Below are positions 1-37,036 of a DNA stretch of 37,036 nt, piece after piece (positions within the stretch are counted from its first letter, which is position 1; every line of letters begins with the position of its first letter). Below the pieces are notes generated by a model. It had not been told where the DNA came from. It was given only the letters and a program-made list of their open reading frames with translations, and searched no databases. The position numbers and the translations under genes were made by a program. The DNA is from Thermoanaerobaculia bacterium (GTDB lineage Bacteria > Acidobacteriota > Thermoanaerobaculia > JALWYX01), in the NCBI GenBank assembly GCA_027078415.1, contig JALWYX010000068.1, positions 1 through 37,036 of the forward strand, given 5' to 3'.

Positions 1-2013
1 TTGTCTTTTTTTCCTGTGATAGCGGGTTTTTCTACTTTGTGGCTTAGGGATATACTCAGAACTCATTTTGCTTTTAAGGTTTCTCAAGTTTACTGTGTAG
101 AAAACCAATCTTTCCCATTTTTAGATCCATTGAAAAATTATGAACCTCTCGCAGCAAACCCTAACTCTTTTTTTTTCTATCCTACTACAATACTCTTTTT
201 TCTCTTAGACCCCTTGCACGCTTTAAATCTTCATATAGTTTTGCATCTATCTCTCGCGTATTTAGCTTTTTTTTATTTATCGAAACAGGTAGGTCTGTGC
301 TTAGTCAACTCTATACTTGCTGCAACTTTTTACACCTTTTCTGGATTTTCTTTCTCTCTTCTTAGTTATCCTAATTTAATACCTGCTCTTGCCCTTATAC
401 CTTATTTCATTTTTTTCTTGCTACGTAAACAAGAAATTTATGCAGCTGTATCGTTAGCTTTGATATTCCTAGCAGGTGATCCAACCATGGTAATAACGGC
501 TTTGATAATTGCACTGTTTATGCACGTTGATACCAAAACATTTGCACTTTCAAGTATATTAGCATTGCTACTCTCTTTACCACAACTTGTTTTGTTTCTA
601 GAAATTCTAGATGGAAGTGGTAGAACTACTTTCTCTTATATTTCTGCTTCGCCAGCTACATCTTTTACACTTTCCTCTATAATAGATCTTTTTATTCCAC
701 TCTTTTTTGGATCTCCTACTAATAAACCTATACCTATGTGGGGAGTAGATATATTAAGAAATCAACCCTTTATGTTCTCATTATTTTCAGGGTTTGTCCC
801 TTTCCTCCTTATGAGGGTAAATAAAAAAAATCTAATATTAGGTGCTCTTGTGGGAATAATACTCTCTTCCTCTGCGGTCTCCTCACTTTATCCTTCTTTT
901 TTTCGATTTCCCGTGAAATTTTGGCTAATTTTCCTCTTCTTTTTTTCTCTCTTAGGAGCTTTGGGCGATCAAATTCTTAGAAAAAACGTGATAGCCGTCT
1001 ACACTACATTTGCTTTTATAGGGATTTTATTAATATTTTATTCTTCGATAATAGAAATAGATACCGAAATTATTAACTATTTTCTCTTTGTATATATGAT
1101 CCAATTTGTTGTTGTAACAATAATCGTTTTTTTTAATCTATCTCCGTTTGTTCTCTCGTTGATTCATTCAGTATCTATACTGTTGTTTTTAAAACCGTTG
1201 TTTACTCCTGTTTATATAGATAAGTTGATATCGAAACCCGCGATAAAGGATCCTGTTATTCACTTGGAAGCACAAAAGTTTTCTGAATATAATCTAAATG
1301 TAGATCCTTATACTCTTGCTAAAAAATCGCATCTTCTACTTTATCCGTTTCATTTAATTAAGGAAGGATTAACTATAAACCTTTTCCCCTCTCCCGAAGG
1401 GTTATCGTTTAAGCGTACTTATCTTGCCATCAACTTGGCAAGGAGTGCTCCTCTGGATGCAAAGATAAAGCTGTTTAAGATTTGGGGGACAAACAGTTTG
1501 ATAACGTTAAATTCTTCTGCATGTACCGATTCACTTAGTTACGGTCAAGTATATCTGTGTGAGTTGAATGGAAATGGTCTTTTGTATGTACCTAAAAAGG
1601 TAGTCAAAGTTAACTCTCTGTCTGAAAGCATCAAAGCTTTTTCTTCACTTTTGGATGTTGATACAGCTGTTGTTGAAGAGGATGAAACTCATCTCTTGGC
1701 TCAAAACAGAGAAGATGTTGCTACTACCAATTTGCGATTATCATGTGAGAAGGTTACTTTTAATGTATATGCTAAGGAGAGGACTTTACTTGTTGTAAAT
1801 GTTCCTGCTCATAACTTTTTTGATCTCTATATAAATGGTAAAAAAAGTGATTTTTCAATTGCTAACTTGTACAGAGTGGCTTTTTGGGTACCTGAGGGTT
1901 ATAGTACGGTTGAGTTAACCTTTAGCAAAAAAACGTTTTTTGCTTCTTTTATTGGTCCTGTGTTCTTTTTGTTTTATTGTCTTAGGAGGAGGTTGTGGGA
2001 TGAGAAAAATTAA
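1..2013 (+). CDS. YfhO-family polytopic membrane protein, 5'-truncated by the window edge
   Basis: The reading frame is open from base 1, so the TTG there is probably not the true start. Compared with the paralogue at 6802-9126, about 20 N-terminal residues (most of the first membrane helix) are missing. The visible part has an early Arg-Asp pair (WLRD), then NPNSFFFYP, then many hydrophobic segments with an AGDP turn. These match RD, NPNYSAFYPP and GGEP in the paralogue. The C-terminus is a soluble beta-rich domain ending in a final TM helix (LYINGKKSDFS, WVPEGYSTVEL), the YfhO C-terminal layout. YfhO proteins are GT-C-like membrane proteins linked to glycosylation of cell-surface polymers; the substrate here is unknown. 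The last 14 bases overlap the biotin carboxylase gene, suggesting co-transcription. Family assignment is fairly secure, function is not. Confidence 0.75.
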   Translation: MSFFPVIAGFSTLWLRDILRTHFAFKVSQVYCVENQSFPFLDPLKNYEPLAANPNSFFFYPTTILFFLLDPLHALNLHIVLHLSLAYLAFFYLSKQVGLCLVNSILAATFYTFSGFSFSLLSYPNLIPALALIPYFIFFLLRKQEIYAAVSLALIFLAGDPTMVITALIIALFMHVDTKTFALSSILALLLSLPQLVLFLEILDGSGRTTFSYISASPATSFTLSSIIDLFIPLFFGSPTNKPIPMWGVDILRNQPFMFSLFSGFVPFLLMRVNKKNLILGALVGIILSSSAVSSLYPSFFRFPVKFWLIFLFFFSLLGALGDQILRKNVIAVYTTFAFIGILLIFYSSIIEIDTEIINYFLFVYMIQFVVVTIIVFFNLSPFVLSLIHSVSILLFLKPLFTPVYIDKLISKPAIKDPVIHLEAQKFSEYNLNVDPYTLAKKSHLLLYPFHLIKEGLTINLFPSPEGLSFKRTYLAINLARSAPLDAKIKLFKIWGTNSLITLNSSACTDSLSYGQVYLCELNGNGLLYVPKKVVKVNSLSESIKAFSSLLDVDTAVVEEDETHLLAQNREDVATTNLRLSCEKVTFNVYAKERTLLVVNVPAHNFFDLYINGKKSDFSIANLYRVAFWVPEGYSTVELTFSKKTFFASFIGPVFFLFYCLRRRLWDEKN

Positions 2014-3487
2014 AAAAGTTTTAGTTGCAAATAGAGGAGAGATAGCTCTGCGTATAATCAGAGCGTGTAGAGAGTTGGGTATAGAAAGTGTTGCTGTATA
2101 TTCCGATGTTGATCGTTTGTCTCTTCACGTGTTGAGTGCAGATTATGCATTTTCTTTAGGTGCAGCGCCGAGCGTAGAGAGTTATTTGAATATAGAAAAA
2201 ATTGTGGAAGTAGCGTTACAAGCCAAAGTAGATGCTATACATCCGGGGTACGGTTTTTTAGCTGAGAATGCCGATTTTGCTAGAGCAGTGGAAGATGCAG
2301 GAATCATTTTTATAGGTCCTTCCGCCCGTACTATAGAACTTATGGGTTCCAAAATAGCGAGTCGCCAGATAATGGAACGCGTCGGAGTTCCTGTCGTGCC
2401 TGGTACTATAGATCCTATAAGTTCTATAGAAGAAGCTCGTAAAGTAGCAGCAAAGATAGGATATCCAGTTTTAATTAAGGCATCTGCTGGAGGAGGAGGT
2501 AAAGGAATGAGAAAGGTAGCGGATGAAGCGGAGCTTGAATCAGCTTTCCGTACCGCTTCCTCCGAGGCACAAGCTAGCTTTGGTGATTCTACTGTATATA
2601 TCGAAAAATATATAGAGAATCCTCGTCATATAGAGGTACAGATTATAGGAGATACTTACGGTAATGTAATTCACCTTTTTGAAAGAGAATGTTCTATTCA
2701 AAGACGACATCAGAAAGTTATTGAAGAAGCTCCTTCTCCCTCTATAAACGATACCCAAAGAAAAGCTCTCTTTGAAGCTGCTGTTAAGGCGGCTTTGGCT
2801 GTAGATTATTATAATGCCGGAACTGTTGAATTTATTTTCGATAAAGAAGGTAACTTTTATTTTCTTGAAATGAATACACGATTGCAAGTGGAACATCCGG
2901 TTACTGAATTTGTAACGGGCGTTGATATCGTAAAAGAGCAAATATTGATATCGGAAGGAGCACGTTTGAGAAGAGATTTAAAGAATGTATCTTGTTGGGG
3001 ACACGCTATAGAATTTAGACTGTATGCTGAAGATCCTAAAAGAAACTTTGCTCCTACACCTGGAAAAATCTCTTATCTGCAATGGCCTAATGGAGGATTT
3101 GTGAGAATTGATGAAGGAGTTTATGAAGGATGGGAAGTGCCTATTTACTATGATCCGTTGATAGCCAAAATGATAGTATGGGGAAGAGATAGAAAAGAGG
3201 CCATAGATCGTTCTTTGAGAGCTCTTTTTGATACTAGAATAGAGGGTATAACAACTACTCTTGATCTGTTCAGGGCTATTTTGCGTGATCAAGATTTTAT
3301 TGAAGGAAATTTTGATGTTTCTTATCTCGATAAAAGATTAAATGACTTGATTAAAGATGAAGCTCAAGAGCTATTGCCTGTATTAGCTAGCGCAATATTG
3401 GAGAGTTACAGAGAGAAGTTGACAGTTCAAGATAACGATATGTGGAAAAAAGTTGCTAGACTAGAATCTGTAGGAGGATGTGTATGA
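2000..3487 (+). CDS. accC: Biotin carboxylase subunit of an acetyl-/acyl-CoA carboxylase
   Basis: This is the ATP-dependent carboxylase that loads CO2 onto carrier-bound biotin. The frame is open from 1940, but the start at 2000 is chosen because AGGAGGAGG lies at 1984-1992 and the protein then begins MRKIKKVLVANRGEIA, the normal family N-terminus. The resulting 495 residues show the N-terminal lobe (KVLVANRGEIALRI), the ATP-grasp glycine loop ASAGGGGKGM after K160, K118 in MGSK, and the active-site string EMNTRLQVEHP (E290, N292, R294, Q296, E298). All key residues align with E. coli AccC at an offset of two. It is about 45 residues longer than classic AccC, with a C-terminal helical tail, closer to alpha subunits of propionyl-/acyl-CoA carboxylases. 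Its stop overlaps the next start as ATGA. No carboxyltransferase gene is in the window, so substrate is undecided. Confidence 0.95.
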   Translation: MRKIKKVLVANRGEIALRIIRACRELGIESVAVYSDVDRLSLHVLSADYAFSLGAAPSVESYLNIEKIVEVALQAKVDAIHPGYGFLAENADFARAVEDAGIIFIGPSARTIELMGSKIASRQIMERVGVPVVPGTIDPISSIEEARKVAAKIGYPVLIKASAGGGGKGMRKVADEAELESAFRTASSEAQASFGDSTVYIEKYIENPRHIEVQIIGDTYGNVIHLFERECSIQRRHQKVIEEAPSPSINDTQRKALFEAAVKAALAVDYYNAGTVEFIFDKEGNFYFLEMNTRLQVEHPVTEFVTGVDIVKEQILISEGARLRRDLKNVSCWGHAIEFRLYAEDPKRNFAPTPGKISYLQWPNGGFVRIDEGVYEGWEVPIYYDPLIAKMIVWGRDRKEAIDRSLRALFDTRIEGITTTLDLFRAILRDQDFIEGNFDVSYLDKRLNDLIKDEAQELLPVLASAILESYREKLTVQDNDMWKKVARLESVGGCV

Positions 3488-3996
3488 ATCTGATTATTAA
3501 AGGTAAAAGTACTGAATACAAAGTAAAGGTTGAGAGAGCTACGAACAATGGTTTTATAGTAAAAGCAGAAGGTAAATTTTATAAATTTAACGCTCTGCCT
3601 GTTAAAAAAGGAGCTCTCAGCCTGATAGATGACAGCGGAAAACAAAAATATATTACTTATTCTGTTACAGATAATAATGAATATACCATATCGCTTGCAG
3701 AGAAAAGTTATACACTCTGTGTGATGGATCAGTTAGAAGCTGCAGGGTCGGCTGTTTCCTCTGCGTCGGTCGAGGGTGTCTATCTGTTGAAAGCTCCTAT
3801 AGCAGGTAAAATAGCTAAAATTTGTGTTAGTGAAGGAGAGAATGTCCAAAAGGGTGAAGTGTTATTAGTATTAGAAGCGATGAAAATGCAAAACGAGATA
3901 CAGACAGATTTTTCGGGTGTAATTAATAAAGTATTTGTAAAAGAAGGAAAAACGGTTAGTAACGATGAGGCTTTAATAGAAATAAAAATCTCCTGA
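3484..3996 (+). CDS. Biotin carboxyl carrier protein of acyl-CoA carboxylase
   Basis: This protein carries biotin between the carboxylase and carboxyltransferase. The last 70 residues are a biotinyl/lipoyl domain with LEAMKMQNEI; the biotinylated lysine is K134. The first 80-90 residues form a beta-rich domain (KVKVERATNNGFIVKAEG...) resembling the region between biotin carboxylase and biotin domains of single-chain acyl-CoA carboxylase alpha subunits, rather than the Ala/Pro-rich N-terminus of E. coli AccB. ATG at 3478 is also in frame but touches the Shine-Dalgarno AGGAGG (3472-3477). ATG at 3484 has a 6-nt spacer and gives an ATGA overlap with accC, so it is preferred (170 aa). The pair therefore looks like a split alpha chain. 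Whether it serves acetyl-, propionyl- or another CoA ester cannot be told from here. Confidence 0.88.
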   Translation: MNLIIKGKSTEYKVKVERATNNGFIVKAEGKFYKFNALPVKKGALSLIDDSGKQKYITYSVTDNNEYTISLAEKSYTLCVMDQLEAAGSAVSSASVEGVYLLKAPIAGKIAKICVSEGENVQKGEVLLVLEAMKMQNEIQTDFSGVINKVFVKEGKTVSNDEALIEIKIS

Positions 3997-4485
3997 TTTA
4001 TTAAGTAACCTTTATATATCTGTTGTTATAAGTTGCTAAAGATAAAATAGGGAAATTGTAAAATTTGAAATGTATACCTACTCCCTGAGTATATAAGTTC
4101 TTACTAAAAGAATATCTATTTATGGAAAGAGCTTAACAATCTTACCTTTATAACATATTAATCTTTTTAAGGGCAGCTTTGATAGGTTCTATAAGAGTTT
4201 AAAATAAGTTTTTATTTGTAACTCTGTTTGCATTATATTCTATTTGTTAAGCAAAAGTTATACGGTTGTCTAGAGAACTGTATCGATTTTTAGCGTTTTA
4301 TAAATCTTTGCAAAAATAAGTTTGCACTTTGCGTTATATCTATTTGAGTATTACATTTTCAGTTGGTAAGTGTACCAATCTTTCTTTTGTGTAAAAATAA
4401 GTATTTTTTATTTGTTTCTATATTCCTGACTTAATAAGGATTAATAGTGCTAGTGGTAGGGTTGTAGCTAGTATTATGTCATGGA
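3997..4485. other. Convergent AT-rich intergenic region
   Basis: About 490 bases lie between the end of the carrier gene and the end of the sensor-kinase gene, which converge. I see no credible coding frame, tRNA or riboswitch. It contains an imperfect hairpin at 4195-4224 and a short inverted repeat, TGCAAA (4309-4314) / TTTGCA (4321-4326). The length is notable in an otherwise tightly packed window. Confidence 0.6.
4195..4224. terminator. Possible bidirectional terminator hairpin
   Basis: Arms GAGTT-TA-AAATAA and TTATTT-GT-AACTC pair over 11 positions around a two-base mismatch with a GTTT loop. The position between convergent genes suits a shared terminator. The stem is AT-rich and no long T-run follows on either strand, so this is weak. 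Confidence 0.25.
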
Positions 4486-6075
4486 TTAAGTAGGGAGATA
4501 GATTTGGAATTCTGTGGTTTTATCTTTTCTTCTTATTTCTATTTTGCCTCCGTGTAGAGTTATTACGTTGCGAGCTATAGAAAGACCTAGACCTACTCCT
4601 TCTCTTTTGGTAGAGAAAAAAGGCTGAAATATTTTATCTAAATTATCCACCTCTATACCAGGTCCATCGTCTTTTATAGTAATTAAAACACCATTTTCTT
4701 TTTCTGTTATTTCTATTTCTACAACGCTAGAAGCTGCGTGTAGAGCGTTTTCTATTAAGTTGAAGAGAGCTTTTTTTAGTAGTTTCTCATCTCCTCTCAC
4801 AAAAGCTTTCTTATATGAGAATACGAATTCTATTTCACCTTTTTGCTGGTTAAGTGCAAGGAGTATATTACTGATAGTTTTACCTATATCCACTTTCTTT
4901 CTTTGTTGAGGCTTTGTTGTAGAGAATATCAGAAAGTCTGATACAACTTTTTCCAAATATCTCTCCTCTTTTAAAATTTCTTCTATATAGTGTTGCAATT
5001 TTTCATCTGCTTCTTCAGCTAATAGCTGTATATATCCTTTAAGCGTTGTAAGACCGTTTCTTAGTTCATGAGCAACTCCTGCAGCCATTTCTCCTAGCGA
5101 AAATAGAACGCTTTCCAATGTGCGATCTTTAACCTCTATCTCTTTTACCGATAAAGTATCTATTAGTATGAGAAAACCTTTTATTCTGTCTCTATCTTTT
5201 AGGATATCGATAGACACCATAAATCTGTTTCCTGAGATAGTTACCTCTTCACGTACTATTCTTGTCTGATCTTTAAAAGAGCGTTGTACTAAGTGTAGTA
5301 TAGGCTCAGGTAGTGCGCTTTCTATAGGGGTGTTTACTTTCAATTTGGGAAATAGATCGCGTCCCTTTTGATTAGCTACTAAGAAAATTCCTCTAGCATC
5401 ACACAGGATAAAAGCTGTCTGCGCGTACTCAACCAGTTGAGAAGAATCGTTTCTTGTAGATCTTTCTGTGTGTTGTCGTAAAAAATTTTCTATAACGTAT
5501 TCCAACCTTTCTATAGATCGTGAGTGTTCTGGAGACTTGATAATGTGTGTTATAACTTTTTCAAAAGGGGTTAATATTCTGTGTAAAAAAAATAGTAGCC
5601 ATATAACCACACCTGTAACTGATATAACAGATGTTACAACTAGAATAGTCATTTTACGCATGTATAGTGTTGCTGGTGGATAAGTGTCTACTATAAGCTT
5701 GAAATTTTTGCCTCTTTTATCGATGAAATTTTGAGAAAAGTAAAATTCTTGTGATAGCCTAAAATCTTGATCTAATGTATTGGTATATATAGTTCTGCCT
5801 TCTGAATCTAGAAGAATTACAATAATAGGACTTTCTCTAAATAGATACTCTAAAGATGAGATGCGCTCTGTGGCGTTGTAAGAGCGCTCTAATTCGTTAA
5901 CTATAAGTTTTCCTATAGAATTGACAAATTTATTTTTCCTTACAACTTCTTCTACAACTACATTTCTGTAAGCAACCGTTGTATATATGTTTACCGTAAC
6001 TAAAAGAAGTAACGCTAACGGAAGGAGTATATGTAAATGTTTATATAGTGGTAAGTATTTATCCTTTTTATCCAT
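4486..6075 (-). CDS. Membrane sensor histidine kinase, NtrB/PilS-like
   Basis: Domain order over 529 residues is: TM1 (about 14-32), an extracytoplasmic sensing region of roughly 105 residues, TM2 (about 142-164), a linker, a PAS-like domain (about 210-310; TAFILCDARGIFLVAN), a HisKA dimerisation helix with phospho-acceptor H336 in AAGVAHELRNGL, and a GHKL ATPase with N box NLIENALHAA, G1 DDGPGIE, F box FFSTK and G2 GVGLGLSIA. The proline usual after HELRN is glycine here. The domain set is that of NtrB/PilS kinases, which phosphorylate sigma-54 activators. It is the last gene of an operon with prepilin peptidase (8-base overlap), which favours a pilus role. The likely partner is the NtrC-type regulator at 29378-30670, an inference since it lies far away. 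Confidence 0.88.
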   Translation of the reverse strand: MDKKDKYLPLYKHLHILLPLALLLLVTVNIYTTVAYRNVVVEEVVRKNKFVNSIGKLIVNELERSYNATERISSLEYLFRESPIIVILLDSEGRTIYTNTLDQDFRLSQEFYFSQNFIDKRGKNFKLIVDTYPPATLYMRKMTILVVTSVISVTGVVIWLLFFLHRILTPFEKVITHIIKSPEHSRSIERLEYVIENFLRQHTERSTRNDSSQLVEYAQTAFILCDARGIFLVANQKGRDLFPKLKVNTPIESALPEPILHLVQRSFKDQTRIVREEVTISGNRFMVSIDILKDRDRIKGFLILIDTLSVKEIEVKDRTLESVLFSLGEMAAGVAHELRNGLTTLKGYIQLLAEEADEKLQHYIEEILKEERYLEKVVSDFLIFSTTKPQQRKKVDIGKTISNILLALNQQKGEIEFVFSYKKAFVRGDEKLLKKALFNLIENALHAASSVVEIEITEKENGVLITIKDDGPGIEVDNLDKIFQPFFSTKREGVGLGLSIARNVITLHGGKIEIRRKDKTTEFQIYLPT

Positions 6076-6814
6076 TTCGAAGACATATAGAAATTATTTC
6101 AACTATTGTAGCGGTTGATATAAATACCCCAAAAGGCAAAGGTTTGTTTATGGGACGTTTCCATATTATAAAAGATAGTAATGAAAAAATGAGTCCTAAT
6201 AAAGATGCTATCAACATTACATATATAAGCCTGTTGACTCCGATAAATGCTCCAACCATTCCCATCATTTTTACATCCCCTAATCCCATCCCTTCTTGCC
6301 CGCGAAGCAATTGCCAACTCTTTGCTAGAATATAGAGTATTCCTCCTCCTACAGATAAGCCTAATAAAGAAGGTAAAATATACTCTTCTCCTTTAATAAA
6401 AGAAAAGAGTATCCCTGTTACTATTCCGGGTTTTGTTATCTTGTCTGGTAAGACGTAAAATTTTGCGTCTATAAACGCTAAAACTGTAAGCATCGAAAAG
6501 AGAGTACTGTTCTCTACAAAATATATACTCAGACCGTAGCATCTATAAAAGTAGAGAAAAGCGCAAGCTGTAACTAATTCTACAAAGGGATAAATTAGAG
6601 AGATATTGTATCCGCATTTTGCACATCGACCTTTTAAAAAAATGAAACTTAATATGGGAATATTGTGGTACCAACGTATTTTACAGCCGCAAAAAGCACA
6701 TCTTGAGCGTGTAAAAATTGAGTCTATTCTCCTAGGTAACCGATAGATCAAAACATTTAGATAACTGCCTATAACAGCACCTATTACGAATATAAATACC
6801 TCTACGATTTCCAT
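6068..6814 (-). CDS. pilD: Type IV prepilin peptidase / N-methyltransferase
   Basis: An inner-membrane aspartyl protease that cleaves the leader of type IV prepilins and pseudopilins and methylates the new N-terminus. In 248 residues the sequence shows the N-terminal methylase-type domain with two zinc-binding CxxC pairs (C39/C42 in CAFCGC and C64/C67 in CAKCGY), several membrane helices, and the two catalytic aspartates D116 (FIDAKFYVLPD) and D180 (GMGLGDVKMM). Length is near family norms. Its start overlaps the upstream YfhO-like gene by 13 bases and its end overlaps the kinase gene by 8, so the genes are translationally coupled. Obvious substrates in the window are the pilin at 10519-11037 and the pseudopilin at 14104-14688. 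Confidence 0.95.
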   Translation of the reverse strand: MEIVEVFIFVIGAVIGSYLNVLIYRLPRRIDSIFTRSRCAFCGCKIRWYHNIPILSFIFLKGRCAKCGYNISLIYPFVELVTACAFLYFYRCYGLSIYFVENSTLFSMLTVLAFIDAKFYVLPDKITKPGIVTGILFSFIKGEEYILPSLLGLSVGGGILYILAKSWQLLRGQEGMGLGDVKMMGMVGAFIGVNRLIYVMLIASLLGLIFSLLSFIIWKRPINKPLPFGVFISTATIVEIISICLRNG

Positions 6815-9126
6815 AAATAAAATAACATGATACCTAGAGTTATAAATGTAGCAAATGCTCCTATAGGTATATAGGGATCTTTATATTCAAAAACTATACA
6901 TTTATACCCCTTATCTTGTATAACAGCTATCATTTTACCAAACCATGACCTATAGATGCGGTGATTTTTCTTGCCTGGATATGTGTAGACTTTCCAAAAT
7001 GGATCGTAATTAAATCCTACACTAAGGGCAATTTCTGTTGGATGTGAAGGTATTACTAATATTTTGTCTATGTAGAGTTTATATTCTAAGCTAACCTTAC
7101 GAAATCTTTTGTTTGTTATGGGAATAGGGGACAGTTCTAAGTAGTTAAGCTCATCTATTTTTAAAGTGACTAGTTTTTGTAGAAACTTCTCTTTATCTTC
7201 TATAAACTCTATTATATTTACAGAGTTTACTAGATCTATAAAATGTGGAATAATTTCGATCCTATAAGTGGGTATTTTCGTTAAAGTGATACCTTTTACT
7301 AATAAAGTTTTATAATCTTCAATGGTTTGACGGTATATTATAACACTTGTATTCCACGCAGCTAGATAAAGTTTTGCGCTCCTTTTATCTTTTTCCCATA
7401 GATTTTTTAGAAGTTCGAAACTTTGAACTCCCCATTTGGTTTGCATCATGTCGTAGTCTTTATGTAGCGAGTAAGGTAACTTCCACAGGAGTGCTGTGTA
7501 AGGGTCGAGTCTTTCGCGGAAAAGCATATATTGTCGTATTCCAACCGGCCACTTTGGTGGAAAAATTTCGGGACCTGAATATAGACTACTTTGAGGGAAA
7601 ATTCTTCCTCCTTTTAAAAGATCCACTATTTTAGGAGGTTTTGTAAATAGATTTGTAGGATATATACGCAACAAACTTTTACTAAAAATTAAAGTGTGGA
7701 TAGAAGATGATAGGAATAGGAGCGATAGGAAAGCCATTCTGTACCTGATTACGACAGGTAAGATTACTATAATTATTGCAACGGCTAGGTCTAGTAACGA
7801 TGAGTGTAGTACAAATGAAGATATATTCTCTCGGAGTGTACCTTTTATGGAAGGATCTAATGCAAATTCTAATAACTCGTTTCTTATATAGGGAGATAGT
7901 AGTATTAATACCCTGGCTAACGATAAGAATAGAAAAATGTAAGCTATCTTTGTAAATGTTGTTCTAATTTTCTCAGAAATTAATAAAAGATATATACCAG
8001 TTATCCCTCCTATCGTTAAAGCGACAGTTGTAAGCAATATAAATTTTTCAGGATACCTGATAAGCCGCAAAGGGGATAGAGGTATAGATATAAGGAAAGA
8101 TTGTATAGGGGATCTTAGAGCTAATAATAGCCCTGATATGGCTAGATAAAACGTAAACTTTTTTAGTAAGTGTAGTTTGTCATCAAGTGTTATTCTTGAA
8201 AAGTAAAGAGTTAAGGCTCCTAGAAAAAGAGTGATACCTGGAGAAATAAATAGTATGTAAGGGTAATTTTTGTCGTTTATATTCCATCCTAAATATTCAC
8301 CTTCCTCGTCTTTGGTAGGATTACCCCAGAAAAAAGGCCATCCAAACTCTACCAATCTCAGGGGAGAAAGTGACCAAACTAAATTGCTTTTGTTTTGGTT
8401 GGTTCTTTCGGTTTTTAATACTCTAACAAAGGTAGGGAGTAATTGGATTGAAGAGACAAGTATAGACGTTGTGTATATCAGGATCAGCTTTTTAAGGTAG
8501 ATAAGGTTTATTTTTTTTGCAGCTATGTACAACGCTATAGATAGAGATATTATTATTGTTGCAACTGGTTCGCCTCCTAGAAGGGATAGGACTATAGGAA
8601 GACAAGCAAAAAGGATAGATTTTCCTTGCAGATAATGCATAACTCCCAAGATTGCCCAGGGAAGCCACGAGATAGATGTTAAAAAGTTATAGGTACTTAT
8701 TAGTCCTAAAAACCAACCTCCTATATATAATGAACCTCCTATCAACGATAGAGGTGTTTTTACTCCATGTTTTTCTAGCATTAGTGAAGCGCCTACACCT
8801 CCCCATAGTAGGTGTAAAAAGACCATAACTTGCAATCCCCATGGAAAACCTAGTAGTGGAAGTAGCCAGTGTGGAGGGTAAAAAGCGGAGTAGTTAGGAT
8901 TTGATAGTATAGGTTGTCCTCCATTTATGTATGGATTCCATTCTGCAAAAGATTTTTTAGAAATAGAAAGTTCCCAAAATACTTTCTTAAGAGGCCAATT
9001 GAACGTTGCAAAATCGCGCCCTACAAAAGTATTATCAGGAATAAGAATAGGAAAAGTAAGTACAAAGGCAGTTATAGCTGGTAATACAAGAAAGATGAAG
9101 TTTTTAAAAAGCCCATTCTTTAACAA
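6802..9126 (-). CDS. YfhO-family polytopic membrane protein
   Basis: A 774-residue protein with a first TM helix, then VGRDF, WNPYINGGQ, NPNYSAFYPPHW, about a dozen further hydrophobic segments and a GGEP turn between helices. The YfhO-like C-terminal domain (GFNYDPFWKVYTYPGKK) ends in a last TM helix and the residues LWKS. The N-terminal half parallels the protein at 1-2013 motif for motif, so the two are paralogues. YfhO proteins belong to the GT-C-like superfamily and some help glycosylate surface polymers such as lipoteichoic acid. Lying between an exported peptidase and prepilin peptidase, it could modify pilin or an envelope glycan, but that is only a guess. It overlaps the upstream M20 gene by 23 bases and pilD by 13. 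Confidence 0.8.
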   Translation of the reverse strand: MLKNGLFKNFIFLVLPAITAFVLTFPILIPDNTFVGRDFATFNWPLKKVFWELSISKKSFAEWNPYINGGQPILSNPNYSAFYPPHWLLPLLGFPWGLQVMVFLHLLWGGVGASLMLEKHGVKTPLSLIGGSLYIGGWFLGLISTYNFLTSISWLPWAILGVMHYLQGKSILFACLPIVLSLLGGEPVATIIISLSIALYIAAKKINLIYLKKLILIYTTSILVSSIQLLPTFVRVLKTERTNQNKSNLVWSLSPLRLVEFGWPFFWGNPTKDEEGEYLGWNINDKNYPYILFISPGITLFLGALTLYFSRITLDDKLHLLKKFTFYLAISGLLLALRSPIQSFLISIPLSPLRLIRYPEKFILLTTVALTIGGITGIYLLLISEKIRTTFTKIAYIFLFLSLARVLILLSPYIRNELLEFALDPSIKGTLRENISSFVLHSSLLDLAVAIIIVILPVVIRYRMAFLSLLFLSSSIHTLIFSKSLLRIYPTNLFTKPPKIVDLLKGGRIFPQSSLYSGPEIFPPKWPVGIRQYMLFRERLDPYTALLWKLPYSLHKDYDMMQTKWGVQSFELLKNLWEKDKRSAKLYLAAWNTSVIIYRQTIEDYKTLLVKGITLTKIPTYRIEIIPHFIDLVNSVNIIEFIEDKEKFLQKLVTLKIDELNYLELSPIPITNKRFRKVSLEYKLYIDKILVIPSHPTEIALSVGFNYDPFWKVYTYPGKKNHRIYRSWFGKMIAVIQDKGYKCIVFEYKDPYIPIGAFATFITLGIMLFYLWKS

Positions 9127-10426
9127 TTGCTTCCATCCTTCTTACCCCTTTTATAAATTCTTTTTCTGAAATAGATTCATTTGCGCCGTGTATACCCGAT
9201 GTGGATAATGGATCCAATACGAAAGGGGATATCCCGTATACATCTATCCCTGCTTCTCTTAGAAATCTAGCATCTGTAAATCCTGGTAGAAAGAAGGGCA
9301 CAACAGGAGCTTCCTTTGAGAGAACTTTTTCTAACGTTTTAAAGCCAATAGAATCCAAAGAAGATATAGGAGAATAACGGTTTTGAAGTAAAATTTCTAC
9401 TTCTAAGTTTTTTTGAGTCGCTTTTTCCTTTATGCTTTTTAACACTCCTTCTATATCTGTATCGGGTAAAAGTCGCATATCTATATAAGCTTCTGCTTTT
9501 TCTGGTACGATGTTTATCGATTGTGAACCTGATACCATGGTTATCTGAAGAGTATCGTAGAGGAAAGATTGCATTCCTGGGAAAAGAGTATCAAAGGTTT
9601 TTTTTTCTAGCACTTTAGCTATTATTTTGGCAATACCTACAGGTTCCAATGGTTTTACCCTTTTGAGAAATAGTTTTCCAGCTTCTGTTATTCTAGGCTC
9701 AAATTTTAACTCTAATATACCGTTAAGTACAACAAGTAGTTTATGTAAAGGATTATCTAGGTATCCACTAGCTGAGTGGCCTCCTCTACCTCTAGCTGAA
9801 ATTTTTATCCATAGTGGTTTTTTCTGGACAACCTCTATACCCCACCAACCTACGCCGTTTGTAAATCTTTTTGCTATTCCTCCTTCATTTATAACCCAAC
9901 TGTTTAAGAAGATATCTTTTCTGTTACGAATCAACCATCCTACTCCTTCTGTCCCTCCTTTTTCTTCGCAACATACTACTAGCATAGCAACGTTCCTGTT
10001 TAATTTTTCTCTATTCTTGGATATTTTAATGAATGCTAACAACTGAGCAATTCCTAAGCCTTTTGCATCTATAGCTCCCCTGCCCCATATTTTTCCCTCC
10101 TTTAATACTCCTGAAAAAGGAGGGTATTTCCATCGTTTTCCCTCTGCAGGTACTACATCTAAATGGTGCATAAGAATTAAAGTTGGAAGAGATGAATCTT
10201 TCTCTAATTTGCTGAACAGTGCTACAGTTCTACCTTTGTATGTTATAAATTGGTATTTTATACCGTTTTGTTCTAAAAGCGATGCAATGTAAAGAAAAGC
10301 TTTCTCTTCACCCGTGGGGGAAAAGGTGGGTATTTTTATATACTCCTGTAGCCATTTAGTAGGATAACTGTATAAAGATATACATGAAAGTAAACACAAC
10401 GAAAAAAGCGTTTTCGGTTTTAGCAC
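9104..10426 (-). CDS. Exported M20-family metallopeptidase
   Basis: A zinc-dependent exopeptidase or deacylase of the M20 family, 440 residues. Family motifs are intact: MHHLDVVP (first metal-ligand block), GRGAIDAKG (bridging Asp), CCEEKGG (catalytic Glu pair), NEGG, a dimerisation domain with GRGGHSASG, and a C-terminal HGANE histidine. The N-terminus (LFSLCLLSCISLYS) is a short hydrophobic signal, so the enzyme probably acts outside the cytoplasm; LLSC is a marginal lipobox. The start is GTG with no clear Shine-Dalgarno and an in-frame stop four codons upstream, so no earlier start exists. First gene of the operon leading to the YfhO-like protein, PilD and the sensor kinase. Substrate cannot be assigned. 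It is not a near duplicate of the cytosolic M20 enzyme at 22879-24258. Confidence 0.85.
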   Translation of the reverse strand: MLKPKTLFSLCLLSCISLYSYPTKWLQEYIKIPTFSPTGEEKAFLYIASLLEQNGIKYQFITYKGRTVALFSKLEKDSSLPTLILMHHLDVVPAEGKRWKYPPFSGVLKEGKIWGRGAIDAKGLGIAQLLAFIKISKNREKLNRNVAMLVVCCEEKGGTEGVGWLIRNRKDIFLNSWVINEGGIAKRFTNGVGWWGIEVVQKKPLWIKISARGRGGHSASGYLDNPLHKLLVVLNGILELKFEPRITEAGKLFLKRVKPLEPVGIAKIIAKVLEKKTFDTLFPGMQSFLYDTLQITMVSGSQSINIVPEKAEAYIDMRLLPDTDIEGVLKSIKEKATQKNLEVEILLQNRYSPISSLDSIGFKTLEKVLSKEAPVVPFFLPGFTDARFLREAGIDVYGISPFVLDPLSTSGIHGANESISEKEFIKGVRRMEAIVKEWAF

Positions 10427-10470
10427 GTAGATATTTTAGTTTAAATCTAAAGATGGTAAAAAACAAAGTA

Positions 10471-10491
10471 AAAAGGGGGGATTAACCCCCC
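10471..10491 (-). terminator. Rho-independent terminator of the pilin gene
   Basis: On the minus strand a six-base GGGGGG (10491-10486), loop TTAAT, CCCCCC (10480-10475) hairpin is followed by TTTT and then another T-rich run. It lies about 28 bases after the pilin stop and before the M20 operon, so the pilin is transcribed mainly as a monocistronic message. Confidence 0.85.
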
Positions 10492-10518
10492 TCTATAGCC
10501 ACCTCTACCCCAACTAAC

Positions 10519-11037
10519 TTACTGGGTTGTCTTCTGTGGCCATCTTACAAAGAAACCATCAGACCATACTATGTCTTGGTTATAATCTGTAGGATCGAAT
10601 GCGCTCACGGTGTAGGTGGCACCATCGCATCCCTTAGCATCTCTACCCTGCGAGCATATAGCAGATACCGGAGGATTATTTAGATCGGTGATATCCAAAC
10701 GGTATTCGTAGTCATTTTTCCAACCGTCTTTTTCAGGAATCTCTTGTATGTATTGGGTTACAAGTATGCTTGCTAAAGCATCAAGACCAATCTCAGGAAC
10801 ATCACCTGACTTAAATGTTTGAGCTCCCGCTGCACCAGCCTGTGCCATATCGGTTAACCATGACATCATAGCGGTACCTACGTTTCTCATGTCCGCAACT
10901 GTCCTCTTCTGCTTTGACTTCTGCAAAGCATCGAGGAAGTTAGGGATAAGTAGCGCAGCTATGATACCGATAATAGCAACAACGATAAGCAGCTCAATCA
11001 ACGTGAAACCTTTTGAATTACCTCTTTTTCTTAACAT
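10519..11037 (-). CDS. Type IV major-pilin-like / GspG-like prepilin
   Basis: A 172-residue prepilin. The leader MLRKRGNSKG is cut after G10 to leave F11 as mature residue 1, with the conserved Glu at mature position 5 (GFTLIELLIVVAIIGIIAA). The mature part (162 aa) has the usual long hydrophobic helix, a charged KSKQKRTVADMRN stretch, and a C-terminal globular domain with two cysteines (C128, C137) that may form a disulphide loop. The Shine-Dalgarno is a full anti-SD match (AGGAGGTGA read on the minus strand, 11042-11050). A sigma-54 promoter and a strong terminator flank it, so it looks like an abundant, independently regulated structural subunit. GspG of a type II secretion system is the alternative, but the sigma-54 control and ComEA/PilS/PilR neighbours favour a pilus. 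Confidence 0.9.
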   Translation of the reverse strand: MLRKRGNSKGFTLIELLIVVAIIGIIAALLIPNFLDALQKSKQKRTVADMRNVGTAMMSWLTDMAQAGAAGAQTFKSGDVPEIGLDALASILVTQYIQEIPEKDGWKNDYEYRLDITDLNNPPVSAICSQGRDAKGCDGATYTVSAFDPTDYNQDIVWSDGFFVRWPQKTTQ

Positions 11038-11084
11038 AACTTCACCTCCTTAAAATTTTCACTCATCATTTACCTATTAAATAG

Positions 11085-11100
11085 AGCAAATATTATGCCA
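11085..11100 (-). promoter_or_regulatory. Sigma-54 (-24/-12) promoter of pilin
   Basis: Read on the minus strand the sequence is TGGCATAATATTTGCT. It fits the sigma-54 consensus TGGCAY-N5-TTGCW, with the GG and GC dinucleotides exactly ten bases apart. Transcription would start near 11074, leaving a leader of about 37 nt that contains the perfect Shine-Dalgarno. Sigma-54 control of the major pilin by PilS/PilR is established in Pseudomonas and other lineages. Confidence 0.85.
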
Positions 11101-11152
11101 TTTGTAATAGCTTTTATCTGTTACCTTATATAAGTTTAATTCTCTCACTGGG

Positions 11153-11189
11153 TGACAATTTTTGTAGTTTGTTGTTACAAAAAATGTCA
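11153..11189. promoter_or_regulatory. Inverted repeat, candidate enhancer-binding-protein site for pilin
   Basis: Two 14-base arms, TGACAATTTTTGTA (11153-11166) and TACAAAAAATGTCA (11176-11189), are inverted copies matching at 13 of 14 positions, separated by 9 bases. The centre lies about 97 bases upstream of the predicted sigma-54 start, the usual distance for an NtrC-class activator. The outer TGTCA/TGACA words resemble the TGTC core reported for Pseudomonas PilR sites. Confidence 0.6.
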
Positions 11190-11361
11190 TTTTGTATTTT
11201 GATTTTAAGGAACATCTATAGATAGGTATTGTAAAGAAGTAACTATATTTAGAGTATATAAACTGCTATGAAGATTGGCTATTTCTTCCAGAAGATGTTA
11301 TAGTGTGCCTTTTACGTAACAAGTGTGAGATTTACGCTGCTCGTGTTTTTACATTTATAGT

Positions 11362-12072
11362 TTAGGGAAGAACTATTTTAGATACGGCGGTTAAGTCCTC
11401 TACCCCCAAAGGTGTTTCGCTAAGAAACGGTTCTGCGTATTCTGCTCCTATCATAGCACCAAAGTATCGATGTCTTCCCTCTAACCATTTCATAAAACGG
11501 GGAGACGAAACTCGTGTTAATTCTTCAGGCGTTTTTGGTAGTGAGAATTGACTTTTATAGGCTAAAATGGAACGTACCTTTTCATCCCACACTTCTGTTA
11601 CGTCTACTAAAAATGTAGGAACGAATGTGTAATGTTGCATATAGCAAAATCTCGCTTTTGGCCGCCAAGGGGCTTTAGAACCGCGAAACTTTAATCCAGC
11701 GTAAAAACATGCGTCTTTAACTATTTTATATCCCCTTTCGTGATCTGGATGACGCTCGAACGGAGGAGGAGATAGTACTACGCTCGGTTTTAGAGTTTGA
11801 AGTATCTCAATAAGAAGATCTTCTTCTTTCTTACCTGTTTTTAGTTCGGAGTCCTTGAAATCCAAGAAGATCAACTCATCTGCCCCTATTATGTTTGCAG
11901 CAAGCTCGGCTTCTTTAATTCTAGTTATTTCATCTCCTCTCGTTCCTTTTTCTCCTCTGGTTAAGTGTACTATTCCTATTCTGTAACCCATTTTGCGCAT
12001 CTTTATAAGGGTTCCTGAACACGCAAGCTCTATATCATCCGGATGAGGACCTATAGCTACTATCTCTACCAT
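11362..12072 (-). CDS. bshB1: BshB1-like N-acetylglucosaminyl-malate deacetylase (PIG-L/LmbE family)
   Basis: A zinc deacetylase of the LmbE/PIG-L family. BshB1 removes the acetyl group from GlcNAc-malate in bacillithiol synthesis. The 236 residues show the metal motif GPHPDDIE (H10, D13), LTRGEKGTRG, and the second metal motif ERHPDH (H108-H111), plus the C-terminal AEYAEPFLSETPLGVEDL typical of the BshB1 subgroup. Length matches the family. No bshA or bshC is in the window, so bacillithiol production is inferred only; another GlcNAc-conjugate deacetylase is possible. It is divergent from the membrane-protein gene at 12265, with 192 bases between. Confidence 0.82.
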   Translation of the reverse strand: MVEIVAIGPHPDDIELACSGTLIKMRKMGYRIGIVHLTRGEKGTRGDEITRIKEAELAANIIGADELIFLDFKDSELKTGKKEEDLLIEILQTLKPSVVLSPPPFERHPDHERGYKIVKDACFYAGLKFRGSKAPWRPKARFCYMQHYTFVPTFLVDVTEVWDEKVRSILAYKSQFSLPKTPEELTRVSSPRFMKWLEGRHRYFGAMIGAEYAEPFLSETPLGVEDLTAVSKIVLP

Positions 12073-12264
12073 AACTATTACCCTATTTTAATAACTGGTA
12101 CTAATATTACCGAAAAATAGTATGATCTCATAACATTTCGTTAAAATCAAACGTTTAAAGAAAAAACAACGACACAACTTTAGGCTCTGACACGAAGTAG
12201 GAAGCACTTTTTATTTTAGGTATACTGGATTTAAAGAGTTTAGTAACGGTAGTGGGAGGTAACA

Positions 12265-12810
12265 GTGGTCGACTTTAAGCAGTTTGGAGCAAACTTGCTT
12301 TACAAAATTACGGAAACGCAAGGAAAGGCTCAGTTCGTTAAGCCCCGTATTGGACTTGTTTTGTTCTTTGTTATATTGATGGCTGTGGGAATTGCAGGTT
12401 TTTTCCTTTCTTTTCCTATTCCAACAATAGTTCGATATTTACTTATAGCAGCTGGTTTAATAGGTGCGCTGCTTAGTATTCTTTATAGAGATTCTATAGT
12501 TATAAACTTTCTTGAGAATAAAATTATAGTTTTTAAAGGTTTTCCCTGGAAAAGAGTAAGAAAAAGTATCGATTTTAACGAGGTAAACAACGTTATTGTT
12601 GAAGAACTTAAACTTACGGGAAAGGGTGCTGAAAACTATGAACCATATTTTAAACTTATCTTGGAGCTTCCCGAAAATCTCGATCTAACTATTTGGATTT
12701 CTCGTGACAAAGAAAAAATAGAAGGTTTAGCTTCATCGTTAGCTGTTCTGTTTAACACTCGAGTGGTACATAGACAAAATGAGTTACCTACTCTTGAATC
12801 GCTGGAATAA
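12265..12810 (+). CDS. Small two-TM membrane protein with a PH-like C-terminal domain, function unknown
   Basis: A 181-residue protein that I do not recognise at gene level. After a 28-residue N-terminus come two adjacent TM helices (about 29-50 and 54-74), then a cytosolic beta-rich domain of about 100 residues (SIVINFLENKIIVFKGFPWKRVRKSIDF...) with the alternating pattern of bacterial PH-like domains. It starts at GTG 12265 after GGGAGGT (12254-12260), a good Shine-Dalgarno. It stands alone, divergent from the BshB1-like gene. A TATACT hexamer at 12221-12226 could be its -10 box, but no convincing -35 is visible. A structured element follows its stop at 12822-12875. Confidence 0.7.
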   Translation: MVDFKQFGANLLYKITETQGKAQFVKPRIGLVLFFVILMAVGIAGFFLSFPIPTIVRYLLIAAGLIGALLSILYRDSIVINFLENKIIVFKGFPWKRVRKSIDFNEVNNVIVEELKLTGKGAENYEPYFKLILELPENLDLTIWISRDKEKIEGLASSLAVLFNTRVVHRQNELPTLESLE

Positions 12811-12821
12811 ACCTCTATTTT

Positions 12822-12875
12822 TTAAAATTGGTGACTGTCCTGCTATAGCAGGAAAATATATACCGCCAATTTTAA
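12822..12875 (+). terminator. Stem-within-stem RNA structure, possible terminator
   Basis: Outer arms TTAAAATTGG (12822-12831) and CCAATTTTAA (12866-12875) pair perfectly over 10 bases. They enclose a perfect 14-base palindrome CCTGCTATAGCAGG (12839-12852). It starts 11 bases after the stop of the membrane-protein gene, so termination or 3'-end stabilisation is likely. No clean U-run follows, only TTGTTTG. Confidence 0.4.
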
Positions 12876-13316
12876 TTGTTTGTTAAGTTACTAAATTTCA
12901 ATTTCCATTGCATATAACCTCATGAACGAGCAGTATGTACTTGATTTATGATAAATAGATCTTAGCCATTTTGGAGATGAATGGTTGTTTGCAAATGGCT
13001 ATATCTTTCCATTAAGTCGGTAAATTCACTTCAGTTAATTGTTGTTTTGAAAAGTTTACGTCGATTCTGCAGTAATAATAATGCTGATGCATACTTTCAT
13101 TGGTATCTGTAACTTTTGGTTTTATTCTTCTCAAGTTTTATAAAGATTAACGGGATAATAAATGTAAAGTTGAGTAAAAGATTTTAACTATTGTAATATT
13201 CTTAATCTCTAAAGTTATGTACCCTAACCTAACGGTATTATGTTCTGTTTTTATAGGTTGGACTCTATAAATTTTTCCTGCTCTTTAATATAGTTTGAGA
13301 TCTTATTTGATAAATT

Positions 13317-13554
13317 TGTCAGAAAATTTTGACATTTTTTTGCAAGTAAGACAAGCTTGGCTAACATAGTTTCCAGACACCTGCTTTAGGCTGTTTTTTG
13401 TAATTTTTACTTGTCTAAAGTTCTGTAGATAATATCTGTTTTGTAACCTTCAAGGTCGTAAGATGCAATTTTTTTGTAAAAAAATTTTGCGTGTTTGAAA
13501 AAGCCCGTTTTGCAAGGTTTTAAAAACGGTATAGGAATTTTTTGTCAAAAAATT
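13317..13554. repeat. Cluster of AT-rich inverted repeats with TGTCA and TTTTTTGT words
   Basis: The region contains TGTCA-N8-TGACA (13317-13334), TTTTTTGTAA (13394-13403), a 9-bp-arm palindrome AATTTTTTT-GT-AAAAAAATT (13467-13486), and an 8-bp-arm palindrome AATTTTTT-GTC-AAAAAATT (13536-13554). A further TGTCA lies at 13574-13578. They resemble the arms of the inverted repeat upstream of pilin. The last palindrome sits about 108 bases upstream of the start predicted from the sigma-54-like element. Confidence 0.5.
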
Positions 13555-13626
13555 TTTACATTACAAACAGTACTGTCACCTATTGTGCGTTGACTAAACG
13601 CTTGTGTTGCAACGTTTTTATGCTAC

Positions 13627-13642
13627 TGGCACCTCTTTTGAT
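13627..13642 (+). promoter_or_regulatory. Near-consensus sigma-54 promoter of the ComEA-like gene
   Basis: TGGCACCTCTTTTGAT carries a perfect -24 box (TGGCAC) and correct spacing, but the -12 box is TTGAT instead of TTGCT, so the normally conserved C is A. Transcription would begin near 13653, giving a leader of about 97 nt. The -12 mismatch keeps this a candidate only. Confidence 0.45.
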
Positions 13643-13749
13643 TATTTGAAGGGTAAAAAAAGAAGGGAGGTGAGAGTACCCGCTTTTGCTTTACACCCTT
13701 ACCGCAGTTTTACGATTAAAGATTTGAAATAAGGAAAGGAGGTAATGTG

Positions 13750-14067
13750 ATGAAAAGTTTTAAAATGGTGCTGTTTTCAGTTTTGTTTACTCTTGCTATT
13801 GCTGAAGCAGCTTTTGCTCAAAAAGGTGTAGTAAATTTAAATGAAGCTTCGGTAGATCAAATTATGCTGTTACCTGGTGTAGGTAGAACTACAGCTGAAA
13901 GGATAATAGCTTTCAGAAAAGAGTATGGCAGTTTTAAAAAGATAGAAGATATTATGTTGGTAAAAGGAATAGGAGAAAAGAAGTTTCTTTCTTTGAAACC
14001 TTATTTAGCTGTAGAGGGAGCTACTACCCTAAAAGTAAAAGTTAAGCTTAAAAGAGGTAAAAGGTAA
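13750..14067 (+). CDS. comEA: ComEA-like exported helix-hairpin-helix DNA-binding protein
   Basis: A 105-residue protein with a signal peptide (MKSFKMVLFSVLFTLAIAEA, probable cut after AFA at residue 23), then a ComEA-type domain with two helix-hairpin-helix motifs (LLPGVGRTTAERI and LVKGIGEKKFLSL) and a Lys/Arg-rich tail (KVKVKLKRGKR). ComEA binds incoming DNA outside the inner membrane during transformation and cooperates with type IV pili. ATG at 13750 is chosen over GTG at 13747 because AAGGAGGT (13736-13743) is better spaced from it. A strong terminator follows at once. The basic tail is longer than I would expect and may strengthen DNA binding. Non-competence HhH proteins of the same family exist, so uptake is an inference. 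Confidence 0.85.
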   Translation: MKSFKMVLFSVLFTLAIAEAAFAQKGVVNLNEASVDQIMLLPGVGRTTAERIIAFRKEYGSFKKIEDIMLVKGIGEKKFLSLKPYLAVEGATTLKVKVKLKRGKR

Positions 14068-14076
14068 ATAAAATCT

Positions 14077-14101
14077 GGGGGGTATCTGCCCCCCTTTTTT
14101 T
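14077..14101 (+). terminator. Rho-independent terminator of the ComEA-like gene
   Basis: GGGGGG (14077-14082), loop TATCTG, CCCCCC (14089-14094), then seven T. It begins 10 bases after the ComEA-like stop and its T-run ends two bases before the start codon of the next gene. Confidence 0.9.
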
Positions 14102-14103
14102 GT

Positions 14104-14688
14104 ATGTATCAAAAAGGTTTTAGTTTAGTAGAGTTACTAGTAGCTTTAGCTATAGTGATGTTATTTTTGTATGGAGCTATTGTGGGTACAAATGTTATCT
14201 ACGATAAAAAGGCTTACTTTTCTGCAGTTAGAGTTGTATACCTTTTATATAAAGCTAGAAGTGAAGCTGTAGTACGTTCTTCTTTTGTAGCTCTAGAAGT
14301 TAAAAGGGATAACGGTGGATATAAGTTTAGGTTTGTTGTGGATGGAGATGGAGATGGAGTGAGAAATAACGATCTTCGACGGGGTGTAGATAAGCCTCTG
14401 AGTCAGTTTTTCTTTATGGAAGGAATGGGTAATGTTGTAGGTTTTTATATACCTCAAGAATGTTCTATAAAGGATCCTGTCAATGACGGCTATCTAGAGA
14501 CAACCGATCCTATCAACACTGGTAGAGGTGATTTTGTAAGTTTTTCTCCTGTTGGCACTAGTTCGCCTGCTAGTTTTTATATAGCTGCTCCTGGATGTGT
14601 GCTTTACAGTGTTAGAATCAATCATGCTGGTAGAATAAAAATAATCAAGTGGAATAAAAAGAATTCTCTCTGGAAAAGGGTTTACTGA
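14104..14688 (+). CDS. FimT/GspH-like minor pseudopilin
   Basis: A 194-residue prepilin-like protein with a very short leader MYQKG, cut after G5, and the mature start FSLVELLVALAIV with Glu at mature position 5. The globular domain ends with INHAGRIKIIKWN, like the C-terminus of FimT/GspH proteins, and has two cysteines (CSI..., PGCVL). GspH/FimT subunits cap or prime pili; FimT in some bacteria also binds DNA in competence, which would suit the ComEA neighbour. The start codon lies just after the terminator T-run, with no Shine-Dalgarno. No better in-frame start exists because any upstream extension runs through the hairpin to the ComEA-like stop. The stop overlaps the wzm start (TGATG). 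Confidence 0.85.
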   Translation: MYQKGFSLVELLVALAIVMLFLYGAIVGTNVIYDKKAYFSAVRVVYLLYKARSEAVVRSSFVALEVKRDNGGYKFRFVVDGDGDGVRNNDLRRGVDKPLSQFFFMEGMGNVVGFYIPQECSIKDPVNDGYLETTDPINTGRGDFVSFSPVGTSSPASFYIAAPGCVLYSVRINHAGRIKIIKWNKKNSLWKRVY

Positions 14689-15488
14689 TGTTAAAGGAAA
14701 TATGGAACAGCAGCTATTTGCTTTTTATCTTAACTAAACGTGAGGTTAGTGCGAGGTATAGAGGGACCATTTTAGGAGTTATATGGTCCCTTTTAAATCC
14801 CCTTCTCCTATTTTTTACCTATTACCTAGTTTTTGATTTCATATTCTCTCCTAAATGGGCTAAAGTAGAGCCGTACGCTCTATTTTTAGTAAGCGGTCTA
14901 TTTCCTTGGTTATGGTTATCTTCTTCGCTCGTGGATGCGGCTGAATCTCTTACACGTAACGCTGAGTTGGTAAAAAAATCTAACTTTCCCATTTCTGTGC
15001 TGCCTGTTATGTACGTTCTTAGTCATATGTTTCATTTTCTGCTAGCTTTATCGCTTACTTACGCTATATTTATAGTTTTTTCTCTTCTAGGATATCTGCG
15101 TTTTTCACCTTCACTTTTCCTTATTCCTATACCTATAATGGTGCAACTCATAATAACCGTTCCTTTAGCTATCTCAGTAGCACTGCTGCAAGTTTTCTTC
15201 AAAGATGTAAAAGATATACTTGTGAATCTTCTTAATGTACTATTTTTTCTAAGTCCTATACTTTACCCGTTGGACCAAAGCATTTTTGGTAGCCATAAAT
15301 GGGTATATGTCATTATTTCTTCAAATCCTTTCAGCTATCTATTCTCAATCTATCATTTCGTGTTTTTTGAAAATTTTGTGAATTTGAAATATATTGTGTT
15401 GCTGGTTGTAACTTTTGTAATTCTTAGCTACGCTGTTGCCTTTGTATTGTACTCAAAATTGTCTAAAGTTGTTGTAGAGGTAGTATGA
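14688..15488 (+). CDS. wzm: ABC-2 type polysaccharide export permease
   Basis: The membrane subunit of an O-antigen-type ABC exporter that moves lipid-linked polysaccharide across the inner membrane. The 266 residues begin with the family hallmark (LTKREVSARYRGTILGVIWS, LNPLLLFFTYYLVF) and carry about six TM helices. The gene shares one base with the preceding pseudopilin stop (TGATG) and overlaps the ATPase gene by ATGA, so all three should be translated from one message. Expected partner is the Wzt ATPase encoded next. No glycosyltransferases for the polymer are in the window. Confidence 0.92.
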   Translation: MLKEIWNSSYLLFILTKREVSARYRGTILGVIWSLLNPLLLFFTYYLVFDFIFSPKWAKVEPYALFLVSGLFPWLWLSSSLVDAAESLTRNAELVKKSNFPISVLPVMYVLSHMFHFLLALSLTYAIFIVFSLLGYLRFSPSLFLIPIPIMVQLIITVPLAISVALLQVFFKDVKDILVNLLNVLFFLSPILYPLDQSIFGSHKWVYVIISSNPFSYLFSIYHFVFFENFVNLKYIVLLVVTFVILSYAVAFVLYSKLSKVVVEVV

Positions 15489-16729
15489 AAATTGCTCTAG
15501 AAGTCAGGAAAGTTTCCAAAGAGTATTTCTACTCGCATGCACGTCTGAAGGCAGGTAATTTGAAAAACCTTTTGTTGGGCAGATATAGAGATTGCAATGC
15601 AAGAAAAGAGGTGTTAAAAAAAATATCTTTTGACCTTGAATGGGGAAGCAGCATAGGTATTATAGGAAACAACGGTTCTGGTAAATCCACTTTACTTAAA
15701 ATCGTTGGAGGAATTCTATCTCCTACAGATGGTTACGTGCGTTCTTATGGAAAAGTGGTAACTCTAGTAGATCTTGGCACAGGCTTTCATCCTGAAGTTT
15801 CTGGAAGAGAAAATATATTGATAGCAAGTGCTATTCTTGGACTTAAAAGGCGAGAAGTAGAAAATAAAATGGAGGATATTGTAAAGTTTGCTGAATTAGA
15901 TGATTTTATAGATCTCCCAGTTAAATATTATTCTGCTGGAATGTATTTAAGACTCGGTTTTGCTATAGCGGTGTTTTCTTCCCCTGATATCCTGCTGGTG
16001 GATGAAGTCTTAGCTGTAGGTGATGAATATTTTCAGCAGAAATGTATAGAACATTTAGAACGTTTTATATATGAAGGCAAGTCGTTATTATTTGTAAGCC
16101 ACTCTCTCGATCTTGTAGAGAGATTAGCGGATAAAGTGTTGTGGCTTGATAGTGGAGAAATAAAGATGTTTGGAGAGCCACGAAAAGTGATAGATAGTTA
16201 TAGATCTTCTGCACATTGTAGATATGCAAAAGTCGAAAATAGAAAAGCAACCGCTACTCCAAATGAACAACTTAGATGGGGAAATAGAAAAGCAGAGATT
16301 GTTTCGATAAAACTGTTCTCGGAAGGAAAGGAAAGTTATACCCTGCTGGTTCCTACAGATGCAAAAGTAGTAGCTAAAGTAAGAAGTAATGAAAAATTGG
16401 TAGATTTTGTTTTCGGTATAGCTATCCGCAACTCTAAAGGGATAGAGGTATGGGGAAGTAATACTCATCTGCTCTCCTTTAGACCGTTGAAATTTACAGG
16501 AGAAGGTGAAGTAGAGATTACATTGAAAGATTTAAGACTTGTGGAAGGTAGATATTTTGTAGATTTCGCAATACATTCAAAAAACGGTGTTGCTTACGAT
16601 TATTGGAAGGAAGCTGTTACTTTCGGGGTTGTAAATAAAGAAAGAGCAGTAGGAGTTTATGTACCTAAAAACAGCTGGAGGTTTGAAGGCGGGATAGAAT
16701 TTGAAGTGGCTAATAAATCTAGGGGTTAG
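15485..16729 (+). CDS. wzt: Polysaccharide ABC exporter ATPase with C-terminal carbohydrate-binding domain
   Basis: The nucleotide-binding subunit for the Wzm permease. Residues 1-240 form the ABC ATPase with Walker A GNNGSGKST, signature YSAGMYLRLGFA and Walker B ILLVDEVLAVGD followed by the switch histidine in FVSHS. Residues from about 255 to 414 form a separate beta-rich Wzt-C-type domain (AEIVSIKLFSEGKESYTL..., FGIAIRNSKGIEVWGSNT). In characterised systems this domain recognises the cap on the finished polysaccharide before export. That points to an exported O-antigen with a terminal modification rather than a teichoic-acid-type substrate. A 57-base gap separates it from gyrB. Confidence 0.93.
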   Translation: MKIALEVRKVSKEYFYSHARLKAGNLKNLLLGRYRDCNARKEVLKKISFDLEWGSSIGIIGNNGSGKSTLLKIVGGILSPTDGYVRSYGKVVTLVDLGTGFHPEVSGRENILIASAILGLKRREVENKMEDIVKFAELDDFIDLPVKYYSAGMYLRLGFAIAVFSSPDILLVDEVLAVGDEYFQQKCIEHLERFIYEGKSLLFVSHSLDLVERLADKVLWLDSGEIKMFGEPRKVIDSYRSSAHCRYAKVENRKATATPNEQLRWGNRKAEIVSIKLFSEGKESYTLLVPTDAKVVAKVRSNEKLVDFVFGIAIRNSKGIEVWGSNTHLLSFRPLKFTGEGEVEITLKDLRLVEGRYFVDFAIHSKNGVAYDYWKEAVTFGVVNKERAVGVYVPKNSWRFEGGIEFEVANKSRG

Positions 16730-16731
16730 GA

Positions 16732-16737
16732 TATAAT
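16732..16737 (+). promoter_or_regulatory. Possible -10 box of gyrBA
   Basis: A perfect TATAAT lies just after the wzt stop, 50 bases before the gyrB start. No good -35 hexamer is visible at 16-18 bases upstream, so an activated or extended promoter, or chance in AT-rich DNA, are all possible. Confidence 0.3.
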
Positions 16738-16777
16738 TTACTTAAAGGGATTGTTAGATAAAAATCCACATAAATAG

Positions 16778-19171
<2,394 letters not shown>

Positions 19172-19191
19172 GAAAATCTTAGGAGAACATT

Positions 19192-21636
19192 ATGGATAAT
19201 CTAAAGGGTGGAAGGATTTTAACAGTTGATATAGAAGAAGAGCTTAAGCGTAGTTATCTGGACTACGCTATGTCCGTTATAGTAGGTAGAGCTATTCCTG
19301 ATGTTAGGGATGGACTTAAACCTGTTCACAGACGAATCCTCTATGTGATGTGGCGACAGGGAATAAAGCATAATAAACCATTTAAGAAATCAGCAAGGGT
19401 GGTAGGAGAAGTTATGGGTAAATTCCATCCCCACGGCGATTCTGCTATATACGATTCTTTGGTAAGAATGGCGCAAGATTTTTCCCTACGTTACCCATTG
19501 ATAGATGGTCAAGGCAATTTCGGCTCCATAGACGGCGATCCTCCTGCAGCTATGAGATATACAGAAGCTCGATTAACTCCTATAGCAGAAGAGTTGATAG
19601 GGGATGATATAGATAAAGATACAATAGAATGGAGGCCAAATTATGATAATACTGAACTAGAACCTGTTATACTACCAGCATCTTTCCCCAACCTATTGGT
19701 AAACGGTGCTTCGGGTATAGCGGTTGGTATGGCAACTAATATTCCTCCTCATAATTTAAATGAAGTTATAGATGCCGTATTACTATTTATAGAACGTAAA
19801 GGAAAAGTCTCAGTGGAAGACTTGTGCTTAAAGATAGTAGGTCCAGACTTTCCTACCGGGGGAGTAATATTAGGAAGCCAGGAACTCGTTACAGTTTATA
19901 AAGAAGGTAGAGGCACTTTTACAGTAAGAGGAGAGATAATTGAAGAAGAAACAACTAAAGGTAAAAAATTTTTAATCGTCAAATCTCTACCCTACCAAAC
20001 TAACAAAGCTAAACTTATAGAACGCATAGCCCAACTAGTTAGAGAAAAGAAAATAGATGGTATTACAGATATACGAGACGAATCCAGCAGAGAGGGAATT
20101 CGAATAGTAATTGAGCTTCGCCGGAACGTTATACCCTCAGTGGTGATAAACAATCTCTATAGTCTTACTCCTTTAGAGAGTAGGTTTAACGCTACTTTAC
20201 TCGCTATCGATAAAGGCAAACCGGTTGTGCTAAATCTTTATGAAATAATAGATCTGTTTGTCGATCATCGTAAAGAGATAGTAACAAGAAGGTTTCGTTA
20301 TGAACTTGGTAAGGCACGGGAAAGAATCCATATAGTAGAAGGATTACTTACAGCTCTAGATACAATAGATGAGATAATTTCTCTAATAAAATCGAGTGCT
20401 AATGTTAATGTAGCCAAAAATAGAATGATAGATGAGTTTGGTTTTTCTTCTCTCCAGGCTCAAGCTATTCTGGAGATGAGATTGCAAAGACTTACAAATT
20501 TAGAGAGGAATAAACTAGAGACAGAGTTTGCTCAACTAAAAGAGAGAATATATAAACTTGAAAAAGTATTAGCCTCCGAAGATTTGCTCTTAGAAGAGAT
20601 TTCTAAAGAATTAGTTTCGTTAAAAGAGAAATTTGGAGATAAGAGGAGAACAATTATAGAGTTTGAAAGAAAAGAGATCTTGTTTGAGGATCTTGTACCC
20701 GATGAGAAAATGGTTGTTACCTTAACTAGGAAGGGGTATATAAAAAGAACAGCTCTGGCTAAATATAAAATTCAAAAACGTGGGGGAAAAGGGAAAAAAG
20801 GAATAGATACTAGAGAAGGTGATTTCGTAGAATCTCTGTTTTTAGCTTCTAATCATTCCGATCTAATACTTTTTACTAAAAGAGGAAGAGCTTATAATTT
20901 GAAAGTATATAACCTTCCTGAAGGTGAAGTAAGTGGTCGAGGAAGACCTATAATAAATGTTCTTAATTTATCTGAAGATGAAAAGATTGCAGGCATAGTT
21001 GTAGTAGATAGAAAGAGAGTCTCAGAGCACTTGATTTTTGTTACACGTAAAGGTATTGTAAAAAAAGCAAAAGTAGATGATTTTTTCGGTATAAGACGTA
21101 CAGGAATAAAGGCTATCGGTCTAGCAGAAGGGGATACCCTTTTAGGTGTTAAGTACGTTAAAAATGATGACGATATATTGTTGGGTACGCGCAATGGGCA
21201 AGTTATAAGGTTTCCAGCTACCGAAGTTAGAGTGATGGGAAGAGAAGCTAGAGGAGTTAGAGGTATAGCGCTGAGAGAGGACGATGAAGTAGTTACCATG
21301 GAGGTTATAGATGAGGATCCTTTCATACTTGCTATTACTGAATTTGGATGGGCTAAGAAGACGTTGGTCGAAGAATATAAGGGTCAACATAGAGGAGGTA
21401 TAGGTGTTAAAGGTATAAAACTAACCCCTAAAACTGGTGCAGTAGTAGCTTTCAAAGCTGTTAGGGATGAGGACCAAATACTTGCAGTTACAGCTAAGAG
21501 TAAGGTGATAAGAACAGATGTAAAAAGTGTACGGGGCACTAGTAGAGTGACTCAAGGTGTTAGAATAATTAATTTAGATCACGGTGATAAAGTGGTGGCT
21601 ATAGCTAGAGTTAGAAACTCGGTAGAAGAAGAGTAA
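19192..21636 (+). CDS. gyrA: DNA gyrase subunit A
   Basis: The DNA-cleaving subunit of gyrase. In 814 residues it has the quinolone-resistance region [17 protein letters not shown] with S84 and D88 at the usual sensitive positions, the catalytic tyrosine Y123 in AAMRYTEAR, and the C-terminal beta-pinwheel. The GyrA box reads [10 protein letters not shown], a one-residue variant of QRRGGKG. That supports gyrase rather than topoisomerase IV ParC. The Shine-Dalgarno is TAGGAGA. talC starts 13 bases after the stop, so the transcript probably continues. Confidence 0.98.
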
Positions 21637-21649
21637 GGAGGGGGAGAAA

Positions 21650-22303
21650 ATGAAAATTTTTTTAGATACAGCTTCATTAAAAGAGATAGAGCAAGCTCTT
21701 TATATAGGAATTCTTGACGGTGTTACAACAAATCCTACTCTTATAGCTAAGGAAGGTAAAGAGTACTTACCTACTGTAAAGGAAATAGCATCTATGGTGG
21801 AAGGACCTGTGAGTGCAGAAGTTCTTGCCACTGTAAAAGATGAAATGGTAAAAGAGGCACAACTGCTTGCTAGTGTTGCTCCTAACGTGGTTGTCAAGAT
21901 ACCTTCTACTAAAGAAGGCATGGCCGCTGTTACTGAACTCTCCAGGTTGGGTATAAAAACTAACGTAACTTTGTGTTTTTCTCCTATACAGGCTTTGTTA
22001 GCAGCTAAGGCGGGTGCTAATTATATCTCGCCCTTTTTGGGAAGATTGGATGATATAGGTGAGGTTGGATTAGATCTTGTGGCTAAAATAGTAACTATTT
22101 ACAAAAACTACCATTTTTCAACAGAAATTTTGGCAGCATCCATACGACATCCCTACCACGTTTTAGAAGTTGCTTTAATGGGAGCAGATATATGTACTAT
22201 GCCTTTTAAGACGTATATGCAGCTGTTTAACCATAACTTGACAGATGTGGGATTAAAAAAGTTTATCGATGACTGGGAGAGAACTGGTAAAAAAGCATGG
22301 TAA
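21650..22303 (+). CDS. tal: Small (TalC/MipB-type) transaldolase or fructose-6-phosphate aldolase
   Basis: A class I aldolase of 217 residues, the length of the short transaldolase subfamily. The sequence MKIFLDTASLKEI..., GVTTNPTL, the Schiff-base lysine K83 in VVKIPST, TNVTLCFSPIQALLAAKAGA and PFLGRLDDIG are all family signatures. In this subfamily most members are transaldolases of the non-oxidative pentose phosphate pathway and a few are fructose-6-phosphate aldolases; motif reading alone cannot separate them safely. A strong Shine-Dalgarno (AAGGAGGGGG) precedes it. The last 7 bases overlap the next gene. Confidence 0.93.
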   Translation: MKIFLDTASLKEIEQALYIGILDGVTTNPTLIAKEGKEYLPTVKEIASMVEGPVSAEVLATVKDEMVKEAQLLASVAPNVVVKIPSTKEGMAAVTELSRLGIKTNVTLCFSPIQALLAAKAGANYISPFLGRLDDIGEVGLDLVAKIVTIYKNYHFSTEILAASIRHPYHVLEVALMGADICTMPFKTYMQLFNHNLTDVGLKKFIDDWERTGKKAW

Positions 22304-22851
22304 CAGAAGCTTCAAATACTTCCCTATTACCCTTTCTAATAATATATGCTCTTTTCTTTGCTGTATATTTATATTACGCTAGCGATTTACAAGTAGATCT
22401 TTACTATCTTATAAAAGCTGTACTGTTAGGAATAGGTGGAGGTATTGCTCTTGTAGTTGCAGGGCACTTTTTTATCTACCTTTTTCCTAATCTACGACTA
22501 CTTTTTAGAGAACTAATAAGTATAGTGGGAGGATTGACTGTTACGGGAATAGTAATACTCTCTCTTCTATCAGGTGTGGGCGAAGAGGCACTTTTTAGAG
22601 GTGTTATCCAAGTTAAATTTGGACTCTACACTGCTGCGTTCGTGTTTGCTGTAGCCCACTTGCCTTCTCTTGCTTTAATTGAAATAGATAAATTTACTAA
22701 ATTGATACTTTTTGTATGGACTTTTGCAGCAGGAGTATTTCTTGGATATATGAAAGAATATACAGGGGGTATAGTAGCGCCTGCTATAGCTCATACAATA
22801 AATAATTTATTTTGGTTTGTAATAGCTAAGTTCCATAAAGGCGATTGGTGA
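22297..22851 (+). CDS. CPBP-family intramembrane metalloprotease
   Basis: A 184-residue polytopic membrane protein of the CAAX protease/bacteriocin-processing (Abi) family. The three conserved blocks are present: GEEALFRG (E96, E97, R101), AVAHLP (H121) and APAIAHTINN (H166, N170), which together make the intramembrane metal site. The family includes Rce1-like proteases and bacteriocin immunity proteins; a substrate cannot be named. It overlaps the transaldolase gene by 7 bases, which indicates translational coupling, but no functional link between them is known to me. A dipeptidase gene follows 27 bases later. Confidence 0.88.
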   Translation: MVTEASNTSLLPFLIIYALFFAVYLYYASDLQVDLYYLIKAVLLGIGGGIALVVAGHFFIYLFPNLRLLFRELISIVGGLTVTGIVILSLLSGVGEEALFRGVIQVKFGLYTAAFVFAVAHLPSLALIEIDKFTKLILFVWTFAAGVFLGYMKEYTGGIVAPAIAHTINNLFWFVIAKFHKGDW

Positions 22852-22878
22852 TACACTTATAAAGGAGGGAGGTTATAA

Positions 22879-24258
22879 ATGAGTAGTAAAAAAGTCAGAG
22901 AGTGGATAGATCAAAAGAAAGATAAGATAATTGACGATTTAGTTGAATTTCTAAAAATCCCTTCTGTCTCTACAGATCCAAAATATTCCGGTGATATTAT
23001 GAACGCAGTAAAGTTTTTGTCATCTCATTGTAAAGCTATAGGGTTAGATACAAAAGTTATCGAGTCGGACGATGGTTATCCTCTTGTGTACGCAGAGAAG
23101 ATAGTGGATCCCAACAAGAAAACAATACTTTTTTATGGACATTATGATGTTCAACCACCCGATCCTCTTGATGAATGGGAATCACCTCCTTTTTCCCCTT
23201 CTATTAGGGATGGCAACATTTATGCTAGAGGAGCAACAGATGATAAAGGTCAGCTGTTTATCCATCTGAAGGCCGTGGAATATTTGCTAGAATCTAACGA
23301 TTTACAAACTAACGTGAAATTTATCTTTGAAGGAGAAGAAGAATCTGGCGGCGAAACTATAGAAGCGTTCGTTATTCAAGACCAAGGTAAGCTGTTAGCA
23401 TGTGATGCTGTTTTTATCTCAGATTCTGCTATGTATGCACCTGGATATCCGTCTGTTGTATACGGTTTAAGAGGAATGGTCTATACGGAAATTAGAGTTT
23501 CCGGTCCGTCTAACGATTTACACTCCGGAGTGTTTGGTGGTCCGGTGGTAAATCCAGCTAATGCTTTGGCATTAATTATTGGGAAATTTATAGATGAAGA
23601 ATCGGGTAAAGTCACTATTCCAAATTTTTACGAAGAAGTTAAAGACATAGAAGAATGGGAACGTAAAGAATGGGCACAGCTGCCGTTTGACGAAAAAAAG
23701 TATAAGGAAAGTATAGGTGTTCCAGAGTTAGCTGGAGGAGAGAAGGATTACTCTATTCTAGAACGTATATGGGCTAGACCTACTTGTGATGTAAACGGTA
23801 TTTTTGGTGGCTACCAAGGAGTAGGAGGAAAAACTATAATACCAGCTTGGGCTGGAGCTAAAGTTTCTATGAGACTTGTACCTTGGCAGACTCCTGAGAA
23901 TATCTTCAATTATTTTGAACACTACGTTCGCTATCTTGCTCCTGTTGGTGTAAATGTTGATGTGGAACTACTTTCTGTAGCTAGACCTGTACTTATAAAT
24001 TTAGAAGGAGAGATTTTTAGATTGGCGGAAAATGCAATTGAAGAGGTATGGGGCAGAAAACCTGTGAAAGTTAGAGAAGGAGGTACAATACCAATTGTAT
24101 CAACCTTTTTTGAAACCTTAGGAGTACCTATATTGCTTGTAGGATTTGGTTTGCCAGATGATGGGCTACACTCTCCTAACGAAAAATTTAGCTTGAATCA
24201 ATTGTTCAAAGGCATAGAAACAGTTTCGGAATTTTTAGTTGCTGTGGGTAACCTTTAA
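22879..24258 (+). CDS. Cytosolic M20-family dipeptidase
   Basis: A zinc dipeptidase of 459 residues with no signal sequence. Motifs are FYGHYDVQPPDP (metal-ligand His and Asp), GATDDKGQ (bridging Asp), FEGEEESGGE (catalytic Glu pair), SDSA (metal Asp), a lid/dimerisation domain containing NDLHSGVFGG, and the C-terminal DDGLHSPNEKF histidine. The HYDVQPP form and overall length are those of the carnosinase-like (CNDP) dipeptidase subgroup, probably acting in peptide turnover. A very good Shine-Dalgarno (AAAGGAGGGAGGT) precedes the ATG. The CYTH gene starts 2 bases after the stop. Confidence 0.9.
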   Translation: MSSKKVREWIDQKKDKIIDDLVEFLKIPSVSTDPKYSGDIMNAVKFLSSHCKAIGLDTKVIESDDGYPLVYAEKIVDPNKKTILFYGHYDVQPPDPLDEWESPPFSPSIRDGNIYARGATDDKGQLFIHLKAVEYLLESNDLQTNVKFIFEGEEESGGETIEAFVIQDQGKLLACDAVFISDSAMYAPGYPSVVYGLRGMVYTEIRVSGPSNDLHSGVFGGPVVNPANALALIIGKFIDEESGKVTIPNFYEEVKDIEEWERKEWAQLPFDEKKYKESIGVPELAGGEKDYSILERIWARPTCDVNGIFGGYQGVGGKTIIPAWAGAKVSMRLVPWQTPENIFNYFEHYVRYLAPVGVNVDVELLSVARPVLINLEGEIFRLAENAIEEVWGRKPVKVREGGTIPIVSTFFETLGVPILLVGFGLPDDGLHSPNEKFSLNQLFKGIETVSEFLVAVGNL

Positions 24259-24260
24259 TT

Positions 24261-24824
24261 ATGGTTAGCGGTGAGTACGAAATAGAAAGGGAGTTGAAAT
24301 TCTCAAATGTGGAGCACTCTCTAATAAGAGAAAAACTACGAGAGTTGCAAGCGGAGAAAATGGGAGTGCCCGTTTTGGAAGATAACTATATTTTCGATCA
24401 TAAAGATCAACTTAAAAATATAGGATGTGTACTGAGATTGCGTATAGAAAATAATGGAGGAATTATATCCTTCAAAGGACCTCCTACGTTTAAGGAGGGA
24501 GTAAAGATACGTCAAGAGATAGAAACTAGAGTTGAAAATCCATATAAAATGCGAAAGATACTAGAATTGCTAGGATATAAAGTGATGAGACGATATCAAA
24601 AAATAAGAGAGGTATGGCGTCTTGGAGGAGTTACTATATACCTGGATAGAACTCCCATAGGTAATTTTGTTGAATTTGAAGGTATGGGAAGCGAGAAAGT
24701 TGCACTAAGATGTGGATTGGATCCAGAAAACGCTGAAAAAAAGAGTTATGTAGAGCTTTACGACGAGTACCGTGAACAACATCCAAACGCTCCATTAGAT
24801 ATGATTTTCGAGAATGAAAAGTAG
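24261..24824 (+). CDS. CYTH-domain protein (class IV adenylate cyclase / triphosphatase type)
   Basis: A 187-residue protein made of one CYTH triphosphate tunnel domain. It starts with the signature ExExK in EIERELKF, followed by LRLRIEN (basic strand), SFKGP, RQEIETR, REVWRLGG and TIYLDRTPIGNFVEFEG, with alternating acidic and basic residues facing the tunnel. Members hydrolyse inorganic triphosphate or thiamine triphosphate, or form cyclic AMP; CyaB-like adenylate cyclase and triphosphatase cannot be told apart here. It follows the dipeptidase after 2 bases, with no obvious Shine-Dalgarno. It overlaps the nucleotidyltransferase by 11 bases. Confidence 0.88.
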   Translation: MVSGEYEIERELKFSNVEHSLIREKLRELQAEKMGVPVLEDNYIFDHKDQLKNIGCVLRLRIENNGGIISFKGPPTFKEGVKIRQEIETRVENPYKMRKILELLGYKVMRRYQKIREVWRLGGVTIYLDRTPIGNFVEFEGMGSEKVALRCGLDPENAEKKSYVELYDEYREQHPNAPLDMIFENEK

Positions 24825-25785
24825 TCTTCTCCCTTTTATATTAGCTGCTGGAAAGGGAGAAAGATTACATCCACTGACCTGTTTTGTACCGAAACCGTTG
24901 TTACCTATAGGAGAGCAACCTTTAATCTATCTTACTTTGGCACAACTATCTGGAACTTTTGAAAAAGTAGTTGTAAATGCTTACCATCTAGCAGATATGC
25001 TGATCTCCAGTATCAAACAGTTTGAAAGTCCTATGAAAATCATTGTCTCTAAAGAGAAGTGGTTGCGAGGCACTTTAGGTGCCCTTTTAAATCTAGATTT
25101 GGTTTTCAATTACGATTATTTGATGGTTGTAAATGGAGATTCTCTTGCTAAATGGCCTATAAAAGATCTGCTAGAGTTCCACGAAAAAAACCGTAATGAT
25201 GTAACGTTGCTGGTCTTGAAAAATGCAGATGTATCAGAATATGGAGGAGTACTCGTGGACAAATATAATAGAGTAAAAGGGTTCGTAAAACCAGGAGATG
25301 CTTTTAGAGAGACATTAGTCTTCTCTGGATTGCACGTATTAAGTACTAAAATTTTGCAAGACCTTTCCACTTCTGAAAAGCTGGAGTTTGTTTCAGATTT
25401 ATACGCACATCTGGCAAGTGATAAAAAATATAGATTCTATGTTTTGGCAAGAGACTTTGAATGGTATGATATTGGAACTCCTAAAAGGTATCTAAACGCT
25501 GTTTGTGGATGGTTAAGAAAAAATAATTCACATCTGTACGATCTAAATACTAACAGCTGTTTTATGCCTAACAGTTTGGTAGTAAACTCTATCGTAGAAG
25601 ATTCTGTTATTATGAAAAACGCTAGGGTCAAAGATAGTGTTTTAAAAAGGTGCTTAGTAGCGCCCGGTGCAGAGATCGAATCTTTAACACTTGCAGACAG
25701 TTTTATCGTTGCAAGTCAGTGGAAACAGTGGCTATCCGGAAGTTGTTGGCGAGAAATAAATAACGTTTTTGTAAAACCTATATAA
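24814..25785 (+). CDS. Sugar-1-phosphate nucleotidyltransferase
   Basis: Makes an NDP-sugar from a sugar-1-phosphate and an NTP. The first 235 residues form the catalytic Rossmann-like domain: FILAAGKGERLHPLT...PKPLLPIG (nucleotide loop and signature), VNGDSLAK (metal Asp) and WYDIGTPKRYL. The C-terminal part (about 245-323) has short hexapeptide-like repeats (VNSIVEDSVIMKNARVKDSV), a partial left-handed beta-helix. It resembles mannose-1-phosphate guanylyltransferase and MurU-like enzymes; sugar and nucleotide are undetermined. It could supply precursors for the surface polysaccharide exported by Wzm/Wzt. The short overlap with the CYTH gene suggests one transcript. Confidence 0.87.
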   Translation: MKSSLLPFILAAGKGERLHPLTCFVPKPLLPIGEQPLIYLTLAQLSGTFEKVVVNAYHLADMLISSIKQFESPMKIIVSKEKWLRGTLGALLNLDLVFNYDYLMVVNGDSLAKWPIKDLLEFHEKNRNDVTLLVLKNADVSEYGGVLVDKYNRVKGFVKPGDAFRETLVFSGLHVLSTKILQDLSTSEKLEFVSDLYAHLASDKKYRFYVLARDFEWYDIGTPKRYLNAVCGWLRKNNSHLYDLNTNSCFMPNSLVVNSIVEDSVIMKNARVKDSVLKRCLVAPGAEIESLTLADSFIVASQWKQWLSGSCWREINNVFVKPI

Positions 25786-25827
25786 AGGTATGTTAGCTTA
25801 GTTTGCGTTGGGAAAGAATTACTTTTG

Positions 25828-25856
25828 TTGTACATTTATTTAGTGAACAGTATAAA
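25828..25856 (+). promoter_or_regulatory. Candidate sigma-70-type promoter before tldD
   Basis: TTGTAC (25828-25833), a 17-base spacer and TATAAA (25851-25856) fit a housekeeping promoter and lie in the 70-base gap before tldD. The -10 overlaps the ATG at 25856, so if this promoter is used the start codon must be further downstream. Confidence 0.35.
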
Positions 25857-27166
25857 TGTGGAATACAGACCGTGATTACTTTGTAGAGATGTTGTCAACG
25901 TTAAAAAAAGATAACACTTTGACTAACGAATTGTATTTAGAAAGAATACATAAAACATCTCTGGTCTGGGGTAAATTTTGTGACAATAACGAACAAATTA
26001 TTTACGAAGAGGGTTTTAGTCTTAGAAGATTAGATGTAGATGGCTTATATTTAAAAAGCACAGATTGCATTAATAAACTATTGATAAAAGATACAATTTT
26101 GGATCTTTTTGGATATTCAGGAAAGTTGAAAGTATCTGTACCTGAGATCAGTTTAAAACCTATGATGTATAGTAAAGAGGAAGTAAGGGATTTAAAGGAT
26201 TTTATGGGATGGGTCTATGATCAACTGAGAGAACAAGCGGTATTGGAAATAATTGGAGTTAGGAAATTTTGGGAAGCTATAAATGATATGGGGTATACAG
26301 ATGTTGTGGAGGATAGATGGTATAGCTTATCTGTAAAGTACAAGGATAAACGTTTTGTTTTTTTACTAGCATCTTTGGATGAGATTGTCAGAATCGTTAA
26401 ATTTCTAAAGCTTGTTAATAAAAAGCTTCCTTTGGTAAAAAAGATAGATAGTAATTTTATGAGTAGTATAATATTGGCTCCTCAGGCTGCAGCCGTTTTT
26501 ATTCATGAAGCGGTAGGACACTTTTTAGAAATAGATAGATTTGGGGATAGATTTGATCCTGCAAAATTTATAGGTTATCAGCTAGCACCGCATTTTCTGT
26601 CCGTTTATAATAGCCTTCGCATATCTGCTAGCAACGGTTTTGTAGATCATGAAAACAATCCGGCTTCCACCACTACAGTTTTCTTGGTTAAAAGAGGTAA
26701 AATTTCTGGTTTTGTGTCAGATAAGACCTATGGGCACATATATTCGTGCGAACCTAACTGCGCAAGAAGATCTTCTAGACATTTTTCTCCTATTCCTCGG
26801 GCTGTTCACCTGGGAATAGTGACTGAGAATGGAGAACACCTTTTCTCTCTCTCTCACGTAGATAGTGGAGTATTTTTCCCTTATGCTTATGAAGGTAAAA
26901 TAGATCTTTCTTCAGGCAAGCTTATAGTTAAATTTCCTTTCGGTATTATTGTAGAAAAAGGAGAATTTACAGCTTATACTTATGGAGTAAATATGGTGTT
27001 CGATTCTGTGGTGAAAGCTTTACATTCTATAGTTTCGGTAGGAAACGATCTAGTGCAACTGGGAGTCGGATGGTGTATTAAAGAAGAACAGAGAGTGCCT
27101 GTGTGGGCTAAATGTAGTTCTTTTCTTATAGATGCGGATAAGGCAAAGTGGAAACAGCTACATTAA
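25856..27166 (+). CDS. tldD: TldD-type metallopeptidase subunit
   Basis: The catalytic subunit of the TldD/TldE protease, which in E. coli degrades unfolded peptides and matures microcin B17. The 436-residue protein carries the zinc motif HEAVGH (in FIHEAVGHFLEID), the conserved CARRSSRHFSPIPR block and a C-terminal GVGWCIKEEQRVPV segment whose cysteine matches the family metal ligand. It is shorter than E. coli TldD and the N-terminal domain is diverged. The ATG at 25856 has no Shine-Dalgarno. The next ATG at 25889 also fits the family N-terminus and would be compatible with the candidate promoter. Its end overlaps tldE by 19 bases. The partner encoded next completes the heterodimer. Confidence 0.88.
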   Translation: MWNTDRDYFVEMLSTLKKDNTLTNELYLERIHKTSLVWGKFCDNNEQIIYEEGFSLRRLDVDGLYLKSTDCINKLLIKDTILDLFGYSGKLKVSVPEISLKPMMYSKEEVRDLKDFMGWVYDQLREQAVLEIIGVRKFWEAINDMGYTDVVEDRWYSLSVKYKDKRFVFLLASLDEIVRIVKFLKLVNKKLPLVKKIDSNFMSSIILAPQAAAVFIHEAVGHFLEIDRFGDRFDPAKFIGYQLAPHFLSVYNSLRISASNGFVDHENNPASTTTVFLVKRGKISGFVSDKTYGHIYSCEPNCARRSSRHFSPIPRAVHLGIVTENGEHLFSLSHVDSGVFFPYAYEGKIDLSSGKLIVKFPFGIIVEKGEFTAYTYGVNMVFDSVVKALHSIVSVGNDLVQLGVGWCIKEEQRVPVWAKCSSFLIDADKAKWKQLH

Positions 27167-28437
27167 ATAAGATAGATTACTTAGAAGATCTAGTATTTTC
27201 TTTAAAAAAGAAATTTTCGCAGGTCGAATTATTTTTCAAAGAAAGTTTTTGTATCAATTACAAAATATCTTCCACTTCTTTTGGGAAGATTGTAAATGAA
27301 GAGAACGGATGGGCTTTAAGGGCAACAAATTCTAAAAAGTCACTCTTTATTTCAGCTAAAGGTATTCCTTGCGATTTTTCCTTGTTGCCCGAACCTGCAA
27401 ACCAGTATATAGAGCTACCCAACCCAAATTTATCTGTTATTGCACTTCCAGAAGAATCACCTGTGCTTGTAAATGATCACCAAGTAAAGTTCCTATTTAT
27501 TTTCTTCGCTTCTCGAATAAGTGTACCTATCTCCCTAGAGCTATCGGATGCCTATACACTAATCTACGTAGTAAGTAGCAAGGGTATTAAAGGAGCACGG
27601 TTGCATCAATTGGCAGTTTTAAGGATAAAGCTACTCTCACCTAAGAAGCAGATGTTCTCTTATACATTTAAAAATGCTCAAAATATACGACCTATGCAAA
27701 TTATAAGAGATATAAAGAGAAAGGTTACCTCTGAAATTTCAGCTGAGCCTTTTAAAAAACGAGTTTCCGTTCCCTACGTTGTTATCTCTCCAGAGGTCAG
27801 TGCTTCTATTTTAAGTAAGTTGAGTTTTCTTTTCATAGGTGAGAAGGGTTATAAATTCCTGAAAGAGCTAGATTTGTATTCTCAAAACAAATTTGTAGCT
27901 TCTCCTTTAGTGAATATAGTAGATTATGCGGATTTCCCAGGAGCAACCGTAAGGTTTCCTTTTGATGATGAAGGAGTTTCAACTAAAAAACTTGACATAG
28001 TAAAGAAAGGTAGGTTTGTAAAGCTTCTCTCACCACGCCAATTTGCTAATGATTCTGAAGATTATGTTGCGTGTATGTATAGAGAGAGTATTCACGATTA
28101 CCCTACAGTTAACAGTTCAAATTTTTATATATCTCCCTCGCAGCTAGCGAGCAATCCGCAAGAGTTAGTTAAAAATGTAAAAAAAGGCTTATTTATTAGC
28201 CATCTTACTTCTCCTGTTTTTCTCTCCAGCAGGTCTCTAACGTTTTATTTCAAAGGTGTTGGATATTTAATAGAAAAGGGTGTACTTACCAAATCTGTTA
28301 CTTTTACAGCAGCTTCAGAACCTTTCCTTTTTTTCAAAAGAATAGTGGGTATAGGAAATGACCTTAAATTTTTTATGGTCGGTCGTTTTTTTGGATCACC
28401 TACTTTACTTGTTAATAAAGGATTTACAATTCTGTAA
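27148..28437 (+). CDS. pmbA: TldE/PmbA-type subunit
   Basis: The non-catalytic partner of TldD. In 429 residues the C-terminal half has the PmbA pattern: FPFDDEGVSTKKLDI, SSNFYISPSQLASNP, VKKGLFISHL and VGIGNDLKFFM. There is no HExxxH motif, as expected. The N-terminal domain is strongly diverged. The start is GTG at 27148, inside tldD, and its stop shares one base with the start of the next gene. The tight packing tldD-tldE-YchF-like suggests one transcript and perhaps one process. The peptide substrate is not evident, since no small precursor-like gene lies next to it. Confidence 0.85.
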   Translation: METATLNKIDYLEDLVFSLKKKFSQVELFFKESFCINYKISSTSFGKIVNEENGWALRATNSKKSLFISAKGIPCDFSLLPEPANQYIELPNPNLSVIALPEESPVLVNDHQVKFLFIFFASRISVPISLELSDAYTLIYVVSSKGIKGARLHQLAVLRIKLLSPKKQMFSYTFKNAQNIRPMQIIRDIKRKVTSEISAEPFKKRVSVPYVVISPEVSASILSKLSFLFIGEKGYKFLKELDLYSQNKFVASPLVNIVDYADFPGATVRFPFDDEGVSTKKLDIVKKGRFVKLLSPRQFANDSEDYVACMYRESIHDYPTVNSSNFYISPSQLASNPQELVKNVKKGLFISHLTSPVFLSSRSLTFYFKGVGYLIEKGVLTKSVTFTAASEPFLFFKRIVGIGNDLKFFMVGRFFGSPTLLVNKGFTIL

Positions 28438-29381
28438 TGCTAAAAATAGGTGTTTTACTCTCTAAACACTATCTGGTAAACCCTCTTCCTGCTATCTATG
28501 GGGTAGAGGTAGATAGTAAAGAGTTTACTTATAAACTTTATGATACTTATTTGCCTCAACTGCAAACGATATTTGATTCAGCTAAAGTTACATACTCGCA
28601 AATAGAGTATAACGTTTTCGAAGGATTTGATCTTGATAAGGATATATTAAAAGATTACGACGCTGTTGTATTACTGCCTGCAAATGACAATGAATTAGCT
28701 AGTAAAGAGATCGGTAGTTTTATCTCGTTAGCTGTGTTGACAGATTATGAAGTTGTTATAAAAAGATTGGAGAGGTTATCTAAGTTGGGCAGAAAAATCT
28801 CTAACAGTCAAATGTTTGAGAGAAAACTCTTATCAAAAGCTGTTTCTACTTTGGAAGAGAATAAACCTCTTAATGTAATCCATTTTTCAGAGAATGAGCG
28901 TAAATTGCTGAAAGGCTTTTCCTTTATATCTTTGAAGCCTTTTATAGTAGTTACAAAGAGTGATACAACTTTTCAAGGGTGTTATACGTTAACTGCCGAG
29001 ATAGATATAGAGGCAGAATTAGTAAGTATGGACTCTAGCGAGAGGCAAGAGTTTTTAGAAGAGTTTGGAATAGATATCACTTTGCATAAAAGATTAGCGG
29101 AAAAAATAGTTGAAGTTACTGCGAAAATTAAAGTTTACACAGCTAATAGTTCTGAAGCTAAAGTTTGGTTGTTTGAAAGAGAAAAAACAGTAGTCGATTT
29201 TGCGTCTTATATCCACTCTGATCTGGCTAAAAACTTTGTAAGAGCAGAAGTTTTAAACGTGAAGGATATTGTAGATGCAGGATCTATTAAAGTGGCAAAA
29301 GAGAAAAATATTCTCAAAACAGTGGGGAAAGGGTATATTATAAAAAACGAAGATTTCGTGCAAATAAAAGCCAGGGTTTAA
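28437..29381 (+). CDS. YchF-family protein with degenerate nucleotide-binding domain and intact TGS domain
   Basis: A 314-residue protein whose last two thirds follow YchF (Obg-like ATPase) closely: a helical coiled-coil insert (TDYEVVIKRLERLSKLG, LEENKPLNVIHFSENERKLL), EAELVSMDSSERQEFLEEFGI, and a C-terminal TGS domain (VWLFEREKTVVDFASYIHSD, KNFVRAEV, GKGYIIKNEDFVQ). The N-terminal third still begins MLKIGV like YchF MKIGIVG, but the P-loop is gone (LLSKHYLVN where GLPNVGKS is expected) and the G3 DxxG Asp is lost (VFEG). The protein is about 50 residues shorter than usual. The G4 position reads TKSD (173-176), closer to canonical GTPase NKxD than to the YchF NxxE. It looks like a pseudo-ATPase; the frame is intact and the reading clean, so it is not an obvious pseudogene. 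Fold assignment is good, role unknown. Confidence 0.8.
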   Translation: MLKIGVLLSKHYLVNPLPAIYGVEVDSKEFTYKLYDTYLPQLQTIFDSAKVTYSQIEYNVFEGFDLDKDILKDYDAVVLLPANDNELASKEIGSFISLAVLTDYEVVIKRLERLSKLGRKISNSQMFERKLLSKAVSTLEENKPLNVIHFSENERKLLKGFSFISLKPFIVVTKSDTTFQGCYTLTAEIDIEAELVSMDSSERQEFLEEFGIDITLHKRLAEKIVEVTAKIKVYTANSSEAKVWLFEREKTVVDFASYIHSDLAKNFVRAEVLNVKDIVDAGSIKVAKEKNILKTVGKGYIIKNEDFVQIKARV

Positions 29382-30670
29382 AGATCCTCTAGCTCATAGA
29401 TTACAGATTTAAGACCGTAATTTTTTATTTTTCTCTGTAATGTTCTTAGGCTCATGCCCAGTTCTTTTGCTACTTCTACTCTGTTTCCCTTGTATTTTAT
29501 TAACAGCTCTTTTATCAAAGAACGCTCATCTTGTAAGTGTAAATCATTAGCAGTGTATTTCTCCAGATCTTTAACTTTTATTGCTTTACCTGGGTTTATT
29601 ATCGCTATTCTTTCTATAAAATTTAAAAGCTCTCTAACGTTTCCTTCCCATCTTTTTTGCTTTAACCATTCTATAGCTTCGTCGGTTAGTGTTGGAGGTC
29701 TCAGTTTATTTTTTTTCGTAACCTTTATAATCGCGTATTTTGCTAGTAATGGTATATCTTCTTTTCTTTCTCTTAGAGGAGGTATACGGATAGGAAATAC
29801 GTTTAACCTAAAAAATAGGTCTTTCCTGAATGTGCCGTCTGATATTGAACGGTCAAGATCTTTGTTTGTAGCTGCTATAACTCTTACATCTACTTTCCTT
29901 GGAGTTCCTCCTATAGGCTCAACTATTCCATCCTCTATCACTCTTAAAAGTTTTGTCTGTGCTGATAGATCCAAATCTCCTATTTCGTCTAAGAATAAAG
30001 TGCCCTTGTCCGCTTGTACAAATTTGCCTAACCTTCTACTGGTAGCTCCTGTGAAAGCCCCCTTCTCATGACCAAACAGTTCACTTTCTACAAGTTCCTT
30101 CGGTATGGCTGAACAGTTTATAGGAATAAAAGGTTTATCTTTTCTCTGGGATAGTGAATGAATAATTTTTGCAAAAAGTTCTTTCCCAGTGCCAGATTCT
30201 CCTAGCAAAAGTACAGTGGAATTTGTTCTAGCAACTTTCTGTGCCAAACGTAGTACTTTCCTAAAGTTTTGTGATTTTCCTACTATTTTTATGCCTTCAA
30301 TCTTTTCTATTTCTAACAGAGTATGTTCTTTGATAAGTTGTAACAGTCTTTTTAGATCCAGAGGTTTTTCCAAGAATTCAACCACTCCTTCTTTAAATGC
30401 TTTTATAGCTGTCTGGGTAGTGCCATATGCGGTGATTATGAATATAGGTATATCTAAACTTTTTCTGTTTACAAATTTAACTACTTCTATTCCATTCTTA
30501 TCGGGTAGTTTTAGATCTGTGATGATAAGATCAAACTCCATATTTTCAAGGAGGGTAACTGCTTCTGAATAATTGGTAGCTTCACTGATATCCAAACCAG
30601 CTTTTCTAAGAGCTGTTACCAACATTTTACGCAAAGAGTCTTTGTCTTCAACAAGAAGAATTTTTGCCAT
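29378..30670 (-). CDS. Sigma-54-dependent response regulator, NtrC/PilR class
   Basis: An activator of sigma-54 RNA polymerase, 430 residues. Domains in order: receiver (1-120) with phospho-acceptor D52 in IITDLKLPD; AAA+ ATPase (about 130-360) with Walker A GESGTGKE (157-164), the sigma-54 contact loop GAFTGA (204-209), Walker B GTLFLDEIGD and RLNVFPIRIPPLRER; and a C-terminal Fis-type helix-turn-helix (EVAKELGMSLRTLQRKIKNY). It overlaps selA by 23 bases and converges with the YchF-like gene, their stops overlapping by 3-4 bases. It is the only sigma-54 activator in the window, so it is the natural candidate to act at the pilin promoter, with the kinase at 4486-6075 as possible partner. This pairing is an inference. 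Confidence 0.93.
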   Translation of the reverse strand: MAKILLVEDKDSLRKMLVTALRKAGLDISEATNYSEAVTLLENMEFDLIITDLKLPDKNGIEVVKFVNRKSLDIPIFIITAYGTTQTAIKAFKEGVVEFLEKPLDLKRLLQLIKEHTLLEIEKIEGIKIVGKSQNFRKVLRLAQKVARTNSTVLLLGESGTGKELFAKIIHSLSQRKDKPFIPINCSAIPKELVESELFGHEKGAFTGATSRRLGKFVQADKGTLFLDEIGDLDLSAQTKLLRVIEDGIVEPIGGTPRKVDVRVIAATNKDLDRSISDGTFRKDLFFRLNVFPIRIPPLRERKEDIPLLAKYAIIKVTKKNKLRPPTLTDEAIEWLKQKRWEGNVRELLNFIERIAIINPGKAIKVKDLEKYTANDLHLQDERSLIKELLIKYKGNRVEVAKELGMSLRTLQRKIKNYGLKSVIYELEDL

Positions 30671-32015
30671 ACAGAATTTGCTTCAATCTTTCGATTACAA
30701 TTTTATCTTCATCAGGAAATACTGTTGTTAAGTTGATAATTATTTTGTTGTGTTTTACATGAGGTACAATTGGAGGATTAGATAGCAAAAGCTTTTCTAA
30801 GGTTTTTTTCTTGTAGGGGAAAGCGAGTGCAGGAACTTCTATCGGCGTTAACACCCCTGAGCCTCCACCTAGGTAACTGCAATCTTTTATTATCTCTCCT
30901 CCTACTACTTTTTTTATCTTTTCTGTTCTTTTATTTATATTCCCAAGATCGGGTAGATTCTTTTCAATTGGCATATTTGATTCTATAAGTATACTTGAGA
31001 GTAACTTTTCTAGATACACAATTGTAAACTTACCAACTCTGAATGTTCTATAGAGCGGCGATTTGCGGAGTCTATTTATCAAGATATGTTTACCTACTAT
31101 TATTCCTCCTTGTGGCCCGTATAGTAACTTATCTGAACTAAACAGAACAAGATCTACTCCCATATCTATTAACTCTTTAACGCTGGGGAAAGGTATATCT
31201 ATTTTGTTTGTATCTATCAGTTTTCCAGAACCTTCGTCTACAAACAGGGGTATTTTAGCCGTTTTAGCTAATCTGACTAGTTCTTTTACTGTAGGGGAAG
31301 TAGTGAATCCTTCTATATTAAAGTTGCTTTTTTTTACTTTTAGTATGAATCCTGTTTTCTCGCGCGATATTGCGTTTTTGTAATCCGATATGTAAGTTTT
31401 GTTAGTTGAACCTACAATGCGGACTTTTGTTCCACTGGCTTTTAGTATTTCCATTAGCCGAAAATTGTCTCCGATTTCTATAACTTCATCCATTCCTATA
31501 ATTACTTCTTTGCCTTCTCCAAAAGTTTTTCCCACCAGATATAGAGCTGCCGCGTTGTTATTTACAACCAGTGCAGAATCGCATCCGGTTATAATACTCA
31601 ACATTTTAGCTATTCTCCAAAGCCTATCGCCTCTTTGTCCTGTATATAAGTTGAATTCTAGATCTATATAGCGCGTCAGTACTGCTAGAGAATACGTAAG
31701 TATATCATTGTCTAAAGGTGTACGCCCTAGGTTTGTATGTATAAGCGTCCCAGTAGCGTTAATTACTTTAGAAATAGAAGGTATGATTGTATTTTTTATA
31801 TATTTTTCTACGTTTGCTGCAAGAGAATTTAGGGCATCTTTTAACTCTTCTTCGTTGTTTATAGATTTTTTCAGTTCTTCTATTATTTTGGAAATGGCTA
31901 ACGATACGACCGTTTTTCCGTAAATTGTAGATAGTTTTTTTATAGAAGATTCTTGCAAGATTCTCGATATCTGAGGTATTTTCCTTAATAACAGTTTTTT
32001 ATCTCTGCTAATCAT
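30648..32015 (-). CDS. selA: L-seryl-tRNA(Sec) selenium transferase
   Basis: A PLP enzyme that converts Ser-tRNA(Sec) to Sec-tRNA(Sec). At 455 residues it is close to E. coli SelA (463). Signatures include VINATGTLIHTNLGRTPL, a PLP-domain core with NNNAAALYL, DEGSG, and the PLP lysine K296 in FSSDKLLYGPQGGIIVG. Its presence implies selenocysteine use, yet selB, selD and tRNA-Sec are not in the window and I found no gene here interrupted by an in-frame UGA. The ATG at 32015 lacks a Shine-Dalgarno and sits directly after a TATATATAT run, only 33 bases from the divergent gene. It is co-transcribed with the NtrC-type regulator (23-base overlap). An archaeal-type SelA-like paralogue of other function is unlikely given the full length. 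Confidence 0.9.
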   Translation of the reverse strand: MISRDKKLLLRKIPQISRILQESSIKKLSTIYGKTVVSLAISKIIEELKKSINNEEELKDALNSLAANVEKYIKNTIIPSISKVINATGTLIHTNLGRTPLDNDILTYSLAVLTRYIDLEFNLYTGQRGDRLWRIAKMLSIITGCDSALVVNNNAAALYLVGKTFGEGKEVIIGMDEVIEIGDNFRLMEILKASGTKVRIVGSTNKTYISDYKNAISREKTGFILKVKKSNFNIEGFTTSPTVKELVRLAKTAKIPLFVDEGSGKLIDTNKIDIPFPSVKELIDMGVDLVLFSSDKLLYGPQGGIIVGKHILINRLRKSPLYRTFRVGKFTIVYLEKLLSSILIESNMPIEKNLPDLGNINKRTEKIKKVVGGEIIKDCSYLGGGSGVLTPIEVPALAFPYKKKTLEKLLLSNPPIVPHVKHNKIIINLTTVFPDEDKIVIERLKQILYGKNSSC

Positions 32016-32048
32016 ATATATATAATAATCAAGAAAGAGGTCTGCAGT

Positions 32049-32630
32049 GTGGAAGGGTATAAAAGAGAGCAGGTAGAAGCGGAACTTCGCGCTATAGAAG
32101 AAGCTATAAAAGAGCTAGAAATTTTGTACAGGAGATACTTCAGCGGTGATCTTGACATACCGCCCGAGAAGGAAAGATTACAACTTTTCCATAGAATAAG
32201 GAGGTTGCAAGTCAAGGGTCTTCCGAGACGAGTAGATATGTTCAGACTTTCAATGCTAGAGTCTCGATTTAACACTTACTGTGAAATGTTTCTTCGTAAA
32301 TTACGCTTGATAGAGATGGGAAAAGAAACTGTTCCAGGTAAGGGTTTAACTGGCGATAAAGATAAAAAAGGAGAGTTGGATCCTACTAAAGGTATAGATT
32401 TTAGTTCTGTAGATCTAGATAAGGGTGCAGTTGCTATTTTTAAAAAGTTGGAGCAACTTAAAGGTAAACCTCCTGCCTCAGATTTGGTAACCTTTAAAAA
32501 TATGATAAATAAACGTATTGCCGAGGTGTCTAAAAAAGCTGGAACAAAACGTGTAGTATGTAAAATTGTTACAGAAGATGGTAAAGTGAAATTGAAGATG
32601 ATAGCTCTTGCTAAAAGGAGAAAAAAATGA
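32049..32630 (+). CDS. MXAN_5187 C-terminal-like helical protein, function unknown
   Basis: A 193-residue soluble, highly charged protein. The first 95 residues are helical (EAELRAIEEAIKELEILYRRYFSG, RLQVKGLPRRVDMFRLSMLESRFNTYCEMFLRKL), a pattern I recall from the MXAN_5187 C-terminal family of Myxococcota and relatives. A short Gly/Lys/Asp-rich linker follows, then a small C-terminal domain (AVAIFKKLEQLKGK ... KRVVCKIVTEDGKVKLKMIA). The start is GTG at 32049 with AGAGG about 10 bases upstream. It overlaps the TPR gene by ATGA and is divergent from selA. The family match is from memory and the role is unknown. Confidence 0.65.
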   Translation: MEGYKREQVEAELRAIEEAIKELEILYRRYFSGDLDIPPEKERLQLFHRIRRLQVKGLPRRVDMFRLSMLESRFNTYCEMFLRKLRLIEMGKETVPGKGLTGDKDKKGELDPTKGIDFSSVDLDKGAVAIFKKLEQLKGKPPASDLVTFKNMINKRIAEVSKKAGTKRVVCKIVTEDGKVKLKMIALAKRRKK

Positions 32631-33511
32631 GGTTGAATAAAATTGTTGCCCTGATAACACTTGCTGTTGTATTAATAGGTTTTAGTTCACGTCTAGATAA
32701 AGTGATAAAAAGAAAAATTGAAGAGGTTGAAAGTTCTCCTACTGATCCTGCACTTTATAACGATCTGGGTAATTTGTTAGTTTTAGCTAAAAGATATAAG
32801 GAAGCGGAAGAAAAGTATAAGACAGCATTGGAGATAGATTCTAATTTTGTTGTAGCCAGAATTAATCTGGCTTTATTGTATCTATCGTTAGATAGATATA
32901 AAAGTATACTTGAAATACTTGCACCTTTAAAGGAGAACAATGCTTATGCTCTTTTTCTCGAAGGAATAGCTTTTGAAAAATTAGGTAAAAATAAAAAAGC
33001 TCTCGATAAGTATAAAAAAGCTTTTTCTAAGAATCCTATGTTAACGGTTGCGGAAGATAATCCTTTAATCTTAGATAGCAATTTAGTCGGGAGAGCCATT
33101 ATAGAATTTGAATTTACATCTCAAGGAATCTCTCACCTTAAATATAAAGATTCCTCTCTATTGGAGAGTCTATTTGAAGATAAATTAGAAACTTCTATAA
33201 GTTCTTCTGATACTTCTAAGGGCAGAGTTGTTAGCCAAGAGAAAGGGTCTAAAAAGAAAGGGTTATCAGTTAAAAGGGTAGATTTTCCTCCACCTAGACC
33301 TAAAACTCATAAGAGTGTTCAAAGCAAGAGTTTAAAAAAACCTCCCCCACCTCCTCCAGAATTTAACTTAAAAGAAACTCAACAGGCGCCCAATGTACCT
33401 CCTCCACCTCCTCCAGCATTTGATAAAAATGATAAAAAAAGGAAACAGATAAAGCAGCGAATTTTTGGTGTACCTACACCTGAAAGTAATGCTAGGTGGG
33501 GAGGTTATTAA
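32627..33511 (+). CDS. Exported or membrane-anchored TPR protein with polyproline C-terminus
   Basis: A 294-residue protein with an N-terminal hydrophobic segment (IVALITLAVVLIGFSS, a signal peptide or anchor), then about three tetratricopeptide repeats between residues 40 and 140 (PALYNDLGNLLVLAKRYKEA, ARINLALLYLSLDRYKS, LFLEGIAFEKLGKNKKALDK). A low-complexity tail has a PPP at 221-223 and two runs of six prolines (239-244 and 258-263) among Lys/Ser residues. TPRs are protein-binding scaffolds; the tail is probably extracytoplasmic and disordered. The six-proline runs would need elongation factor P. Start: AAGGAG Shine-Dalgarno at 32615-32620 and ATGA overlap with the gene before. Its stop is 6 bases from the convergent M24 gene. 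Not recognised at gene level. Confidence 0.75.
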   Translation: MRLNKIVALITLAVVLIGFSSRLDKVIKRKIEEVESSPTDPALYNDLGNLLVLAKRYKEAEEKYKTALEIDSNFVVARINLALLYLSLDRYKSILEILAPLKENNAYALFLEGIAFEKLGKNKKALDKYKKAFSKNPMLTVAEDNPLILDSNLVGRAIIEFEFTSQGISHLKYKDSSLLESLFEDKLETSISSSDTSKGRVVSQEKGSKKKGLSVKRVDFPPPRPKTHKSVQSKSLKKPPPPPPEFNLKETQQAPNVPPPPPPAFDKNDKKRKQIKQRIFGVPTPESNARWGGY

Positions 33512-33517
33512 TTTAGA

Positions 33518-34732
33518 TTAGTAAAATTTAGTTATGTTTATTAATTGCAGTTGGGAAGGGTGGATATAATAAGTATTTTCTATTCTTATCCCAAATCCAT
33601 CTTTAAATGAATATATCCCCGGCTCTAATGTGAATGTATCGCCTGGTCTTATTAACGAAGTTTTGTCGCTGGTTTTTATGAAAAAAGGAGCTTGATGTAA
33701 ATGATAACCAACTCCATGTCCTAAAGAATGAAGCATCCCTTCCTCTATGTTTTGGAAATTACCGAATTGAATTTTTCTTTTTTTCAGTAAATCTATAACT
33801 TTTTCTTGGATAGAAAATGCCGAAACTGGTTTACCCTCTTTTACCAAGGTTTGTATCTCTTTTTCTGCTATCTTTAAAGCGAGTTTTGTTGTAGTATACA
33901 TTTCGTCTTCTTTTTTGGATAGATGACCTTTCCATATGGTTCTGGTTACGTCTATGAAGAGGTTTTTTTGAGGATATAGGTCTATGATAACTGGTGTATT
34001 AGCTGGTATTGGAGTATCGTCACTTAAAGTTACATGTAACTCTGCAGCTTGTTTTCCGTAAGCAAAAATATCCCCGTAAGGCAAAAAGGCACCTTCCTTA
34101 GCTAAAGCCGAAAGAGTATAACTTCTAAGTATGCCTACCGTTAAAGGCTTATTTTTTAGATATAGTAAATTATTTTTTATCTCGGAAGCGTTGAATTTTT
34201 GCTTTATATACCTAAATACCTTTCTTAGAACTTTCGCTAGTTTAAACATCTCGTTAAGTTCCCAATCTATACGGGTTCTCCATATAGTTTCTAGAAACTG
34301 GTCTCCAGCTATTGTTTCAAATCCGTTTTTAAGCAGCTCTTCCTGAAGATAACTCCATAAGGAAAAGTGGATCTCTCCCGCCAACGCTACTTTTTTAGGG
34401 TAAATATTGCTGTTTAAGTAGTTTACTATTTGTTTAGCTCTTGTTTTATATATATTACCGTCCCAGTTCGCTGGCTTTGCTATGGTGGTGGGGACTCCAC
34501 TTTCAACGGTTGTATAGTAATCTGAGGGAGAGAAAACTATACACTGTATATCTTCTTCAACCGAAATTGTTATGAACAGTTCACTTCCTTGGCCTTCTCC
34601 TAAAAACGGCACTATATAAGGTGAATTACGCTTTGCTATTATTGTTATTAGTGGTACGTTTATCTTTTTTAAAGAAGTGGCCAACTGACTTACCCTAATT
34701 TTTGTAAACTCTTTTAATCTATAAGAGGGCAT
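33518..34732 (-). CDS. M24-family metallopeptidase (Xaa-Pro aminopeptidase/dipeptidase-like)
   Basis: A pita-bread fold peptidase. Metal ligands are visible: two aspartates in IIDLYPQKNLFIDVTRT, the histidine block LGHGVGYHLHQAP, and two glutamates in TLEPGIYSF and GIRIENTYY. The N-terminal creatinase-like domain (about 160 residues) is diverged. The frame is open from ATG 34774, but ATG 34732 is preferred: it has an AGG at suitable distance, reduces overlap with ribF from 56 to 14 bases, and places MPSYRLKEFTKIRVSQLAT at the usual M24B start. The 404-residue product probably trims proline-containing peptides. It is last in the rimO-ribF operon. The two family aspartates are spaced by a slightly unusual hydrophobic segment, but all five ligands are kept. 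Confidence 0.85.
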   Translation of the reverse strand: MPSYRLKEFTKIRVSQLATSLKKINVPLITIIAKRNSPYIVPFLGEGQGSELFITISVEEDIQCIVFSPSDYYTTVESGVPTTIAKPANWDGNIYKTRAKQIVNYLNSNIYPKKVALAGEIHFSLWSYLQEELLKNGFETIAGDQFLETIWRTRIDWELNEMFKLAKVLRKVFRYIKQKFNASEIKNNLLYLKNKPLTVGILRSYTLSALAKEGAFLPYGDIFAYGKQAAELHVTLSDDTPIPANTPVIIDLYPQKNLFIDVTRTIWKGHLSKKEDEMYTTTKLALKIAEKEIQTLVKEGKPVSAFSIQEKVIDLLKKRKIQFGNFQNIEEGMLHSLGHGVGYHLHQAPFFIKTSDKTSLIRPGDTFTLEPGIYSFKDGFGIRIENTYYIHPSQLQLINITKFY

Positions 34733-35666
34733 AGTTTGCCTGTCTACCAAATATTTCTCTCGTTTTTTTGACATCTATATATATTTGTTGTAAAAGTTCT
34801 TTTATACTACCAAATCGTTTTTCGTCTCGTAGCCTTTCTAAAAAAAATAATTTTAAGTATTTACCTCTTATATCTTCTGCGAAGTTTAGAATAAACGCTT
34901 CGATAATAGGTTCTTTTGTTGTGTCTTCAAAGGTGGGTCTTGTGCCTATGTTGATAGCAGCCGGATAGAGAGTGTTTTTGTATTTGGCTGCTCCGGCATA
35001 TACACCTATCTTAGGGTGTAGATCTTTTTCTGGAGAGATATTAGCTGTAGGATACCCTATTTTGTTTCCTCTGCCTAACAAAGGAAAGACTTTCCCACCT
35101 AATGGGTATGGATATCCTAGAAAGTAGTTGGCCTTTTTTATTTCTCCATTTTCAATAAGAGTTCTAATAAGGGAGCTAGATACAATTGATCCTTCTCTAG
35201 TAACTAATTCTACTATTTCTACTTCTATGTTAAAGTTTTCACAAAAAGATTTTAGGTAAATGGCATTGCCTTCTCTCTTGTTTCCAAACTTGAAGTTTTC
35301 TCCTATTACAATTTTTTGAGGTTTGAGCCGTTGTATTAGTAGTTCTTCTACAAACCAGGAGGCAGAGTGTTTTAAAAATTCGTAGTCAAATTTGATTTCC
35401 AGGTAGTAATCTATTCCTAATTGTTCTATTTTTTCTAGTTTCTCTTCTCGTGTTAAGATATTTTTAAATCTACCCTTTTCTAATATTGTCCTGGGATGTG
35501 GATAGAAAGTTAAAAGTAGGGAAGGAGCTTTTCTATTTTTTGCTGAATTTAAAGTTATCTCTATCAGCTTTTGCTGGCCTAAATGCAGACCATCGAAATT
35601 ACCTATAGTTATAATACCGTCTTTAGGCAGATCACTTTTTTGTAGTATATCTTCTATAACGAGCAT
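34719..35666 (-). CDS. ribF: Bifunctional riboflavin kinase / FMN adenylyltransferase
   Basis: Makes FMN and FAD from riboflavin. The 315 residues comprise an N-terminal nucleotidyltransferase domain with GNFDGLHLGQQKL (HxGH-type motif, here HLGQ), FYPHPRTIL, GENFKFGNKREGN and SSSLIRTLIENGEI. The C-terminal kinase domain has GRGNKIGYPTANI (PTAN motif) and GVYAG. AAGGAAA about 12 bases before the ATG is the Shine-Dalgarno and overlaps the end of rimO; the genes are 10 bases apart. The end overlaps the M24 gene. No riboflavin riboswitch is seen upstream, which fits its position inside an operon. Confidence 0.96.
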   Translation of the reverse strand: MLVIEDILQKSDLPKDGIITIGNFDGLHLGQQKLIEITLNSAKNRKAPSLLLTFYPHPRTILEKGRFKNILTREEKLEKIEQLGIDYYLEIKFDYEFLKHSASWFVEELLIQRLKPQKIVIGENFKFGNKREGNAIYLKSFCENFNIEVEIVELVTREGSIVSSSLIRTLIENGEIKKANYFLGYPYPLGGKVFPLLGRGNKIGYPTANISPEKDLHPKIGVYAGAAKYKNTLYPAAINIGTRPTFEDTTKEPIIEAFILNFAEDIRGKYLKLFFLERLRDEKRFGSIKELLQQIYIDVKKTREIFGRQANYALL

Positions 35667-35676
35667 GTCTATTTCC

Positions 35677-36996
35677 TTATACTGCTATTGCGTACATTCC
35701 ATCTTCCCATACTTTTGTAATTTTTCCATTTACGAATCCCGGCTGTTTAATGTTAGTTCCAGTTACTAGTATATAACCGTCTATATCGTCAGGTCCCATA
35801 AAGTAACTTCTTCCTTTAAATAGATATTGGCTTTCTTCAGATTGACCTTCTATTAGAATTTTTATCTCTTCACCTAAGAATCTTTTCTTTGTTTGTATAG
35901 CTGCGCTTCTTTGAGTTTCTAAAAGTTGAGTCAATCGTGCTTTAGCTGTTTTCTTATCTACTTTATCTGTGAGAGTCGCTGCAGGTGTCCCTTCTTCTTC
36001 ACTGTAGATAAATCCTGTTACACTCTCTAATTGCATCTGACGAACAAACTCTAGAAGTTGCTCGAAGTCTTCCTCCTTTTCTCCCGGAAATCCTACTATA
36101 AAAGTTGTTCTTATGGATATATTTGGTTCTATTTCTCTGATTTGCTCGATCATGCGTTTGTATTCGTGAAAGCTTCCACCTCTTCTCATAAATCTTAATA
36201 TTTTTTTGCTTACGTGTTGTAAAGGAATATCTAAATAAGAGCAAAACCGTTCATCGTTTTTCATCAATTTTATGAGGTTTATATCGAGTGTTTTAGGATA
36301 GGCGTATAGGAATCGTATCCAAGGTATTGTTGTTTTTTCTAAAAGCTCTGAAACCAAAATATAAAGCCCTTCCCTCCCAAGACCCAGGTCCTCTCCATAT
36401 CTTGTGGTATCTTGCGCTACAAGGCATATCTCTTTAATACCTTGTGCCTCTAAATTTTTAGCTTCTCTTAATATATCTTCTATTGAACGACTTCTAAATC
36501 TACCCCTCCATAAGGGAATAGCACAAAATGTGCAGGGGTTGTTGCATCCCTCTGCTATTTTTATGTAAGCGTAAATCCCAGTTGATACAATTCTAGGTGT
36601 ATAGCTAGAGAGTATAGTAGTAGATATTGAAGAAGTAGAAGTTAAATATTTTTCTTTAGATATAATTTTGTCTATCTTGTCTATTTCATCTATTCCTATT
36701 ATGAAATCTATCTCAGGTATTTCTTGTGCTAAGATTTTAGCATATCTGTTTACCATACATCCCGCTACTGCTAGTTTCTGGTTCTTATTTTTGTTGTACA
36801 CTATTTCCATAATGGTCTCTATACTCTCTTTTTTCGCTGCTTCTATAAAGCAACATGTGTTAATTAATATAAGATCAGCTTTTTCTTTGTCTGTTGTTAG
36901 TTCCCAGTTGTTTTTTGCTAAAACTCCAGCTATAACTTCACTGTCGACTAAATTCTTTGCGCATCCTAAAGTTATAAGAGTTGCTTTTTTTCTCAT
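35677..36996 (-). CDS. rimO: Ribosomal protein S12 methylthiotransferase
   Basis: A radical-SAM enzyme that adds a methylthio group to the conserved Asp of ribosomal protein S12. The 439 residues contain the N-terminal cluster-binding domain with LGCAKNLVDSE, the RimO-specific form of the motif, NTCCFIEAAKKES and VAGCMVNRY. The radical-SAM domain has the CxxxCxxC cluster (EGCNNPCTFCAIP) and IPLQHVSKKIL, and a C-terminal TRAM domain follows. This separates it from MiaB, which modifies tRNA. The ATG lacks a clear Shine-Dalgarno but a TATAAT lies 31 bases upstream, so it appears to be first in the rimO-ribF-M24 operon. Confidence 0.95.
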   Translation of the reverse strand: MRKKATLITLGCAKNLVDSEVIAGVLAKNNWELTTDKEKADLILINTCCFIEAAKKESIETIMEIVYNKNKNQKLAVAGCMVNRYAKILAQEIPEIDFIIGIDEIDKIDKIISKEKYLTSTSSISTTILSSYTPRIVSTGIYAYIKIAEGCNNPCTFCAIPLWRGRFRSRSIEDILREAKNLEAQGIKEICLVAQDTTRYGEDLGLGREGLYILVSELLEKTTIPWIRFLYAYPKTLDINLIKLMKNDERFCSYLDIPLQHVSKKILRFMRRGGSFHEYKRMIEQIREIEPNISIRTTFIVGFPGEKEEDFEQLLEFVRQMQLESVTGFIYSEEEGTPAATLTDKVDKKTAKARLTQLLETQRSAAIQTKKRFLGEEIKILIEGQSEESQYLFKGRSYFMGPDDIDGYILVTGTNIKQPGFVNGKITKVWEDGMYAIAV

Positions 36997-37026
36997 TTTT
37001 TTATTTTAAATATGGATGTTAAGCAT

Positions 37027-37032
37027 ATTATA
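37027..37032 (-). promoter_or_regulatory. Candidate -10 box of the rimO operon
   Basis: A perfect TATAAT read on the minus strand, 31 bases before the rimO ATG. The -35 region falls outside the window, so it cannot be checked. Confidence 0.45.
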
Positions 37033-37036
37033 AAGG

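Follow-up and report, generated by a model that had tools for sequence, protein, structure and literature searches.

A predicted sigma-54-dependent pilin promoter with a doubled dyad, most likely read by PilR, in Thermoanaerobaculia

RESULTS

Gene layout around the pilin gene

The stretch of DNA analyzed here (37,036 nt; hereafter, the window) comes from a 1.96-Mb genome of the class Thermoanaerobaculia (Acidobacteriota), and all genome comparisons were made at the level of this class. Its relevant features are collected in Table 1.

Table 1. Genes and predicted regulatory features of the pilin locus and of the window-encoded two-component pair
Feature	Position	Strand	Remarks
Pilin gene	10519..11037	−	172 aa; N-terminus of a type IV prepilin; C-terminal loop like that of GspG
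Predicted sigma-54 −24/−12 promoter, TGGCATAATATTTGCT	11085..11100	−	GG-N10-GC; conserved at orthologous pilins; predicted start ~11074
Predicted operator site A, TGACATTTTTTGTAA	11175..11189	−	9/10 to TGACA-N5-TGTCA
Predicted operator site B, TGACAATTTTTGTAG	11153..11167	+	8/10 to TGACA-N5-TGTCA; centre 22 bp from site A
Intrinsic terminator-like hairpin	10471..10494	−	Directly 3′ of pilin
M20-type peptidase	9104..10426	−	Next gene after pilin; synteny kept in relatives
Large multi-membrane protein, called YfhO-like	6802..9126	−	Without Pfam match; synteny kept in relatives
PilD prepilin peptidase	6068..6814	−	PF06750, PF01478
Sensor histidine kinase of the window-type pair, by its domains distinct from PilS	4486..6075	−	HisKA/HATPase; gene order in relatives
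NtrC-class response regulator, probable partner of kinase 4486-6075	29378..30670	−	Receiver, sigma-54 AAA+, Fis HTH; GAFTGA
SelA-like gene	30648..32015	−	Conserved neighbour of the window-type regulator

A domain search recognized the prepilin N-terminus of the pilin (N_methyl, PF07963), and the best NCBIfam matches, GspG and PilA_Myxo, were both under the cut-off. The AlphaFold 2 model (pLDDT 85) shows a long N-terminal helix and a beta region, and a fold search with this model returned weak matches, to type IV pilins only (best E-value, 0.018). The identity of the gene product is supported by the prepilin motif together with a model of fair confidence and its weak fold matches to solved pilins. 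A strong hairpin sits between the pilin gene and the overlapping genes for the peptidase, the membrane protein, PilD and the kinase, which suggests that the pilin may be made in excess over these four products. Separately, many relatives (L043, L044, L046 and L061) have an M20-type peptidase gene next to the pilin gene, on one side or on both; the window has one as well.

A predicted sigma-54 promoter upstream of the pilin gene

The preliminary description of this locus, made from the window alone, had proposed a sigma-54 promoter with exact GG-N10-GC spacing, and the analysis bore this out. The GG (11099-11098) and GC (11087-11086) of TGGCATAATATTTGCT are separated by exactly 10 nt, the element begins 63 bp before the pilin ATG, and it is close to the −24/−12 pattern TGGCACG-N4-TTGCW. 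The strict pattern TGRCAYNNNNNTTGCW had three matches in the 1.96-Mb genome compared with four for a control pattern; since this count is not above the control, the pilin site is notable by its position and conservation rather than by enrichment. The three strict matches lie upstream of the pilin gene, upstream of a PilY1 gene on contig C49 and within a gene on contig C79. The presence of rpoN, on which the proposed promoter depended, was confirmed (C45:37696-38172; E-value, 1e-64), and the gene was also found in all 40-41 relatives searched.

The pilY1 gene (C49, L060; positions 49-3519; PF05567) has its strict sigma-54 site at 3572-3587, i.e., 68 bp upstream of its start. At this promoter, the other intergenic strict match, we found no clear copy of the dyad described below; a palindrome with 7-bp arms, TTGTTAC-N5-GTAACAA, lies ~94 bp upstream of the sigma-54 site. 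A variant of the promoter itself occurs at the pilins of family f3 and of G017, which carry CGGCAC-N5-CTTGAA or a similar sequence, with TTGA replacing TTGC at −12 consistently between genomes (L029, L031, L040, L027 and L025).

A 15-bp dyad recurs in front of pilin genes throughout the class

The window also carries an inverted repeat (11153-11166 and 11176-11189) with 13 of 14 positions complementary, a 9-nt gap and TGACA...TGTCA ends. Its centre, at 11171, lies 97 bp upstream of the predicted transcription start, as the preliminary description had reported, and 134 bp from the ATG on the same side. It is the sole repeat of such quality in the window. The same description had taken it for an operator with 14-bp arms. 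We reject this single long palindrome as the operator: relatives show that the unit is a 15-bp dyad, TGACA-N5-TGTCA, of which each arm is a degenerate copy. The two copies are encoded on opposite strands, and the distance between their centres corresponds to about two helical turns.

The dyad was found by reading the upstream regions of orthologous pilin genes from the −24 element. Of 37 such regions, 15 score at least 9/10 at the N5 spacing, compared with 0.2 expected from dinucleotide shuffles (200 rounds, with a maximum of two regions reaching this score), and these shuffles control only partly for selection because the motif was derived from part of the same sequences. Two other comparisons do better as controls for selection. 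First, spacings of 3, 4, 6 and 7 nt gave 0, 0, 1 and 0 of the 37 regions at ≥9/10, respectively. Second, we searched with a double-site pattern consisting of two dyad units at the 22-bp spacing of the window, allowing up to three mismatches. The pilin site was the only match in its own genome, and 147 further genomes yielded 12 sites compared with one for a reversed control. Eight of these 12 immediately precede a pilin gene, from which they are separated by a correctly oriented sigma-54 site, and two more are accompanied by a sigma-54 site at a gene other than a pilin. Conservation of the repeat at orthologous pilins, raised earlier as a check, is thus seen in the form of the dyad, which recurs with the sigma-54 promoter across the class.

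The doubled arrangement is not universal. A second site is present in this genome, in L043, L044 and L046, in G013 and in the double-site matches; most pilin genes of family f6 show one good site, and those of family f10 and of G007 carry just one site, near −37 as counted from the −24 element. An autocorrelation analysis gave no peak for a class-wide 22-bp spacing. Likewise, a genome search with the single dyad for a wider regulon was uninformative, with no enrichment (164 matches versus 221 for the control). Family f3 departs from the common form: the dyad reads CGACA-N6-TGTCG/CGTCA in genus g3 and has the N5 spacing in G022. The eight genomes of genus g8 (L016-L023) contain a pilin gene and rpoN, and we found no strong sigma-54 site or dyad at their pilins.

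A canonical PilS/PilR operon lies outside the window

The genome encodes eight strong sigma-54 activators, a canonical PilR among them. The pilT-pilC-pilS genes are on contig C24, and the adjoining pilR frame leaves this contig within the receiver domain and resumes at the first bases of contig C34; the join is based on agreement in frame and residues and on a 7-base overlap rather than on an assembled read. PilS matches 6TM_PilS (PF25323) with 42.6 bits against a cut-off of 27, and PilR has receiver (with its N-terminus on C24), AAA+ and Fis HTH domains. A search of the PDB sequences returned no PilR structure, and no regulator obtained an NCBIfam name over the cut-off.

PilR was found in 33 of 41 genomes (E ≤ 1e-100), in most of them as the single best match, and the eight genomes with no match at this threshold all belong to genus g8. 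Its recognition helix hardly varies, reading (M)xFRSFRYY or IRSFRYY in families f1, f2, f5, f6, f7 and f8, all of which have the dyad. In family f3 the helix reads ERSFRYY both with the N6 dyad of genus g3 and with the N5 dyad of G022, so that helix and dyad covary imperfectly.

The window-type kinase and regulator very probably form a second pilus-linked pair

No PilS transmembrane domain was detected in the kinase encoded in the window. Because of the gene order in relatives, this kinase and the NtrC-class regulator very probably constitute one pair, although their genes are ~23 kb apart in this genome: G023, G027 and G031 have the order SelA, regulator, kinase and PilD, and the G028 orthologue of the regulator, together with SelA, adjoins a kinase-PilD-peptidase-pilin cluster. 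The preliminary description had seen a full circuit for pilin expression in the window. Its GAFTGA regulator and its kinase are real and are pilin-linked in relatives, but closure of the circuit inside the window is not supported. The genome also has the PilSR operon, which lies elsewhere.

The recognition helix of the window-type regulator varies among genomes with the same dyad (SLRTLQRK, SARTLAAK and TLKTLNAK). In five genomes of family f10 (G015, G023, G027, G031 and G035; L116, L139, L140, L181 and L191), the protein ends before any HTH; there, the regulator and SelA genes are ~35-45 bp apart where they adjoin (four of the five genomes). The dyad persists in this family, as TGACGCTGGGCGTCA and TGACGCTCGACGTCA in G015 and G035 and as TGCCGCTCAGCGTCA in G027, with weaker versions in G023 and G031. 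Its form here, TGACR/TGCCG-N5-CGTCA, is complete or has one change in the three HTH-less genomes whose promoters were examined. If the reader of an operator is expected to have a DNA-binding domain wherever the operator is present, the window-type regulator fails in f10; without an HTH, it cannot be the dyad reader there.

NtrX-type regulators encoded near f6 pilins were also considered as readers and set aside; they group with NtrX and adjoin NtrY-like kinases.

DISCUSSION

PilR as the most likely reader of the dyad

We interpret the locus as a PilSR-type, sigma-54-dependent pilin promoter with a doubled dyad that is most likely read by PilR, and we put the probability of this reading at roughly three in four. 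The promoter, the dyad and the pilSR genes are evident from the sequence itself; binding by PilR we infer. In the proposed mechanism, sigma-54 RNA polymerase would sit at the −24/−12 element, the two dyads would serve as the upstream activating sequence, and phosphorylated PilR, encoded downstream of pilT-pilC-pilS, would most likely read them and activate the pilin gene. The circuit is best read as an ordinary PilS/PilR pilin switch, of a known kind and with a layout conserved across the class.

Two observations favour PilR over the window-type regulator: its helix is conserved where the dyad is, whereas the helix of its window-type counterpart diverges widely among the same genomes, and f10 keeps the dyad despite the loss of the HTH. 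A weaker point is that genus g8, with no PilR match at the threshold used, also has no strong sigma-54 site or dyad, yet keeps rpoN. Against the PilR reading we count the lack of enrichment of single dyads, the pilY1 promoter with no clear dyad, the f3 mismatch and the fact that the window-type regulator is encoded nearer the pilin genes in several relatives.

Compatible with reading by PilR is a form of dual control, in which the promoter is a target of PilR as well as of the window-type regulator, or in which the second pair exerts indirect control over pilR or pilus assembly. We consider this possible but tentative: the second pair has a conserved linkage to pilin and PilD genes, and M. xanthus offers precedents in NmpR (PMC6211767) and PilS2R2 (PMC6060248), but no further conserved motif turned up at the pilin.

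The preliminary description had instead proposed that the window's own regulator reads the operator, which is probably wrong. Activation of the pilin gene by the window pair through the dyad would fit its GAFTGA loop and Fis HTH in this genome, and in relatives the two genes lie side by side, with links to SelA, PilD and pilins; we nevertheless regard it as unlikely, given the divergent helices at the same dyad, the HTH lost in f10 with the dyad kept, and the availability of a canonical PilSR in the genome. Somewhat more speculatively, the SelA/PilD-linked pair may act on pilus genes with no DNA site of its own, either from solution or in mixed hexamers with dyad-bound PilR. This idea, which we hold to be rather improbable, would account for the drift and the f10 loss of the second regulator's DNA-binding domain because the regulator would activate sigma-54 polymerase without a site of its own. 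Finally, a chance repeat, or a DNA or RNA hairpin unrelated to regulation, is highly improbable: although shuffles of this AT-rich DNA yield ~0.5 comparable repeats per 37 kb, they yield 0.004 within the 500 bp that surround the gene start, and a dyad of fixed spacing is conserved across families.

A mostly uncultured class of Acidobacteriota hereby gains a concrete, conserved predicted pilin operator and a likely regulator for it, and the locus illustrates that a regulator gene need not be the right one just because it is nearest. The comparison also brings to light a second two-component pair linked to the pilus, in which one family has lost the DNA-binding domain.

Comparison with known pilin control systems

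A literature search found no functional study joining PilR with Acidobacteriota pilins. PilR and sigma-54 activate pilA in Pseudomonas (PMC6058289), and pilA of Myxococcus needs PilR (PMC6211767). The locus shares a sigma-54 pilin promoter and upstream activator sites with pilA control by PilS-PilR and sigma-54 in Pseudomonas aeruginosa, Myxococcus xanthus and Geobacter, and it shares with PilS-PilR systems a six-TM PilS, an NtrC-class PilR and a pilS-pilR pair adjoining pilT-pilC (PMC6058289, PMC6211767). In contrast to those systems, the pilin gene and pilSR are unlinked here. The predicted sites also differ from that of Pseudomonas, which is described as a NifA-like 5′-TGTN11AGA-3′ with GTCT elements (PMC6058289), in that they are two phased copies of the compact TGACA-N5-TGTCA.

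For the second pair, M. xanthus provides two counterparts. One, NmpRSTU, includes a second NtrC-class regulator, NmpR, that modulates pilin expression indirectly through pilR (PMC6211767); in comparison, no hybrid-kinase phosphorelay was seen here. The other, the second pilus-linked pair PilS2R2, is likewise a kinase and NtrC-class regulator encoded with pilus genes beside PilSR (PMC6060248). The window pair resembles it in this respect and would work at most like such second systems; it differs from PilS2R2 in the SelA and PilD genes beside it and in lacking an HTH in f10. The SelA-like gene is consistently found next to the window-type regulator in different families (L080, L116, L118, L120, L138-L140, L182, L191 and L192, in addition to the window).
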